The notes beneath the pieces are model-generated. The model did no database searches, was not told the DNA's origin, and saw only the letters and a program-made list of their open reading frames with translations. Source: Sphingobacteriales bacterium (lineage in GTDB: Bacteria; Bacteroidota; Bacteroidia; Chitinophagales; Chitinophagaceae). From it: a stretch of DNA of 64,000 bases. The stretch lies in the NCBI GenBank assembly GCA_016235125.1, contig JACRLZ010000007.1, positions 1 to 64,000 on the forward strand, in the 5' to 3' direction. Both the position numbers and the translations under genes were made by a program. Of the stretch, positions 1-64,000 are shown piece after piece (positions within the stretch are counted from its first letter, which is position 1; the number at the start of each line of letters is the position of its first letter).

Positions 1-128
1 AAATGAAAAGCGAAGTATTAGCCTGGCAGCAAGAACGAAATAACAAAGAAGCTAAAATTAATTGGCAGTTTACTAACGATAAAGCAAGGCTGAAGCTGAA
101 AAGACTCTATCCGACAATTTTAGATTGA
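1..128 (+). CDS. IS630-type transposase, C-terminal end (cut by window edge)
   Basis: Only the last ~41 codons are inside the window; the frame is open at base 1 and stops at TGA 126-128. The tail contains WQQERN, then INWQFT, then ARLKLKRLYP, which resembles the C-terminal end of IS630-family (DDE) transposases, where an N-W-x-F-T block precedes a KLK(R)LYP ending. The catalytic residues would lie upstream of the window and cannot be seen. The element ends a few bases downstream and abuts a truncated hydrolase gene on the other strand. A TA at 137-138 could be the IS630-type target dinucleotide. Identification rests on a short tail, so it is moderate. Confidence 0.6.
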   Translation, partial: MKSEVLAWQQERNNKEAKINWQFTNDKARLKLKRLYPTILD

Positions 129-511
129 CATGACACTAGAAAAGTTTTCCGGATCAGAGCAGATTTTCTTAAGAAAGCGGATGGCAGCCATTTGTAAAGT
201 GGTAAATATTTACCGGTAAGTAATATTTTTGGGAACTCCATTTTAGTCTTATTACTTGAAATGATGATTGTTTTCCGGGTTGAACCGGTTTTGGCAATTT
301 CAGTTGCAAGCATTCCGCCAAAAGAGACGCCAACTATAACAGGCTCCGGATCTGTAATCTGTTCTTTCAGCCTTATGGCATATTGCCGGAGTGATTCATT
401 TTTCAGCGGCTTTATCCATTCAATAAATACAGGATTGCAAAATGACAAATCAAGCAACGAAAAAGCTCTTTTGTCTGCCCCAAGTCCGCTGATAAAGTAA
501 ACATTTTTCAA
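107..511 (-). pseudogene. alpha/beta hydrolase, truncated at its 3' end by the adjacent IS
   Basis: The frame opens with KNVYFISGLGADKRAF and contains VGVSFGGM, a G-x-S-x-G nucleophile elbow, so it is the N-terminal half of an alpha/beta hydrolase. Bacteroidota homologues of this type are about 220-240 aa, but this frame is only 134 aa. Its last dozen residues are read from sequence that belongs to the neighbouring transposase end, and the catalytic Asp and His regions are missing. The start appears to be TTG at 511, because an in-frame TAA lies nine bases upstream. It follows tyrS with an 11-base gap and was probably co-transcribed with it. Function is very likely lost. Confidence 0.7.
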
Positions 512-522
512 AAAAAATTATT

Positions 523-1797
523 TTACGAAACCCTGATCAGGTAGAAATATTTTTTGCCTTTCTGTACCAGCAGATATTCGTTATGCAGGAGCATTGAATG
601 GCTGATTGACATTTGCACATTGTCAATTTTTTTACGGTTGATGCTGACGCCGCCTCCCTGGATCATTTTTCTTGCTTCGCCTTTGCTGGGAAAAATATTT
701 GTTTCTGTCAGTAAAGAAACTACTTCAATTCCTGCAGTTATTTTATCTTTTGCAAAATCAACTTTCATAATTCCTTCCATGCCTTCCAGGTCTTCAACAG
801 ACAGACTTTCAGCAGGAGCATTTTGATTGCTGAAAAGTTTTTCAGTAGTAGTCATTGCTTCCGACAAACCATCTTCGCCATGCACAAATCTTGTCACTTC
901 CTGTGCCAGTGTTTTTTGGAGCACTCTTGCCGAAGCATCCATCTTGTGTTCATGCATAAGCATTTGAATTGCATCTTTTGATAGGAAAGTGAATATCCTG
1001 ATCCACTTTTCTGCATCTTCATCACTTGCATTGAGCCAAAACTGGTAAAACTGGTAAGGACTTGTTCTTTTCGGATCAAGCCACACATTACCGCTCTCTG
1101 TTTTACCAAACTTACCTCCATCTGCTTTTGTAATCAGCGGACAGGTAAAGGCAAATCCTTTTCCCCTTAGTTTTTTTCTGATAAGTTCTGTTCCGGCTGT
1201 TATATTGCCCCACTGGTCAGAACCCCCCATTTGTAATTTGCAATCATATTGCTGGTATAGCCACATAAAATCATAAGCCTGCATCAATATGTAATTGAAT
1301 TCAGTGAAAGAAATTTCCTGATCATCAGTCATCCTGTCTTTAATAAAACCCTTGCTCAAAAGGTAACTAACCGTCAGATACTTTCCTGCATCCCTTAAAA
1401 AAGCAATTGTTGATATTCCTTTGAACCAATCGGCATTGTTTACAAGTATTGCTGGATTTTTTTCGGAATTAAAATCCAAAAACCGGCTCAATTGTTTACG
1501 GATACAATCTACATTGCGATCAACTTCTTCTTCGGTTAGTAATTGCCTTTCTTCTTTTTTACCTGATGGATCACCTATAAGACCCGTAGCTCCACCCACC
1601 AATGCAATCGGTTTATGCCCGGCTTTTTGCAGATGAACCAGTAATAAAATCGGCACAAGACTTCCGATATGCAGGCTATCCGCAGTAGGATCAAAGCCAA
1701 TATAAGCAGTGGTCATTTCCTTATTAAGCTGTTCCTCTGTTCCGGGCATAATATCCTGAATCATGCCTCTCCATCTTAATTCTTCAATCAAATTCAT
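523..1797 (-). CDS. tyrS: tyrosyl-tRNA synthetase
   Basis: Class I aminoacyl-tRNA synthetase that charges tRNA-Tyr in the cytoplasm. With the start at 1797 (MNLIEELRWRG) the protein is 424 aa, the usual length for bacterial TyrRS. The class I signature HIG is at residues 43-45 and the KMSKS-equivalent is KFGKT near residue 235. An S4 RNA-binding domain with GEARKMIQGG forms the C terminus. An in-frame ATG at 1839 would add 14 residues with no family counterpart. A minus-strand TACTTTTG at 1858-1851 could be the -7 element; it would leave only about 5 nt of leader before 1839 but about 48 nt before 1797, which favours the shorter form. Divergent from the PorV-like gene. Confidence 0.95.
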   Translation of the reverse strand: MNLIEELRWRGMIQDIMPGTEEQLNKEMTTAYIGFDPTADSLHIGSLVPILLLVHLQKAGHKPIALVGGATGLIGDPSGKKEERQLLTEEEVDRNVDCIRKQLSRFLDFNSEKNPAILVNNADWFKGISTIAFLRDAGKYLTVSYLLSKGFIKDRMTDDQEISFTEFNYILMQAYDFMWLYQQYDCKLQMGGSDQWGNITAGTELIRKKLRGKGFAFTCPLITKADGGKFGKTESGNVWLDPKRTSPYQFYQFWLNASDEDAEKWIRIFTFLSKDAIQMLMHEHKMDASARVLQKTLAQEVTRFVHGEDGLSEAMTTTEKLFSNQNAPAESLSVEDLEGMEGIMKVDFAKDKITAGIEVVSLLTETNIFPSKGEARKMIQGGGVSINRKKIDNVQMSISHSMLLHNEYLLVQKGKKYFYLIRVS

Positions 1798-2032
1798 TTG
1801 TAAATCGCTGGTTTTGAGTTTTATCCGCCGATGATTCATCGGAGGCAGGACAAAAGTAAGGCAGAATAAGGTTGCCGGCTTTTGAAGGCAATATTTTTCT
1901 AAATAATTCGTTTTCAGTTATTAGTCTTTTGTCCAATATACCTATGATTTTCGGACGATAAAGACTAATTTTACAAGCAGCCCGTACGTATGAAAGCGAG
2001 TCTTAATCAAACGCTTACAGAAAACTGTCCGA

Positions 2033-3145
2033 ATGAAACCAACCACTATTTGTCTGCTCCTGCTGATGACTGCTATTTCAATATCTTCTTCAGCCCAGTT
2101 CAGAAAATATTCAAATGAATTTTTAAACATTGGCGCCGGAGCCAGAGGACTTGCTATGGGCAGTTCTCAGGTGGCATCTGTAAATGATGGCACCTCTGGT
2201 TATTGGAACCCTGCCGGCCTTGCAGGTATAAAAGATCATCCCCAGGTAAACCTGATGCATGCCGAATATTTTGCCGGTATCGGCAAGTATGATTATGTAA
2301 GCTTTGCCCTCCCCACTTCCAATAAAAAAAGAACGATTGGTATTACCGGGCTCCGGTTTGCGGTAGATGATATCATGAACACATTATTTCTTGTGGAACC
2401 TGATGGCTCCATCAATTATAACAACATTCAGGCATTTTCTTCGGCAGATTATGCATTCATTTTTTCTTTGGCCCAAAAACTAAAAGAGAGTGAAAAAAAG
2501 AATATTCACTTTGGTGTAAATGCAAAAGTGATTCACCGGAGTGTAGGCAGGTTTGCAAAAGCATGGGGTTTTGGTTTGGATGCAGGATTGCAGATATATC
2601 ATAAGAAATGGAAGTTCGGGATTTCCGGCCGTGATATTACCACGACTTTTAATGCCTGGTCATTTAGTTTTACTGAAAAAGAAAAAGAAGTATTATACCT
2701 TACCAATAATGAGATACCTGTAAAATCAAGTGAACTTACGGCTCCAAGACTTGTACTGGGTGTGGCAAGAGATTTTAAACTCAGCAAAAAAATGAGTTTA
2801 CTGGCTGAAGCCAATGTGGACCTGACTTTCGATGGGCAGAGAAACACTTTGATCAGTGCAGATCCTGTAAGCGCAGATCCCAAACTTGGACTTGAGCTGA
2901 ACATCAATAATGTTTTTTACCTGAGAGGAGGGATTAATAATTTTCAAAAGGCTCTCGCTGATGGCGACACATTAAACCAGAAGAAGGTCTGGATTTATCA
3001 ACCCAGTGCCGGTGCAGGTTTCAGGATCGGGAATGTAACTGTTGATTATGCTTTTACCAATCTTGCCAATCAATCCAATCCTTTGTTTACACATATTTTT
3101 TCATTAAAACTAAATATGGTGGCTGATAAAAAGAAAAATGAATAA
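2033..3145 (+). CDS. PorV/PorQ-family outer-membrane protein (type IX secretion)
   Basis: A 370-aa predicted outer-membrane beta-barrel with an N-terminal signal peptide (cleavage probably after SSAQ). The region NIGAGARGLAMGSSQVAS followed by YWNPAGLAG is the hallmark N-terminal motif of the PorV/PorQ family. These barrels act in type IX secretion: PorV shuttles cargo from the translocon to the PorU attachment complex. The next gene, 29 nt downstream, encodes a C25-family PorU2-like protein, which supports a role in surface attachment. Whether it is a PorV or PorQ orthologue or a separate paralogue cannot be settled here. Confidence 0.8.
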   Translation: MKPTTICLLLLMTAISISSSAQFRKYSNEFLNIGAGARGLAMGSSQVASVNDGTSGYWNPAGLAGIKDHPQVNLMHAEYFAGIGKYDYVSFALPTSNKKRTIGITGLRFAVDDIMNTLFLVEPDGSINYNNIQAFSSADYAFIFSLAQKLKESEKKNIHFGVNAKVIHRSVGRFAKAWGFGLDAGLQIYHKKWKFGISGRDITTTFNAWSFSFTEKEKEVLYLTNNEIPVKSSELTAPRLVLGVARDFKLSKKMSLLAEANVDLTFDGQRNTLISADPVSADPKLGLELNINNVFYLRGGINNFQKALADGDTLNQKKVWIYQPSAGAGFRIGNVTVDYAFTNLANQSNPLFTHIFSLKLNMVADKKKNE

Positions 3146-3174
3146 CCAATCCGTAGCTGTTAAAACCTTTGACA

Positions 3175-6100
3175 ATGAAAAAAATTTTACTTCCGCTGTT
3201 ATTATTCTCCGGGCTTATGACCGGGGCCCAGGCATATAATAACGAATGGATAAATTATAGCCGCACTTATTATAAGTTCAAAGTTGGCTCTACCGGTTTC
3301 TACCGCATTAGCCAGCCGGTGCTTGCAGCGCTGGGAATTGGCAGCACAGCCGCCGAGCAATTTCAACTTTGGAGAAACGGAAGGGAAGTACCACTTTACA
3401 CAACTGTACAAACAGGGCCCATGTCAGCAAGCGATTATATTGAATTTTGGGGAGAAATGAATGATGGAAAACCTGACAGTATTTTGTATCGTGTCTTGGA
3501 TTTTCAATTGAATGATAAATGGAGCCTTGAGACAGATACTGCTGCATTTTATCTGACAATAAATCCCGGGGGTGGCAATTTACGCCTGGTACCAGCCGCA
3601 AATAGCCTGCCCAGCGCTTTGCCCATTGAGCCATTTTTTATATCAACTGTTGGAAAATATTATAAAGAGAAGATCAATCCCGGCTATGCTGCAGTAGTGG
3701 GGGAATATGTTTACTCATCTGCATACGACCAGGGAGAGGGATATACTTCGACCGATCTTGGCACCGGCGGCGCAAGAACAGAAAATATTCCATATCTGAG
3801 TACTTACACCGGTCCGGGGGCGCCTGCACCTTTGTTGAAAGTTAATGCAACCGGCAATGCCCTTAACCCGAGAGATTTTTCTGTAAAAGTGAATGGCAAC
3901 CAGGTAGCCAGCCAGACAATGGACTTTTTCGATTATGTAAAAGCAAATATCCCTATTGCCGTATCGGATATCAGCAGTGGATCAGCAGCTATAGAAATAA
4001 AAAATAATTGCCTTAGCCCGAATGATAGGATGGCAATTGCCAGGATTGAACTAACCTATGCCAGAACTTTTAATTTCCCCTCTGGCGATCTGACCAATAA
4101 TATTTCATTTGAACTTCCGGCAAATGCTGCAGGTAATTATCTTGAAATAACCGGCTTCAATTATGGTACTGTCAATCCGGTTGTATTTGATTTTACAAAT
4201 GGAAAAAGATATGTGTGCGACATTTCCAATCCTGCTATTGTAAAAGTTCAGTTGGATCCTTCTGCTACAACAAGAAAATTGCTTTTAGCCAGCCAGGATC
4301 CGGCAGTGATGAAAGCTGTTACTTCATTGCAGCAAAAAAACTTTATCAATTATTCTCTTGCTGCCAACCAGGGAAATTATCTTATAATCTCACATCCGGC
4401 ATTAACCACCGGCCCGGGAGGTTCTAACCCTGTTGAAGATTACCGGGCATACAGAAACTCGGCAGTTGGCGGAGATCATACTGCTAAGATTTACATGATC
4501 GATGAATTGGTGGATCAATTTGGGTTTGGCATTAAAAGAAATCCACTGGCCGTAAGAAATTTTATAAGGTTTGCAAGAAATACATTCGGCTCTTTGCCAA
4601 AAAATGTTTTGCTCATTGGTAAAGGAGCAAACTATGTAAACAACCGTAGTAGTGAAAGCAATCCAAACATCGACCTTCTCTCATTCATTCCCACATGGGG
4701 TAGCCCCGCATCAGATATGTTGTTTGCTGCCGATCCGGGTCTTGATGAAACACCTAAGATCTCGATCGGACGTATCTCGGCCATCAATGGCGGCGAGGTA
4801 GCTCTTTATCTTGCCAAGGTAATTCAATATGAGCAGCAGCAGGCTTTGCAGTCGCCGCTTATTGCAGATAAGGCATGGATGAAAAATGTGGTGCATGCCG
4901 TAGGTGCCAGCGATCCTAGCCTCGGCATCATCTTGCAAACCAACATGAATAAATATACGCAGACTGCTGCCGATACTTTATATGGTGGAAATGTCAATAC
5001 GTTCAGTAAAGTATCTGCTGCACCGATAGAGCAGGCGAGCAGCGCCAAATTAAGCGGCCTGTTCCAGGATGGCATCAGCATCGTAACCTACTTCGGCCAT
5101 TCGTCTGCCACCACTCTTGAATTCAATCTGGATAATCCGGATCAGTATAACAATCCAGGCAAGTATCCAATGATGATGGTACTGGGATGCAATGCCGGAA
5201 ATTTTTTCGGATTAAGTGCTTTGAGATTGCAAACCAGGGAAACGCTTTCCGAAAAATTTGTACTGGCTCCACAAAGGGGATCTGTTGCCTATATTGCCAG
5301 CACACACCTTGGTATTGTACACTATCTGGATATCTATAGTACAAAATTTTATAATGCCCTTAGCACAACGCATTATGGCAAAACACTGGGTGAGCTAATG
5401 AATGAAACTGTTATGCAGGTTTATAATCTTACCACGCAAAATGATTATTATGCACGGTTTCATTGTGAGCAGCAAACACTGCATGGCGACCCTGCGCTTC
5501 GGCTTGATGTATCCATGCCCAAACCTGATTATGTTATCGAAGACCAGTTGGTAAAAATTTCACCGCAATTTATTTCTGTTGCAGAAACGCATTTTAAGGT
5601 GGATGCAAAAATGATGAACCTGGGTAGAGCTCCCAACAAAAGTATAGTAGTTGAGTTAAAAAGAACTTATCCGGACCTGACAACCGAAGTCGTCAGACGG
5701 GATACTATTCCCGGGATCCGCTATATGGATTCGCTTACCTATGATCTGCCCATCGTTCCTACAAGAGATAAAGGACTGAATAAAATCAGTATTTGTGTTG
5801 ATGCGGATAATGAAGCAGACGAATTATATGAAACCAACAACTGCATTACAAAGGATGTATTTGTATATGAAGATGAGGCAAGGCCTGTTTACCCGTACAA
5901 TTATGCGATTGTAAAAGACCCCGGAATCAAATTGTTTGCTTCCACGGCCAATCCGTTCAGCGGGTTGAAGAATTATACAATGGAAATGGATACTACGGAA
6001 TTATTCAACTCGCCGTTCAAAATAAGCCGCTCGGTTACTTCAACAGGGGGGGTGCTTGAATTCAATCCGGGAATATCATTCAGCGACAGCACAGTTTATT

Positions 6101-8337
6101 ACTGGAGGGTAGCTTATATCCCGTCTTCGGGTCAGCCCACATGGAATAAATCATCCTTTATTTATTTAAGCAGTTCCGGACCCAATGCAAGCGATTATGG
6201 TTTCAATCAATCGCATTTCCATCAGCAAACAAAATCTGCTTATAACAGAATAATAGTTGATACAGCAGCCCGCAGATTACAATTTGGCTCTGTATTTCAT
6301 AACCTGTTTCTGCGTATGGGAACCTGGATAAGCAGCGGCGCCACACAGGAATCATCACTTGCCCTGTCAGTTGATGGTGCGTCAAAAGCAAGGCTTACCT
6401 GCTGGTTCTCCTCATTGGTATTTAATGTGCTGAACCCGGTGACATTTGATATCTGGCAAAATCAAACTATAACTCCTGCCAATTATCCCACATATCTTGG
6501 CGAAGGGTTACTCGGAAGTACAGCCGTCGATTGTTTTGGACAGGTTAGGCGGTACAATTTTGAATACCGGTATACTGATACTGCCAGCCGAAGAAAGATT
6601 ATGAATATGATGCGGGATAGTATACCAGACGGGTATTATGTAGTTGTCAGAAACTTTACACTGGATCCCGTTGCCTTCCCTACATTCCCCATTGCATGGG
6701 CGGCTGAATGGGCGGCTGATACGGCGCTCTACGGTTCGGGACAATCTCTTTATCATTATCTGAAAAATGCAGGATTTTCGGGGGTGGATTCTTTTTACAG
6801 GGCAAGACCTTTCGGATTAGTGTATAAGAAAAATGATCCGTCATTTACCCCAAGATGGGTGGTAGGGCAGGGAACATTTGATAATCCGACTTTAAATGTG
6901 GATTGCCCGACTCCGGACACACTCGGATTTGTTACTTCACCATTATTCGGCCCGGCCAAAGCATGGAAACAACTTAAGTGGAGAGGCAGTGGTGATGCAA
7001 ATGCATTTGAAGATGCTTCGGTGGATGTTATTGGCGTTCAGGCAGACGGATCGGAAGCTACTTTATACAGCAATCTTTCAACAAGCCAGCAGGACTTTGA
7101 TGTTTCTTCTATTAATCCTGTTACTTATCCCTTCGTTAAACTGAAATTAAGGACAAGAGATACATCGAAGTTTACCCCTTATCAGCTTCGCTACTGGCGC
7201 ATTACTTATACACCTGTACCCGAAGGAGCTATAGCGGCTAACCTTTATCTCAAGGTAAAAGATTCAGTAGATGTCGGCGAGCCATTGGATTACAAGATTG
7301 CTTTTAAAAATATCAGTGACGCACCGTTTGACAGCCTGAAAGTAAAACTTGTTGTTACGGATAAGAATAATGTTCAACATATTGTGCCAATACCCAAGCG
7401 AAGACCTTTATTGGTTAACGATACGTTGCAAATCGGGGCATTAATCAATACCAGTACCATCCCTGGTCACAATACCACATTTCTGGAAGCCAATCCGGAT
7501 AATGATCAGCTGGAACAATATCATTTCAACAATTTTGCATTCAGAAGCCTTTATGTAAAACCAGACAGTTTGAATCCGTTACTTGATGTGACATTTGACG
7601 GGGTGCATATCCTGAACAGGGATATCGTGGCATCCAAACCGGACATTATCATCAAACTCAAAGATGAAGCAAGGTGGATGATACTCGACGATACGGCATT
7701 GCTTACATTACAGGTAAGATATCCTCCATCGGCGGGTGGGCAATTGCGAAGATTTTATTTTAATAATGATACAGTTCGGTTCACTCCGGCAGGCCAGGCG
7801 CCGAACCCCGATAATACTGCCATGATCAATTTCAAGCCGTATTTTGCTGCCGATGGAGAGTATGAAATGATTGTGACAGGAAAAGACAGGAGTAATAATG
7901 CTGCCGGAAATATTCAATACAGGGTCTTGTTTAATGTAATTAACAAACCGATGATCTCGAATATGCTGAATTATCCCAATCCATTCACCACTTCTACAGC
8001 TTTTGTATTTACCATCACGGGTAGTGAAGTGCCGCAGAATATCAAAATTGAGATCATGACCATTACCGGAAAGATTGTGAGAGAGATCACCAAAGATGAG
8101 TTAGGCCCTTTGCATGTCGGTCAAAACATCACAGAATTTAAATGGGATGGTACGGATCAATATGGTCAAAAACTTGCCAATGGTGTTTATATATACCGGG
8201 TGGTTACCAACTTAAATGGAAAATCTCTTGATAATTATAATGGTACCAACGCAAACGGGGAAGTTATCTCAGAAGGAATAAATAAAACTGATAAATTCTT
8301 TAATAAAGGTTACGGAAAAATGTACCTGATGCGATAA
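3175..8337 (+). CDS. PorU2-like C25-family cysteine protease/sortase, type IX secretion
   Basis: A 1720-aa exported protein with an N-terminal signal peptide ending near GAQA. A gingipain-like C25 domain spans roughly residues 400-770. It keeps the catalytic pair His642 (in YFGHSS) and Cys672 (in LGCNAG), 30 residues apart, and a distal LHGDPALRL motif. A CARDB-like region with ADELYETNN is near residue 880. The C terminus, from NYPNPF at 1599, is a FlgD-Ig/type IX sorting-like beta domain. PorU-type enzymes cleave C-terminal signals of type IX cargo and attach it to lipid. It is far longer than classical PorU (about 1150 aa). ATG 3175 is preferred over an upstream in-frame TTG at 3169. Confidence 0.82.
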   Translation: MKKILLPLLLFSGLMTGAQAYNNEWINYSRTYYKFKVGSTGFYRISQPVLAALGIGSTAAEQFQLWRNGREVPLYTTVQTGPMSASDYIEFWGEMNDGKPDSILYRVLDFQLNDKWSLETDTAAFYLTINPGGGNLRLVPAANSLPSALPIEPFFISTVGKYYKEKINPGYAAVVGEYVYSSAYDQGEGYTSTDLGTGGARTENIPYLSTYTGPGAPAPLLKVNATGNALNPRDFSVKVNGNQVASQTMDFFDYVKANIPIAVSDISSGSAAIEIKNNCLSPNDRMAIARIELTYARTFNFPSGDLTNNISFELPANAAGNYLEITGFNYGTVNPVVFDFTNGKRYVCDISNPAIVKVQLDPSATTRKLLLASQDPAVMKAVTSLQQKNFINYSLAANQGNYLIISHPALTTGPGGSNPVEDYRAYRNSAVGGDHTAKIYMIDELVDQFGFGIKRNPLAVRNFIRFARNTFGSLPKNVLLIGKGANYVNNRSSESNPNIDLLSFIPTWGSPASDMLFAADPGLDETPKISIGRISAINGGEVALYLAKVIQYEQQQALQSPLIADKAWMKNVVHAVGASDPSLGIILQTNMNKYTQTAADTLYGGNVNTFSKVSAAPIEQASSAKLSGLFQDGISIVTYFGHSSATTLEFNLDNPDQYNNPGKYPMMMVLGCNAGNFFGLSALRLQTRETLSEKFVLAPQRGSVAYIASTHLGIVHYLDIYSTKFYNALSTTHYGKTLGELMNETVMQVYNLTTQNDYYARFHCEQQTLHGDPALRLDVSMPKPDYVIEDQLVKISPQFISVAETHFKVDAKMMNLGRAPNKSIVVELKRTYPDLTTEVVRRDTIPGIRYMDSLTYDLPIVPTRDKGLNKISICVDADNEADELYETNNCITKDVFVYEDEARPVYPYNYAIVKDPGIKLFASTANPFSGLKNYTMEMDTTELFNSPFKISRSVTSTGGVLEFNPGISFSDSTVYYWRVAYIPSSGQPTWNKSSFIYLSSSGPNASDYGFNQSHFHQQTKSAYNRIIVDTAARRLQFGSVFHNLFLRMGTWISSGATQESSLALSVDGASKARLTCWFSSLVFNVLNPVTFDIWQNQTITPANYPTYLGEGLLGSTAVDCFGQVRRYNFEYRYTDTASRRKIMNMMRDSIPDGYYVVVRNFTLDPVAFPTFPIAWAAEWAADTALYGSGQSLYHYLKNAGFSGVDSFYRARPFGLVYKKNDPSFTPRWVVGQGTFDNPTLNVDCPTPDTLGFVTSPLFGPAKAWKQLKWRGSGDANAFEDASVDVIGVQADGSEATLYSNLSTSQQDFDVSSINPVTYPFVKLKLRTRDTSKFTPYQLRYWRITYTPVPEGAIAANLYLKVKDSVDVGEPLDYKIAFKNISDAPFDSLKVKLVVTDKNNVQHIVPIPKRRPLLVNDTLQIGALINTSTIPGHNTTFLEANPDNDQLEQYHFNNFAFRSLYVKPDSLNPLLDVTFDGVHILNRDIVASKPDIIIKLKDEARWMILDDTALLTLQVRYPPSAGGQLRRFYFNNDTVRFTPAGQAPNPDNTAMINFKPYFAADGEYEMIVTGKDRSNNAAGNIQYRVLFNVINKPMISNMLNYPNPFTTSTAFVFTITGSEVPQNIKIEIMTITGKIVREITKDELGPLHVGQNITEFKWDGTDQYGQKLANGVYIYRVVTNLNGKSLDNYNGTNANGEVISEGINKTDKFFNKGYGKMYLMR

Positions 8338-8361
8338 ATATCTCATTTCGAAAGTCATTTC

Positions 8362-8387
8362 AAGGCTGTCTGGATCAGGCAGCCTTT
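8362..8387 (+). terminator. Rho-independent-like terminator after the PorU2-like gene
   Basis: A 9-bp stem (8362-8370 with 8378-8386, AAGGCTG core, one G-T pair) closes a 7-nt loop and is followed by a T-rich stretch. It lies 25 nt after the stop codon and separates this unit from the chaperone gene. Confidence 0.7.
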
Positions 8388-8423
8388 ATTATTTTGTTAG
8401 CTTTGCTGCGTTTATAAAAAGGA

Positions 8424-10286
8424 ATGGCTAAAATCGGGATTAACATAGCAACCGGGAGTTTACAACAACAGGAAATGATAGTAGGGATTGATCTTGGCAC
8501 TACCAATAGCCTTGTTGCTATCATACATCCTGATACAAAAAAACCGGTGATATTAAAAGAACATGATGGTGCGGCGATGGTGCCTTCTGTAATTCATTTT
8601 GGGGAAGCCGGTAGTATTTCAGTAGGCGATGAAGCAAAGAAATCTCTTGTCACAGAACCGCACAATACGATTTTTTCTGTAAAAAGACTCATGGGCAAAT
8701 CGTATAACGATGTAAAAGATCATGGCTCTTTTTTTACCTATAAAATAATTGATGATAATACGGAAAGCCTTGTAAAGATCCAGGTTGGTAGCAGATTTTA
8801 TTCTCCTGTTGAACTTTCATCCTATATTTTAAAGGAGTTAAAAAACAGGGCAGAGCATATTCTAAAAACACCGGTTACAAAAGCGGTAATAACCGTTCCT
8901 GCTTATTTTAATGATGCGCAACGGCAGGCAACAAGGGATGCCGGCAAGCTTGCGGGACTGGATGTATTAAGGATAGTGAATGAGCCTACTGCAGCAAGCC
9001 TTGCCTATGGATTAGGGCTCCGGAAAGATGAGTCAAAAACCATTGCTGTGTATGATCTGGGCGGCGGCACATTTGATATTTCCATTCTTCGGATCACAGG
9101 CGGAATATTTGAAGTACTTTCTACAAATGGCGATACCTATCTCGGTGGCGATGATTTTGACAGAACTATTGTTAAATATTGGTCGGGTCGGGTCAGTTTA
9201 ACGGACGAAGAGCTGCAAGTGAATAAAAATCTTTCACAGGAACTTAGATTGATGGCGGAGAATGCCAAAATACATCTTAGTTCAAATGATTCTTTTAAAG
9301 GGAATGTGGCAGGTTATGATTTTTCATTAACGAAAGAGCAATTTGAATCATTAATAAAAGATTTTGTTGAAAGAACAATTCAATGCTGTAGAAACGCAGT
9401 GCAGGATTCAGGAGTGAGCATAAGTGAAATTGATGAAGTGATAATGGTTGGAGGCTCCACAAGAGTTCCGCTTGTTAAAAAAGAAGTAGCCGTTTTTTTC
9501 GGAAAAAAAATTAATGACTCCGTTAACCCCGATGAAGTAGTGGCGCTTGGTGCAGCCATACAGGCAGATATTCTGGCGGGCAACAATAAAGATTTCTTAT
9601 TACTTGACATAACGCCATTATCACTTGGAATAGAAACGATGGGAGGATTGATGGATGTATTGATCCCCCGAAATTCCAAAGTTCCTTCCAAAACAGGGAG
9701 GCAATATACGACTCAAAAAGACGGCCAGGGAAGTATGCGTATTTCCGTTTACCAGGGCGAGAGAGACCTGGTTAAAGACAATCGAAAGCTGGCGGAGTTT
9801 AACCTGACTGGCATTCCCGGCATGCCGGCAGGCTTACCCAAGGTTGAAGTTTCTTTTTTGGTGAATGCAGATGGTATTCTTGTTGTGAAAGCAAGAGAAC
9901 TGCGAAGTGGTATTGAGCAGAGTATTGAAGTGAAACCACAATACGGGTTGACCGATGAAGAAGTGGAAAAAATGCTGATGGATTCCATAACCCATGCAAA
10001 AGATGATATGCAGACAAGGGCATTAGTTGAGGCCAAAACAGAAGCGTTGCAATTAATTGATGCAACCACCCGGTTTATTTTTAAGAACAGATCTTTTTTG
10101 ACTGAGCCGGAGATTTCACAAACAGAAACTGCCATAAGATCATTAAAGGAAATCCTTGAAACGGGAACCAAAGATGAAATACACCGCAGCATTGAAGGGC
10201 TGAATGAAATCTCAAGGCCCTATGCCGAAAGACTGATGGATGAAGCCATTAGTAAGACTATGAAGGGGAAGAATATTATTAACTAA
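8424..10286 (+). CDS. hscA: Hsp70-family chaperone, HscA-like (Fe-S cluster assembly)
   Basis: A 620-aa Hsp70. The nucleotide-binding domain (about 1-400) has the phosphate-1 motif GIDLGTTNS at 21-29, [12 protein letters not shown] and VGGSTRVP. The substrate-binding domain begins at [14 protein letters not shown] and is followed by a helical lid. The start [13 protein letters not shown] matches the leader typical of Bacteroidota HscA-type proteins and not DnaK. HscA proteins work with HscB on IscU-bound Fe-S clusters. No hscB, iscU or fdx is adjacent, so pathway assignment rests on family resemblance alone. A TAGCTTTG at the upstream boundary fits a -7 element but lacks a clear -33. The next gene starts 7 nt downstream, probably in the same operon. 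Confidence 0.8.
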
Positions 10287-10293
10287 TGCCGGT

Positions 10294-11271
10294 ATGAAGA
10301 TCAACTCTAAATTACTTCTGGGAGTTTTTATACTGCTTAGTGCCGGCAATGTCCTCATTTTTATTTACCGGAATAATGGATTTGAGTATGTAAAATATTC
10401 GGATCTGCAGGAATTGTATCCCGAAAATCCGGATACATCTTTCTTAACTGAGTGGAACAGCTACAATAAACGATGGGGTGATTCGGAAATAAAAAAGGGT
10501 TTGATTCTTCTAAAAAACCATACGGGGATTGATACTGTTTCAAATGAAAGAGATGAGATAATTAATATTGCTGTCTGGCTGCATAAATCATTTTCTCATC
10601 AGGCGGGGACACCTGATAGCTTTATTTCGAAGCTTACTCCGCTTCAGCAATATGAATACTTGAAAACGGGCCGTGAAAAAAAACTTTGGTGCGGACAATT
10701 TCAGGCTATGTTTGGTTTCTTTTGCACAGTTGCCGGGTTTAAAAACAGGTATGTGGAAATTGTTCCGGTAAAGAATGATCTTAATACCGGTTATCATGAG
10801 GTAAATGAAGTGTATTTACCACTGGAAAAAAGATGGGTAATGGTGGATGTCAGCAGGAATAATTTTTTGATTAAGAGGGATGATCAATTCTTTTCTGCAG
10901 CAGGGTACTTAAATTACTGGCTGAAGGGAAAGCCTGAAAACCTTTTTGTTACTTCCCTGTCAGGAGATTCAGTTCAAACACTGAGCCAGTCTCCGGAGAA
11001 GCAGCTACAGGATATATACTTTAATAAAAGTCATTATCTAAGGTATTATTATAGCATGAGTCTTTCTGAAACATATTCATTGGCCAAAAAGATCAAACGA
11101 TATGTTCTTTCATCGCCATGGTATGAAGTGTATGGCCCGCAGCTTTCTCATTCAAATTTTCTTTTTAGGGTAAAGCAATTCTTCTTTTTTGCTTTCGCTG
11201 CGTTACTGCCCTTGATGCTCTACATATTTTTAAAACCAAAGCGTAATTCTAATGGTCAGAAGACCGGGTAA
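10294..11271 (+). CDS. membrane-anchored transglutaminase-like protein
   Basis: A 325-aa protein with an N-terminal hydrophobic anchor (about 7-26) and a C-terminal membrane helix (about 292-312), so the middle domain probably faces the periplasm. That domain has a plausible transglutaminase-type triad: Cys133 in LWCGQF, His168 in GYHEVNEV and Asp185 in WVMVDVS, in the order and spacing seen in transglutaminase-core folds. The substrate is unknown. It starts 7 nt after the HscA-like gene, so the two are probably co-transcribed, although no functional link is known to me. It ends 7 nt before a convergent gene. Confidence 0.6.
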   Translation: MKINSKLLLGVFILLSAGNVLIFIYRNNGFEYVKYSDLQELYPENPDTSFLTEWNSYNKRWGDSEIKKGLILLKNHTGIDTVSNERDEIINIAVWLHKSFSHQAGTPDSFISKLTPLQQYEYLKTGREKKLWCGQFQAMFGFFCTVAGFKNRYVEIVPVKNDLNTGYHEVNEVYLPLEKRWVMVDVSRNNFLIKRDDQFFSAAGYLNYWLKGKPENLFVTSLSGDSVQTLSQSPEKQLQDIYFNKSHYLRYYYSMSLSETYSLAKKIKRYVLSSPWYEVYGPQLSHSNFLFRVKQFFFFAFAALLPLMLYIFLKPKRNSNGQKTG

Positions 11272-11278
11272 GGATCTG

Positions 11279-12859
11279 TCATAAAGCAGAAATGAGATAA
11301 GAACTATTCTCAAATAATTTATTAGCATTTGCTGGCAGCATAATTACGGTTGTCCTGTTTTTCTTGTCAATTACAATAAATATTTCTCTGTCCTTCCAGG
11401 TATCCGGCTTTTTACCTGAGGCTAGAAAGTCCTGCATTTGCATAAATCTGCCTTCTCTGTCGGGTGTGTTGTATGGATGCGATACCCAACTGTTTGCAGG
11501 GCTGTACATATTTGCTATATAATTAATCAGCGGAGCATTGCCAACAAGAAGAGTATTCGTTGTTGATTTTTTTTCAATAAAAGAAAGAACATCTTCTGTG
11601 TCTTTTGAAATATGCCCTTCCCATTCAGTGTCATTTTTACCCCGCAGCAAATTACCCGTCCAGAGAATATTATCTGAAAGAAAGACGAAAACCAGTACAT
11701 ACAATAATCCTTTGCGGACTAACTTTTGTCGCAAAAAGCCGATGATCCGTTGTAATGCAGGTAAAGAGAATAAAAACAATCCTGCCCAAACATAACCACG
11801 GGAAAAATGAATTGGCTGCATGGGTTTGATAAACCATTCATGTTTTGATAAAAGAAAAGCAATGATGGCCCAGCATATAAATAACCGCTGATGAGGAAAA
11901 GCAAATACTTTTTTTACCGGCTTTTCAAAAAAAATATTAAATATTGTTAATGCTGCTACAAGGCAATAAGCCGCTGCAGCAATTAACAAACTATAAGTCC
12001 ATCCGGTTCTGTATTGTGTGAAGATCTGTTTGTGTTCGGGGAAGCTATTCAGGTAAAAAAGATAATACCAAAGATGAAAGAGTGTAATGAGTAAAAGAAA
12101 TATCCAATACCAATAAGGTATGTCCTTGTTTTTGAATAAATATTTTTCGACAAGTATCCACCCGTTTGCAATTAACAGGTATTCGATTCCTGTAAAAGGA
12201 TGCGAGATGGAAAGCAATAAGACAATGATCAGATTTGATTTCCATTTTTTTGTCAGCATTAAAAATATTCCAAGCAAAAAAAGAAAATGATAATATGCTT
12301 CCAGGGGTAAAAAAAATGTTCGGCCCCAGTTAAGTCCCCACCAGCCGTTATTGGGATCAGCCAGATAAATTCCATCAATCCAGGTTGAAGTTTGGTGGCC
12401 GGCCAAAATAGCTGAGCCCATCAAACCTCCAATGGCAGTAAGCCCGCCACCCCAGGTAAAGAGTACCGATAGCAACGAAATGTTTTTTCCTTCAGGAATG
12501 AGGTGCAGTAGAATGCGGACACCAATCCATACGCAAAGTAATGTCATTATTAAACCAAAGAGGGAAAAACACAGGCCGGGATCCATCCCAAGGTTTAAAA
12601 AGCCAGCCAGAACAATAATGGCTGGTTGAAAATATATTTTGGGAGATTGCGGATCCCCGTCAAACGGGTTGGAATAAAATAAAGAAAATTTTTCCTGATC
12701 CAGATACTGATGTGCATACGACATATACAACACATTCTCGGAATTGGTTATGCCGGTTGGTTTTAAATCCGGGCTGTGAATAAAATAATGCTGTGCTACA
12801 AATAAAATTATCGGCGACGAAAGCAAGGTGATTAGGAGTATGATTTTTTTGCGGCTCAT
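11279..12859 (-). CDS. polytopic membrane protein of unknown function
   Basis: A 526-aa protein with about ten predicted transmembrane segments and a soluble C-terminal tail of about 100 residues, starting near LRGKNDTEWEG. I do not recognise a named family. The overall plan (many helices, an early periplasmic loop with acidic and aromatic residues, a C-terminal soluble tail) is compatible with GT-C-type glycosyltransferases, but no diagnostic motif was found. It is the last gene of a five-gene minus-strand cluster and starts 4 nt after the YfhO-type gene, which itself looks like a glycan or lipid modifying membrane protein. Confidence 0.55.
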   Translation of the reverse strand: MSRKKIILLITLLSSPIILFVAQHYFIHSPDLKPTGITNSENVLYMSYAHQYLDQEKFSLFYSNPFDGDPQSPKIYFQPAIIVLAGFLNLGMDPGLCFSLFGLIMTLLCVWIGVRILLHLIPEGKNISLLSVLFTWGGGLTAIGGLMGSAILAGHQTSTWIDGIYLADPNNGWWGLNWGRTFFLPLEAYYHFLFLLGIFLMLTKKWKSNLIIVLLLSISHPFTGIEYLLIANGWILVEKYLFKNKDIPYWYWIFLLLITLFHLWYYLFYLNSFPEHKQIFTQYRTGWTYSLLIAAAAYCLVAALTIFNIFFEKPVKKVFAFPHQRLFICWAIIAFLLSKHEWFIKPMQPIHFSRGYVWAGLFLFSLPALQRIIGFLRQKLVRKGLLYVLVFVFLSDNILWTGNLLRGKNDTEWEGHISKDTEDVLSFIEKKSTTNTLLVGNAPLINYIANMYSPANSWVSHPYNTPDREGRFMQMQDFLASGKKPDTWKDREIFIVIDKKNRTTVIMLPANANKLFENSSYLISAL

Positions 12860-12863
12860 TTAA

Positions 12864-15038
12864 TTAGCTCCGTCTTTTTTTGTAAAGGGATACCAATGTT
12901 GCAATAAGAAGTAATGCCATTGCTGCAACCATTACCCGTGTTGCTTTAATTGTATTTGCAGGAACAAACCTGAAAATAATAGTGTGATTGCCTGTTGTCA
13001 GCGGGATTCCCATAAAGGCAGTATTGACTTTGTATATCTTTTCTTTTTTTCCATCCAGCCATGCCTCCCAGTAATGATGATAGCTTTGGGTTAAAACAAG
13101 GAAGCAGGCAGTATTGGTTTGTGCAGATATCTCAAAATGATTTGCCGACATTTTTTTAACTGAAGCATTTTTATCTGCTAAACAATTTCCATTGATTGAT
13201 ATTGGCGACTCAGCAATAAAATAACTGCAATCGGAAGCATTTATTAGCAAAGCAGTGTCTTTTAGTTGTAAAATCGAATCTGAAAGATAAACTGCCGGTT
13301 TTGATAAGATATAATTATAAACAGCATTGCCGCCGAACAATTGGTGCTGTTCATCCAGGAAGGACGGCGAGTAACTGATGCGGCTAAGCCCTATTTTTTT
13401 GTTGTAGAAAAAGGTCAGGGCAATTTTATCAAAATGGTCAGTAGCATCTTTGCTGTTTTCACCAATAGTTTTCTCAAGCCCATCTGCAGGAAAACCTTTT
13501 GGTGAAGTATGAATAATCGTATTAATTTCTTTTGCTGCTGTCTGGCCTACGAAAGTGAGAGGTAATACTAATTGGGCCATGATAATAAGATTTGCCAGCC
13601 ATAAAAAGAAGAATCCTTTTTTTCTACCCGGATACTTAATAATCCATAGAAGAAATAAAAGAATAAAAGCAAGCTGAATCAGTCCATTGACAAAGACTGT
13701 GTCGGCAAAAGAAATATTTTCTATCAGGTTTTTGAATTTATCACCCGTTTGAGATAAACCAAGCCCGCTGAATTGCGACAAAATATCTGAATCTAATGCA
13801 GCAAGAACGGTAATGGTCAGGATAGTTCCGGAGGCAAGCCATGTTACAGATCTGATTCTTTGAACAGGGATCTTATTTTCCATCATTGCTTTTAGACCCG
13901 GAGCTACAAGCAGTAAAACGGCGATTATAAAAAATAATCTCATTTGAGAAGGGTGCCGGAAAGAATCCATTAGCGGAAGAAAACTATAACAAATTTTTCT
14001 GATCGGTGTGGCATCGCCGAGACTGAAAAGGAAAGCAAAAAGGGCAAGAAGCAAAAGCAAAATATTTCTCCTGTTTAGTTTGGGGGGCGCAGCCGACAGG
14101 ATTATCAGAGAGAATATTCCGAGATAAACATTGCGGCATGTTACGTCGGTGCTTGAAATGATATCATTGGCTTTAATGGAAGAAGGAAAAACAAATGAAA
14201 CCAGATGTTGCCACTCAAAAGAATTATGCACAGCATTTGCATACGTAGTTCCTGATCCCCGTTGATAATAGGGAAGCAGGTCAATATATGAAATAATAGC
14301 CGGCAATGAAAGGCCTGCGAAAATCAGTATTATTAATAGATGTTGAAATGAAAATATTTTCCAGGATTTTTTTAATTCACCCTTGTTTCTAAGTTGATCT
14401 GTCAGCTTTAAGAAAAAAAGAAATAATAAGATATATATTGTAGTGATGAAGAAAGAAGGATATCCTGCAGTAAAAAGAAAGAACAGGGCAACTCCTGATT
14501 TTATTGAATCGCCATAGCTGTTTGAAGAAAGTGTTTTAAGATAATAGTGAATCACAAATGGGAAAAAAGCTGCAGCAGCAAGCCAGTTGATCAGTTGTCC
14601 GCTTAACATGAAACCGCTGAGCATATAACTTGCTGCTATGAGAAAGGAGGTTTGCTGATTTTGTACGAGGCGATGAGTTAGTTTATACATTCCGACCCCG
14701 CCGAGGAAAATGTACAGCAGGTTTTCATAATGAAATAAGGTAATATCATACCGGCCGATAAGTGAGAAGAACCAGACAATGGGATTCCATGCCCCGCTTT
14801 GCATATCACCATAAACAGGATTTCCTAAATAAATATAGGGGCTCCAGAATGGCCATTCTCCGTTTCGGATAGCTTCACTGATACTGAAACGATAAGGGAG
14901 AAAATAATGAATGGCATCATTCTTTACACTAAAGACTCCAAATGTAAGGGGCCAATAGGCAAGCAGGCAAATAACCAGCAACCATAGGTAATTCCTGTAA
15001 TGAATTTTGTTTTGCTGAAAATTTACAAGTAGCCTCAT
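12864..15038 (-). CDS. YfhO-family membrane protein
   Basis: A 724-aa multi-spanning membrane protein with about 12 helices. The N-terminal half has NDAIHYFLPYR and NGEWPFWSPYIYLGNP, the pattern of the YfhO (DUF6044-type) family. The C-terminal soluble part (about 500-690) ends before a last membrane helix. In Firmicutes YfhO is linked to glycosylation of lipoteichoic acid; in Bacteroidota the substrate is not known. Its position next to GT2, methyltransferase and acyltransferase genes supports a role in envelope glycan decoration. The next gene follows with a 4-nt gap. Confidence 0.72.
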   Translation of the reverse strand: MRLLVNFQQNKIHYRNYLWLLVICLLAYWPLTFGVFSVKNDAIHYFLPYRFSISEAIRNGEWPFWSPYIYLGNPVYGDMQSGAWNPIVWFFSLIGRYDITLFHYENLLYIFLGGVGMYKLTHRLVQNQQTSFLIAASYMLSGFMLSGQLINWLAAAAFFPFVIHYYLKTLSSNSYGDSIKSGVALFFLFTAGYPSFFITTIYILLFLFFLKLTDQLRNKGELKKSWKIFSFQHLLIILIFAGLSLPAIISYIDLLPYYQRGSGTTYANAVHNSFEWQHLVSFVFPSSIKANDIISSTDVTCRNVYLGIFSLIILSAAPPKLNRRNILLLLLALFAFLFSLGDATPIRKICYSFLPLMDSFRHPSQMRLFFIIAVLLLVAPGLKAMMENKIPVQRIRSVTWLASGTILTITVLAALDSDILSQFSGLGLSQTGDKFKNLIENISFADTVFVNGLIQLAFILLFLLWIIKYPGRKKGFFFLWLANLIIMAQLVLPLTFVGQTAAKEINTIIHTSPKGFPADGLEKTIGENSKDATDHFDKIALTFFYNKKIGLSRISYSPSFLDEQHQLFGGNAVYNYILSKPAVYLSDSILQLKDTALLINASDCSYFIAESPISINGNCLADKNASVKKMSANHFEISAQTNTACFLVLTQSYHHYWEAWLDGKKEKIYKVNTAFMGIPLTTGNHTIIFRFVPANTIKATRVMVAAMALLLIATLVSLYKKRRS

Positions 15039-15095
15039 GCAGGTGCCGGGTGTTTGGCAGATACAAAATAGATAAAATTTTATAAGCTTTCAGAT

Positions 15096-15797
15096 TCACT
15101 TTCTCCACACGGCAATTATGCTTTTGCCGAAGCAGTGAAAAAAAAGATTGTCTGTAAATCTTGATACAGGCACAAGAAACTTATCCCAGTAATTGACTTG
15201 TTTTTGAGTTGGGTAGCTTTGTTTTAAAAAAGCCTTATTCATAAAAGAAGCAAAGTATCCCATGCTGTCATAATACCTGGCATGTATCAATTCAACTTCT
15301 TTAGGTGTCAGATTTCTTAATAATTTTTTTGTATAACGCCGGTAATGGCCAATGGCTTTATCGAATGGACTAAACAGGTGCTGAAAAGCCGGCACAAGTA
15401 CAATGATATGGCCCCCGGGGTTAAGTTTTGAAGCCGCTTTCTTTAATTCATTTGCATCTGCCTCAATGTGTTCCAGTACATCTATGTATATAATAGTGTC
15501 AAAAGTACCCGGGACATCTTCCATAGTTCCTTTCAATATGCTGCAATTCGCCGGAAGCTTTTTTTGCCCAAGCTTAGTTTGAAGCTGCATGCATAAGTGC
15601 TCATCAGGCTCTGACAATATCCAATGCGTGGCTGTGCCATCATTCAATAGGGCAGTGGTTGACCCCATACCGGCGCCCACTTCCAGTACATTACCGCTTA
15701 TAAAAGGTTTGATTTTTTTTGAAAAATACTTTTTCCAATTTGTTGCATGCTGAAATAGGGTCAACTCATCACCCTGATATTTGAAAGGCTCATTCAT
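15096..15797 (-). CDS. class I SAM-dependent methyltransferase
   Basis: A 233-aa soluble protein. SAM-binding motif I is VLEVGAGMGSTTAL near residues 38-51. An acidic residue ends the second strand (SEPDEHL), and IIYIDVLEHIE is motif II/post-II of the Rossmann methyltransferase fold. FRHYRRYTK-like text (GHYRRYTKKLL) after it is common in methyltransferases linked to GT2 genes in glycan clusters. Its ATG overlaps the TAA of the GT2 gene by one base (TAATG), which suggests translational coupling. The methyl acceptor is unknown. Confidence 0.75.
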   Translation of the reverse strand: MNEPFKYQGDELTLFQHATNWKKYFSKKIKPFISGNVLEVGAGMGSTTALLNDGTATHWILSEPDEHLCMQLQTKLGQKKLPANCSILKGTMEDVPGTFDTIIYIDVLEHIEADANELKKAASKLNPGGHIIVLVPAFQHLFSPFDKAIGHYRRYTKKLLRNLTPKEVELIHARYYDSMGYFASFMNKAFLKQSYPTQKQVNYWDKFLVPVSRFTDNLFFHCFGKSIIAVWRK

Positions 15798-16741
15798 TAT
15801 TGAATTGTTTCCGCAAGGCCTGTATAGTCCTTGTAATGCTGCGCCGGAATGAATTTGCGTTGTGATTGTGATGAGAGATAGAGAAATATAGTAAAAAGTG
15901 AAAGCAAAAAACTTTGCAATAAAATAATCAGCATAGCAGAAATTACGGTGGATGTCCAGCCCGGTATGGCAAGATCAGTAAATGATTTAGTGCCTATCAA
16001 TGCCAATATGGCCAGCAATGAAATGCCTATCAGGACAAGTGAAAAAACCAGAAGACGGCTTGCAATTACTTCAGTAAACACTGCAATGGCGCCAAGACCA
16101 TGCATAAGCAGAGAATGAAAACTCATTCTGGATTTTCCTGCATAACGTTTGCCACGATGAGTCAATATTGCTGAATAGGGAAGCCCGGCCTTCAAAATAC
16201 CGCCTGCCAGGTGATTCCATATTTCGCTGTAATAAACAATTTTTTCGAGTGACCGCCTGGGCAATACCATAAAATTTCCAAAAGCAATTTTTTTCCCTGT
16301 TAAAAGCCGGAAAACAAATTTGTATAGCCGGTAAAAAAATTTAAAATGCGTTGTTTGTTGTCTTGATTTGCGTTGTGCAAAAATGATCTTGTCAGGATTG
16401 CCTGTTGATTCTTTTAACAGAGAGGCAGCATCCGGGGGCCTGTCTTCTCCATCGGCGTCCATAACCAACACTTTCCCGCAGGGAATATTTTCTTTTATAT
16501 AGGCAAGTCCTACCGCAATTGCTTTCTGATGACCGATGTTGCGCTGCAGGTGAAGTACCTGGACAGAAAAAAAGGTAGGTGCCGCTATCTTGAAATCGTC
16601 TGATGAGCCATCATCTACAATCAATACTGAGAAAGCGGCTTCCTGGAATTCTTTTAACGTATCACCCATTTCTGTCAGTAACCGGTTCAATGATTCTTCA
16701 TCATTTAAAAAGGGGAGTAATATGATAATTTTCTCAGCCAT
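15797..16741 (-). CDS. GT2-family glycosyltransferase, DPM1/GtrB-like
   Basis: A 314-aa protein starting at MAEKIIILLPFLNDEES; an in-frame TTG at 16768 would add nine residues of no value. The N-terminal GT-A domain has VLIVDDGSSD (nucleotide binding), RNIGHQKAIAVG, and VMDADGEDRPP with the DxD metal-binding motif near residue 90. Two C-terminal membrane helices (about 230-300) match polyprenyl-phosphate glycosyltransferases of the DPM/GtrB type, which load a sugar onto undecaprenyl phosphate for use by GT-C membrane enzymes. The neighbouring polytopic proteins are possible users of such a donor. Confidence 0.78.
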   Translation of the reverse strand: MAEKIIILLPFLNDEESLNRLLTEMGDTLKEFQEAAFSVLIVDDGSSDDFKIAAPTFFSVQVLHLQRNIGHQKAIAVGLAYIKENIPCGKVLVMDADGEDRPPDAASLLKESTGNPDKIIFAQRKSRQQTTHFKFFYRLYKFVFRLLTGKKIAFGNFMVLPRRSLEKIVYYSEIWNHLAGGILKAGLPYSAILTHRGKRYAGKSRMSFHSLLMHGLGAIAVFTEVIASRLLVFSLVLIGISLLAILALIGTKSFTDLAIPGWTSTVISAMLIILLQSFLLSLFTIFLYLSSQSQRKFIPAQHYKDYTGLAETIQ

Positions 16742-16795
16742 AAGGTGAAGGCTTAAAGATACAATCAAAAAAATGATAAAGAAATGTGCTGTATG

Positions 16796-17908
16796 CTAAG
16801 CAAAGCGATTTTTCAGTTTCAGGAAATGTTTTTCATAGTAATTAAAACTTAGCCAGCTTAGTAAAACAGCTGCCAGGGTTCCAATAACTGATACGGAGAA
16901 ATGAGTGATCCATCCGCTTGAAAATTGTTGAATCCAGGAGAAAAGAACAGGGCTTAATAACAGGTACACCGGCCAATGAAACATGTAAAAGCCGTAAGAT
17001 ATCCGGCCAAAAAATTTCAGTAACGGGATATTAAAAATAAGGTTAATTAGCTTTGTTTCCCGGGCTACAGCTTCATTCACTAACAATCCGAATATCATCG
17101 CAAATGTGGTGTAACCTGCCAATGCGAGGTAAGGAAAAGAGAATTGATAAAAGCGGTTGACAAAGAAAAAAGCAAAATTCAAAGCTGCAAAGAAAAGTAC
17201 AATTGCAGACGTATATTTTTTTAAAAAACCGGGATGGATACGCTGAAGCAGTGCCACCATACTACCGATGCATATGCCATCGATTCGTGTAAAAGTGTAA
17301 AGATTGTAGTAAGAAAAATCAGAAAGATGATGCATCCAGATCCACAATCTTAATCCCAATACTGTCATTAAAAGCAATGAAATAAAAACGAATAAGTATT
17401 TTGGCCTTTTCAGTAGCAGAATGACCAAAGGCCATAATAAATAGAACTGTTCTTCCACAGCCAGGGACCATAAGTGATTTAAGGTGCTGGTATCAGCCGG
17501 CGGCTTAAAAATATACAGCCAGTTTTGCAAATAAGCCCATATCCATCCCTGGTTATCGGTGTAGTATTTCAAGTCAAGGGAGGTGTTCAGTTGTGGCAGC
17601 AGTATCAGAAAAAGAATAAGGCAGAGATAATACAGGGGAAATATTCTCAATATTCTTCTTACATAGAAATTTTTCAGATAATTTTTACTTCCTAGTTCTT
17701 TAAGCAAAATATTGGTGATCAAAAAACCTGAGAGCACAAAGAAAAGATCAACGCCCAGCCAGCCAAAGAAGAAATATTTTTCGATAAACCCGAAATTGTG
17801 ATAGATAACCACCAGCAGTATTGCCAGGCCCCTGAGGCCATCGAGGGCAGGAAAATATTGCCTGCCTGTCTGCGGGTTGGCAAGGTTGGGTTGTGCGGGT
17901 TTTATCAT
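16796..17908 (-). CDS. acyltransferase-3 family (OafA/YrhL-type) membrane O-acyltransferase
   Basis: A 370-aa protein with about ten membrane helices. FPALDGLRGLAILLVVIYHN near the N terminus contains the family's essential Arg and His, and GWLGVDLFFVLSGFLI follows it. Proteins of this family move acyl groups from cytoplasmic donors to sugars of surface polysaccharides or lipids at the inner membrane. It is the first gene of the minus-strand glycan cluster. A minus-strand TACCTTTG at 17944-17937 is a candidate -7 element, back-to-back with the rpsU promoter, but its -33 is weak. Confidence 0.82.
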   Translation of the reverse strand: MIKPAQPNLANPQTGRQYFPALDGLRGLAILLVVIYHNFGFIEKYFFFGWLGVDLFFVLSGFLITNILLKELGSKNYLKNFYVRRILRIFPLYYLCLILFLILLPQLNTSLDLKYYTDNQGWIWAYLQNWLYIFKPPADTSTLNHLWSLAVEEQFYLLWPLVILLLKRPKYLFVFISLLLMTVLGLRLWIWMHHLSDFSYYNLYTFTRIDGICIGSMVALLQRIHPGFLKKYTSAIVLFFAALNFAFFFVNRFYQFSFPYLALAGYTTFAMIFGLLVNEAVARETKLINLIFNIPLLKFFGRISYGFYMFHWPVYLLLSPVLFSWIQQFSSGWITHFSVSVIGTLAAVLLSWLSFNYYEKHFLKLKNRFA

Positions 17909-17987
17909 GAACTTAATGGGTTAATTATTTCTTTTTCAAAGGTAATTCTCCCATTAATTGGCTGCAGGGAAATCATTTCTTTTTCCA

Positions 17988-18019
17988 TTTCCTGGTTTCG
18001 CTTTTGGCACTTATCTTTG
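17988..18019 (+). promoter_or_regulatory. Bacteroidota-type promoter of rpsU
   Basis: TATCTTTG (18012-18019) matches the -7 consensus TAnnTTTG. TTTC at 17988-17991 is a weak -33 element, 20 nt upstream. The predicted leader is about 30 nt and contains the Shine-Dalgarno sequence. Confidence 0.65.
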
Positions 18020-18038
18020 CGTTCCTTAAAAATACCAG

Positions 18039-18045
18039 AGGAGGT
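18039..18045 (+). promoter_or_regulatory. strong Shine-Dalgarno sequence of rpsU
   Basis: AGGAGGT lies 10 nt upstream of the rpsU ATG (gap counted from the last G). Other genes in this window lack such a site. In Bacteroidia the anti-Shine-Dalgarno end of 16S rRNA is held by bS21, bS18 and bS6, and the rpsU mRNA of Flavobacterium johnsoniae is reported to use a retained strong site for autoregulation. The site here fits that pattern. Confidence 0.85.
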
Positions 18046-18054
18046 ATAAAAAAT

Positions 18055-18252
18055 ATGCTGATCATTGATTCTAAAGATTGTGAAAACATAGACAAAGCCC
18101 TGAAGAAGTACAAAAAGAAGTTTGAGAAGTCAAAAGTTCTTCTGCAGTTGCGTGAACGTCAGAGCTTCACCAAGCCTTCCGTAAGACGGCGTGGTAAAGT
18201 ACTGAAAGCAATCTATCGTCAACAGATTGCCAGCGGCAAGATTGAAGGTTAA
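18055..18252 (+). CDS. rpsU: 30S ribosomal protein bS21
   Basis: A 65-aa basic protein starting MLIIDSKDCENIDKALK and carrying KPSVRRRGKVLKA, typical of Bacteroidota bS21. It binds the 30S platform near the 3' end of 16S rRNA. ATG 18055 is chosen because it follows the AGGAGGT site and matches the family start; an upstream TTG would read through the promoter. The gene is flanked by its own promoter and a strong terminator, so it is monocistronic. That is consistent with control of bS21 through its own translation initiation site. Confidence 0.95.
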   Translation: MLIIDSKDCENIDKALKKYKKKFEKSKVLLQLRERQSFTKPSVRRRGKVLKAIYRQQIASGKIEG

Positions 18253-18278
18253 ATTGTTACAAGCCTGAATATTTGCAC

Positions 18279-18308
18279 AGCTATCCATTAGAGGATAGCT
18301 TTTTTTTT
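18279..18308 (+). terminator. intrinsic terminator of rpsU
   Basis: A perfect 8-bp stem (AGCTATCC with GGATAGCT), a 6-nt loop and eight T residues, 26 nt after the stop. Confidence 0.9.
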
Positions 18309-18337
18309 CGCAGCATTATGTAGCTTTATGATACAAT

Positions 18338-19240
18338 ATGGTCTTGTCAACCTCACCGGATGTCCAAACCTTTCTGAATTACCTGAGATACGAAAAAAGG
18401 TATTCTCATCATACGCTTATTTCTTACCAGAATGATTTAATTGATTTCTTTGGTTTCCTCGAAAAAAGATTTGGAAGCATTTCAATAAAGGAAATAGATC
18501 ATAATATGGTCCGCAGTTGGTTAGCAGAATTGAAAAATAAAGGACTTTCGGCTAAATCCATCAACCGGAAAATTTCAAGTCTGAAATCTTTTTTTAAATA
18601 CCAGCTAAAAATGGGAGTGATGGAAACCACTCCTATGGCAAAAGTAATTAGTCTGAAAGTTGGTAAACGCCTGCCGGTTTTTGTGAAAGAGGAGGAAACA
18701 AAAAAAATAATTGAAGCGCTAAAGAGTTCGACAGATGACTGGAAGTCTTTAAATACTAAAATGCTAATTGCAATTTTTTATTCTACCGGACTTCGTCTGA
18801 GTGAGCTAATAAATCTTAAAGAAAAGCAGGTTGATTTCGCAAGATCACAATTGAAAGTTCTCGGAAAGGGAAATAAGGAAAGAATTATACCCCTGAACAA
18901 AGGGATAATGGATATGATTGACCATTACAGGAATTTGAAGAAAAAGTATTTTGAAGAAAGGGAGGAACGGCTGCTGGTTACCGAAAAAGGGAAAAAACTT
19001 TATCCAAAATATGCATATCTGCTTGTCAATCGGATTCTTGGCGAAGCAGGCAGCCTGGATAAAAAAAGCCCGCATGTTCTTCGTCATACGTTCGCCACTC
19101 ACCTTATGAATAATGGCGCTGATCTGAATGCTGTAAAGGAACTTTTGGGACATAGCAGTCTTGTTTCAACCCAGATTTATACGCACAATTCAATAGAGAA
19201 ACTAAAAGATATTCATAAAAAAGCCCACCCAAAAGCATGA
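18338..19240 (+). CDS. xerC: XerC-like tyrosine recombinase
   Basis: A 300-aa site-specific recombinase. The N-terminal SAM-like core-binding domain (about 8-95) is followed by a catalytic domain with GLRLSEL (first Arg), a Lys in the beta-hairpin (KGNKERIIP), HVLRHTFATHL (His/Arg) and LGHSSLVSTQIYTH (His and the Tyr nucleophile). Length and layout fit a chromosome-dimer-resolving XerC/D protein, not a phage integrase. It sits between rpsU and the hibernation factor gene, an arrangement common in Bacteroidota, which argues for a housekeeping role. It cannot be assigned as XerC or XerD with certainty. Confidence 0.85.
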   Translation: MVLSTSPDVQTFLNYLRYEKRYSHHTLISYQNDLIDFFGFLEKRFGSISIKEIDHNMVRSWLAELKNKGLSAKSINRKISSLKSFFKYQLKMGVMETTPMAKVISLKVGKRLPVFVKEEETKKIIEALKSSTDDWKSLNTKMLIAIFYSTGLRLSELINLKEKQVDFARSQLKVLGKGNKERIIPLNKGIMDMIDHYRNLKKKYFEEREERLLVTEKGKKLYPKYAYLLVNRILGEAGSLDKKSPHVLRHTFATHLMNNGADLNAVKELLGHSSLVSTQIYTHNSIEKLKDIHKKAHPKA

Positions 19241-19385
19241 AATTTTCCACTTTGCACAATAAAAAATACCGGAAAAATTCTTTGGAAAAATTTCTTTTTG
19301 CAGTAACTTGACTTTGCACAAAGAATCCCGGACCCAATGAAAGGTTTCATTAAGTTCTTTATATATTGTTTCACTGATTAAAACC

Positions 19386-19694
19386 ATGATGACTATGAAC
19401 GTAAACATTCAGACTGTTCATTTCGCTGCGGATCTTAAGTTGATCGAGTATGTTAATCGTAAACTTCAAAAGCTGAATTTATTCAGCGACCGCATCATCC
19501 AGGTAAATGTGTTTCTGAAACTCGACAATGTGGTTCATGCCATTAAAGACAAGATCGCAGAGATCAGAGTACATGTACCCCGTCACAATTTTTTTGTTAA
19601 ATCAACAAGTAAGTCATTTGAAGAGTCGTTTGATGACGCATTCGATTCGCTGGTGACACAAATAAAAAAAAATAAAGAAAGAAAAGCCGCCTGA
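19386..19694 (+). CDS. hpf: ribosome hibernation promoting factor / RaiA family
   Basis: A 102-aa protein of the HPF/RaiA (sigma-54 modulation) family: VNIQTVHFAADLKLIEYV at the start, then VFLKL and KIAEIRVHVPRHNFFV, as expected for the beta-alpha-beta-beta-beta-alpha fold. It binds the 30S A and P sites and inactivates idle ribosomes. It is the short form, lacking the C-terminal dimerisation domain of long HPF. Two earlier in-frame ATGs (19386, 19389) precede MNVNIQ at 19395, and the true start may be any of the three. It is followed at once by a terminator and then by the tRNA/tuf operon. Confidence 0.85.
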   Translation: MMTMNVNIQTVHFAADLKLIEYVNRKLQKLNLFSDRIIQVNVFLKLDNVVHAIKDKIAEIRVHVPRHNFFVKSTSKSFEESFDDAFDSLVTQIKKNKERKAA

Positions 19695-19704
19695 AAAATC
19701 TTCA

Positions 19705-19732
19705 AGACCCCGTTTATACCGGGGTCTTTTTT
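19705..19732 (+). terminator. intrinsic terminator after hpf
   Basis: Stem AGACCCCG/CGGGGTCT (8 bp), a 7-nt loop and a run of six T residues. Confidence 0.92.
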
Positions 19733-19823
19733 ATTGATACAATTTTTTGATCGGATAGTTTTAAGAGTTACTGATTGTTTGTTCACAACTGACTGAAAAC
19801 AAGCAAAAAAATCCCGGGCAAAA

Positions 19824-19854
19824 TTTTTCCGGTTATCAATTTCCCTTACCTTTG
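19824..19854 (+). promoter_or_regulatory. promoter of the tRNA-Thr/Tyr/Gly/Thr-tuf unit
   Basis: TACCTTTG at 19847-19854 matches TAnnTTTG. A T-rich -33 region (TTTTT, 19824-19828) is 19-20 nt upstream. About 130 nt of leader with small hairpins precedes the first tRNA. Confidence 0.65.
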
Positions 19855-19990
19855 CCTCCCCAATAAAAATGGGGTAGTTCTTTATTGCTTTGACCGCCGT
19901 AATATCCTGAGCTCCGGCGCAATAAAAGCGAAAGCTTTTACGAAGGCAGCGACCGAATGATCTGAAGGAGCAAGGCGGGCATTTTTAAAT

Positions 19991-20063
19991 GCCACTTTAG
20001 CTCAGCTGGTAGAGCAACTGATTTGTAATCAGTAGGTCGTTGGTTCGATTCCGACAAGTGGCT
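19991..20063 (+). tRNA. tRNA-Thr (anticodon TGT)
   Basis: Acceptor arms GCCACTT/AAGTGGC, anticodon stem ACTGA/TCAGT around loop TTTGTAA, and T-arm GTTGGTTCGATTCCGAC. The CCA end is not encoded. Confidence 0.95.
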
Positions 20064-20069
20064 CATTAA

Positions 20070-20154
20070 GCCACATATCTATTGATAATCTCAGTAGGTC
20101 GTTGGTTCCCTGCCCGACTGAAGTCGTTCAGGCGGGGATTCCGACAAGTGGCTC
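20070..20154 (+). pseudogene. degenerate tRNA-Thr copy interrupted by a 28-bp palindrome
   Basis: Right after the intact tRNA-Thr, its 3' half recurs. TCAGTAGGTCGTTGGTTC (20091-20108) and GATTCCGACAAGTGGCTC (20137-20154) are identical to the real gene but are separated by a 28-bp insert in the T-loop. Upstream, GCCAC at 20070 and AATC at 20087 look like remains of the 5' half, most of which is lost. It cannot fold as a tRNA. Confidence 0.75.
20109..20136. repeat. 28-bp REP-like imperfect palindrome inserted in the tRNA copy
   Basis: Begins CCTGCCCGACTGAA and ends TTCAGGCGGG. The ends pair as six consecutive base pairs (one G-T) with further internal pairing. It interrupts the T-loop between TTC and GATT without loss of a base on either side. 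Confidence 0.75.
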
Positions 20155-20158
20155 CGGA

Positions 20159-20179
20159 CAACGGAACTCGGTTCCGTTG
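20159..20179. repeat. perfect hairpin in the tRNA-Thr/Tyr spacer
   Basis: CAACGGAAC and GTTCCGTTG form a 9-bp perfect stem with loop TCG. It lies 5 bp beyond the degenerate tRNA copy. Confidence 0.8.
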
Positions 20180-20186
20180 CTAATGA

Positions 20187-20205
20187 ATCGAATCGAAGAT
20201 TCGAT
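20187..20205. repeat. second perfect hairpin in the tRNA-Thr/Tyr spacer
   Basis: ATCGAATC and GATTCGAT form an 8-bp stem with a GAA loop, 7 bp after the previous hairpin and 4 bp before tRNA-Tyr. Confidence 0.8.
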
Positions 20206-20209
20206 ATCC

Positions 20210-20292
20210 GGGCAAGTAGCCAAGTGGCCAACGGCAACAGACTGTAAATCTGTCCTCTTCGGAGTTCGGTGGTTCGAATCCATCCTTGCCCA
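20210..20292 (+). tRNA. tRNA-Tyr (anticodon GTA)
   Basis: Class II tRNA: acceptor GGGCAAG/CTTGCCC, anticodon stem CAGA/TCTG with GTA in the loop, long variable arm (TCCTCTTCGGAGTTC region), and T-arm with GGTTCGAATCC. Confidence 0.95.
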
Positions 20293-20307
20293 CAGTTCTT
20301 TACACAA

Positions 20308-20380
20308 GCGGAAGTAGCTCATTTGGTAGAGCGATAGCCTTCCAAGCTATAGGTGGCGAGTTCGAGCCTCGTCTTCCGCT
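20308..20380 (+). tRNA. tRNA-Gly (anticodon TCC)
   Basis: Acceptor GCGGAAG/CTTCCGC and anticodon stem ATAGC/GCTAT around CTTCCAA. Standard D and T arms. Confidence 0.95.
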
Positions 20381-20385
20381 CCGAT

Positions 20386-20475
20386 TGAGTCATATCAGTC
20401 AAATGAGTCAAATAAGTCATTTAGTTCAAGGACTTGCTTATTTGGCCTATATGACCCGCTGACTTCAATGACTCA
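20386..20475. repeat. word-stutter inverted repeat (GAGTCA word) between tRNA-Gly and tRNA-Thr
   Basis: The left arm (20386-20420) repeats variants of GAGTCA/CAGTCA/AAGTCA every 10-12 bases. The right arm (20431-20475) is its approximate reverse complement, ending CAATGACTCA. Matching blocks such as AAATAAG/CTTATTT and TCATAT/ATATGA allow a long imperfect stem. Confidence 0.75.
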
Positions 20476-20481
20476 TAAAAA

Positions 20482-20553
<72 letters not shown>

Positions 20554-20643
20554 CTTAAAAATTTAATATCAGAAGTTGTTTACCAAAGCAGCTTCTTATT
20601 TATAAAAGACAATTAGTCAACACAACTTAAAAAACAGATAACA

Positions 20644-21834
20644 ATGGCAACTAAAGAGACCTTCAAAAGGGACAAACCCCACGTTAACGTTGGTACCATC
20701 GGCCATATTGACCATGGTAAAACAACATTAACTGCCGCTATCACCACCATTCTGGCCAAGAAAGGTATGGCTGAAGCCAAAAAATATGATGAAATTGATG
20801 CAGCCCCCGAAGAAAAAGAAAGGGGTATCACCATCAACACAGCCCATGTGGAATACCAGACGGCTAACCGTCATTATGCCCACGTTGACTGTCCCGGTCA
20901 CGCCGATTATGTTAAAAACATGATCACAGGTGCGGCCCAAATGGATGGAGCTATCCTGGTTGTGGCTGCTACAGATGGTCCTATGCCTCAAACAAAAGAA
21001 CATATCCTCCTGGCCCGCCAGGTAGGCGTACCCCGCATGGTTGTATACATGAATAAAGTAGACCTGGTTGATGATCCTGAACTGCTTGATCTCGTAGAAA
21101 TGGAGATCCGTGATCTTCTTACTTTCTACGGATTTGATGGAGCAAATACTCCCATTATCAAGGGTTCTGCTACAGGAGCCCTTGCCGGTGATGAAAAATG
21201 GGTGAAAAGTGTTGATGAGCTGATGGATGCAGTTGATACCTATATTCCGCTGCCTCCCCGCCCGGTAGATCAACCTTTCCTTATGTCTGTTGAAGATGTG
21301 TTCTCCATCACAGGTCGTGGTACCGTTGCTACCGGTCGTATTGAAAGAGGTAAAATTAAAGTGGGCGAAGCAGTTGAAATAGTAGGTCTTATTGAAGCAC
21401 CTCTTGCTTCTACTGTAACAGGTGTGGAAATGTTCCGCAAGCTGCTTGATGAAGGTGAAGCCGGTGACAATGCTGGTTTGTTGCTCCGTGGTATTGAAAA
21501 GAACCAGATCCGTCGTGGTATGGTTATCGTAAAACCAGGTTCAATTACTCCACACACTGAATTCAAATGCGAGGTTTATGTACTGAGCAAAGAAGAAGGT
21601 GGCCGTCACACTCCGTTCTTCAACAAATACCGTCCTCAGTTCTATTTCCGTACAACCGACGTAACAGGTGAGGTGGAACTGGCAGCAGGAACAGAAATGG
21701 TAATGCCCGGTGATAACACCACATTGACTGTAAAACTGATACAACCTATTGCGATGGAAAAAGGATTGAAGTTTGCGATCCGTGAAGGAGGCCGTACGGT
21801 AGGTGCCGGTCAGGTAACAGAGATTTTGAAGTAA
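20644..21834 (+). CDS. tuf: translation elongation factor Tu
   Basis: A 396-aa GTPase that delivers aminoacyl-tRNA to the ribosome. All G motifs are present: GHIDHGKT (P-loop), the RGITI switch 1, DCPGHADY (G3), NKVD (G4) and GSA (G5), then domains 2 and 3 with the usual RTTDVTG and [12 protein letters not shown]. Length and start are standard. It follows four tRNA genes from one promoter region and precedes tRNA-Trp-secE-nusG, the widespread bacterial arrangement. Codon choice is biased, as expected for very high expression. Confidence 0.98.
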
Positions 21835-21873
21835 AAACCCGAGTCCCTTAAAGGAGACTTAGCTACAGTTTTA

Positions 21874-21881
21874 TAATTTTG
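21874..21881 (+). promoter_or_regulatory. candidate -7 element for tRNA-Trp-secE-nusG
   Basis: TAATTTTG matches TAnnTTTG about 40 nt after the tuf stop, but no good -33 element is seen 20 nt upstream. Confidence 0.4.
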
Positions 21882-21954
21882 CAAAGTACTTAGGTGAGAT
21901 ATCCTAAGTGCTTTGTTCTTTAAGAAAGTTCTTACATATTTGAGGCTTCGTAAG

Positions 21955-21971
21955 CTTCCCCGAAGGGGAGG
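21955..21971. repeat. short palindrome upstream of tRNA-Trp
   Basis: CTTCCCC and GGGGAGG around GAA form a 7-bp stem with one G-T pair. It resembles the CCCCTCC/GGAGGGG palindrome near 50.3 kb. Confidence 0.6.
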
Positions 21972-21988
21972 TTTGGAGGAGCTTTTAT

Positions 21989-22059
21989 ACGGGCATATTT
22001 CAATGGTAGAATGAAGGTCTCCAAAACCTTAGATCTGGGTTCGAATCCTAGTGCCCGTG
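21989..22059 (+). tRNA. tRNA-Trp (anticodon CCA)
   Basis: Acceptor ACGGGCA/TGCCCGT and anticodon stem AAGGT/ACCTT around CTCCAAA. It sits between tuf and secE. Confidence 0.95.
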
Positions 22060-22085
22060 CTGCGTTAATTTTAAAAATCAGGAAC

Positions 22086-22280
22086 ATGAACAAGATCACA
22101 ACTTATTTCAGAGAATCGTACAAAGAGCTGACTGAAAAGGTAAGCTGGCCTACATGGACACAGTTGCAGCAATCCACTATGATTGTGCTGGTAGCGACAA
22201 TAGTTATCTCTTTTGTTGTGCTGGGAATGGATTTTGTTGCCGGTAATGGTCTGAAATTTATTTATAACCTGTTGAAATAA
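22086..22280 (+). CDS. secE: preprotein translocase subunit SecE
   Basis: A 64-aa single-span form of SecE. The amphipathic N-terminal part carries ELTEKVSWPTW, the conserved cytoplasmic motif, followed by one membrane helix (about 32-52). It stabilises SecY in the Sec translocon. ATG 22086 is chosen over an in-frame ATG at 22011, because that extension would be read from tRNA-Trp sequence. nusG starts 5 nt after its stop, so the two are one transcript. Confidence 0.93.
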   Translation: MNKITTYFRESYKELTEKVSWPTWTQLQQSTMIVLVATIVISFVVLGMDFVAGNGLKFIYNLLK

Positions 22281-22285
22281 TTACA

Positions 22286-22861
22286 ATGGAAACAACAGTA
22301 AATACCGAAAATGTTCAGCAGGATACCAAGTGGTATGTGTTGAGGGTGGTAAGCGGTAAGGAAAAAAAAGTAAAAGAATATCTTGACAAAGAAATTTCCC
22401 GTGGCGGCTGGGAACAGGTAAAACAGGTTTTCCTGCCGGTAGAAAAAGTGTATAAAGTGGCCAATGGCAAAAAAGTAATGCGGGAAAGGAATTATTATCC
22501 CGGCTATGTGATGATCGAGATCGCTAATGGAAAACTGACAGATGACCTCAGAGATATAGTGAAAAATACAACCAATGTCATTCATTTCCTGGGTAAAGAA
22601 AATCCCATTGCCCTTCGTAAAGCCGAAGTAAATAAAATGCTGGGCAAGATGGATGAAATGGCAGAGGCAGGCGGTGTAAGTATGATAGAACCTTTCATCG
22701 TAGGCGAAACCATCAAGATCATTGAAGGCCCCTTCAATGACTTTAATGGGGTGATTGAGGAAGTAAATGATGAAAAGAAAAAGCTGAAAGTAACCGTAAA
22801 GATATTTGGCCGTTCTACCCCCGTGGAGTTAAATTATATGCAGGTGGAAAAGATAAGTTAA
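22286..22861 (+). CDS. nusG: transcription termination/antitermination factor NusG
   Basis: A 191-aa NusG with an N-terminal NGN domain (WYVLRVVSGKEKKVKEYL, then NYYPGYVMIE) and a C-terminal KOW domain with EGPFNDFNGVIEEV. It binds RNA polymerase and couples it to Rho or the ribosome. It directly follows secE. Unusually, rplK does not follow directly: an opposite-strand methyltransferase gene ends 8 bp beyond the nusG stop. Confidence 0.95.
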   Translation: METTVNTENVQQDTKWYVLRVVSGKEKKVKEYLDKEISRGGWEQVKQVFLPVEKVYKVANGKKVMRERNYYPGYVMIEIANGKLTDDLRDIVKNTTNVIHFLGKENPIALRKAEVNKMLGKMDEMAEAGGVSMIEPFIVGETIKIIEGPFNDFNGVIEEVNDEKKKLKVTVKIFGRSTPVELNYMQVEKIS

Positions 22862-22869
22862 CCGGGAAA

Positions 22870-23586
22870 TTACTTGATTTTAAAAGCCACAAAATAATAG
22901 TTGTTTGCTGCAGCTATTAATTCCATATCTATATAATAAGACTGAACAAAATCGTAATATGCTTTGAATTCATGTGTTGGTACTGCGAATTCATCGAAGA
23001 AAATAACATCTCCCTTTTTCAAAAAAGGAGCAATGGTCGTTAATACATAAAGAGTAGCTGAATAAAGATCAGCGTCCATCATTAATACATTCCTTTTTTC
23101 GTTGTTAAATACTGATAAAAAGCCCGGAAGAGTTTGTTGAAATAACCCCTGATAAAATTTGCCTCTTTGGTCATTGATTTTCGGTGGTTCGGTGTTGTTG
23201 TTGAAAGTCCCCTTCTTATACACCCCAAAGTCTTCAGGTAGGCCAGTGAATGTATCAAAACCATAGAAGCAACTCAGGTGATTGTTGTTCTGGCTTAGAA
23301 ACCATCGAAAAGACTGACCTGCCGCTACTCCAAATTCAAGATAATTTATTGGGGAGTCAATTAAATTCTCTTTTTCCAGCACCCACTTATACAGAGGATA
23401 TCTTTTTTCATAATTCCATTTGGAAGGGAAATCATTGTATTCAACTTTTCTGTTTTTTCTTGTCCAGGACGAGAGTTTTGAAAGATAAAAAAGATTGGAG
23501 TTGATCCCTGAAAATAAATTAAAGAATACATGCAGACGCAGATATATAAATACTTTTTTAAAATAACGGAAAAAAAACAGCTTCAT
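22870..23586 (-). CDS. TylF/MycF-like class I methyltransferase
   Basis: A 238-aa protein. NYLEFGVAAGQSFRWF is SAM motif I; YGFDTFTGLPEDF is the acidic-strand motif characteristic of TylF-type O-methyltransferases. VLMMDADLYSAT and GDVIFFDEFAVP are the metal-binding/substrate motifs. TylF relatives methylate sugar hydroxyls, but in Bacteroidota many lie in glycan clusters with unknown targets. The gene is convergent with nusG and divergent from rplK. It is visibly A/T-rich in its first third, unlike its neighbours, which suggests late insertion into the nusG-rplK junction. No transposase or direct repeat was found at its borders. Confidence 0.75.
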   Translation of the reverse strand: MKLFFFRYFKKVFIYLRLHVFFNLFSGINSNLFYLSKLSSWTRKNRKVEYNDFPSKWNYEKRYPLYKWVLEKENLIDSPINYLEFGVAAGQSFRWFLSQNNNHLSCFYGFDTFTGLPEDFGVYKKGTFNNNTEPPKINDQRGKFYQGLFQQTLPGFLSVFNNEKRNVLMMDADLYSATLYVLTTIAPFLKKGDVIFFDEFAVPTHEFKAYYDFVQSYYIDMELIAAANNYYFVAFKIK

Positions 23587-23770
23587 TCAGGCTGATTTTA
23601 ATTTGGGTAATACACAAAGAATAAAAACCCGCATTTTTAATGCGCATTAAACAGGAGTAAAGATAAGTTTCAGGGCTATCGTTCATAAACCAGGTAAGCT
23701 ACCTAATTAATATTGATTCAGAATATAGAAAAGAATTTAATGAATTCTTTCAAAATCCCGGGTTTGCCCC

Positions 23771-23778
23771 TATCTTTG
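23771..23778 (+). promoter_or_regulatory. -7 element of the rplK operon promoter
   Basis: TATCTTTG matches TAnnTTTG exactly. CTTT at 23747-23750 is a weak -33, 20 nt upstream. The leader to rplK is about 120 nt and holds three palindromes. Confidence 0.7.
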
Positions 23779-23803
23779 CCGCCCCAATTAGTTCTTTTGA
23801 AAC

Positions 23804-23874
23804 CCCGATAAAATCGGGAATGAAGAATCCGATAGCTATCGGATTGGGAGACTAAGTATCCGCCAGCTGGCGGA
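23804..23874. repeat. three palindromes in the rplK leader
   Basis: First: CCCGAT-AAA-ATCGGG (23804-23818). Second: a perfect 20-bp palindrome with centre GATAGCTATC (23826-23845). Third: a perfect 16-bp palindrome TCCGCCAGCTGGCGGA (23859-23874). They follow the -7 element and precede the rplK ATG by 31 bases, so they would be transcribed. Their words resemble a hairpin near 45.3 kb (CCCGAT-TGCT-ATCGGG). Confidence 0.8.
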
Positions 23875-23905
23875 GAAAAGTCGTTAACACCAAAAAAGAT
23901 TTAAC

Positions 23906-24349
23906 ATGGCTAAAGAAGTAAGCGGCTTTGTAAAGCTGCAGTGCAAGGGTGGCCAGGCCAATCCTGCACCTCCGATCGGTCCGGCGCTGGGTTCCAAGGG
24001 TATCAACATCATGGAATTCTGCAAGCAGTTCAATGCAAGAACCCAGGACAAACAAGGGAAAGTTCTTCCCGTATTAATTACTGTTTACACTGACAAGAGT
24101 TTTGATTTCATAATCAAAACCCCGCCTGCTGCCGTACAGTTGATGGAAGCTGCAAAAATTCAAAGCGGCTCCAAAGAAAGCAACCGCAATAAAGTGGGTA
24201 AAGTGAACTGGTTACAGGTTGAGGCTATTGCCAAAGACAAGATGCCTGATCTGAATTGTTTCACTGTTGAAAGTGCAATGAAAATGATCGCCGGTACTGC
24301 CCGCAGCATGGGCTTGACAGTAGAGGGTAAAGCTCCCTGGGAAAATTAA
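23906..24349 (+). CDS. rplK: 50S ribosomal protein uL11
   Basis: A 147-aa protein with the L11 signature: [20 protein letters not shown] near the start, then [13 protein letters not shown] and a C-terminal RNA-binding domain. It organises the GTPase-associated centre together with L10 and L7/L12. It is the first gene of the rplK-rplA-rplJ-rplL cluster, with its own promoter and a long leader carrying palindromes. rplA follows after 24 nt. Confidence 0.97.
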
Positions 24350-24373
24350 TTCTTGAATTCAAAAAGAACTACA

Positions 24374-25069
24374 ATGGCATTCATTAGTAAAAAAAGAAAA
24401 GTTGCGGAAACGAAAGTTGATGCAAACAAAGCATATTCATTAAAAGAAGCCTCTGCATTGGTAAAACAAATCACCACCTGCAAGTTTGATGCTTCAGTTG
24501 ATCTTCATATCCGTTTGGGTGTGGATCCTAAAAAAGCAGACCAGGCAATTCGTGGTACTGTAACATTGCCGCATGGTACGGGCAAAACAAAAAAAGTATT
24601 GGTGCTTTGCACTCCCGATAAAGAAGCGGAAGCAAAAGGTGCTGGTGCTGATTATGTAGGACTTGAAGAGTTTGTAACAAAAATTGAAGGAGGCTGGGTT
24701 GATGTGGATGTTATTATCGCTACACCTTCAGTGATGCCGAAGATCGGTAAGCTGGGTAAAGTATTAGGTCCTCGTAACCTGATGCCGAATCCCAAGACAG
24801 GAACTGTAACAAACGATGTTGCTAATGCAATCAACGATGTAAAGGGTGGTAAGATTGCTTTCAAAGTTGATAAAGTAGGTATCATCCATGCTTCCATCGG
24901 CCGGGTAAGTTTTGCTCCTGAAAAGATTGCTGAAAACAGCCAGGAATTGCTGAATGCAATTATCAAAGCGAAACCTTCTTCATCAAAAGGTACTTACCTG
25001 AAAGGTATCAGCATGGCAAGCAGCATGAGCCCGGGCATTGCTATTGATGCAAAAGCGTTCGTACACTAA
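24374..25069 (+). CDS. rplA: 50S ribosomal protein uL1
   Basis: A 231-aa protein; [15 protein letters not shown] is the usual L1 start, so ATG 24374 is chosen over an upstream [23 protein letters not shown] is the conserved L1 signature. It forms the L1 stalk and in many bacteria represses its own operon by binding the mRNA leader. Its position after rplK is standard. Confidence 0.97.
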
Positions 25070-25074
25070 GCAGT

Positions 25075-25095
25075 CAGAACGCTGAAAGCGGTCTG
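25075..25095 (+). promoter_or_regulatory. hairpin between rplA and rplJ
   Basis: CAGAACGCT and AGCGGTCTG pair around GAA (9 bp, one mismatch), starting 5 nt after the rplA stop and 40 nt before rplJ. There is no T-run, so it is not a terminator. It could be a processing site or part of the L10-binding leader, but this is inference. Confidence 0.45.
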
Positions 25096-25134
25096 AATGT
25101 TTATAAAAATTAATAAAGTCAAACTTTAAATAAA

Positions 25135-25650
25135 ATGACTAAAGATCAAAAAAACGAAGTGATAGAAGTGCTGAAGGGAAAATTCTCTCAGTATAATAAC
25201 TTCTATGTTACCGATACAGAATCGCTGACTGTAGAACAGGTTGGCAAACTGCGCCGTGCATGCTTTAACAAGCAGGTGGAAATGAAAGTGGCAAAAAACA
25301 CTTTGATTAAAAAAGCTCTTGAAGCGCTGGATAGCCAGAAGTATGCAGGTATGTATGATTCATTACATAATGTGACGGCCCTCATGTTTTCTGACAATCC
25401 TAAGGAGCCAGCTCTTATCATCAGCTCTTTCCGTAAAGAAAGCAATGGCGAAAAACCGGTGATGAAAGCAGCTTTTATCAATGGGGATGTGTATATGGGT
25501 GATAACCAGCTTGCAACATTGACGAAGATCAAAACAAAGAATGAACTGATCGGTGAGGTTATTGGCCTCTTGCAGTCGCCAGCGAAGAGAGTAATTGCTG
25601 CGTTGTTGCATAATGCAGAAAAGAAAGGAGAAACAGCACCTGTTGAGTAA
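25135..25650 (+). CDS. rplJ: 50S ribosomal protein uL10
   Basis: A 171-aa protein with a conserved N-terminal rRNA-binding domain (KGKFSQYNNFYVTD, then VKVAKNTLIKKAL-type text) and a C-terminal helix that anchors L7/L12 dimers. It is the base of the L7/L12 stalk. L10 commonly controls rplJL translation by binding the leader. Between it and rplL is a 153-nt spacer with a stutter hairpin, unusually long for this pair. Confidence 0.96.
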   Translation: MTKDQKNEVIEVLKGKFSQYNNFYVTDTESLTVEQVGKLRRACFNKQVEMKVAKNTLIKKALEALDSQKYAGMYDSLHNVTALMFSDNPKEPALIISSFRKESNGEKPVMKAAFINGDVYMGDNQLATLTKIKTKNELIGEVIGLLQSPAKRVIAALLHNAEKKGETAPVE

Positions 25651-25659
25651 TGAGTATTC

Positions 25660-25720
25660 AGCTTTGAGCTATAAGCTACGAGCCTAAGTCTCGAAGCTCA
25701 TAGCTCGAAACACGAAGCTT
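25660..25720. repeat. word-stutter inverted repeat (AGCT word) between rplJ and rplL
   Basis: AGCT-containing words recur six times (for example GAGCTATAAGCTACGAG). Bases 25665-25682 and 25690-25707 are near-perfect reverse complements (15 of 18), with a 7-nt loop. A T-run follows at about 25733. It lies 15 nt after the rplJ stop and would form a strong stem in the rplJL mRNA. Confidence 0.82.
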
Positions 25721-25803
25721 TACTATAAACAATTTTTTTAATCATCCGCTGGAGATCCTGAGCAAAGACGAAGGACAATGAAAGCGGTAAAAATGTAAAT
25801 CAA

Positions 25804-26181
25804 ATGGCAGACGTAAAAGCATTGGCTGAAAATTTAGTAAGCCTTACAGTAAAAGAAGTACAGGAACTGGCTGACTTCTTAAAATCAGAGTATGGCATTG
25901 AGCCGGCAGCTGCAGCAGTTGTTGTTAGCGGCGGTGGCGATGGTGGTGGTGCAGCAGCAGCTGAAGAAAAAACTGCATTCAACGTAGTGTTGAAGAGTGG
26001 TGGGGCTTCTAAACTGAACGTAGTTAAAATCGTAAAAGATTTAACTGGCCTCGGTTTGAAAGAAGCGAAAGACCTTGTTGACGGCGCACCAAAGAATATC
26101 AAAGAAGGTGTTTCTAAAGCTGAAGCGGAAGAGATCGCTAACAAGCTGAAAGAAGCAGGTGCTGACGTTGAGATCGCATAA
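25804..26181 (+). CDS. rplL: 50S ribosomal protein bL12 (L7/L12)
   Basis: A 125-aa acidic protein. The N-terminal dimerisation helices (1-35) are followed by an Ala/Gly-rich hinge (about 38-60, with [12 protein letters not shown]) and a C-terminal domain with [20 protein letters not shown] and the [18 protein letters not shown] block that contacts elongation factors. It is present in several copies per ribosome. It is followed by a strong terminator, so the rplKAJL transcript ends here and rpoBC is driven from a separate promoter. Confidence 0.97.
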
Positions 26182-26204
26182 TTCTGATTACATGAATATT
26201 TTGA

Positions 26205-26232
26205 AACCCTTCGCCAGGCGAGGGGTTTTTTA
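26205..26232 (+). terminator. intrinsic terminator after rplL
   Basis: An 11-bp stem (AACCCTTCGCC with GGCGAGGGGTT, one T-G pair), a single-base loop centre and six T residues. It overlaps the end of the convergent ComEA-like gene and could act in both directions. Confidence 0.88.
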
Positions 26233-27198
26233 TTGAGTAGTCAGATAGGGAAAAATCTTGGTATAAATTTCCTCTGTCACTGCCATCACCTTTTTTATAT
26301 CTTCTATTTTGGTAAAAAGACCATGTTCATTTCTATATGCAACAATTGGATTGGCGATGCTCCATTTGATGTAAGGATGTGCTTTTAATTCATCAATCGT
26401 TGCAGTGTTGATATTGATTTTTTTGACTGCTGCATTTTCCAGTTTCAGGTATTGTTTTATTTTTTGAAAAGTAGAGTCAGGCAAACCAAATGTTTCTCCG
26501 ACCTGGCTGATAGAATAAAAGCCTCCTAATTTTTCTCTGAAGTTTATGATCCTTACTGCCAGTTTGCTTCCTATGCCGGGTAAAGAAATAAAAGCTGTTG
26601 TGTCAGCAGTATTAATATCAATGACAGAATATCTGGAGGTATAAGTTTTTGTAGGTTGGTTTTCTGTAACAGGCATGTTTGTAAACTCTTTGTTTCCCGT
26701 TTCAACAACGTCAGCAATTTTTATATAAGGAGCTATTCTTTCATATTCATTGGGAAAAAGACCATAGATCTTCTGCAGGTCTTCCGGCTTTCTGAAATGT
26801 CCGCCTTTACTCAAATAGTTTTGAATGGTATGAATTGTCTTATCCCTTAATCCGAGTTTTTGCCAACCCTCAGTCGATAAAGTATTGGGGTCAAAATAGA
26901 ACAGTGTTCCTTTTGCAGACCTATAATCCTTTAACGGACGGTCATATTGATAATTACTGCTGTTGTCATCATTAAAACGGTTGAATTCATTGTTTCCATT
27001 TTCAGTTTCCTTTTTTTCAAGCTTTTTTAGCGAAGCAATCCATGCAGTATCGTTGTTGGTTTGCTTTGAAGATGTTTGTTTTAAAAAAAAATCTGGTAGA
27101 ATGAATATCAATAAAATAAGGGACAGTATCACAACAATTGCTATCCTGTCTCTGCGGTTGAAAGTCAGATAGTCAGATGCAAATTCTTTCCAGGACAT
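26230..27198 (-). CDS. ComEA-like helix-hairpin-helix DNA-binding protein
   Basis: A 322-aa protein with one N-terminal membrane helix (about 20-40), a low-complexity Asn-rich linker, then three helix-hairpin-helix modules. These include DINTADTTAFISLPGIGSKL, which is the ComEA-type pattern, and ININTATIDELKAHPYIKW. ComEA proteins bind incoming DNA during natural transformation; Bacteroidota carry several paralogues of uncertain role. ATG 27198 (MSWKEFASDY) is preferred over TTG 27216. It is opposite to its neighbours and separates rplL from rpoB. Confidence 0.75.
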   Translation of the reverse strand: MSWKEFASDYLTFNRRDRIAIVVILSLILLIFILPDFFLKQTSSKQTNNDTAWIASLKKLEKKETENGNNEFNRFNDDNSSNYQYDRPLKDYRSAKGTLFYFDPNTLSTEGWQKLGLRDKTIHTIQNYLSKGGHFRKPEDLQKIYGLFPNEYERIAPYIKIADVVETGNKEFTNMPVTENQPTKTYTSRYSVIDINTADTTAFISLPGIGSKLAVRIINFREKLGGFYSISQVGETFGLPDSTFQKIKQYLKLENAAVKKININTATIDELKAHPYIKWSIANPIVAYRNEHGLFTKIEDIKKVMAVTEEIYTKIFPYLTTQ

Positions 27199-27290
27199 GG
27201 CTATGTTTTGGTTCAAATTACTGCATCCTTTAGGAACCCAAAATAGCCTGTTAGTGGTATTTTTGGCCGGATTATTGTTAGCAAACTTTT

Positions 27291-27321
27291 CTTGTTCAGC
27301 AAATTTAAATCCTTACCTTTG
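27291..27321 (+). promoter_or_regulatory. promoter of rpoBC
   Basis: TACCTTTG (27314-27321) matches TAnnTTTG, with CTTG at 27291-27294 as -33 after a 19-nt gap. About 140 nt of leader precede rpoB. Confidence 0.75.
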
Positions 27322-27464
27322 CCATCCTTTATTTTGGCCAATAATATTTTGACGCTCCAAATCATGTTTAAATAGTTGATAGTCACAGGTTTTTGTTTCA
27401 AATGAAATGAAGGCCTGTAAGTGATTTGTACGTCCCGGATTCTCATAAAACAGGAATTACGCAT

Positions 27465-30400
27465 ATGTCTTCAACTAAAATGAATCAAAGGGTGGATTTC
27501 GGAAAAATCAAGCATCTGGCCGAAACACCTGATCTCCTTGAAGTTCAAATCCAGTCATTCAAAGAATTTTTCCAGTTGGAAACCACTCCGGACAAACGGA
27601 ATATTGAAGGTTTGTTTCGGGTGTTTAAAGAAAATTTTCCGATCACTGATACACGGAACATTTTCGTTTTAGAGTTCCTTGATTATTTTATTGATCCACC
27701 CCGCTATACTATCGAAGAGTGTATGGAAAGAGGACTGACCTATGCAGTTCCCCTGAAAGCCAAACTTCGTTTGAGCTGTAATGACGAAGAGCATGTGGAT
27801 TTCCAAACCATTGTTCAGGATGTATTTCTTGGCAATATACCTTACATGACTCCAAGAGGAACTTTTGTTATCAATGGAGCCGAAAGGGTAGTGGTGTCAC
27901 AGTTGCACCGTTCACCTGGTGTATTCTTTGGCCAGTCTGTTCACCCGAACGGAACCAAAATATATTCTGCAAGGGTTATTCCTTTCAAAGGAGCCTGGAT
28001 GGAATTTGCTACGGACATCAACAATGTAATGTATGCTTACATTGATCGTAAGAAGAAATTCCCGGTGACAACTTTACTTCGTTCTATCGGTTATGAGACG
28101 GATAAAGATATTCTTGAGTTGTTTGGAATGGCAGATGAAGTAAAAGCTGATAAAAAGACATTGTCAAAATATGTTGGAAGGAGATTAGCTGCACGGGTAC
28201 TCAGGACATGGGTTGAAGATTTTGTGGATGAAGACACCGGCGAGGTTGTATCCATCGAGAGAAATGAAATTGTGATGGAAAGGGATACAGTACTCGATGA
28301 AGAGGCTATTCATACAATTACCGAACTTGATGTAAAGAGTGTTTTTATTCAAAGAGAAGATGTGGGAGGCGATTATGCCATCATCTACAACACACTTAAC
28401 AAGGATACTTCGAACAGTGAATTGGAAGCCGTGCAATTCATTTATCGCCAGCTCCGGGGCGCTGATGCGCCGGATAACGAAACGGCCCGTGGCATCATTG
28501 ACAAATTATTCTTCAGTGACAAACGTTATGATCTCGGTGAAGTAGGCCGTTATAAGATCAACCGCAAATTGAATATTGATCAGCCGCTTACTAAGAAAGT
28601 GCTGACCAAAGAAGATATCATACTTATCATCAAATATCTCGTTAAGCTTACCAATGGGAAAGCCGAGATTGATGATATAGACCACCTGAGCAATCGCCGG
28701 GTAAGAACGGTAGGTGAGCAGTTATATGCTCAGTTCGGAGTCGGTCTTGCCCGTATGGCAAGAACGATCCGTGAAAGAATGAATGTAAGGGACAACGAGG
28801 TATTTACTCCGGTTGACCTTATCAATGCCAGAACACTGAGTTCTGTTATCAATTCGTTCTTTGGTACATCACAATTGTCTCAGTTCTTGGATCAAACAAA
28901 TCCTTTGAGTGAGATCACTCACAAACGTCGTATCTCAGCACTCGGCCCCGGTGGACTTAGCCGGGAAAGAGCAGGCTTCGAGGTTCGTGACGTACACTAT
29001 TCTCATTATGGTCGTTTATGTACGATTGAAACACCGGAAGGTCCAAACATTGGTCTTATTTCTACACTTTGTGTTCATGCCAAGATCAATGAGATGGGCT
29101 TTATCGAAACACCTTATCGCAGGGTTGAGAACGGTAAAGTGGACATGAAGAAACTTTCTTTCCTCAGTGCAGAAGAAGAAGACCTGGCAAAAATTGCACA
29201 AGCCAACTCAGGATTGAATGAGAAAGGGGAGTTTGTGGAAGAAAGAATTGTTAGTCGCCAAACCGGTGACTTCCCCATATTGGAAAAGAATGAAGTGGAG
29301 TACATGGATGTGGCGCCTAACCAGATCGTTGGTCTCAGCGCATCATTGATTCCCTTCCTTGAGCATGATGATGCCAACAGGGCATTGATGGGTTCAAACA
29401 TGCAACGCCAGGCAGTGCCGCTGATCCGTCCTGACATTCCTGTAGTAGGTACGGGCCTGGAAGGAAAGGCAGCCCGGGATGCAAGGATCCAGATACATTC
29501 TGATGGTAATGGCGTGGTGGAATTTGTGGATGCAAATGAAATACATGTTCGCTATGACCGTGATGCACAGGAAAAATTAGTAAGTTTTGAAGACGATCTG
29601 AAAGTATATAGGCTCACCAAGTTCATCAAGACAAATCAGGAAACCTGCATTAACCTGAAGCCGGCTGTCAGAAAAGGACAAAAGGTTAAGAAAGGCGATT
29701 TCCTTACTGAAGGATATGCTGTAAAAGACGGTGAACTGGCATTGGGTAAAAACCTGAAAGTGGCATTCATGCCATGGAAGGGGTACAACTTTGAGGATGC
29801 CATCGTTATCAGTGAAAGAGTGGTGAAAGAAGATATGTTTACTTCGGTTCACATTTCAGAATATGAACTGGAAGTGCGGGATACTAAATTAGGCGAAGAA
29901 GAACTGACGCCGGATATCCCAAATGTTTCTGAAGAAGCTACAAAAGATCTGGATGAGAATGGAATCATTCGCATCGGTGCACAGGTAAAGGAAGGAGATA
30001 TTTTGATTGGTAAGATCACTCCAAAAGGCGAAAGCGATCCTACACCGGAAGAAAAATTGCTCCGTGCCATCTTTGGCGATAAAGCCGGTGATGCAAAAGA
30101 CGCATCCTTAAAATCTCCCAATGGAGTAGAAGGAGTGGTAATTGGCAAAAAACTTTTCCAAAGGGCCAAAAAAGATAAAAATGCCAAAGTGAGAGAGAAG
30201 GCTTTTATGGAAAAACTGGAAAAGACCCACGAAAAGAACGAAACTGACCTGATGGAAGTATTGCTGGAAAAACTAACCACTTTACTTGCCAATCATACTT
30301 CTTCCGGAGTGAGTAACAATTTCGGAGAAGTGCAGATAGGTAAAGGCGCAAAGTTTACCGAAAAGAACCTCCGTGGTTTGGATTATGCCAATATCAACCC

Positions 30401-31268
30401 TCTTGGATGGACAGGTGATAAAAAAGTGGATGAGCAGATCAATACACTTTTACACAATTATAATATCAAATTCAACGAAGAGCTGGGACGTTATAAAAGA
30501 GAAAAATTCAACATCAGTATCGGGGATGAATTACCCGCAGGAGTATTGAAGCTTGCTAAAGTTTATCTCGCAGTGAAGCGTAAGCTGAAAGTGGGAGATA
30601 AAATGGCGGGTCGCCATGGTAACAAAGGTATTGTTGCCAAGATCGTTCGCCAGGAAGACATGCCGTTCCTTGAGGATGGAACTCCTGTTGATATTGTGCT
30701 GAATCCGCTGGGTGTGCCAAGCCGTATGAACCTTGGCCAGATTTATGAAACCATTCTTGGCTGGACAGGTGAAAAATTAGGATTGAAATTTTCTACACCC
30801 ATTTTCGATGGGGCAACGGTGGATGAAATAGCCGGTTACTGCAAAGAGGCAGAGATACCCATGTACGGCCATACATATCTGTACGATGGCGAAACCGGTG
30901 AAAAGTTTCACCAGAAAGCTACGGTTGGTATCATCTATGTTATCAAACTTCATCACATGGTTGATGATAAGATGCATGCCCGTTCAATCGGACCCTACAG
31001 TTTGATTACGCAACAACCGTTGGGTGGTAAAGCACAGTTCGGTGGCCAGCGTTTTGGTGAAATGGAGGTTTGGGCGCTTGAAGCCTATGGCGCTTCCAAC
31101 ATTCTTCAGGAATTATTGACCATTAAATCCGATGACATTATCGGAAGAGCTAAAACATATGAGTCAATAGTAAAAGGAGAAAATGTACCAAGAGCCGGTG
31201 TGCCCGAATCATTCAATGTATTGGTGCATGAATTGAGAGGATTAGGATTGGACCTGAAGTTTGAGTGA
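27465..31268 (+). CDS. rpoB: RNA polymerase beta subunit
   Basis: A 1267-aa RpoB. ATG 27465 ([20 protein letters not shown]) matches the Bacteroidota start; an upstream TTG adds 13 unrelated residues. The rifampicin region is seen as [19 protein letters not shown], then [20 protein letters not shown]. The catalytic-face motifs [12 protein letters not shown] and [20 protein letters not shown] are intact. At the usual rifampicin-contact sites the sequence is wild-type-like (Q, D, H/T-H-K-R-R, S-A-L). It is 116 nt upstream of rpoC, with a stutter hairpin between them. Confidence 0.98.
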
Positions 31269-31277
31269 GAAAAGATA

Positions 31278-31378
31278 TGAGCTACGAGCCACAAGCTGCA
31301 AGCTCATCTAATTTAAAAAGACATTACAATTTTTTAGTTACCAGCTCACAGCTCGTAGCTAAAAGCTAAAAGCTAAAA
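31278..31378. repeat. word-stutter inverted repeat (AGCT word) between rpoB and rpoC
   Basis: The left arm (31278-31306) reads TGAGCTACGAGC followed by CACAAGCTGCAAGCTC. The right arm (31342-31376) reads CAGCTCACAGCTCGTAGCT and then two AAAAGCT units. AGCTACGAGC (31280-31289) and GCTCGTAGCT (31351-31360) are exact reverse complements. It fills the whole rpoB-rpoC spacer. Confidence 0.82.
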
Positions 31379-31384
31379 AATAAC

Positions 31385-34300
31385 ATGGCAATCAGAAAAG
31401 AAAATCGTCCCAAAGCGGCTTTTTCACAAATTACCATTGGTCTTGCTTCGCCGGATAATATCCTTGAAAGAAGCTATGGTGAAATATTAAAGCCTGAAAC
31501 TATCAACTATCGTACCTACAAACCCGAAAGAGATGGCTTGTTTTGCGAAAGGATTTTTGGACCGGTAAAGGATTATGAGTGTGCCTGTGGCAAGTATAAG
31601 CGTATCCGCTACAAGGGTATTGTCTGCGACCGCTGCGGGGTTGAAGTAACTGAAAAGAAAGTTCGGCGTGAAAGAATGGGTCATATTAAACTCGTAGTAC
31701 CGGTAGTGCATATTTGGTACTTTAAATCATTGCCCAATAAGATCGGTTATCTGCTTGGAGTAAGTTCCAAGAAACTTGAGACAATCGTTTATTATGAAAG
31801 GTTTGTGGTAATACAATCAGGCATCCGGGCTGATAAAGGACAAAATGTAGGAGACCTGCTTACCGAAGAGGAATATCTTGACATACTTGAAACATTGCCG
31901 AAAGATAACCAGTACCTGCCCGATGATGATCCCAATAAGTTCATCGCTAAGATGGGCGCTGAGGCAGTACATGACCTGCTGGCAAGGATTGACCTTGACC
32001 AGTTATCCTTTGATCTGAGAAATGCCGCTGCTACTGAAACATCACAACAAAGAAAAGCAGATGCGTTAAAGCGTTTGAGTGTTGTGGAAGCTTTTCGTGA
32101 TGCTAACACAAGAATAACCAACCGTCCTGAGTGGATGGTGATGCAATATATTCCTGTTATTCCACCTGAATTGCGTCCGTTAGTGCCGCTGGATGGTGGT
32201 CGTTTTGCATCTTCTGATTTGAATGACCTTTATCGCCGTGTTATTATCCGGAATAATCGTTTAAAAAGATTATTGGAGATCAAAGCTCCCGAAGTGATCC
32301 TTCGTAATGAAAAGAGGATGCTGCAGGAAGCAGTTGACTCACTTTTTGACAACAGCCGTAAATCAAATGCTGTGAAAGCAGAAGGTGGAAGGGCATTAAA
32401 ATCACTGAGTGATGTATTGAAAGGTAAACAGGGTCGTTTCCGTCAGAACCTTTTGGGTAAAAGGGTTGACTATTCAGGCCGTTCTGTTATTGTGGTGGGC
32501 CCTGAACTGAAATTACATGAATGTGGTTTGCCAAAAGATATGGCTGCTGAATTGTTCAAGCCTTTTATCATCCGCAAGCTGATTGAAAGAGGTATCGTAA
32601 AAACAGTGAAGTCTGCAAGAAAACTTGTTGACAAAAAAGAAGCTGTAGTTTGGGATATCCTTGAAAATATATTGAAAGGTCATCCGGTTATGCTGAACCG
32701 TGCCCCGACACTCCACCGTTTATCAATCCAGGCATTTCAGCCCAAATTGATCGAGGGTAAAGCTATCCAGCTACATCCATTGGTGTGTACAGCGTTTAAC
32801 GCTGACTTTGACGGTGACCAGATGGCGGTGCATGTACCATTAAGTCATTCGGCTGTTTTGGAAGCCCAATTGTTGATGCTGGCCTCTCACAATATTCTGA
32901 ATCCTCAGAATGGTACACCTATCACACTTCCTTCGCAGGACATGGTGTTGGGTCTTTATTACATTACGAAGGGAAAAAAATCAACCGAAAGTGAAAAAGT
33001 AAGAGGGGAAGGAAAGATCTTTTATTCAGCAGACGAAGTAATCATTGCTTACAATGAAAAAGTAGTAGACCTGCATGCTTGGATAAAAGTAAAAGCCAAT
33101 ATCCGTAATGCAGACGGATTACTTGAGCATAAACTTCTTGAAACAACGGTAGGCCGTGTAATCTTTAATCAGTATGTGCCTGCTGAAGTTGGTTTTGTAA
33201 ATGCATTACTGACCAAGAAGAATTTAAGGGAAATTATCGGTGACATCATCGAGATCACCAATGTACCCAAAACAGCCAGGTTCCTTGATGATATCAAGCA
33301 GCTTGGTTTCCGTACAGCCTTCCAGGGAGGTTTGTCATTCAACATCAATGACCTTATTATCCCCGATGTAAAAGAAGAGCTGCTGGATAATGCAAAAGTT
33401 GAAGTGGATGAAGTGTGGGACAGCTACAACATGGGTTTGATCACCAATAACGAACGTTACAACCAGATCGTTGATATCTGGAGCCGTGTGGATACAAGAA
33501 TCACAGAAACATTGATCAGAGAATTGAGCAATGATAAACAGGGTTTCAATTCTGTTTATATGATGCTTGACTCCGGTGCAAGGGGCTCTAAACAGCAGAT
33601 CAAACAGCTGGCAGGTATCAGGGGATTGATGGCCAAGCCTAGAAAGTCCGGCTCAACAGGAAGTGAGATCATTGAAAATCCTATTCTTTCCAACTTTAAA
33701 GGAGGATTGAATGTATTGGATTATTTCATTTCTACACACGGTGCCAGGAAAGGACTTGCAGATACAGCCTTGAAAACAGCTGATGCCGGTTACCTCACCC
33801 GCCGTTTGGTGGATGTGTCCCAGGATATGGTTATTACTGAAGAAGACTGCGGAACACTCCGTGGCATTGCTACTTCAGCCTTGAAAGATAATGAGGATGT
33901 CATCGAACCGTTGAGTGACAGGATCGCTGGCCGCACCTCTCTTCATGATATTTATAATCCCATCACTGATGATCTTATCATTTCAGCCGGGGATGAAATT
34001 ACAGCTGACCTTGCCAGGAAAATTGAAGATTCAGGTATTGAAACTGTAGAGATCCGTTCCGTACTAACCTGCGAAAGCAAACGTGGTGTTTGTGTAAAAT
34101 GCTATGGTAAAAATCTTGCATCAGGGAATATTGCGCAGAAAGGTGATGCAGTGGGGATTATTGCTGCCCAGTCAATCGGTGAACCGGGTACACAGCTTAC
34201 ACTGCGAACCTTCCACGTTGGTGGTGTTGCAAGCGGCGGATCAGTTGAATCTACCTTATCAGCAAAGTTTGAAGGGACCATACAGTTTGACGGTTTGCGT

Positions 34301-35677
34301 ACTGTAAGTATTGAAAATAATGAAGGGGTAAAATCACAGGTGGTTATCGGACGTACAGGCGAGGTCCGTATTATCGACACCAAGAATGATCGTTTAATGA
34401 TCACTAATAATATTCCCTATGGAGCTACATTGGGTGTGAAAGATGGCCAGAAAGTGAATAAGGGAGATATCATCTGTACATGGGATCCTTTCAATAATGT
34501 TATCATGGCCGAAATCAATGGTACGGTAAAATTTGATAATGTAATTGAAGGTATTACTTACCGTGAAGAAGCTGATGAACAAACCGGTCACCGTGAAAAA
34601 GTGGTGATCGAAACAAGAGATAAAACAAAAATCCCGTCCATCATTGTAGAAGGGAAAGATAAAAAATCATATAACCTTCCTACCGGAAGCCATATTATTA
34701 TGGAAGAAGGGGATGATGTAAAAGCTGGGCAGGTTATTGTGAAAATTCCAAGGGTACTCGGAAAACTGAGAGATATTACCGGTGGTCTTCCCCGTGTTAC
34801 AGAGTTGTTTGAAGCGAGGAACCCCAGCAACCCTGCTGTTGTATCTGAGATTGACGGTGTAGTTATGATGGGAGCAGTAAAAAGAGGAAACAGGGAAATC
34901 ATTATTGAAGCTAAAGACGGGGTGCAGAAAAAATACCTCGTTCCCCTTACAAGACAAATCCTCGCACAGGATGGTGATTTTGTAAAAGCCGGCGCTTCAT
35001 TAAGTGATGGACAGATTGCTCCATTTGATATTCTTTCGATCAAAGGGCCATTTGCCGTTCAGGAATATGTGGTGAATGAAATACAGGAAGTATACCGCTT
35101 ACAGGGTGTAAAGATCAATGACAAACATATTGAGTGCATCGTTCGCCAGATGATGCGTAAAGTAAATATCGTTGATCCGGGTGATACAAGATTCCTTGAA
35201 GATGACCTGACCGACAAATTTGAATTTGTAGAAGAGAATGATTTCATTTTTGATAAAAAAGTTGTGACAGATATCGGCGACAGCACCAAGCTTCGTGCAG
35301 GACAGATCGTTAGTCTTCGTGAAGTGAGGGAGGAAAATTCACTGCTTCGCCGCAGTGATAAAAAACTGGTGGAATACCGGGATGCAAAACCGGCTACCTC
35401 ATCACCTACATTGCTTGGTATTACCAAAGCATCTTTGGGTGTGCAGAGCTGGATCTCGGCTGCATCTTTCCAGGAAACTACAAAAGTACTTTCATCCGCA
35501 GCCATCAACGGTAAGACCGATGAAATGCTGGGGTTGAAGGAAAATGTAATCACCGGCCACCCGATACCTGCCGGTACCGGACTCAGGGAATTTGAGAATA
35601 TCATCGTTGGAAGCAAAGAAGAATATGAATTGCTGCAAACAACCCGTGAAGCATTGGCTTTTGATGAAGAAGAGTAA
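31385..35677 (+). CDS. rpoC: RNA polymerase beta' subunit
   Basis: A 1430-aa RpoC. The N-terminal zinc finger is seen as CACGKYK with VCDRCG (about residues 65-90). [12 protein letters not shown] (about 470-480) is the absolutely conserved magnesium-binding motif. A second zinc site has [13 protein letters not shown], and the trigger-loop region [16 protein letters not shown] is intact. The length fits Bacteroidota. It ends with an acidic FDEEE tail and is followed by a single-arm stutter repeat and a terminator-like hairpin. Confidence 0.98.
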
Positions 35678-35680
35678 GTC

Positions 35681-35712
35681 AGTCTGGAGTCAGTAGTCGT
35701 TAGTCGGGAGTA
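35681..35712. repeat. single-arm word-stutter (AGTC word) after rpoC
   Basis: GTCAGT, GAGTCAGTAGTC, GTTAGTC and GGGAGT follow one another directly after the rpoC stop. No clear reverse-complement arm follows. Confidence 0.6.
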
Positions 35713-35748
35713 AGAGAACAACAGTTACTATTCAGTAATAAAATGATT

Positions 35749-35777
35749 AAGGAGTGAGAGTGATCTTGCTCCTTTTT
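35749..35777 (+). terminator. probable terminator of rpoBC
   Basis: AAGGAG pairs with CTCCTT around an inner AGA/TCT stem, followed by five T residues. Confidence 0.65.
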
Positions 35778-35838
35778 ACTGCTTGTCAACTGCTCTTTGC
35801 ACATTACCCTTTGCATATTGTTCAAGTCGCTGTTAAGT

Positions 35839-35870
35839 CTTTCCTAAAGTAAACCGAATCACTATATTTG
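35839..35870 (+). promoter_or_regulatory. promoter of the OmpH/Skp-like gene
   Basis: TATATTTG (35863-35870) matches TAnnTTTG. CTTT 20 nt upstream is a partial -33. Confidence 0.6.
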
Positions 35871-35904
35871 CCCGCCTGTTCATGCTTAATTTGCAAAAAA
35901 GAAG

Positions 35905-36504
35905 ATGATGAAAAACGGATTGCTGATTTGGAATGTAATACTCAGCCTGGTGGCGGGGTTACTTCTTTTTTTACAGTTAGGCCCTAAAAAGAATAAAACC
36001 GGAAATGGCAAGGTCTCTGCTCGGGATACAACGGTGAACAGGCAGTTTCGTATTGCTTATTTTGAAATGGACTCTGTAGAGGCGAATTTCAATATGGTGA
36101 AAGATGTAAAAGCAGAGATTAACACCAGGGAAATAGAATATTCCAGCAACCTTAACCAGCTTGATGAAACGTATAAGAGAAAATACAATGAGCTTGCTTC
36201 CCGGCAATACACAAGTAAAGAAGAGGAGGATGAGGCGCAAAATATTCTCAGGGAACTGGGGGAGAAATTAAAAATACAAAAACAGGATTTTGACCAGAAA
36301 TACCAGGAATTTGTAATGCGCAAAAATCTCGATGTAAAGAAGAAGATAGAAGAGTTTCTTGCCGAATACAACAAGACTAAAAATTATTCCTACATCATTT
36401 CCTACGAACAGGGGCTGTTTTATTTCAGAGATACTGCGTATAATATCACAGCAGACCTGATAAAGGGGCTTAACGAATTCTATAAGCCAGGGAAGAATAA
36501 ATAA
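35905..36504 (+). CDS. OmpH/Skp-family periplasmic chaperone-like protein
   Basis: A 199-aa protein with an N-terminal hydrophobic export or anchor segment (about 5-24), then the beta-strand AYFEMDSVEANF. A long charged coiled coil (about 60-150) comes next, and finally SYIISYEQGLFYFRDTAYNIT, which matches the Skp/OmpH body. Skp holds unfolded outer-membrane proteins in the periplasm. The uncleaved-looking N-terminal helix suggests a membrane-tethered form. Two adjacent ATGs (35905, 35908) are equally possible. It has its own promoter and is not near bamA or lpxD here. Confidence 0.75.
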   Translation: MMKNGLLIWNVILSLVAGLLLFLQLGPKKNKTGNGKVSARDTTVNRQFRIAYFEMDSVEANFNMVKDVKAEINTREIEYSSNLNQLDETYKRKYNELASRQYTSKEEEDEAQNILRELGEKLKIQKQDFDQKYQEFVMRKNLDVKKKIEEFLAEYNKTKNYSYIISYEQGLFYFRDTAYNITADLIKGLNEFYKPGKNK

Positions 36505-36577
36505 CCCTCCTTCCTCTTTTTTAGCCGGTGCCCTTAAGTGAGCTGAAATACTTATCTTGAATTTCAAAAACCAGCTC

Positions 36578-38032
36578 ATGAGTGAGAAAAACATACTTTC
36601 TGCCGAAAGCCAACAACCGGCATTTAAACCTACACTCGGATTATTTGATGGAACTATGATCGTAGCAGGCTCTATGATAGGGTCAGGTATTTTTATCGTC
36701 AGTGCAGATATAACAAGGCATGTAGGCAGCGCCGGTTGGCTGGTGGCGGTTTGGGTGATCACAGGATTTATGACATTAACGGCAGCTTTGAGTTACGGTG
36801 AACTGAGTGGCATGTTTCCTAAGGCTGGCGGCCAATATGTTTATCTGAAAGAAGCCTACAATCCACTGATCGGATTTTTATACGGATGGAGCTTCTTCTC
36901 AGTGATTCAAACGGCAACTATTGCAGCGGTAGGAGTTGCTTTCTCCAAATTTCTTGCTTACCTGGTCCCTGAGCTCGGGAATAATTATTTTTTGTTTGAT
37001 GCAGGCATAACAAAAATTTATTCCGGGCAGATAGTGGCGATTGTGATCATTTGTTTACTCACTTATATTAATTCAAAAGGAGTAAAAGAAGGAAAGACCA
37101 TCCAGATAATTTTTACTTCAGCAAAACTGCTTGCACTTTTCGGATTGATCGCATTTGGATTTTTATTGGCAAGGGAAAGTTTCTGGGGCGATAACTGGAA
37201 AACCGGATTTACTGCCATGCAGATGGAAAAAGATACAGCAGGAAATTTTGTATCGGGAGGCAGTTGGCATGAGATTGGCGGCGCTGCGCTGATGGGAGCT
37301 ATTGCTGCAGCCATGGTAGGCTCCATCTTCAGCAGCGATGCATGGAATAATGTGACATTCATCGCAGGGGAAATGAAAAACCCAAGGAAAAATATCGGGA
37401 TGAGTTTGTTTCTCGGGACATTAATTGTAACCATCATCTATGTTTCGGCAAACCTGATGTACCTGAATGTACTTCCCTTAAATGAACTGGCTTTCCCGGC
37501 TGACGACAGGGTGGCGGTGGCAGCAGCCAATAAGATCTTCCCATCATTTGGCACTATTATGATCGCCATACTCATTATGGTATCCACTTTCGGGTGCAAT
37601 AACGGGTTGATACTTGCCGGGGCAAGGGTTTATTACACCATGGCAAAGGATGGATTGTTTTTTAAGAAAGTCGGAGAATTAAATAAGAATGCCGTTCCGC
37701 AGGTGGCTTTATGGGTTCAGTGTGTTATTGCCTGCATATGGAGCCTTAGTGGAAAGTATGGGCAACTATTGGATATGATATCCTTTGTAGTTGTGCTTTT
37801 TTATGTGCTCACCATTGCAGGAATTTTTATTCTTCGTAAGAAAAGGCCGGATATGGAAAGACCTTATAAAGCGTTTGGGTACCCGGTACTGCCTATATTA
37901 TATATACTGATGGGAGCTGCATTCTGTGGATTGCTGATAAAATATAAACCAGAATTTACCTGGCCGGGACTGATCATCGTATTGATTGGCGTACCGCTTT
38001 ATTATATGGCAATTTCACGGCAGAAAAAATAA
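36578..38032 (+). CDS. APC-family amino acid permease
   Basis: A 484-aa inner-membrane transporter with about 12 helices. FDGTMIVAGSMIGSGIFIVS contains the GSGIF substrate-binding loop of helix 1. SYGELSGMFPKAGGQYVYLK is the conserved helix 2-3 region of the amino acid-polyamine-organocation family. The exact substrate cannot be read from the sequence. ATG 36578 is chosen over an upstream TTG at 36557. The gene for heptose kinase starts 16 nt after its stop. Confidence 0.88.
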   Translation: MSEKNILSAESQQPAFKPTLGLFDGTMIVAGSMIGSGIFIVSADITRHVGSAGWLVAVWVITGFMTLTAALSYGELSGMFPKAGGQYVYLKEAYNPLIGFLYGWSFFSVIQTATIAAVGVAFSKFLAYLVPELGNNYFLFDAGITKIYSGQIVAIVIICLLTYINSKGVKEGKTIQIIFTSAKLLALFGLIAFGFLLARESFWGDNWKTGFTAMQMEKDTAGNFVSGGSWHEIGGAALMGAIAAAMVGSIFSSDAWNNVTFIAGEMKNPRKNIGMSLFLGTLIVTIIYVSANLMYLNVLPLNELAFPADDRVAVAAANKIFPSFGTIMIAILIMVSTFGCNNGLILAGARVYYTMAKDGLFFKKVGELNKNAVPQVALWVQCVIACIWSLSGKYGQLLDMISFVVVLFYVLTIAGIFILRKKRPDMERPYKAFGYPVLPILYILMGAAFCGLLIKYKPEFTWPGLIIVLIGVPLYYMAISRQKK

Positions 38033-38048
38033 TCCCGACTTTTGCTGC

Positions 38049-39038
38049 ATGGAAGATTTCAAAAAATTATTCGCATCGTTTTCATCCCTCAGGGTTGGAG
38101 TGATTGGTGATGTGATGCTCGATACTTATATGTGGGGAAATGTAGAGAGAATTTCGCCGGAGGCGCCGGTCCCCATCGTTTCATTACATCATAAAGAATA
38201 CAGGATCGGCGGGGCCGGTAATGTGGGGTTGAACTGTAAATCACTCGGTGCACAGGTTTCGGTATTATCAGTAACAGGTGATGATACGGAAGGGTTGCTG
38301 CTGGAAGAATTGTTTGAAAGCAGCAACATTGATACATCCTGTTTAGTAAAGAGCAAAGACCGCATCACTACCAGTAAGACCCGTATCATCAGCCGCAACC
38401 AGCAGATGATGAGGCTGGATGCTGAAATAACAAAAGACCTCGATAAAAAAGATGAACAGTTGCTGCTGGAAAAAGTGAAGGAGTATATTTCAGCAGAAGA
38501 CCCGGATATAATCATTTTTGAAGATTATAATAAAGGAGTGCTGACCGACAGGCTGATAAAGGAAGTAATTGCATTGTGCAGGCAGGCCGGGGTGCTTACG
38601 GCTGTGGATCCTAAAAGAAAAAATTTCTTCTCGTACCAGCAGGCAGATATTTTAAAACCCAATCTGAAAGAAGTGAAAGAAGCATTGAATATGCTTTTTG
38701 AGGAAGCGAATCAATCAACTTTGAAAAATATTCATGCTGAATTGCAAAAACTGCTGCATCATAATATTTCTCTCATCACTCTTTCAGAAAAGGGAGTTTT
38801 TTATCAGCAAGATAAAAAATCAGCTATTGTTCCTTCTCATGTCAGGAGTATTGCAGATGTATCCGGCGCCGGTGATACCGTTATTGCGGTGGCATCGCTT
38901 GTATATGCGGCAACTAAAAGTGTTCACCTGATGGCTGAGATAGCCAATATTGCCGGTGGCCTTGTTTGTGAAGAAGTGGGAACGGTGGCTATCAATAAAG
39001 AGAAACTGCTGAATGAATGTGAGCTATTGCTTTCCTGA
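38049..39038 (+). CDS. rfaE1: D-glycero-beta-D-manno-heptose-7-phosphate kinase (RfaE1/HldA-type)
   Basis: A 329-aa PfkB-family sugar kinase. RVGVIGDVMLDTYMWG at the start and RIGGAGNVGLN are typical of the HldE kinase domain. VSGAGDTVIA is the PfkB anion-hole motif with the catalytic Asp. It phosphorylates heptose-7-phosphate at C1 in ADP-heptose synthesis for LPS cores. The cytidylyl/adenylyltransferase half of E. coli HldE is absent, as is usual where rfaE1 and rfaE2 are separate genes. ATG 38049 (MEDFKKLF) is chosen over an upstream TTG. Confidence 0.85.
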   Translation: MEDFKKLFASFSSLRVGVIGDVMLDTYMWGNVERISPEAPVPIVSLHHKEYRIGGAGNVGLNCKSLGAQVSVLSVTGDDTEGLLLEELFESSNIDTSCLVKSKDRITTSKTRIISRNQQMMRLDAEITKDLDKKDEQLLLEKVKEYISAEDPDIIIFEDYNKGVLTDRLIKEVIALCRQAGVLTAVDPKRKNFFSYQQADILKPNLKEVKEALNMLFEEANQSTLKNIHAELQKLLHHNISLITLSEKGVFYQQDKKSAIVPSHVRSIADVSGAGDTVIAVASLVYAATKSVHLMAEIANIAGGLVCEEVGTVAINKEKLLNECELLLS

Positions 39039-39073
39039 AAGCCCTGTAAGAAAGATTTATAAAAATGATTTTC

Positions 39074-39167
39074 AACACGGAGATACAGAGTAGAGGAGTA
39101 ACACAGAGAATTGAATTACAATCATACTTTCTCTGTGAAGCTCTGTTATCTCTTTTACTCTGTGTTT
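39074..39167. repeat. word-stutter inverted repeat (CACAGAG word)
   Basis: The left arm (39074-39110) has AACACGGAGATACAGAG then AACACAGAGAA. The right arm (39128-39167) has TTTCTCTGTGAAGCTCTG then ACTCTGTGTTT, its near reverse complement. It fills the spacer between two convergent genes. Confidence 0.82.
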
Positions 39168-39172
39168 AAAAT

Positions 39173-39853
39173 TCAGATTCCGGAAGAGGCATCTTCCTTA
39201 ATATCCTTCATTGTCCGGTTGAGTATGGTATCGTAATCAATAAACACTTCAAAGAATATTTTTACGAAGGCAAAGATCAGGATAAAAATTTTGCCTGCGC
39301 CGAAGGAGAGGAACATGCTTCCAAGTATTACGGTTATCTGCTGAATAAAAACCCTGCCATAGGGCTGAAACATCAGCCTCATCATTGAAATGGTTCTGTA
39401 CTGCCCGCTAAATACAAAATCATACAGCATCTTAAAGAGATAGCAGAATACAAATACTCCCAGCATGATAAGAGAATCATTGCTGATAAGTTCAGGCCAT
39501 TTAAAAAAGAAATTGAAAGCAGTGATGTTCGTTCCTTTGCCAATTCCTGAAACGCCAAAGAAAATTCCCATCTGCACACCCACAAATATTCCATAATGCA
39601 TCAGGAAGAAAAACATAAAGAACAATCCTGATTGTTTTGAGGAGCCGCCATTGCTGTACCAGGTATCTTTTTTTCTGACGGCGGTAACAATTCTTATTTT
39701 TACCAATGTAAAAATTCCGAGCAGGATAGTTTCAAGACAATAAACAAGGAATACTTCTTTCGGACTCCAGTCCCAGGCAAACACTCCCACCACAGGCAAC
39801 AGGTTGGCGGCAATCAAAAAATAATCTGATTCGGAAAGTTTCTTTTTAAACAT
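39173..39853 (-). CDS. membrane protein, probably DUF6498 family
   Basis: A 226-aa protein with about six hydrophobic segments. The start SESDYFLIAANLLPVVGVF and the segment DWSPKEVFLVYCLETILLG resemble proteins classified as DUF6498. A later FFLMHYGIFVGVQ segment is also typical. Function is unknown. It is transcribed alone, convergent with the kinase across a stutter hairpin and divergent from the isoaspartyl peptidase, with only 43 bp between the starts. Confidence 0.55.
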   Translation of the reverse strand: MFKKKLSESDYFLIAANLLPVVGVFAWDWSPKEVFLVYCLETILLGIFTLVKIRIVTAVRKKDTWYSNGGSSKQSGLFFMFFFLMHYGIFVGVQMGIFFGVSGIGKGTNITAFNFFFKWPELISNDSLIMLGVFVFCYLFKMLYDFVFSGQYRTISMMRLMFQPYGRVFIQQITVILGSMFLSFGAGKIFILIFAFVKIFFEVFIDYDTILNRTMKDIKEDASSGI

Positions 39854-39896
39854 GTGGCAAAGAAATAATAGGCGGCAAAATAGCTAATTTCGGCCT

Positions 39897-40829
39897 ATGG
39901 CAAAATTCACTTTAGTCATTCATGGCGGGGCCGGTACTATCCGCAAAAAAAATATGACGCCTGAACTGGAGAATGCTTACCTGCAGGGGCTGAATGATGC
40001 ACTCGCAGCTGGCTTTGCATTATTGGAAAAGGGAGGTGCTGCATTGGATGCAGTAAGGGCAGCTGTGGTTTCGCTGGAGAACAATATACTTTTCAATGCA
40101 GGTAAGGGTTCTGTATTTGCCAAAGATGGCACACAGGAAATGGATGCTTCCATCATGGATGGAAAAACATTAATGGCCGGCGCAGTTTGTGCTGTCAGAA
40201 ATATCCGCAACCCGGTGGAGTTGGCGCATGCCATCATGACCAAAAGCCCGCATATAATGCTGAATGGCCAGGGAGCTTATGATTTTGCAAAATTGCATGG
40301 TATTAAAACAGAACCCGATGAATATTTCTTTTCACAGCTTCGTTATGATCAGTGGAAAAAATTACAGGGTACTAATGAAGCTGCATTGGATCATGATGTG
40401 GTGATTAAAGAAAATAAATTCGGAACAGTTGGCGCTGTGGCCTGCGACAGTTATGGAAATATTGCCGCAGCCACCAGCACTGGCGGACTGACGAATAAAC
40501 AGTTCGGAAGAATAGGCGACAGCCCGATCATTGGCGCTGGTACTTATGCCAATAATAAAACCTGTGCTATCAGTTGCACCGGTTATGGCGAACCATTTAT
40601 CCGTGCCGTAACGGCTTATGATGTGAGCTGCCTGATGGAATATAAAGGAATGAGCCTGAAAAAAGCCATGCAATTTGTTGTGCATGATAAATTATTAAAA
40701 ATTGACGGCGAGGGCGGAATGATTGGCGTGAATGCAAAAGGAAATGCGGCGATGATGTTTAATAGTGAGGGAATGTATCGGGGAATGAAGAGTAATAATG
40801 GTGAGAACGAAATTTCAATTTATAAATGA
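39897..40829 (+). CDS. isoaspartyl peptidase / type 2 L-asparaginase
   Basis: A 310-aa Ntn-hydrolase of the plant-type asparaginase family. LVIHGGAGTIRK at the start, GKGSVFAKDGTQEMDASIMDG and the autocleavage site before Thr177 in KFGTVGAVACD are all present. A GGLTNKQFGRIGDSPIIGAG block follows. The precursor is cut ahead of Thr177 to give the alpha and beta subunits. It removes beta-aspartyl dipeptides from damaged proteins. No signal peptide is seen. Its stop overlaps the ispD start (ATGA). Confidence 0.9.
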   Translation: MAKFTLVIHGGAGTIRKKNMTPELENAYLQGLNDALAAGFALLEKGGAALDAVRAAVVSLENNILFNAGKGSVFAKDGTQEMDASIMDGKTLMAGAVCAVRNIRNPVELAHAIMTKSPHIMLNGQGAYDFAKLHGIKTEPDEYFFSQLRYDQWKKLQGTNEAALDHDVVIKENKFGTVGAVACDSYGNIAAATSTGGLTNKQFGRIGDSPIIGAGTYANNKTCAISCTGYGEPFIRAVTAYDVSCLMEYKGMSLKKAMQFVVHDKLLKIDGEGGMIGVNAKGNAAMMFNSEGMYRGMKSNNGENEISIYK

Positions 40830-41512
40830 AAAAATGCGCCATCATAGTCGCCGGGGGAACTGGAACAAGGATGGGCAGCAACCTGCCCAAACAATTCATG
40901 TTGCTGAAAGGCAAGCCTGTTATTTATTATTCCATCAAAACTTTTTTGGACGCCTATGATGATTTGGAAATAATACTTGTTCTTCCAAACGAATATATCA
41001 GCACAGGACAGGAAATTGTAAATGGATATTTTGAGAAAAAAAGGATTCAGATTGCAGCAGGCGGTGATACCCGTTTTCAGTCTGTAAAAAATGGCCTTGC
41101 TTTGGTGAAAGAAGAATCCATTGTTTTTGTTCATGACGGGGTTCGTTGCCTGCTATCTAAAGATCTGGTTCATCGTTGTTATGAACAGGCTGTTAAAACC
41201 GGGACAGCTATTCCTGTTATTACTTCAAAGGACAGTATACGTCTTGTAAACTCCAATGGTAGCGAAGCATTTGACCGCAATAAAGTACTGCTGGTGCAAA
41301 CGCCGCAAACCTTTCAGAGTAAAATTCTTCTCCCTGCTTTTAATACTGAATACAAAGAAGGCTTTACTGATGAAGCAACCGTAGTGGAAGCATCGGGTAT
41401 AAAAGTTTCATTGCTGAGAGGGGAGGAGAATAATATTAAGATTACCCGGCCGGTGGATTTGCTGATCGCAGAAAAAATACTTGAAGACAGAGGTCTGAGG
41501 TCTGATGTCTGA
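40826..41512 (+). CDS. ispD: 2-C-methyl-D-erythritol 4-phosphate cytidylyltransferase
   Basis: A 228-aa enzyme of the MEP isoprenoid pathway that joins MEP to CTP. IIVAGGTGTRMGSNLPKQF is the nucleotide-binding loop, and VHDGVRCL and DEATVVEASG are the other family motifs. It overlaps the preceding gene by four bases. Its last eight codons (DRGLRSDV and stop) are read from a stutter repeat and not from family-like sequence, so the C-terminal tail has been replaced or extended by that repeat. Confidence 0.92.
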   Translation: MKKCAIIVAGGTGTRMGSNLPKQFMLLKGKPVIYYSIKTFLDAYDDLEIILVLPNEYISTGQEIVNGYFEKKRIQIAAGGDTRFQSVKNGLALVKEESIVFVHDGVRCLLSKDLVHRCYEQAVKTGTAIPVITSKDSIRLVNSNGSEAFDRNKVLLVQTPQTFQSKILLPAFNTEYKEGFTDEATVVEASGIKVSLLRGEENNIKITRPVDLLIAEKILEDRGLRSDV

Positions 41513-41531
41513 CCTCCGGCCTCCGACATCA
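41488..41531. repeat. word-stutter inverted repeat (GAGGTCTGA word) at the ispD end
   Basis: GAGGTCTGAGGTCTGATGTC is followed by GACCTCCGGCCTCCGACATC. GAGGTC/GACCTC and GATGTC/GACATC can pair, and six T residues follow. It contains the ispD stop codon and touches the end of the convergent GNAT gene, so it may serve as the terminator. Confidence 0.78.
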
Positions 41532-42452
41532 TTTTTTCAGCCATTTCAAATAAAAAGGAAGCCTGTTCAGTTTCAATCCTGCATATTTCTCCTCCAATGC
41601 CCCAAAGCTGCTGTAAAAAAAAGCAAGGTTGCGGATATCGGAGCCTTCGAAATCAAGCAGTATGTCTTTCCCCGCATAATCTTTTATGAATGCATCAATC
41701 AGTGCATGTGAGGCGCCAATGGTTTTGCCGTCAGGATGATTGCCCACCAGGACATAATAAGCCCGGCTGTGAGAGAAAAAGAAAACTGCTGAAGCGAGTA
41801 ATTGTTCCTTTGCTGAAAAGATACCATAGGTGGTTGCCATTTGTTTTTCATTAAGCAAACGGTAGAGTTTGCGGAACCTGTCAATATTGTCATTCGTTTC
41901 TTTATCACGGTTTCTCATTTGCTGCACTGCTAATGCAATCACCTCTTCAACATCAAATCCTTTTCCAGACCTGCATCCCAGCTGTAAAGCTTTTTTGATA
42001 TTTCGTTGAATGTTTTCACGATAATTTTTATAAAGCTGATCGTAGGGTTTATCCAGGTCAAGTACATAATTGTTTCGTTGATACAATTTAAATGTATCTA
42101 TGGCGAAAACATTTCCATGATTCAGGTAAATGTCCAGGTACTTAAAATCTTCCGGAATTGCTTTTAAAAAAGATTCGAGGGTCAGGCTATCAATATTATT
42201 TCCAAAAACCCCCAACTGGGCGGAAAGAAAGGGTTGATACAAATACTTTATTCCGAATTTTTTGTTCCGGGTCAGGGGCATTACTGCTTCATAATTCCCA
42301 AGTACCAATGCATCCCAGTGTTTGGCCATTTTATCGAGGTAAAATGAATATCCATAAATAAGCCCGTTGCCGGCAGAGGAGATGCAGCCATCCCATTTTA
42401 CTTTATCAATCTTATCGTTGGTAAAATATTTTATGTTGACCGTACCATTCAT
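41529..42452 (-). CDS. GNAT/FemAB-like acyl- or aminoacyl-transferase
   Basis: A 307-aa protein with the double-GNAT plan of the FemAB/BioF2-like group. The core text is YRENIQRNIKKALQLG (which matches the N-R-x-I-x-K-A substrate-binding segment), then ATTYGIFSAKEQLLASAVFFF, AYYVLVGNHPDGKTIGASHALIDAFI and FDFEGSDIRNLAFFY-like text. Members modify peptidoglycan or surface sugars, but the substrate here is unknown. Its ATG overlaps the TGA of the M1 peptidase gene by one base, so the two are probably translationally coupled. Confidence 0.7.
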   Translation of the reverse strand: MNGTVNIKYFTNDKIDKVKWDGCISSAGNGLIYGYSFYLDKMAKHWDALVLGNYEAVMPLTRNKKFGIKYLYQPFLSAQLGVFGNNIDSLTLESFLKAIPEDFKYLDIYLNHGNVFAIDTFKLYQRNNYVLDLDKPYDQLYKNYRENIQRNIKKALQLGCRSGKGFDVEEVIALAVQQMRNRDKETNDNIDRFRKLYRLLNEKQMATTYGIFSAKEQLLASAVFFFSHSRAYYVLVGNHPDGKTIGASHALIDAFIKDYAGKDILLDFEGSDIRNLAFFYSSFGALEEKYAGLKLNRLPFYLKWLKK

Positions 42453-45289
42453 CAGAAAGCAAAGTTGCGATCTATTTTCCGTAAACTGAAGTTGGAGATA
42501 TCAATGGAGAAAGAAATTTTCTTCCAGAATCTTTCTTTTTTGATGATCGTTGACTGTATGTAATCCTTGTAAACACTGCTGTAGATAAAAGGGAAATAAA
42601 TATTTACTGTTTCCTTCAGCAAAGAGAGCTGAAGTCCGGCATCGTAAAGAAAGCGGTCATTTTCTTCTTTGTTTTTCCAGGCTTCGGCATTAGTGCCAAT
42701 ATCCAGAAATACTTTCAATGGAATTTTTACCGGCAGCATCGTCAGCGGATTTATTTCTGCTGGAATAGTGCTGGTAAGATTTACCGCCATCAGCCAGTTG
42801 TCTGTTTTGCCAATTTTATCAGCAAGCAGGTCGGTTCTTACTTTAAAGGCGCCGTCTCTTACCATGATCTGCTGGCTTAAGAAGCCGTTGAATTTATTGC
42901 GGCCAATAAAATAATCGCTGTAGGTATAATCTTCATAACCATTGGCGCCGGTCATGTTCAGGTGATACCTGTCCGTTGCAAATTGTTTCGAAAAGGTTTT
43001 TGATCCGTTATAAAAGAATTTACCGGCAAAGAATCTTACATCAAGACCGCCTTCTTTCGGATAATTAAAGAAATATTTTCCTGTGAAAGTTGTACGGAAA
43101 AAATCCTTGCCCTGCTCCGCAACCAACTTGCCTGAGTAGGGATACAATGCCCTGTTGTTTTCAATAACCAGTTGCAATTGATTCAACACCCTGTTTTCAG
43201 ACACCACCCTGTATTTATCTGTTATGGTTGTATCAGGGCCGGGTAATGTGATGACGGTATCCCGGTAGAAGCGTAAAGTCCCTTCACTGATGATAAAAGA
43301 TTTAAACTGTATGTAGCGGGTAAAGTTGTTCCGGGGATTTTTTTCATGCAGGGTAAACCGTATCCCAGGCACATATTTTTCAAAACCTAAATAGATTTTA
43401 GGGCCGTCACTTCCCTGAAATTCATCCATACTGAATCTGGAGCAGCTAACGCCAATATCAATTCTTCTGAATACGGAATTTGGAAAGAAACTGTAAGCAG
43501 CTAATCCGGCCACCCGAATGCTTTTAGTGCCTGTGGCATACATTGGCGCAAGAAAAAATCGAAATTTTGACGGAGGTAACTTTGCGTTAGTAATAAAACC
43601 ACCCAGCATCAGTTTGTCATAACTATTTACGCCGATGGCGGGCCCATAAACAATCAGGTTCTGTGATGGTTTCTTTGCGTAGTTCATCAACGACTTGAAA
43701 TCAAAAAGAAAGCTGGTCTTTGTGCCGGTTCTTTTTTGATTGGGCAATGTTCCGGTTTTATTCAGATATGCAAACGCCGAATCAAGATTCCGCCCGCTGC
43801 TTTCTTCCAGTACTTTTTTAAAATCTTCCGGTTGCGGATGTTTGAATTGCCAGCGGCGAAAATATTCCTGCATGGCTTTATTTAATACTTCTGTTCCAAG
43901 CTCATACTCAAGATAACGCATCCACTCTGCTGTTTTGTAATAGGCAACGAGATTATAATTGATCTCATTGAATTTTTCTGAGCTGGTTTCAATGGGCTGG
44001 TCTGTTTTGGTTACCGCTTTTGTTTCGAAAGCTAATCTTTCAAACTGTGGCTGTCCGCCATATTTGTTTAAAGCGTATTTGGCATCATAGTAACTGTTGA
44101 GCCCTTCATCCATCCAAGGATGATCTCTTTCATTGCTGCCGAGAATGCCAAAAAACCAATTATGGCCTACTTCATGTGCAATAGTTAAATCAAGTGATCT
44201 TACATTTGTGTTTGGTGAGATAACTGTAATGGTCGGATACTCCATGCCGCCGCCAAAACTTTGAGGACCTTCTACCACACTTACCACATTGTAGGGGTAT
44301 TCGCCAACCAGTTTTGAGTAGTGCATAATGCTATGCTTACCGGATTGAACAGCATTATGCCATGCAGAATGGTCAGCATGAATGTAATAGGCATACACAT
44401 CAATCGTTTTTCCTGAAGGAAGCAGTAAAGTATCCTGTTTCACTACAAATCTTTTATCGGCAAACCAGGCGAAGTCATGAATATTGTTTTGTTTGAATTG
44501 AAGAGTTTTTGTTTCAGTGGAAGATTCCGGAAATGCAATAGGGGCTATGTGATTTATTACTGTTACGTTTTTCCCTTTTTGTATTTCTGTTTTGTAGATA
44601 GAGGATGATCTTGTTTTCAGCCATTCTTTTTCTTCAGCATTCTGCAATTCACCAGTGGCTGCCACCACATAATTTTTCGGAACAGTTATGCTGACATCAA
44701 AGTTTCCAAACTCACTGTAAAATTCTCCCTGGTCAAGGTAAGGCATCGGGTGCCAGCCATTCTTATCATATACTGCTGGCTTCGGAAACCATTGTGTCGC
44801 CTGGTAGCTCTGCCCGTCATGCCCCCCTCTTGAAAAGTTATAAGGAAGTTTAATATGAAAGGGAGTAGTAATAATAATTTTTTGCCCGGGAAGAAGAGGA
44901 GATGGTAAAATCACTTTTACGATATCAATATGCTGCGGATGGTCTTCAACAGTTGTGGTGATATTGTTTACTTTAAAATCAAGCCGGTTGATGTATCCTT
45001 TTTGCTCCTTATCTGAGAAATAGAATTTGGTATTGCCGTTTTCTAATGTCTGGTCGGTGTATGTCGTTCTATCATTTTTATAAGCATTGGGCCAGAGGTG
45101 AAACCAGATGAATTTTAAAGTGTCAGGAGAATTGTTGGTGTATTCAATTTTTTCAAACGCATCAATAGAATTGTCTTTATCGTTCAGTGTAACATCGATA
45201 GTGTAGTTGACCTGCTGTTGCCAGTATTGAGGAAAAGCTGTGAGCTGTAAGCTTTGAGCTGCGAGCAGGAAGAAAATGAATTTTCTCAA
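42452..45289 (-). CDS. M1-family metallo-aminopeptidase, secreted
   Basis: A 945-aa gluzincin. The zinc site is HEVGH (His372, Glu373, His376) with the third ligand Glu395 in WMDEGLN, exactly 18 residues on. GGMEYP upstream is the exopeptidase GAMEN-like motif. An N-terminal signal peptide is followed by a beta-sandwich domain and, after about residue 520, an extra C-terminal beta-rich region that may form or contact the outer membrane. No ATG or GTG lies in frame near the start, so TTG 45289 is the only plausible start codon. Signal-peptide residues AAQSLQLTAF are encoded by an AGCT stutter repeat. Confidence 0.88.
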   Translation of the reverse strand: MRKFIFFLLAAQSLQLTAFPQYWQQQVNYTIDVTLNDKDNSIDAFEKIEYTNNSPDTLKFIWFHLWPNAYKNDRTTYTDQTLENGNTKFYFSDKEQKGYINRLDFKVNNITTTVEDHPQHIDIVKVILPSPLLPGQKIIITTPFHIKLPYNFSRGGHDGQSYQATQWFPKPAVYDKNGWHPMPYLDQGEFYSEFGNFDVSITVPKNYVVAATGELQNAEEKEWLKTRSSSIYKTEIQKGKNVTVINHIAPIAFPESSTETKTLQFKQNNIHDFAWFADKRFVVKQDTLLLPSGKTIDVYAYYIHADHSAWHNAVQSGKHSIMHYSKLVGEYPYNVVSVVEGPQSFGGGMEYPTITVISPNTNVRSLDLTIAHEVGHNWFFGILGSNERDHPWMDEGLNSYYDAKYALNKYGGQPQFERLAFETKAVTKTDQPIETSSEKFNEINYNLVAYYKTAEWMRYLEYELGTEVLNKAMQEYFRRWQFKHPQPEDFKKVLEESSGRNLDSAFAYLNKTGTLPNQKRTGTKTSFLFDFKSLMNYAKKPSQNLIVYGPAIGVNSYDKLMLGGFITNAKLPPSKFRFFLAPMYATGTKSIRVAGLAAYSFFPNSVFRRIDIGVSCSRFSMDEFQGSDGPKIYLGFEKYVPGIRFTLHEKNPRNNFTRYIQFKSFIISEGTLRFYRDTVITLPGPDTTITDKYRVVSENRVLNQLQLVIENNRALYPYSGKLVAEQGKDFFRTTFTGKYFFNYPKEGGLDVRFFAGKFFYNGSKTFSKQFATDRYHLNMTGANGYEDYTYSDYFIGRNKFNGFLSQQIMVRDGAFKVRTDLLADKIGKTDNWLMAVNLTSTIPAEINPLTMLPVKIPLKVFLDIGTNAEAWKNKEENDRFLYDAGLQLSLLKETVNIYFPFIYSSVYKDYIQSTIIKKERFWKKISFSIDISNFSLRKIDRNFAF
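45236..45266. repeat. AGCT word-stutter inside the M1 peptidase signal-peptide codons
   Basis: AGCTGTGAGCTGTAAGCTTT and GAGCTGCGAGC on the plus strand are the same word type as the repeats in the rplJ-rplL and rpoB-rpoC spacers, but here they are read in frame as hydrophobic signal-peptide residues. Confidence 0.75.
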
Positions 45290-45326
45290 AAGGTTGGAGT
45301 TTACTCAAAAATAAAACTAAATCTGC

Positions 45327-45344
45327 TCCCGATTGCTATCGGGA
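45327..45344. repeat. palindrome TCCCGAT-TGCT-ATCGGGA
   Basis: A 7-bp perfect stem with a 4-nt loop between the sugar transferase and the M1 peptidase gene. It resembles the first two palindromes in the rplK leader. Confidence 0.75.
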
Positions 45345-45361
45345 CAAAAATCTAATATCAC

Positions 45362-46771
45362 TTACTTGCCCTTCCCTTTAAAAATGATCCGCAGTGTGTG
45401 CAGCATGATTTTCAGATCAAGTGAAAGCGAAATGTTTTCAATGTACAGCAGATCAAACTTGCTTCGTTCGATCATCTCTTCCACATTTTCGGCATAGCCA
45501 AACTGCACCATGCCCCAACTGGTAAGACCGGGCTTCACTTTTAAAAGGTATTTATAATAAGGCCAGCGGGGAATAAGCTGATCTATATAAAACTTTCGTT
45601 CAGGTCTCGGCCCCACCAGACTCATTTCTCCTTTCAGAATATTCCATAGCTGTGGCAATTCATCTATTCTCCATTTCCGCATCGTTCGTCCCCATTTTGT
45701 TATGCGGGGATCGTTATCGGATGAAAGGGCGGGGCCGTCTTTTTCTGCATCAGCCACCATTGAACGGAATTTATACATGGTAAAAGGCTTTCCCTTATAC
45801 CCGATCCTTTCCTGAGAAAAAAATACCGTGCCTTTGGAAGAAAACTTTACCCTGATGGCAGCATAAAGAATCAAGGGGGATAGAAGGACAAGACCTGAAA
45901 GAGAAAACCCGATATCAATTAATTTTTTAATGTTTTGTTTCCATTCGGGCATCAGGCCGGTTTGCAGATCAATCAACGCTGCACCCATTACATTACTGGT
46001 CTTCACCGAGCCTGAAAGAATATCAAGAGTATTGGGCTGAATTTTTACCTCCACATCTTTTTCACTTAACCGGCTTATAATATTTTCAAGAAGCGATTGT
46101 TCATTTTTTTCCATGGCCAGCACTACCAGCCGGATGTTGTTGCCGTCAATGATTTTTTCAAGATCATTCACTGTGCCCAATTTCGGGATCAGTTTATGTA
46201 TTCCGTTTTTCCCGTTGCTGTCAGGGGTAACGAAGCCGGCGTATCTGTAACCACCATCCATCAGGTTCTTCTCTGTTTCCCTGAATATGCGGATAGCATT
46301 ATCCTGGCTGCCCAGCATCAGGGTATTGAAATAAACTTTGCCTTTCAGCAGTTGATTTTTTACTTTATTCAGCCAGAAGAGTCTTCCTGAAAAAGTAAGA
46401 ACGAAATGGATACCTGTAAGCATGGCAAAGGAGAGAAAAAAATAAGCACTGCCCTTATGCGGATCGTTCAGAACAAAAATCAGCATCAGCGCTGTGCCGC
46501 CAAGCAGTGTACTTATAAAAGTGAGAGTAAACTCTTCAAGCCTTGATTTTTTATAAAGGCGGGAGTAAGTGCCTGCAAGAGTGTAAAGAACAAGCCAGCA
46601 GGAAGGAATTACAGCAAGAATTAAAAGCCATGATAGCCAACTGACAGGATAGGCGCCCTGGTCATTCAATGCATCGCTGCGGTAAAAATAAAAAAGCAAC
46701 CATGCAAGGGATGCCATGATATAGTCCGTGACAGCATACCATACCAGCGATATTTTTTTGCCGGATTGCAT
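45362..46771 (-). CDS. polyprenyl-phosphate hexose-1-phosphate transferase (exopolysaccharide initiation)
   Basis: A 469-aa membrane enzyme. About four to five N-terminal helices and a CoA-binding-like central region (about 140-260) precede the catalytic bacterial sugar-transferase domain. That domain has a re-entrant helix, VFFSQERIGYKGKPFTMYKFRSM, WRIDELPQLWNILKGEMSLV and GPRPE. It moves a sugar-1-phosphate from UDP-sugar to undecaprenyl phosphate, the first step of surface polysaccharide assembly. Its ATG overlaps the TGA of the broken oxidoreductase by one base, which suggests the two were one operon. Confidence 0.9.
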   Translation of the reverse strand: MQSGKKISLVWYAVTDYIMASLAWLLFYFYRSDALNDQGAYPVSWLSWLLILAVIPSCWLVLYTLAGTYSRLYKKSRLEEFTLTFISTLLGGTALMLIFVLNDPHKGSAYFFLSFAMLTGIHFVLTFSGRLFWLNKVKNQLLKGKVYFNTLMLGSQDNAIRIFRETEKNLMDGGYRYAGFVTPDSNGKNGIHKLIPKLGTVNDLEKIIDGNNIRLVVLAMEKNEQSLLENIISRLSEKDVEVKIQPNTLDILSGSVKTSNVMGAALIDLQTGLMPEWKQNIKKLIDIGFSLSGLVLLSPLILYAAIRVKFSSKGTVFFSQERIGYKGKPFTMYKFRSMVADAEKDGPALSSDNDPRITKWGRTMRKWRIDELPQLWNILKGEMSLVGPRPERKFYIDQLIPRWPYYKYLLKVKPGLTSWGMVQFGYAENVEEMIERSKFDLLYIENISLSLDLKIMLHTLRIIFKGKGK

Positions 46772-47584
46772 CAGCGGGTAATGATGTTATTGCCGATCTT
46801 TTCCAATATCTGGTGTGCCACATCCATTGCCATAAACCCGTCGAGTTCAGAAACAACAGGTTTTGTATTATTATCTATCGTCTTTTTAAATGCAGTCAAT
46901 TCTTCTTTTATGGCATTTACTTCAGGAATTACCGGGTTGGCCATGGCAATGGTTTTTTTGCCGGATGGGGTTTCGATATCAAAAGCAAAAACATTGGAGT
47001 CCTGCGCTTCTTTCAGTTTGATGACTTCGGTTTTTTTATTTAAAAAATCAATGCCGATATACGAGTCTTTCTGGAACAAGCGGATCTTCCTCATTTTTTT
47101 CATAGAGATACGGCTGCTGGTGAGGTTGGCTACACAACCATTATGAAATTCGATCCGCACATTGGCGATGTCCGGTGTTTCCGTCATCACCCCCACACCG
47201 CTTGCAGATATATTTTTTACATCACTTTTTACAAGACTAAGTATAATGTCAATGTCGTGTATCATTAAATCAAGTATCACACTTACTTCAGTTCCTCTTG
47301 GATTGAACTGCGCCAGCCTGTGCACTTCAATGAACATGGGGTTCATCGGCATATCTTTTATTGCCAGGAAGGCGGGGTTGAATCTTTCTACATGTCCCAC
47401 CTGTAATTTTATTCCTGACTCTTTTACCAGGTTTACCAATAGTCTTGCTTCTTCCATTGTGTTGGCCAATGGCTTTTCCACGAAAACATGTTTACCTTTT
47501 TTAATGGCCTTTTCGCAGAGTTCGAAATGAAAATTGGTAGGAGCCACCACATCTCCCAACGCCAAATACGCCGATCTTAAGCAT
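46771..47584 (-). pseudogene. Gfo/Idh/MocA-family sugar oxidoreductase with out-of-frame internal deletion
   Basis: From ATG 47584 the text MLKIGVFGVG is the expected N-terminal Rossmann strand and GxGxxG motif. The next family-like residues, DVVAPTNFHF, follow after one extra base in another frame. About 55 residues of the NAD-binding domain are missing and the frame is shifted by one. The rest (GKHVFVEKPLA with the catalytic EKP, the IHDIDIIL block and the C-terminal domain) is intact to 46771. The stub frame ends at TAA 47503-47501. Relatives act on nucleotide-sugar precursors, in keeping with the adjacent sugar transferase. An assembly error cannot be excluded. Confidence 0.8.
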
Positions 47585-47779
47585 AACAATTTATTAATCA
47601 TCAAAGATACTACTACGCTTCCTTCAGGCAAAGGTTACTGTGTACTACATGGGTCAAGTGACATACAAAGCATGAGCGCAGTAGTGCTAACCGGGTTTGG
47701 GTGCTGAACATTGCCAATGCTTCTCAGTACGAAGTAAAAATTGGTTGGGGGAGAAAGAGATGAGTTTTGAACAAGTCAG

Positions 47780-48526
47780 TTATCTCAGCACTTCAGACCT
47801 GCTTATATATGAAGGATGATAAATGAAAAGACAGGTCCCGTTCTTAATAGTATTAATAATAGGCTTTGATGTATTTGCTGGAACGGCAGGGCAACCCTGG
47901 CTTCGGCCAATATAACCCTGTGCATTGGCAAGCTCATGGGAAACATATCCTGCTCCATGCACCACGATGCCTCTGTCGTAAGCATTATCATTGATGCCTC
48001 TTTCCACACCTTCCAGTTTTAGTGAATAGCCATTTTTCCCTTCGTAGGTTTCTTTTGTAATATAAAACCCGGGGCTGCTCATGTAAGATGAACCCTGGTT
48101 GGAAAAATAGCTGGCCCACTCACGGCCGGTATTTCTGCCGTGTGCAACCAGTGTGTTGAAAAGCACCTTATAATTTTTGAGGTCAAGAATAAACAGACGT
48201 TTCTTATTGCTGGGTTGGCTGAAGTCAATTATGGAAATAATGGAGTCATTAAGCAGCCTGCCTTCTTCTACCAGTTTATTCAATCCTTTTTTTGCAAATT
48301 CAAAAGCCTGGTGACTGAGACCTGCAAGGCTTAAATGCAGGCTATCATATGCCGATTTTATTGTTGGTAAAAATTGAAGTGAGTCAACTGTGTTTTTAGT
48401 CGTCGGATCCCTGTGGAAAAATAATTTATTTCCTGAGGCCGATTTGGCAAAAGCAAATGGCAGGTGCAGGATAGCGATTACGATTGACGAAACGAGAAGA
48501 TAGAAACCCCTGAGCTTTTTCCTCAT
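47780..48526 (-). CDS. murein L,D-transpeptidase catalytic domain (YkuD_2-like) protein
   Basis: A 248-aa exported protein with an N-terminal signal peptide ending near FAFAKS. The catalytic region has RGIVVHGAGYVS (His) and GRSQGCPAVP (Cys), the H...S-x-G-C arrangement of L,D-transpeptidases. LFILDLKNYKVLFNTLVAHG matches the first strands of the domain. Such proteins form 3-3 peptidoglycan cross-links or attach proteins to peptidoglycan in the periplasm. It is upstream of, and in the same direction as, the broken oxidoreductase, with a 195-bp spacer. Confidence 0.8.
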   Translation of the reverse strand: MRKKLRGFYLLVSSIVIAILHLPFAFAKSASGNKLFFHRDPTTKNTVDSLQFLPTIKSAYDSLHLSLAGLSHQAFEFAKKGLNKLVEEGRLLNDSIISIIDFSQPSNKKRLFILDLKNYKVLFNTLVAHGRNTGREWASYFSNQGSSYMSSPGFYITKETYEGKNGYSLKLEGVERGINDNAYDRGIVVHGAGYVSHELANAQGYIGRSQGCPAVPANTSKPIINTIKNGTCLFIYHPSYISRSEVLR

Positions 48527-48913
48527 TACTACTAATTAACGATTAACCAATTTTGAATAAACGATCAAAGTAAAAGTCTTCTTATCGGGGCGGTTTTATT
48601 TTTTTGTTAATAGCTCTTTCTGATTTTTTCTATTTGTTCAGCCCGCAAATAAATTTTTGATCACTTATCTGCAGTCAGCAAATTTAACCCCCGATATTGG
48701 ATATTGGTGTAGAATTAATTCATGAGTTTGTAAAAATTGAGGAGGATCATTAATGATAAAGTATGCAAACGATTGAAAAGAAAGAGGCGGGTCTTTGTTT
48801 GTGGTAGTAAGTTTGGTTCTTTCGGCGCTGAAAATATTGTTTGATGAAAACAATAGCATGTAAAGTGGCTGTGCATTCATTGTGATTAATGTTTTGAGCA
48901 GGGACAAAAACAT
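48527..48913. other. gene-free stretch between the L,D-transpeptidase-like gene and the tRNA-Asp promoter
   Basis: About 390 bp, A/T-rich. An open frame on the minus strand (48665-48913) has no recognisable protein features. AGGAGG at 48743-48748 precedes only a seven-codon frame. I see no RNA gene or repeat here. Confidence 0.6.
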
Positions 48914-48945
48914 TTGGCTAAAAAAGGGGGCAGGGCTATCTTTGC
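48914..48945 (+). promoter_or_regulatory. consensus promoter of tRNA-Asp
   Basis: TTTG (48914-48917), a 20-nt gap, then TATCTTTG (48938-48945). This is a perfect match to the Bacteroidota -33/-7 consensus. Confidence 0.88.
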
Positions 48946-48989
48946 CGTCCTGAAAAATGAACCGGTTTTCGGGTCATTTTGAAGAAGGA

Positions 48990-49063
48990 GGATCGGTAGT
49001 TCAGTTGGTTAGAATGCCGCCCTGTCACGGCGGAGGTCGCGGGTTCGAGTCCCGTCCGGTCCG
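48990..49063 (+). tRNA. tRNA-Asp (anticodon GTC)
   Basis: Acceptor GGATCGG/CCGGTCC, anticodon stem CCGCC/GGCGG around CTGTCAC, and T-arm with GGGTTCGAGTCCC. It has its own promoter and terminator. Confidence 0.95.
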
Positions 49064-49065
49064 CA

Positions 49066-49099
49066 AAAAGCCTTGCAAATGCAGGGCTTTTGTTTTTTA
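49066..49099 (+). terminator. intrinsic terminator of tRNA-Asp
   Basis: An 11-bp stem (AAAAGCCTTGC with GCAGGGCTTTT, one T-G pair), loop AAAT, then a T-rich run. Confidence 0.85.
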
Positions 49100-49292
49100 A
49101 GAGACTTATTCAATGTGATGGAGGTTGCCCCATTCCATCGGGGGTCGGATCTGCAAAGGCCTTGGCAATATTGCCAGGGATTCGCCATTTATCCACTGAA
49201 AATCAGCTGATCCTGCTCAAACAATGCATTATCATTTAATCCTTAATTTAGCGATTCTCTGGTGTTTCAAACTCCAGAGCTAAAATTGAAAT

Positions 49293-50264
49293 ATGCCATC
49301 TGATGCCAACCGACAGTTCCTCGATTTTGAAAAACCCATCAAAGACCTCATTGATGAAATAGCCAGCATGAGGCATCGCCAGGAAAAAACCAAACTGGAC
49401 CTTAGTGACACGATTGCTAAACTGGAGCAGGGCATACTGGACAAAAGAAAGGAAATAACCCGGCACCTCAGCGATTGGCAAAGAGTTCAGTTAAGCCGCC
49501 ATCCCGACAGGCCTTATACGTTAAAGTATATTGATAAAATGGCTGATAATTTTGTGGAGTTGTTTGGCGACAGGAATGTGAAAGATGATAAAGCCATGGT
49601 GGGTGGGTTTGCCAGCCTTAGCGGCGAAACTGTAATGTTCATCGGTCAGCAGAAGGGCATCAATACAAAGACAAGGCAATTAAGAAATTTTGGAATGGCC
49701 AATCCCGAGGGTTATAGAAAAGCGCTGCGGTTAATGAAGTTGGCTGAAAAATTCAATAAACCTGTTGTTACTTTAATTGATACTCCCGGCGCTTATCCCG
49801 GACTGGAAGCGGAGGAAAGAGGACAGGGTGAAGCCATTGCAAGAAACATTTATGAGATGATCAGGCTGAAAGTGCCTGTGATCGTTGTCATCATTGGTGA
49901 AGGAGCCAGTGGTGGCGCATTGGGTATTGGGGTCGGCGATAAAGTGTTTATGATGGAAAATACATGGTATTCTGTCATCAGCCCGGAAAGTTGCTCTTCT
50001 ATTCTCTGGCGTAGCTGGGATAAAAAAGAAGTAGCAGCGGAGCAACTGAAACTTACAGCAACCAAGATGCTTGACTTCGGATTGATTGACGGCATCATAC
50101 CCGAACCGGCAGGCGGGGCGCATTGGGATTATGATGAATCAGCCCGCATACTGAAAGAACATTTGATCCCAATTATAAAAGAGCTAAAAAAGATTGATCC
50201 GGAAAAAAGAATCAATGACCGGATTGAAAAGTTCGGGAAGATGGGATTTTGGGAAGAGGTTTAG
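49293..50264 (+). CDS. accA: acetyl-CoA carboxylase carboxyltransferase subunit alpha
   Basis: A 323-aa subunit that, with AccD, moves the carboxyl group from biotin to acetyl-CoA in fatty-acid synthesis. The N-terminal helical segment has [15 protein letters not shown]. The body has the crotonase-like core [20 protein letters not shown] and [16 protein letters not shown], both diagnostic for AccA. No zinc ribbon is present, which belongs to AccD. Length is standard. It is transcribed alone or with the next gene, about 160 bp downstream. Confidence 0.95.
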
Positions 50265-50286
50265 TGAGCCATCGTTCTTGAGTCAT

Positions 50287-50302
50287 CCCCTCCTTGGAGG
50301 GG
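50287..50302. repeat. palindrome CCCCTCC-TT-GGAGGGG
   Basis: A perfect 7-bp stem with a 2-nt loop, 23 bp after the accA stop. No T-run follows. It belongs to the same type of short palindromes seen near tuf and rplK. Confidence 0.75.
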
Positions 50303-50422
50303 CGAATTGAGGACAACATTGAGCTTTAAGAAGTCGGAGTGGGCATTTTTGTTACCAGCTAAAGTTTTTCATGGCATCGTCTGTTGCGTCGCACACTTCA
50401 TCGTTCGGTTCTTTACTCAGCA

Positions 50423-51025
50423 ATGAAAAAAATAATCTTTTATATAGTCATTATTTGCTTCGTAGCCTGCAAAAACTCTGCTTCCGAAAGGGATAACATC
50501 ATGCATGAGTTTGACAGCGTTAATAATATCCTTACAAAGACAGATACACTATTCTATCCCGGCGATGAACAGTATGATTCTGTGTTGTTCGCTTACGATA
50601 GTAAGACGCAGCAATTGTTTTATGAGGTCCAGGATTTTCATGCCTTTCTTTGGGATATTCATTCCCGTTTTTACCGTTTTGCGGGAGATAGTACCGCGGA
50701 GGGAATTCCTGCGAATAAAAAAAATGACCCGGCTGTTCTGAAAGATTATTTCGAAAGTGGAGTTAATACTTCGGGAGTAGTTTATGGCAAATTGCTGATC
50801 ATTTTCCGGCGCATGCGTGAATGTACCGTTAATCCTGCCATCTTAAAAAGGATTGAACGATTGGAAGCTGTAACAACTGCTCCTTTTAATTCCTCCGATC
50901 AAATGATCAAAGCTTTTTTTACCGGCGCTACGCCTGAAGAATTTATTGCAATTCTTAATAGCTTTGAAGTGAGAATAAAAGAATTGACGTTTACTATTTT
51001 GACTGAACATTTTAAAAACAAATAA
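50423..51025 (+). CDS. lipoprotein of unknown function, possibly GldM N-domain-like
   Basis: A 200-aa protein with a lipoprotein signal peptide (FVAC, Cys16), so it is probably membrane-attached. The text FYRFAGDSTAEG, NDPAVLKDYFESG and GKLLIIFRRMRE loosely resembles the N-terminal periplasmic segment of the gliding motor protein GldM, but there is no GldM membrane helix or beta-domain. This is a weak likeness and not a family call. ATG 50423 is chosen because it begins the signal peptide. dapA starts on the base after its stop. Confidence 0.55.
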   Translation: MKKIIFYIVIICFVACKNSASERDNIMHEFDSVNNILTKTDTLFYPGDEQYDSVLFAYDSKTQQLFYEVQDFHAFLWDIHSRFYRFAGDSTAEGIPANKKNDPAVLKDYFESGVNTSGVVYGKLLIIFRRMRECTVNPAILKRIERLEAVTTAPFNSSDQMIKAFFTGATPEEFIAILNSFEVRIKELTFTILTEHFKNK

Positions 51026-51910
51026 ATGTCATTAAGAGATAAATTCACCGGTACAGGTATCGCCATCGTTACACCATTCAATGAAGATGGTTCAATTGAT
51101 TGGGCAAGTTTCAGCAACCTGATCCAGTTCTGGATAAAGGGACAGGTGGAATACCTTGTTGTGCTGGGAACAACAGGTGAAAGCGCCACCGTGCATGGAA
51201 AAGAAAAACAGGAAGTATTTTCCTTTGTTGCCAAAGACGTGGCTGGCAGAAAACCATTGGTAGCAGGTATTGGCGGTAATGATACCCATGAAGTGATAGA
51301 AGGATTTAAAAAATTTGATCTGAAAGGATATGATGCAATACTTTCTGTTTCTCCCTATTACAACAAACCCAACCAGGAGGGGATATTTCAGCATTATAAA
51401 GCATTGAATGCAGCTACGCCATTGCCTATCATCATGTACAATGTACCCGGTCGCACAGGCATGAGTGTAACGGCAGATACGCAACTGCGTATTGCACATG
51501 AATTGAAAAATATTTTTGCAACTAAGGAAGCCAGCGGAAATTTTGATTTGATAAACCAGCTTATCAAAAACAAACCGGATGATTTTATGGTCATCAGCGG
51601 GGATGACCCAATCACTTTGCAGATGATAGCAGCTGGCGCTGAAGGATTGATTTCTGTGGTGGCTAATGCATACCCATTGGAATATTCGAATATGGTACGT
51701 CTTTGTCTAAAAGGCGATTTTGATACTGCTAAACCGCTACATTACAAATATATTGATATCATAGCTTCCATGTTTGCCGAAGGCAGCCCCAGCGGGGTAA
51801 AAGCTTATCTCAGCGAAATGGGTCTTTGCAAAAATACTTTCCGGCTGCCGGTATGGAAAGTGAGTGAGAAGCATCAACAGAAGATCAGGGAGTTGATGAA
51901 GACGGTGTAA
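51026..51910 (+). CDS. dapA: 4-hydroxy-tetrahydrodipicolinate synthase
   Basis: A 294-aa TIM-barrel aldolase that condenses pyruvate with aspartate semialdehyde in lysine and diaminopimelate synthesis. The Schiff-base Lys167 is in ATKEASGN, the proton-relay Tyr138 is in IIMYNVPGRTG, and GTTGESATV is the pyruvate-binding motif. The length is standard. It begins directly after the stop codon of the lipoprotein gene, so the two are probably co-transcribed. Confidence 0.95.
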   Translation: MSLRDKFTGTGIAIVTPFNEDGSIDWASFSNLIQFWIKGQVEYLVVLGTTGESATVHGKEKQEVFSFVAKDVAGRKPLVAGIGGNDTHEVIEGFKKFDLKGYDAILSVSPYYNKPNQEGIFQHYKALNAATPLPIIMYNVPGRTGMSVTADTQLRIAHELKNIFATKEASGNFDLINQLIKNKPDDFMVISGDDPITLQMIAAGAEGLISVVANAYPLEYSNMVRLCLKGDFDTAKPLHYKYIDIIASMFAEGSPSGVKAYLSEMGLCKNTFRLPVWKVSEKHQQKIRELMKTV

Positions 51911-51995
51911 AAATAATTCCCCGTTTATTTCAAAGGTTTAGTAGCTTTCCAATGCATAGTTGAATTTATAATTCAGATTTAATAAGACTATTCAT

Positions 51996-52448
51996 ATGAA
52001 ACGGAATGATTTTATTAAAAGGACAATTGCCGGAACACTTTCATTGTTTGCTGTAAACTGGGCTGCCTTTGGCAGGAAAAAGGAAATTGATAATCAAGAT
52101 AAACCCATTTTGACTGATGGGGCACTCAACCGTTTTTTTGCAAAATGTAATGAGGAAAATAATTTAAGACCGTATGACGAAGCTATTAGCAATACCAGGG
52201 CTTTTATAGAAAAATATTTTAATTACGTTTCAACCCGCCAGCAGGAAAGGATCAGGCAATTCGGACGAGCCGAGTGGAGAGGCATAAGGGGCATACTAAG
52301 TGATGCCAAACTAAAAAAAGGAATTATTGATTTCAAGTTTATCAATAAGCCCGGGGTAGGCGAAGAGGTAGCCGAATGCCAGATTTTAGTCAAACTTTTG
52401 CAGAATGGCCCAAGGCCCGAAGAGCTCAAAAAATTTATAATTGGATAA
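51996..52448 (+). CDS. small exported protein of unknown function
   Basis: A 150-aa protein with a basic N terminus and one hydrophobic segment (about 10-25), compatible with a Sec or lipid-free signal peptide. The body is charged, with RPYDEAISNTRAFIEKYF and a basic WRGIRGILSDAKLKKG stretch. I do not recognise a family. It stands between dapA and the esterase on the same strand, 85 bp after dapA and 27 bp before the esterase. Confidence 0.6.
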   Translation: MKRNDFIKRTIAGTLSLFAVNWAAFGRKKEIDNQDKPILTDGALNRFFAKCNEENNLRPYDEAISNTRAFIEKYFNYVSTRQQERIRQFGRAEWRGIRGILSDAKLKKGIIDFKFINKPGVGEEVAECQILVKLLQNGPRPEELKKFIIG

Positions 52449-52475
52449 TAAAAGAGTATTGTTATTAATTCAAAG

Positions 52476-53621
52476 ATGCTGAAGCAGATTTTCTTTTTTT
52501 ATTTATTATTATCGGGGCTATCACTTGCAGCGCAATACAATATTCACCTGGAAATAAGATCTCTTCCTCCCAATCACCCTTCCGGCGCTACTGTCTATAT
52601 CGCTGGTTCATTCAATGGCTGGAATCCGCAGAATGAACAGTACAGGTTTAAAAAAGAGGAGAGTGGGAATTATTATCTCGACCTGAAACTTGAACCAGGG
52701 TCGTATGAATATAAGATTACCCGTGGCGGATGGGATAAGGTGGAATGTCAGAAAAACGGCGCAGGTATATCTAACCGGGTACTGAAATTAAATAGTGACA
52801 CAACTATCCAATTGAATATAGAAGAATGGCAGGATCGGTTTCCGGTAAAACCAAGAGCACATTCTGCATGCAGCCATGTAAAAATTATGGATACTGCTTT
52901 TCTTATCCCACAACTGAACAGGGTGAGAAGGATCTGGGTGTATCTTCCGGAAGGATATGATGCAACAAAGAACCGCTACCCGGTATTGTATATGCACGAC
53001 GGACAAAATGTGTTTGATGATGCTACTTCTTTTTCAGGTGAATGGGGAGTGGATGAATGCCTGGATTCGATGAAGATCAAATGCATTGTTGTAGCTGTTG
53101 ACAATGGAGGCTTAAAAAGGTTGAATGAATACTGCCCTTACGATTTTTCCCTTACCGGTATTGCAGCAGCATATAGTTCAAATAAGGGAGAAGGAAGTCT
53201 GTATGTTGATTTCCTTGCAAACACACTGAAACCTTTTATTGATAAGAATTACCGGACATTGAAGAACAAAAACAACACATTTGTAGCCGGAAGCTCTATG
53301 GGGGGCCTTATTTCCCTGTATGCTGTGCTGAAATATCCGAAAGTCTTTGGCGGAGCCGGTGTTTTTTCCCCCGCATTCTGGGTAGGGCCGAAGATATTTG
53401 ATGATATCAAATCAAAAGGCGGGAAGGTAAAATCAAGAATTTACTTCTATGCAGGTGGGCAGGAGGGTGAATCGATGGTGCCGGATACGCAGAAAGCGTT
53501 TGATGAAATGTCAAAGGTTTCCACATCAAAAATGACGACCGTGATAAGGGATGATGGGAAACACAATGAACCAAGATGGCGAATAGAGTTTCCGGCGTTT
53601 TACAAGTGGCTTGTAAAATGA
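52476..53621 (+). CDS. secreted esterase with N-terminal glycogen-binding-like (CBM48) domain
   Basis: A 381-aa protein with a signal peptide. Residues about 20-115 (VYIAGSFNGWNPQNEQYRF, then LEPGSYEYKITRG) form an early-set fold similar to CBM48/AMPK glycogen-binding modules. Residues about 135-380 form an alpha/beta-hydrolase of the putative esterase (Esterase_D/Fes) type: YLPEGYDATKNRYPVLYMHDG, then nucleophile Ser274 in GSSMGG and a late Asp/His pair (KHNEPRW). Such proteins deacylate xylan, ferulate or siderophore esters; the substrate here is not decided. Confidence 0.78.
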   Translation: MLKQIFFFYLLLSGLSLAAQYNIHLEIRSLPPNHPSGATVYIAGSFNGWNPQNEQYRFKKEESGNYYLDLKLEPGSYEYKITRGGWDKVECQKNGAGISNRVLKLNSDTTIQLNIEEWQDRFPVKPRAHSACSHVKIMDTAFLIPQLNRVRRIWVYLPEGYDATKNRYPVLYMHDGQNVFDDATSFSGEWGVDECLDSMKIKCIVVAVDNGGLKRLNEYCPYDFSLTGIAAAYSSNKGEGSLYVDFLANTLKPFIDKNYRTLKNKNNTFVAGSSMGGLISLYAVLKYPKVFGGAGVFSPAFWVGPKIFDDIKSKGGKVKSRIYFYAGGQEGESMVPDTQKAFDEMSKVSTSKMTTVIRDDGKHNEPRWRIEFPAFYKWLVK

Positions 53622-53628
53622 GTTAATA

Positions 53629-54120
53629 ATGAAACTGTTTTTAGTCATCCAGATTTGTTTTTTCCTTGCCTGCAGTAATAGTAAGGCTGACCAGGAAAAT
53701 AATATAACTGCATTTTCTATACAGGAGCTTGTTGCCATTATACGGGACAGTAGTTTTGAAAAATTTATCGCATTAGTAAACAAACCAGATTACGAACTGG
53801 ATAGTTCTCATCTTGAAGAAAACAGAATCCATTATTCAGCTGGTGATACTACCAGCGACGATGGCGATTATGTAAGTGTACAAATGACAAAGTACCGGCA
53901 TGTACATTTCTTAAATTTTTCTACTTCCAATAAAAAGCTATATAAGCAGTTGGAAAGACAGGTAAGTGAGATGGGATTCAAAAGACTAGATGATGATCCT
54001 GTCGTAAAGGATTTCACACTGGGCAAGGTATACCTTTCTATAGTAATTGTTGGGGATGAGAAATCCCCTTCTTATATGTTTTCATTTGTGAGGGATGATA
54101 GAAAATATCCTCTTAAATAG
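53629..54120 (+). CDS. predicted lipoprotein of unknown function
   Basis: A 163-aa protein with a lipoprotein signal (FFLACS, Cys15). The rest is mixed alpha/beta with no motif I recognise. It starts 7 nt after the esterase stop, so it is probably in the same transcript, and its 3' end overlaps that of the convergent rnz gene by 8 bases. Confidence 0.65.
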   Translation: MKLFLVIQICFFLACSNSKADQENNITAFSIQELVAIIRDSSFEKFIALVNKPDYELDSSHLEENRIHYSAGDTTSDDGDYVSVQMTKYRHVHFLNFSTSNKKLYKQLERQVSEMGFKRLDDDPVVKDFTLGKVYLSIVIVGDEKSPSYMFSFVRDDRKYPLK

Positions 54121-55015
54121 TGTACGCTGTTCCTTCCAACGCCAACTCTGTGTTTGGAAAAACTTCCCTCGCTTCTTTTTCAAATTCCTCCAATGTATCA
54201 TACTTACTGCTGAAATGACCGATCAATAATTTTTTTACACCTGCTTTTTTAGCGATCAATGCAGCCTGTTTGCTGGTAGAGTGAAACCGGCTTTCGGCTC
54301 TTTCACGAAGATTATCGAGATAAGTTGTTTCATGATAGATCAGATCAGCGCCTTGTATGTGCGGTATCAGTGATTCATCATATTTGGTATCGGCGCAGAA
54401 AGCATATTTTCTTGCAGGCCCGGAAGGTTCTGTTACCCATTCGTTCTTTACCACAAAGCCATCTTTACGGGTGTAATCTTCACCGTCTTTCAATCTTTCA
54501 TAAAAGGCTATGGGTATTTCATACTCCTTTGCTTTTTCGGGATCCAGTCTTCTCGTTTGTTTTTTTTCAGTGAACACAAAACCATAACATTCTATACGGT
54601 GGTTGGTACGGAAGCATTTTACCGACAATTTTTCGGTTTCAAGCAGGTTATCTGCTTTTGTAATTGTATGCAGGTGCAGTTGATAAGGCAACCTGGTGTC
54701 AGCTACTCTTAATTGCAGTTCAATTATCTCTTTTAATGGCGAGGGGCCAAAGACATGCAATTCCTGCTGGTGATTCAGCAAACCAAAACTATTAATAAGG
54801 CCAACCAGTCCAAAGTAATGATCGCCGTGAAGATGGGAGATAAAAATGTGGGATATTTTGCTACGGCGGATCTTGTAATTGATCATTTGTATCTGTGTGC
54901 CTTCGCCGCAGTCAACAAGATAATTATTGCCATCATAGGTTACTACCTGGCTGGTGGGATGCCGGTCAAAAGCCGGAACAGCAGAATTATTGCCAAGTAT
55001 GGTAACAGCGAACAT
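54113..55015 (-). CDS. rnz: ribonuclease Z
   Basis: A 300-aa metallo-beta-lactamase-fold nuclease. FISHLHGDHYFGL is the first metal-binding motif (HxHxDH), and later His/Asp ligands occur in FCADTKYDESL and LIGHFSSKY. RNase Z cuts the 3' trailer of tRNA precursors. None of the tRNAs in this window encodes CCA, which is when this enzyme is needed. Length is typical of the short bacterial form. The STAS gene lies upstream on the same strand. Confidence 0.93.
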   Translation of the reverse strand: MFAVTILGNNSAVPAFDRHPTSQVVTYDGNNYLVDCGEGTQIQMINYKIRRSKISHIFISHLHGDHYFGLVGLINSFGLLNHQQELHVFGPSPLKEIIELQLRVADTRLPYQLHLHTITKADNLLETEKLSVKCFRTNHRIECYGFVFTEKKQTRRLDPEKAKEYEIPIAFYERLKDGEDYTRKDGFVVKNEWVTEPSGPARKYAFCADTKYDESLIPHIQGADLIYHETTYLDNLRERAESRFHSTSKQAALIAKKAGVKKLLIGHFSSKYDTLEEFEKEAREVFPNTELALEGTAYTI

Positions 55016-55086
55016 GAACAGCCTGCGATTTTGGTGAGTGATTGACTTAAAGACCGATTACAATTCAAAATAGCTGCACAATAAAT

Positions 55087-55113
55087 ACTCAACCTCAATC
55101 TCAACCTCAACCT
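55087..55113. repeat. hexamer stutter (AACCTC word) between the STAS gene and rnz
   Basis: CTC, AACCTC, AATCTC, AACCTC, AACCT follow in a row: a short-period imperfect direct repeat of hexamers with no opposite arm. Confidence 0.65.
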
Positions 55114-55492
55114 ATCCCTCTTCTCCACCAAACATCTCCCTCTCTATCTCTTCCATTTGCACAATATCCCAAGCTTCGCTTTGAGTGGGTGTCACATTCA
55201 TCATTTCCAGAAGTTCATTCCGGTCAAGAAAATCTTCCACCTCTTTCCGTAATTCGCAAATCACAAAAGAGGCGTTGGTTTCATAAAATTTTTGCTGGAT
55301 ATAAACCAGTTTTTCGGCGGCAGCTATGTCAATCGTTTCAATGTCTTTTAAGACCAGCACCAGGTTTTTGACATTGTTTTGCAGGTAGGGGAGCAAACTA
55401 TCGGCGATTTCCTCTGTCATTGTAGCAGAAAGTGAGGGGCCGGGCAGCGTTACGACATGAAATTTTTCTTTGGTATCAGTTTTGACTTGCAT
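55112..55492 (-). CDS. STAS-domain protein lacking the phospho-serine site
   Basis: A 126-aa protein with the STAS fold of anti-sigma-factor antagonists (FHVVTLPGPSLSATMTEEIA, then NLVLVLKDIETIDIAAAEKL). In SpoIIAA-type regulators the loop after the IDS strand carries the phosphorylated Ser (D-S-S-G-L). Here it reads D-I-A-A-A-E, so that site is missing and regulation by a SpoIIAB-like kinase is unlikely. ATG 55492 is preferred over TTG 55519. The C terminus is acidic (IEREMFGGEEG). Role unknown. Confidence 0.65.
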   Translation of the reverse strand: MQVKTDTKEKFHVVTLPGPSLSATMTEEIADSLLPYLQNNVKNLVLVLKDIETIDIAAAEKLVYIQQKFYETNASFVICELRKEVEDFLDRNELLEMMNVTPTQSEAWDIVQMEEIEREMFGGEEG

Positions 55493-55657
55493 AATTCCTG
55501 ATTTGGCTGGTTGAGACAACTCATTACTCCAATTGCCTGAAAAGTGCTAAAATGATCTGCCTCAAACAACTTAAATTATCAACATTCCGTTTATAATTAC
55601 GTCAGAACCGGAACCAAAATTATTTATTAATATTGTGTCACAACCAATTATCTAAAA

Positions 55658-58186
55658 ATGGATAATAATTTTTCAGCACAGGTAAAAGAGATCATCTCCT
55701 TCAGCAGGGAAGAGGCTTTGAGGCTTGGCAATGATTTTATCGGCACCGAGCATCTCTTGCTCGGCCTGATAAGAGAAGGTGATAATACCGCAGTCCGTAT
55801 CCTTAAAAGTTTCAATATCGACCTCTATGAATTAAGAAAGGAAATTGAACTGGCAGTAAAAGATAAAACGGGGAAGAACATTGCCAACATTAACAGTCTG
55901 CCACTTACAAAGCAGGCCGAAAAAGTGATCCGTGTTACGGTGTTGGAAGCAAAGGCCCTGAAAAGCGCCACTGTGGAAACGGAACATCTGATGCTTTCCA
56001 TTCTTAAGAATAAAGAAAATATTGCCACACAGATCCTAAACCAGTTTGATGTGGATTATGATTTGTTCAGGCAGGAACTGGGTATTGTAAAATCCAACGA
56101 CCCCCGTGCAGAGTACACCGATGAGAATGATGATGATTTTGATGAAGAAAAAAAATATTCACAATCCAAGGGCGGCAAACAACAAGGCAGCGTTAAAAGC
56201 AAAACACCGGTGCTTGATAATTTCGGAAGAGACATTACCAAGATGGCCGAGATGGGAGCATTGGATCCAATCGTTGGCCGTGAATCAGAAATAGAAAGAG
56301 TTTCCCAGATACTATCCCGCCGCAAAAAGAACAACCCGATCCTTATTGGTGAGCCAGGCGTTGGTAAGACAGCGATTGTGGAAGGGCTTGCGTTAAGGAT
56401 TGTTCAGAGAAAAGTATCCAGGGTTTTGTTTGATAAAAGAGTTATCTCTCTCGATCTCGCTGCATTGGTGGCAGGTACCAAATACCGGGGCCAGTTTGAA
56501 GAAAGGATGAAAGCCATCATGAATGAACTGGAAAAGAACAGGGATGTGATCCTGTTCATTGATGAGTTACATACTATCGTTGGAGCAGGTGGCGCCAGTG
56601 GTTCATTGGATGCAAGCAATATTTTTAAACCTGCATTGGCAAGAGGTGAGTTGCAATGCATCGGCGCTTCCACTTTGGATGAGTACAGGATGTATATCGA
56701 GAAAGATGGCGCTTTGGATCGCCGTTTTCAGAAAGTGATGATTGATCCGCCAAGTGTGGACGACACCATCCAGATATTGAACAACATTAAATCCAAATAC
56801 GAGGACTATCACAATGTAACTTATGACCAGGAAGCCATTGATGCCTGTGTTAAACTAAGCGACCGCTATGTTACAGACAGGCTGCTGCCGGACAAAGCAA
56901 TTGATGTAATGGATGAAGTGGGAGCAAGGGTGCATTTAAAGAATATTAATGTACCGCAGAATATTGTTGACCTGGAAAAGAAGATCGAAGATGTAAAGGT
57001 TGAAAAGAATAAAGTGGTGAAGAGCCAGAAGTTTGAAGAAGCGGCATCATTAAGAGATACCGAAAAGCGTTTGCAGGAGCAATTGGAAAAAGCAAAAGGC
57101 GACTGGGAAGAGGAAAGCAAACATAAACGTTTCCCTATTGGAGAGGAAGATATTGCAGAGGTGGTGAGTATGATGACAGGTATTCCCGTGAAGCGGATGG
57201 TGGAGGCAGAAACCGAGAAGTTGCGTAAGATGGCTGAAGACATGAGGGGCATGGTAGTAGGCCAGGATGAAGCCATTGCCAAAGTGGTGAAAGCCATTCA
57301 GCGAAACAGGGTGGGATTGAAGGATCCAAAAAAACCAATTGGCACATTTATATTCCTCGGACCAACAGGGGTAGGAAAAACAGAGTTGGCGAGAGCACTC
57401 TCCAGGTATATGTTCGATTCTGAAGATTCACTTATCCGGATCGACATGAGTGAGTACATGGAAAGATTCACTGTCAGCCGGCTGATAGGTGCCCCTCCCG
57501 GTTATGTAGGCTATGAAGAAGGCGGTCAGTTGACCGAAAGGGTTCGACGCAAGCCTTATAGTGTCATTTTGCTTGATGAGATAGAAAAAGCACACCCTGA
57601 TATATATAATATATTATTACAGGTGCTGGATGATGGTCAGCTTACCGATGGACTTGGCAGGAAGGTTGATTTCAAGAACACTACTATTATCATGACATCC
57701 AATATTGGGGTTCGCCAGTTAAAGGATTTTGGTGCAGGCGTCGGTTTTGCCACTTCTGCGAGAATTGAAAATGAGGATGAGGCCAATAAGGCTGTTATTG
57801 AAAAAGCGCTTAAGAAAACTTTCTCTCCTGAATTTCTGAACCGGATCGATGATATTGTTATTTTCAACAGCCTGGGCCGGGATCATATCTTCAGCATCAT
57901 TGATATACTGATGAAAGGTGTGATGAAGCGGCTGGCCAATCTTGGATTTAGCCTCGAACTGACAGAAGAAGCCAAAGCATTTCTTGCCGAGAAGGGATAT
58001 GATGTGCAGTTTGGAGCCAGACCCTTGCACAGAGCAATTCAGAAATACCTGGAAGACCCTCTTGCCGAAGAAATACTGAATATGAATGTAAAAGCCGGCG
58101 ACATACTTGTGGCAGATCTTGATAAAGAGAACAGCAAACTTGTTTTTTCTTTTAGAAAGAAAGTGGAAGAAAAGTCGAAGGCATAA
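55658..58186 (+). CDS. clpC: ATP-dependent Clp protease ATP-binding subunit ClpC
   Basis: An 842-aa Hsp100 unfoldase. The double Clp_N domain (about 1-145, with [16 protein letters not shown]) is followed by AAA-1 with Walker [10 protein letters not shown] near 231. A middle UVR motif ([19 protein letters not shown]) marks ClpC and not ClpB. AAA-2 has Walker [10 protein letters not shown] near 567, and a C-terminal D2-small domain has [20 protein letters not shown]. It feeds substrates to ClpP and, in Gram-positives, to regulators through McsB or MecA. It is monocistronic with a long hairpin terminator. Confidence 0.95.
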
Positions 58187-58206
58187 ATTAATTTATCAAT
58201 AAAGTG

Positions 58207-58245
58207 AAACAGGAGTGCCAATTGATGGTACTCCTGTTTATTTTT
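58207..58245 (+). terminator. intrinsic terminator of clpC
   Basis: A 14-bp stem (AAACAGGAGTGCCA with TGGTACTCCTGTTT, one G-T pair), loop ATTGA, then T-rich sequence. Confidence 0.88.
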
Positions 58246-58310
58246 GCGGTGATGTATTGTTGATAAGAAACGAACCTATATTTCTTAACCTGTTTAGTTT
58301 CAAATAGAAT

Positions 58311-58383
58311 TTCTCACAGATACCACAGAAAACCACAGATGCTACATTTTTTTCTGTGTACATCAGTGTAATCTGTGAGAGAA
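58311..58383. repeat. word-stutter inverted repeat (CACAGAT word)
   Basis: The left arm (58311-58342) has CTCACAGATACCACAGA then ACCACAGATG. The right arm (58351-58383) has TTTCTGTGTACATCAGTG then TAATCTGTGAGAG. TCTCACAGAT/ATCTGTGAGA is an exact 10-bp inverted pair. It lies between clpC and cmk. Confidence 0.82.
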
Positions 58384-58480
58384 AAACATAGTTTCTTTAT
58401 TAATAATTAAAATAACGCAATACGAATTTGTTATTATTGTCTTACCAGATATAAAAAAACATCCCTTGGGGGTTTGGTTC

Positions 58481-59158
58481 ATGGCAAAAAGAATAATCAT
58501 CACCATTGATGGCTGGAGCAGTTGTGGCAAAAGCACCCTGGCAAAACAACTATCAAAAAAACTGGGTTATGTATATGTTGATAGTGGCGCCATGTACCGG
58601 GCCATCACACTTTATTTTATGCGTAATGATGTGGATTGGACGGATAAAAAAGAAGTAAAAAAGGCATTGAAAAGCATTGAGCTTGAGTTTATAAAAAATG
58701 AAAAGACCCGGCAGGGCGAAATGTACCTGAACGGTGAAAATGTGGAATACCTGATCCGTGAATTGGTGGTGGCTGAGAAAGTAAGTGATGTGGCAGCTAT
58801 AAAAGAAGTAAGAGAGTTTGCCGTGGCGCAGCAGCAAAAAATGGGCGCCAAAAAAGGGATCGTTATGGATGGCAGGGACATTGGTACCGTAGTTTTTCCA
58901 AAAGCTGAACTCAAAATATTTATGACGGCTGATAATGCTGTGAGAGTGGAGCGAAGGTTTAAGGAGTTGTATGCCAAGAACCCCAATATTACGGTTGAGG
59001 AAGTAAAGAATAACCTCGAGATGAGGGATTATATAGACTCTCACCGTGAAATAAGCCCTTTGCGAAAGGCCAAGGATGCACTGGTGCTGGATAATACCTA
59101 CCTTACCCCGGACGAGCAATTTGAAGCGGCGCTAAAATGGTTCAAAGAGGGCATGTAG
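58481..59158 (+). CDS. cmk: cytidylate kinase
   Basis: A 225-aa nucleoside-monophosphate kinase: IITIDGWSSCGKSTLAKQL is the P-loop, VDSGAMYRAITLYF the CMP-binding region and VMDGRDIGTVVFP the conserved RDIG motif. It phosphorylates CMP and dCMP for nucleotide salvage and synthesis. ATG 58481 is chosen over TTG 58466. Length is standard. The next gene, a giant surface protein, starts 229 bp further on. Confidence 0.94.
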   Translation: MAKRIIITIDGWSSCGKSTLAKQLSKKLGYVYVDSGAMYRAITLYFMRNDVDWTDKKEVKKALKSIELEFIKNEKTRQGEMYLNGENVEYLIRELVVAEKVSDVAAIKEVREFAVAQQQKMGAKKGIVMDGRDIGTVVFPKAELKIFMTADNAVRVERRFKELYAKNPNITVEEVKNNLEMRDYIDSHREISPLRKAKDALVLDNTYLTPDEQFEAALKWFKEGM

Positions 59159-59175
59159 AAAAAATTCTACAAAAA

Positions 59176-59207
59176 CTTGCAAAAATTCAGATTGCTGATT
59201 ACCTTAG
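59176..59207 (+). promoter_or_regulatory. candidate promoter of the giant surface-protein gene
   Basis: CTTG (59176-59179), a 20-nt gap, then TACCTTAG (59200-59207). The last has one mismatch to TAnnTTTG. It lies about 180 nt before the ATG. Confidence 0.5.
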
Positions 59208-59386
59208 CACCCCATCTGTAGAAAAGCCTCCATTTTTCCTAAGAATTTCCTGAAACAAAAATTCTTTCCTGTAAAAGATCCCTCAATTCTGTATCCGAGG
59301 ATTACCGTTTAGTTCCTTAAACAGTTGATTTATTAATTGACTGGCTGGTATTAATCCCGGCCTGAGAAAACTTTAAACTCCCGAGC

Positions 59387-62300
59387 ATGAAAAGGATTTT
59401 ATGCAACATCCGTAGCAGTTCAGATTCTTTTGGTAAAAACTTCAAAAAGATATTTGTAATTGCCTTTGCCCTTGTGATTTCAATTCACAGTTTTGCTTAT
59501 CCGGGTGGCGGGTCACCAGGAAATAGTGACTTTACCTGCAATGCACACATTACAAGTCTTTATTTCAACAAACTGGATGGAGGCGCAGATATTCCCATTA
59601 CAAACGGAGCCACTTTTACTTCAGCCCAGTTGGGCTCATTATATAATCTGGAAGCCGGCACTTCGGGTACGGTAGGCAGTGTTAAGTTCACTATTACTGG
59701 TCCATCAGCAAGCAATAATATTGAGAATTCAGCTCCTTATAACAGCCCGGCAACAGGAAGCGGCCCATGGACAGGTTCACCGGGTAACTATAGTGTAAAT
59801 ATTAAAGCATATAGCTTATCGAATGCCGGCGGCAGTATTTGTCATGATACAACCATTACATTCATCCTTACCAATGATTGCTCTTGTCCCAATAATTTAC
59901 TAACCAATGGAAGTTTTGAAAACAGCGCCAGTGGCTGGACTGTCAGCGGCGGCTCACTCACTTTCGGAACTGGATATGTAATGTGCGGAAGCTACAATGG
60001 CTTCCTGAACTGGTCTTCCGGAACAGCCAAAGTATGGCAGGAGGTAGCTGTTTCTGCAGGGTCTGTTGTCGACTTTAAGGGTTATGCAGGTACACACAAT
60101 CCCGGATTGGCATGCAGTCCCCAACTCAGCCTTATTTTCTATAATTCATCCAATACAGTTATTTCCCAGTCCGATGCTGCTGTCACTTTCGATGTTGGTT
60201 CGGGCAACCAGTTGGCTCTTTATACTATTAATGCAACCGCCCCTGCCGGCACAGTGAAAGTAAGGGTACAGGGATCCATTACATGCAATACATTAAAAGT
60301 GGATGGATTCTGCCTCACTGTAACTCCTGTCACATCTCCACTCACATTAGGCAATAAAGTGTTTTATGATTTTAACCGTAGCGGTATGTTTGACGCCGGT
60401 GATGGTTTTGTTGCGGGTGCAACCGTGAAATTATATCTCGATGCCAACAATGATAATATCCCTGATGGGGCATTTATACAATCAATGGCAACAAACGCAT
60501 TAGGCGAATATTCATTTACCAACCTTGCAGCCGGCAATTATATAGTGGGTGTTGCAATACCTGCTACCTATGCCATTACGGTGATAAATGGTGGGGATCC
60601 AGATAATAATATTGATGATGATAATAATGCTACAACTGTTGTAAGTGGCGAAGCAAGGGGGATGTCAATTACATTAGCTTCAGGAACTGAACCAACAGGT
60701 GGAAATACTAATAACACGTATGATTTTGGTTTCTATAATCCGATTGCACCGCCCAATGGAGGACAAAGTTGTTTTTCAGGAACTAATCCTATAGTTTATG
60801 CCAAAAGTTACTGGAATGTAAATGCAAACTCACAAACTGTTACGATCCGTGTAACTTTTTCTAAAGCATTTGTTGATAATACTTATGGAACAGGCGCTAT
60901 CGGCTGGCCTTCGGGTCATACATTTGGTAACCTGACTGGCTCAGACCATTTACAATGGTCCTTAAAGAATGGTAACGGTACTGAAGTCCTAAAATTTAAA
61001 CAGGATTATATTTCTGCCAATGGCAGCGGATATAATTATCCCTCTGGTTACGGAACTCTTGGTTTCAGCGGCGATGGAGGAACACCAAACCCCGGACTGG
61101 CAACAGATGTATTGAGTTTCAGAACTTCCTTGTCAACAAATTTTAATGATTATGGTTATGTTCTCACCACAAATTCACCGGCAACGAATGCCACATATAC
61201 TCCAAACCCTGCCCAGCCAAACTGGATATTTGATGTTTGGTATGAAGTAACAGTTAAAGCTTCTGTATTTGGCGCTTCCGGATTTGGATTTGTAGATGTT
61301 GCATCTGTGCATGCCAGCCCGAGCAAAACAGGAAATAATACAGAGATCATCACTCATAATCCTTGTGCTGCCGGCTCCATCAGCGATTATGTATGGAATG
61401 ATATTGATAAAGACGGTATCCAGGATGCTACGGAAGTGGGGATAGCCGGCGTTGTTGTTACTCTTTATGACAGTACTTCAAATACAGTTTTAGCCAGCAC
61501 CATAACAGATGGTTATGGCAATTATAAATTCAGCAATCTTGAAACAAATACCGCCGGTAAAAAATACCAGGTTCGTTTCAGCCTGGTTCCCGGTTACCAG
61601 TTTAGCCCGAATAGTGGCGCCGTAACTGTAACCAACAACAGTGATGCAAATCTTACAACGGGCCGCACCGGAACGATTACTTTGACAGATGCAGTTCCCA
61701 ATGTTACTTATGTGGATGCGGGCATGTATTATTCTGTTCCTGCAAGGATCGGTGATTATGTTTGGAACGACTTAAACAAAAACGGAATTCAGGAAGCAGG
61801 CGAGCCGGGTATTGCCGGTGTAACAGTTATGCTTTATACCACTGCTGATGTACTTTATCGTTCTACAATAACATCTAATAACGGTTATTATTTCTTTGAT
61901 GATGTGGCGCCGGGAAGTTATTATGTAAAAGTTTCGCCACCTCCGGGATACCAGGTGTCTCCGAAAGATGCAACGGCTGATAACCTCGATAGCGATATTG
62001 ATCCTGTGACCAGGAAAACGGGAACTATCACCGTGGTTGCGGGTACAAATAATCTTACCATTGATGCTGGTCTGAATGTTACTTCCACAACCGGCCCTTC
62101 TGCTTCATTAGGCGACAGGGTTTGGGAAGACCTTAATAATAATGGTCTGCAGGATGCAGGTGAACCAGGCGTTGCGAATGTTACTGTTCAGTTATATAAC
62201 AGCAGTAATGTATTGCAGGCCACTTTAACAACTGATGCTTTTGGTAATTATATGTTCAACGGACTTACACCCGGAAGTTATTATGTCAAATTTACAGCGC

Positions 62301-64000
62301 CGGCCGGATTTACTTTAAGCACAGCAAATGTGGGAGCCGATGATGCTGTTGACAGCGATGTTGATGGTACAAATGGAGCCGGAACTACTGTTACTGTAAC
62401 ATTAGTGGACGACCAGATCAACACCACATTAGATGCAGGCCTTGTTCGTTCGGTTGCTGCCGCATCCCTGGGCGATTATGTATGGTATGACCTGAACAAG
62501 AACGGAATTCAGGATGGTGGTTCAGAAGTGGGAGTGCCGGGTATAACAGTTTTATTGTATAATAGTTCTAATGTGGTTGTTCAAACCACCACTACAAATA
62601 GCAATGGATTTTATTTATTCACGGGATTAACAGCGGCAACAAATTATACAGTTGGTTTTGCTAATATTCCTTCCGGTTATGGATTCAGTCTGCAGAGCGG
62701 CGCAGTAAGTGTTGCCAACAACAGCGATGTGAACCCTGCAACCGGAAGAACCGGAGTGGCAACAACAGGTGCTGCAGGAACAACGATCACTTATGTGGAT
62801 GCAGGACTTATCATCACTCCGAATACTTTTGACAGTAAAGCAACCCTGGGTGACAGGGTTTGGAATGACCTTAATAATAATGGAATCCAGGATGCAGGTG
62901 AACCCGGTATTCCCGGTGTTACCGTTACGCTTTATGCAGCCAACGGAACTACCGTGCTGGCTACAACCACAACGGATGCATTGGGTAATTATCTTTTCAC
63001 CAACCTGGATGCAGGAAGCTATGTAGTTGGCTTCAGCGGGTTACCTGCCGGGTATGTATTTGCAACCAAAGATGCAGGAGCCGATGATGCAAAGGACAGT
63101 GATGCTGATGCGGCTACCGGAAAAACTGCACCGATCACTTTGGCGCCGGGTGAAATAAACCTGACTATTGATGCAGGCGCCCGGAATACTGCCAGCCTTT
63201 CTGCTCTTGGAAATTTTGTGTGGTATGATGTGAACAATAATGGTATCCAGGATGCCGGTGAGCAGGGCGCTGCTGGTATTTCTGTAAGGCTTACAGACAT
63301 GGCCGGAAACATTGTGAAGACAACTACCACTAATGTAGCAGGTGAATATTTATTTACTGACCTGGCAGCAGGTAATTACTTTATTGATTTTGCAAACTTG
63401 CCTGCCGGTTATTCAATCGGAACTAAGAATGCTGCCGGCAGTACTTCTGCAAATAACAGCGATGCTAATATTGGTACATCCAAAACTGATGTCATCATTT
63501 TACCGGCATCCACTACAGATCTTACCTGGGATATGGGAATTGTAACAACCACCAGGGCTTCATTAGGAGATTTTGTATGGAATGATGTAAATATGAACGG
63601 CCGCCAGGATGCCGGGGAAACGGGTGTTGCGGGGGTTTTAGTTACTTTATATAACAGCAGCAATGTGGCTGTGGCAAGTACCGTTACGGATGCAAATGGT
63701 TTCTATTTATTTTCTAACCTGTTGCCCGGAACTTATAGCGTAGGGTTCAGCAACATACCTGCTTCTTCATCATTTACCATTCAGAATGCAGGAGTGGCAA
63801 CAGCTGCTACCAATAGTGATCCTGATCCTACTACAGGTAGAACTGCAACCTTTAGTTTAGCAGCCGGTCAGGCAAAAACAGATATTGATGCAGGTCTGGT
63901 TTCACTTCTTGCTGCAGTTGGAGATTATGTGTGGAATGATTTAAACCGCAATGGCATTCAGGATGCTGGTGAGCCGCCTGTAGCTGGTGTAACTGTTACT
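59387..64000 (+). CDS. giant secreted surface protein with SdrD B-like repeats (runs off the window)
   Basis: Open from ATG 59387 to the right edge with no stop (1538 aa visible). The N terminus has a long basic region and a hydrophobic segment (FVIAFALVISIHSFAYP), consistent with a signal peptide. A domain of about 300 aa comes first. It is followed by the first SdrD B-like module (GNKVFYDFNRSGMFDAGDG), a unique block with QSCFSGTNPI, and then eight modules in tandem. These modules carry D-x-N-x-N-G-x-Q-D-x-G-E calcium-type loops. Such repeats form rigid calcium-stiffened stalks in adhesins. Export by type IX secretion is likely, but the C-terminal sorting signal would be outside the window. 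Confidence 0.9.
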   Translation, partial: MKRILCNIRSSSDSFGKNFKKIFVIAFALVISIHSFAYPGGGSPGNSDFTCNAHITSLYFNKLDGGADIPITNGATFTSAQLGSLYNLEAGTSGTVGSVKFTITGPSASNNIENSAPYNSPATGSGPWTGSPGNYSVNIKAYSLSNAGGSICHDTTITFILTNDCSCPNNLLTNGSFENSASGWTVSGGSLTFGTGYVMCGSYNGFLNWSSGTAKVWQEVAVSAGSVVDFKGYAGTHNPGLACSPQLSLIFYNSSNTVISQSDAAVTFDVGSGNQLALYTINATAPAGTVKVRVQGSITCNTLKVDGFCLTVTPVTSPLTLGNKVFYDFNRSGMFDAGDGFVAGATVKLYLDANNDNIPDGAFIQSMATNALGEYSFTNLAAGNYIVGVAIPATYAITVINGGDPDNNIDDDNNATTVVSGEARGMSITLASGTEPTGGNTNNTYDFGFYNPIAPPNGGQSCFSGTNPIVYAKSYWNVNANSQTVTIRVTFSKAFVDNTYGTGAIGWPSGHTFGNLTGSDHLQWSLKNGNGTEVLKFKQDYISANGSGYNYPSGYGTLGFSGDGGTPNPGLATDVLSFRTSLSTNFNDYGYVLTTNSPATNATYTPNPAQPNWIFDVWYEVTVKASVFGASGFGFVDVASVHASPSKTGNNTEIITHNPCAAGSISDYVWNDIDKDGIQDATEVGIAGVVVTLYDSTSNTVLASTITDGYGNYKFSNLETNTAGKKYQVRFSLVPGYQFSPNSGAVTVTNNSDANLTTGRTGTITLTDAVPNVTYVDAGMYYSVPARIGDYVWNDLNKNGIQEAGEPGIAGVTVMLYTTADVLYRSTITSNNGYYFFDDVAPGSYYVKVSPPPGYQVSPKDATADNLDSDIDPVTRKTGTITVVAGTNNLTIDAGLNVTSTTGPSASLGDRVWEDLNNNGLQDAGEPGVANVTVQLYNSSNVLQATLTTDAFGNYMFNGLTPGSYYVKFTAPAGFTLSTANVGADDAVDSDVDGTNGAGTTVTVTLVDDQINTTLDAGLVRSVAAASLGDYVWYDLNKNGIQDGGSEVGVPGITVLLYNSSNVVVQTTTTNSNGFYLFTGLTAATNYTVGFANIPSGYGFSLQSGAVSVANNSDVNPATGRTGVATTGAAGTTITYVDAGLIITPNTFDSKATLGDRVWNDLNNNGIQDAGEPGIPGVTVTLYAANGTTVLATTTTDALGNYLFTNLDAGSYVVGFSGLPAGYVFATKDAGADDAKDSDADAATGKTAPITLAPGEINLTIDAGARNTASLSALGNFVWYDVNNNGIQDAGEQGAAGISVRLTDMAGNIVKTTTTNVAGEYLFTDLAAGNYFIDFANLPAGYSIGTKNAAGSTSANNSDANIGTSKTDVIILPASTTDLTWDMGIVTTTRASLGDFVWNDVNMNGRQDAGETGVAGVLVTLYNSSNVAVASTVTDANGFYLFSNLLPGTYSVGFSNIPASSSFTIQNAGVATAATNSDPDPTTGRTATFSLAAGQAKTDIDAGLVSLLAAVGDYVWNDLNRNGIQDAGEPPVAGVTVT
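60341..64000 (+). repeat. SdrD B-like module array, nine starts visible
   Basis: Module starts are at 60341, 61373, 61742, 62102, 62462, 62840, 63203, 63557 and 63914, all in frame. Spacing after the second is 369, 360, 360, 378, 363, 354 and 357 bp. Each opens with A-x-L-G-D-x-V-W-x-D-x-N-x-N-G-x-Q-D-x-G-E. The DNA differs between copies, so this is an old, diverged tandem array and not a recent expansion. The last module is cut off by the window. Confidence 0.9.

Follow-up and report, generated by a model that had tools for sequence, protein, structure and literature searches.

How does an incomplete copy of a tRNA gene come to carry a palindrome at one exact point of its T-loop? The question arises at a tRNA-Thr locus in the stretch of DNA analysed here (the window, 64,000 nucleotides of a Sphingobacteriales genome, which its closest EF-Tu relatives place in the Chitinophagaceae, Bacteroidota), in which the intact gene is followed by a duplicate piece of itself that is split in the T-loop by the 28-bp palindrome CCTGCCCGACTGAAGTCGTTCAGGCGGG (Table 1). 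The left block of the copy comprises the 3′ anticodon strand, the variable loop, the 5′ T-stem strand and the TTC of the T-loop, and the right block comprises the remaining T-loop, the 3′ T-stem strand and the 3′ acceptor strand. As the initial annotation had described, the palindrome lies between TTC and GATT with its flanking bases intact; the breakpoint is unambiguous (TTC^GATT, where ^ marks the break), and the palindrome was never obtained in shuffled windows. The same annotation had taken the copy for a 3′ half lying 28 bp from the intact gene. The two blocks are indeed exact, the distance is 26 bp, and the duplication extends beyond the 3′ half. Because the spacer contains AGCCAC, which is complementary to GTGGCT at the end of the copy, together with a helix resembling an anticodon arm, the copy is a decayed tRNA without a D-arm. 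In the predicted fold of the copy region (-41.1 kcal/mol, z -6.3), the acceptor stem and an anticodon-like arm are present, the palindrome extends the T-arm, and the D-arm is missing. A duplication of the 3′ half alone was rejected for this locus, given the 5′ acceptor-like strand, and for the sister loci elsewhere, where some copies are 5′ pieces, others are nearly full-length and others have swapped arms. The tRNA-Thr locus shows neither a nuclease ORF nor remains of one, the 26-bp spacer being without an ORF.

Table 1. Features of the tRNA-Thr locus, in positions of the window
Feature	Position	Strand	Evidence or remark
Intact tRNA-Thr(UGU)	19991..20064	+	ARAGORN; Rfam RF00005, 72.7 bits
Spacer and degenerate 5′ part of copy; AGCCAC (20069-20074) pairs with 20148-20153	20065..20090	+	Folding, z -6.3
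Left block of copy, TCAGTAGGTCGTTGGTTC	20091..20108	+	18/18 identical to 20029-20046
Palindrome, 28 bp, in T-loop	20109..20136	+	No base lost, no target-site duplication
Right block of copy, GATTCCGACAAGTGGCTC	20137..20154	+	18/18 identical to 20047-20064
Spacer with two hairpins, homologous to the spacer after tRNA-Thr in relative G010	20155..20209	+	Alignment, folding

Comparison of the same locus in relatives, which the initial annotation had suggested, revealed the state without the copy. In one relative (G010), the intact tRNA-Thr is directly followed by a spacer that aligns with the post-copy spacer of the window, so that G010 has the empty site. None of about 28 further relatives has the copy at this locus; across about 28 other loci of the genus, the spacer between Thr and Tyr measures 1-131 bp and is without such a copy. 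The copy would have been either gained in the lineage of the window or lost from all other sampled lineages.

The palindrome also has other copies in the genome, the absence of which the annotation had named as a refutation of its view. A search of all 3,575,020 bases returned 2 copies within 3 mismatches and about a dozen that are loosely alike. The best match apart from the tRNA-Thr one, with 1 mismatch, lies just after the tmRNA gene (G000 C7:307422; L002 1490-1545), where it is placed between GGTTC and GA and precedes a second, imperfect tmRNA 3′ end that agrees with the original at 15 of 18 bases. A third, nested palindrome occupies TTC^GAATCC of a partial tRNA-Gln copy. Partial copies accompany 7 of the 53 tRNA genes searched in this genome, making nine in total with tRNA-Thr(CGU) (L249) and tmRNA added, and 8-9 of the nine carry a hairpin by inspection; these within-genome counts are based on sequence searches and fetched stretches. 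Outside such copies the palindromes are rare, with three in the entire 64-kb window, that of the tRNA-Thr copy included. Hairpins of the types seen in tRNA copies lie at 23859-23874 (TCCGCCAGCTGGCGGA) and 45327-45344 (TCCCGATTGCTATCGGGA) of the window, with no tRNA there. Related palindromes also stand in apparent coding sequence (L089, G000 C5:480233; L086, C6:356602), and at L089 the reading frame seems open across the palindrome. In its placement within coding sequence, the palindrome at L089 resembles Rickettsia palindromic elements, which also occur there; the main feature of the window-type palindromes is the tRNA-loop position.

The initial annotation had pointed to a REP-associated tyrosine transposase (RAYT) and to past integration at a tRNA attachment site, neither of which found support. 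The palindromes resemble REP sequences (PMC6006769) in being short, present in several copies, also in tandem, and free of target-site duplication, but the window palindrome has no GT[AG]G foot, may be low in copy number and is strongly concentrated in tRNA copies. Its flanks at the hairpin base are GGTTC and GATTC. This genome has three Y1-transposase genes; in the 2 kb around each, palindromes of other kinds occur but none of the palindrome families searched, and many relatives have no Y1-transposase genes. Mobilisation by a RAYT was rejected, as no cognate Y1 gene is flanked by the window palindrome. The locus shares with integrative elements at tRNA attachment sites a duplicated tRNA 3′ end adjoining an intact gene. 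In contrast to such elements, the copy is about 90 bp away, the 26-bp spacer holds no integrase or cargo, and the sister loci also include 5′ copies, near full-length copies and whole-arm swaps. An attachment scar was rejected because the ORF found between tRNA and copy at sister loci is a small GIY-YIG gene, with no integrase.

We searched 398 Chitinophagales genomes for the pattern GGTTCCCYGCCN{8,28}GGCRGGGAWTC, using the reversed pattern as a control. The arrangement GGTTC-palindrome-GAWTC was matched 29 times, in 14 of the 398 genomes and in 12 genera, and the reversed control gave 0 matches. Nearly all 29 matches are the T-loop of a partial copy of a neighbouring tRNA (Thr, Arg, Glu, Leu, Phe, Ser, Val and Pro), mostly 30-340 bp from the intact gene and usually with the T-stem paired 5/5. 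Cases without an ORF, like the locus of the window, are common among them. The palindrome sequence varies between genomes and the insertion point is constant, a constancy that the search pattern itself presets, so that the bias-free evidence is the palindrome-blind survey of GIY-YIG genes described below. A search of 395 phylum-wide genomes with one palindrome family returned the window as its sole match and nothing from the sampled genomes outside Chitinophagales. In a Flavobacterium MAG (L061 2180-2290), the intact tRNA-Thr gene is followed by a remnant of tRNA-Thr in which another palindrome adjoins the T-loop, a hint that the pattern may extend beyond the order. In genome G024, 3-4 palindromes of the T-loop family stand head to tail in two arrays (L174, C66:4313-4401; L384 1101-1183, C84), of which L174 is placed in an orphan T-arm-like context. 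The borders of the units in these tandem palindromes are GGCGGG^CCTGCC, in keeping with the annotation's view of a clean insertion with readable borders.

At several of the T-loop loci, a small ORF matching the Pfam GIY-YIG family (E 1e-13 to 1e-16) fills the space from the tRNA to its copy. We surveyed the association in reverse, fetching 64 small GIY-YIG matches of the genus and disregarding palindromes. A same-strand tRNA lies close to 33 of the 64 ORFs, and about half are not adjacent to a tRNA. On the far side of most tRNA-adjacent ORFs, part of that tRNA is repeated, and the repeated part bears a foreign hairpin either within a loop or substituted for an arm; the usual layout is an intact tRNA, a small GIY-YIG ORF and a hairpin-bearing partial tRNA copy, or the mirror order. 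Under a strict automatic rule, which required a perfect foreign stem of 6 bp or more, 19 of 28 copies carry a hairpin, compared with 16% of 841 control windows of 100 bases each from the same loci as the copies. Counted by eye, with interrupted or loopless palindromes included, the figure is about 27 of 31. A chance origin of the arrangement was rejected on the basis of these control windows, the shuffled windows and the reversed-pattern control. The T-loop cases in this unbiased set (L276, L283 and L330) have their break at TTC^GAATCC. In G024, tandem tRNA-GIY-YIG units are joined exactly at TTC^GATTCC. The proteins are only about 80-110 amino acids long and have no recognisable DNA-binding domain, and relatives of one of them occur in Rhizobium phages (36-38% identity). 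Their ORFs are under purifying selection: dN is well below dS, and dS is mostly saturated. The case in the window is one instance of this wider pattern, and searches of the open-licence literature found no account of chromosomal GIY-YIG genes accompanied by tRNA copies with hairpins.

When hairpins with matching tRNA sequence on both sides were sought, five classes of site emerged. In class 1, the hairpin is inserted exactly at TTC^GAWTCC of the T-loop, and in class 2 exactly at GGCGRA^ATTGGT of the Leu D-loop. In class 3, the 17-nt anticodon arm is exactly replaced by TCCCG...CGGGA; in class 4, the D-arm is replaced (Phe and Pro); and in class 5, found in Met, the insertion follows CATA and 10 nt are missing. 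A single tRNA-Arg copy, L212, carries a hairpin in each of its three loops. Native anticodon-loop bases tend to stay in swapped arms (similarity 77, a value reached by none of 20,000 permutations, whose mean was 62.9 and sd 3.3), in a test of cases hand-chosen from related genomes and thus not fully independent. Tandem tRNA-Thr 5′ copies of about 90 bp occur upstream of the intact gene in three genomes (L128 and L129, G024 C59 and C10; L131, G015 C160; L119, G030 C44), their anticodon arm changed to a hairpin of the TCCCG...CGGGA type. The idea that these arrays are unrelated was dropped, as the hairpin scan places them in the arm-swap class. On a tree of 35 GIY-YIG proteins, the hairpin class changes 6 times, compared with a mean of 17.4 and a minimum of 14 in shuffles, and the tRNA amino acid changes 20 times. 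The T-loop clade of nucleases goes with tRNAs for Glu, Gln and Leu; in the Leu case, whether the hairpin is in the T-loop or the D-loop depends on the nuclease clade. The hairpin site thus seems to track nuclease subfamily more than tRNA species, a signal that is weak with one row per class and tRNA type (6 versus 8.7, p about 0.03).

A precedent comes from SegB, a free-standing phage GIY-YIG homing endonuclease of the tRNA regions of T-even phages, which cuts within tRNA genes (PMC13096335). Its motif, RAWTSGAAC (GTTCSAWTY on the other strand), is not strictly required, and DNA bearing it is cut better; SegB drives the tandem amplification of tRNA-segB units by way of a short stretch of homology that the tRNA shares with the end of segB, and the resulting arrays collapse without selection (PMC13096335). 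On the other strand, the motif is the tRNA T-loop. The Chitinophagales loci and SegB have in common a GIY-YIG gene beside tRNA genes, a motif that equals the T-loop, tandem tRNA-nuclease units and a nuclease gene whose far end is briefly homologous to the tRNA (PMC13096335). By contrast, the Chitinophagales genes are chromosomal and encode putative tRNA-gene nucleases of about 80-110 amino acids; their subfamilies pair with different tRNA loops or arms, the displaced copy bears a hairpin, and the tRNA-Thr locus of the window has no nuclease ORF. By analogy, the small chromosomal proteins may share the preference of SegB. In the displaced tRNA-Thr copy, the SegB-type motif is interrupted, GTTC and GATTC being parted by the palindrome, and the same motif is still whole in the intact tRNA-Thr.

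We propose that the feature in the window is an ORF-less member of a family of tRNA-targeting GIY-YIG elements in Chitinophagales, a reading to which we give an even chance. A nuclease of the SegB kind would prefer a motif within tRNA genes, break repair or recombination would leave a duplicated tRNA piece behind, and a palindrome would come to occupy exactly the preferred nuclease site of the displaced piece. The palindrome would wreck the motif and shorten the direct repeat shared with the intact gene, stabilising the locus, and would let the displaced piece fold on itself, with no pairing to the intact tRNA in a shared transcript. In its favour are the recurrence of the T-loop insertion, the association of GIY-YIG ORFs with tRNAs, the purifying selection on those ORFs, the link of hairpin site with nuclease subfamily, the agreement of the T-loop with the SegB motif, the tandem units of G024 and the predicted drop in mispairing. 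This scheme supposes that the nucleases cut tRNA genes and home, that hairpins are acquired and that the locus in the window formerly had an ORF. Several points count against it. The intact tRNA keeps the motif and would also be cut unless flanking context matters; the absence of a nuclease ORF at the locus of the window is one of the weakest points; and the proteins are small and without a recognisable DNA-binding domain, with about half of their ORFs lying elsewhere than beside a tRNA. The weak tree signal with one row per class and tRNA type, and the two T-loop cases in which folding gains nothing, also weigh against it.

A bolder version, which we consider possible but somewhat doubtful, is that a large family of chromosomal selfish elements exists in Chitinophagales, in which each minimal GIY-YIG nuclease is specialised for one tRNA loop or arm, part of the tRNA is duplicated, and the displaced part is protected by a hairpin that swaps or extends the targeted arm, amounting to cut-and-rescue at essential tRNA genes. 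If true, small GIY-YIG ORFs, scattered palindromes and partial tRNA copies would be one kind of mobile element, one whose targets are essential tRNA genes but which leaves its host unharmed. The loci would be natural experiments on the cost of tRNA duplicates and on the target choice of minimal nucleases, and the target site of each nuclease subfamily would be predictable from its sequence, with GGTTCGAATCC, near TTC^GA, as the predicted target of the T-loop class and GGCGAAATTGGT as that of the Leu D-loop class.

An unlikely rival is that REP-like palindromes seek out loops, inserting into the hairpin loops of tRNA DNA that is highly transcribed and transiently single-stranded; hits in intact tRNAs would be lethal, hits in dead copies would survive, and the link to GIY-YIG genes would be secondary. 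Such palindromes would insert exactly into T- and D-loops, losing no bases and duplicating no target site, as is seen, and the tRNA-Arg copy with all three loops filled, the related copies elsewhere in the genome (one within coding sequence) and the nested and tandem palindromes fit as well. The exact replacement of whole arms, the kept anticodon-loop bases and the link between hairpin site and nuclease subfamily are left unexplained. Moreover, such palindromes are scarce outside tRNA copies (three in the 64-kb window, the tRNA-Thr one among them), those outside tRNAs have no common TTC^GA target, and a mobilising enzyme was not found.

Folding predictions bear on our reading and also on a second rival, in which selection acts at the RNA level only: ordinary tandem tRNA duplicates would be harmful when they pair with the intact tRNA, locally folding mutations would be selected, and no nuclease would be needed. 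As a measure, we used the number of base pairs that the intact tRNA is predicted to form with other parts of the transcript. In ten T-loop cases, this number is 13.3 with the hairpin and rises to 24.1 when the hairpin is removed, to 17.4 when the inserts are shuffled and to 22.7 when the hairpin is moved to another place in the copy, so that position within the copy counts; 2 of the 10 have no folding benefit. Across 28 hairpins of all classes, a set that includes some duplicate or closely related rows, mispairing is below that of the native sequence in 25 and above it in none (Wilcoxon p 5e-6). By folding prediction, the hairpin keeps the displaced copy from mispairing with the intact tRNA, as both our reading and selection on RNA would have it, and the frequent ORF-less cases are also expected on this account. 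It leaves unexplained why, in this genus, every second small GIY-YIG ORF or so is a neighbour of a tRNA, why the hairpin site follows nuclease subfamily and why the break is constantly at TTC^GA, given that neighbouring offsets do equally well in the folding model. We regard selection on RNA alone as improbable, and the nuclease-based reading remains our preferred one.

A one-off history, in which tRNA-Thr was duplicated in tandem by chance, or an attachment site left an old scar, and one chance palindrome was later inserted, would suit the ORF-less spacer and the presence of the copy at this locus in only this genome of those examined, but is very improbable and already disfavoured by recurrence: no integrase is present, the same position is occupied at many other tRNA and tmRNA copies against a control of 0, and 8-9 of the 9 partial copies of this genome bear hairpins.

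Some small GIY-YIG ORFs lie away from tRNAs, one of them (L270, G000 C6:312323) between the inverted repeat arms TTTACCCCGT...ACGGGGTAAA and others (L254, L260 and L265) amid other repeats. Elsewhere in the genome, a dense run of a dozen tRNAs, some of them degenerate, adjoins an ATPase-like ORF (L172, G000 C5:398500-401700) and looks like the tRNA array of a mobile element.
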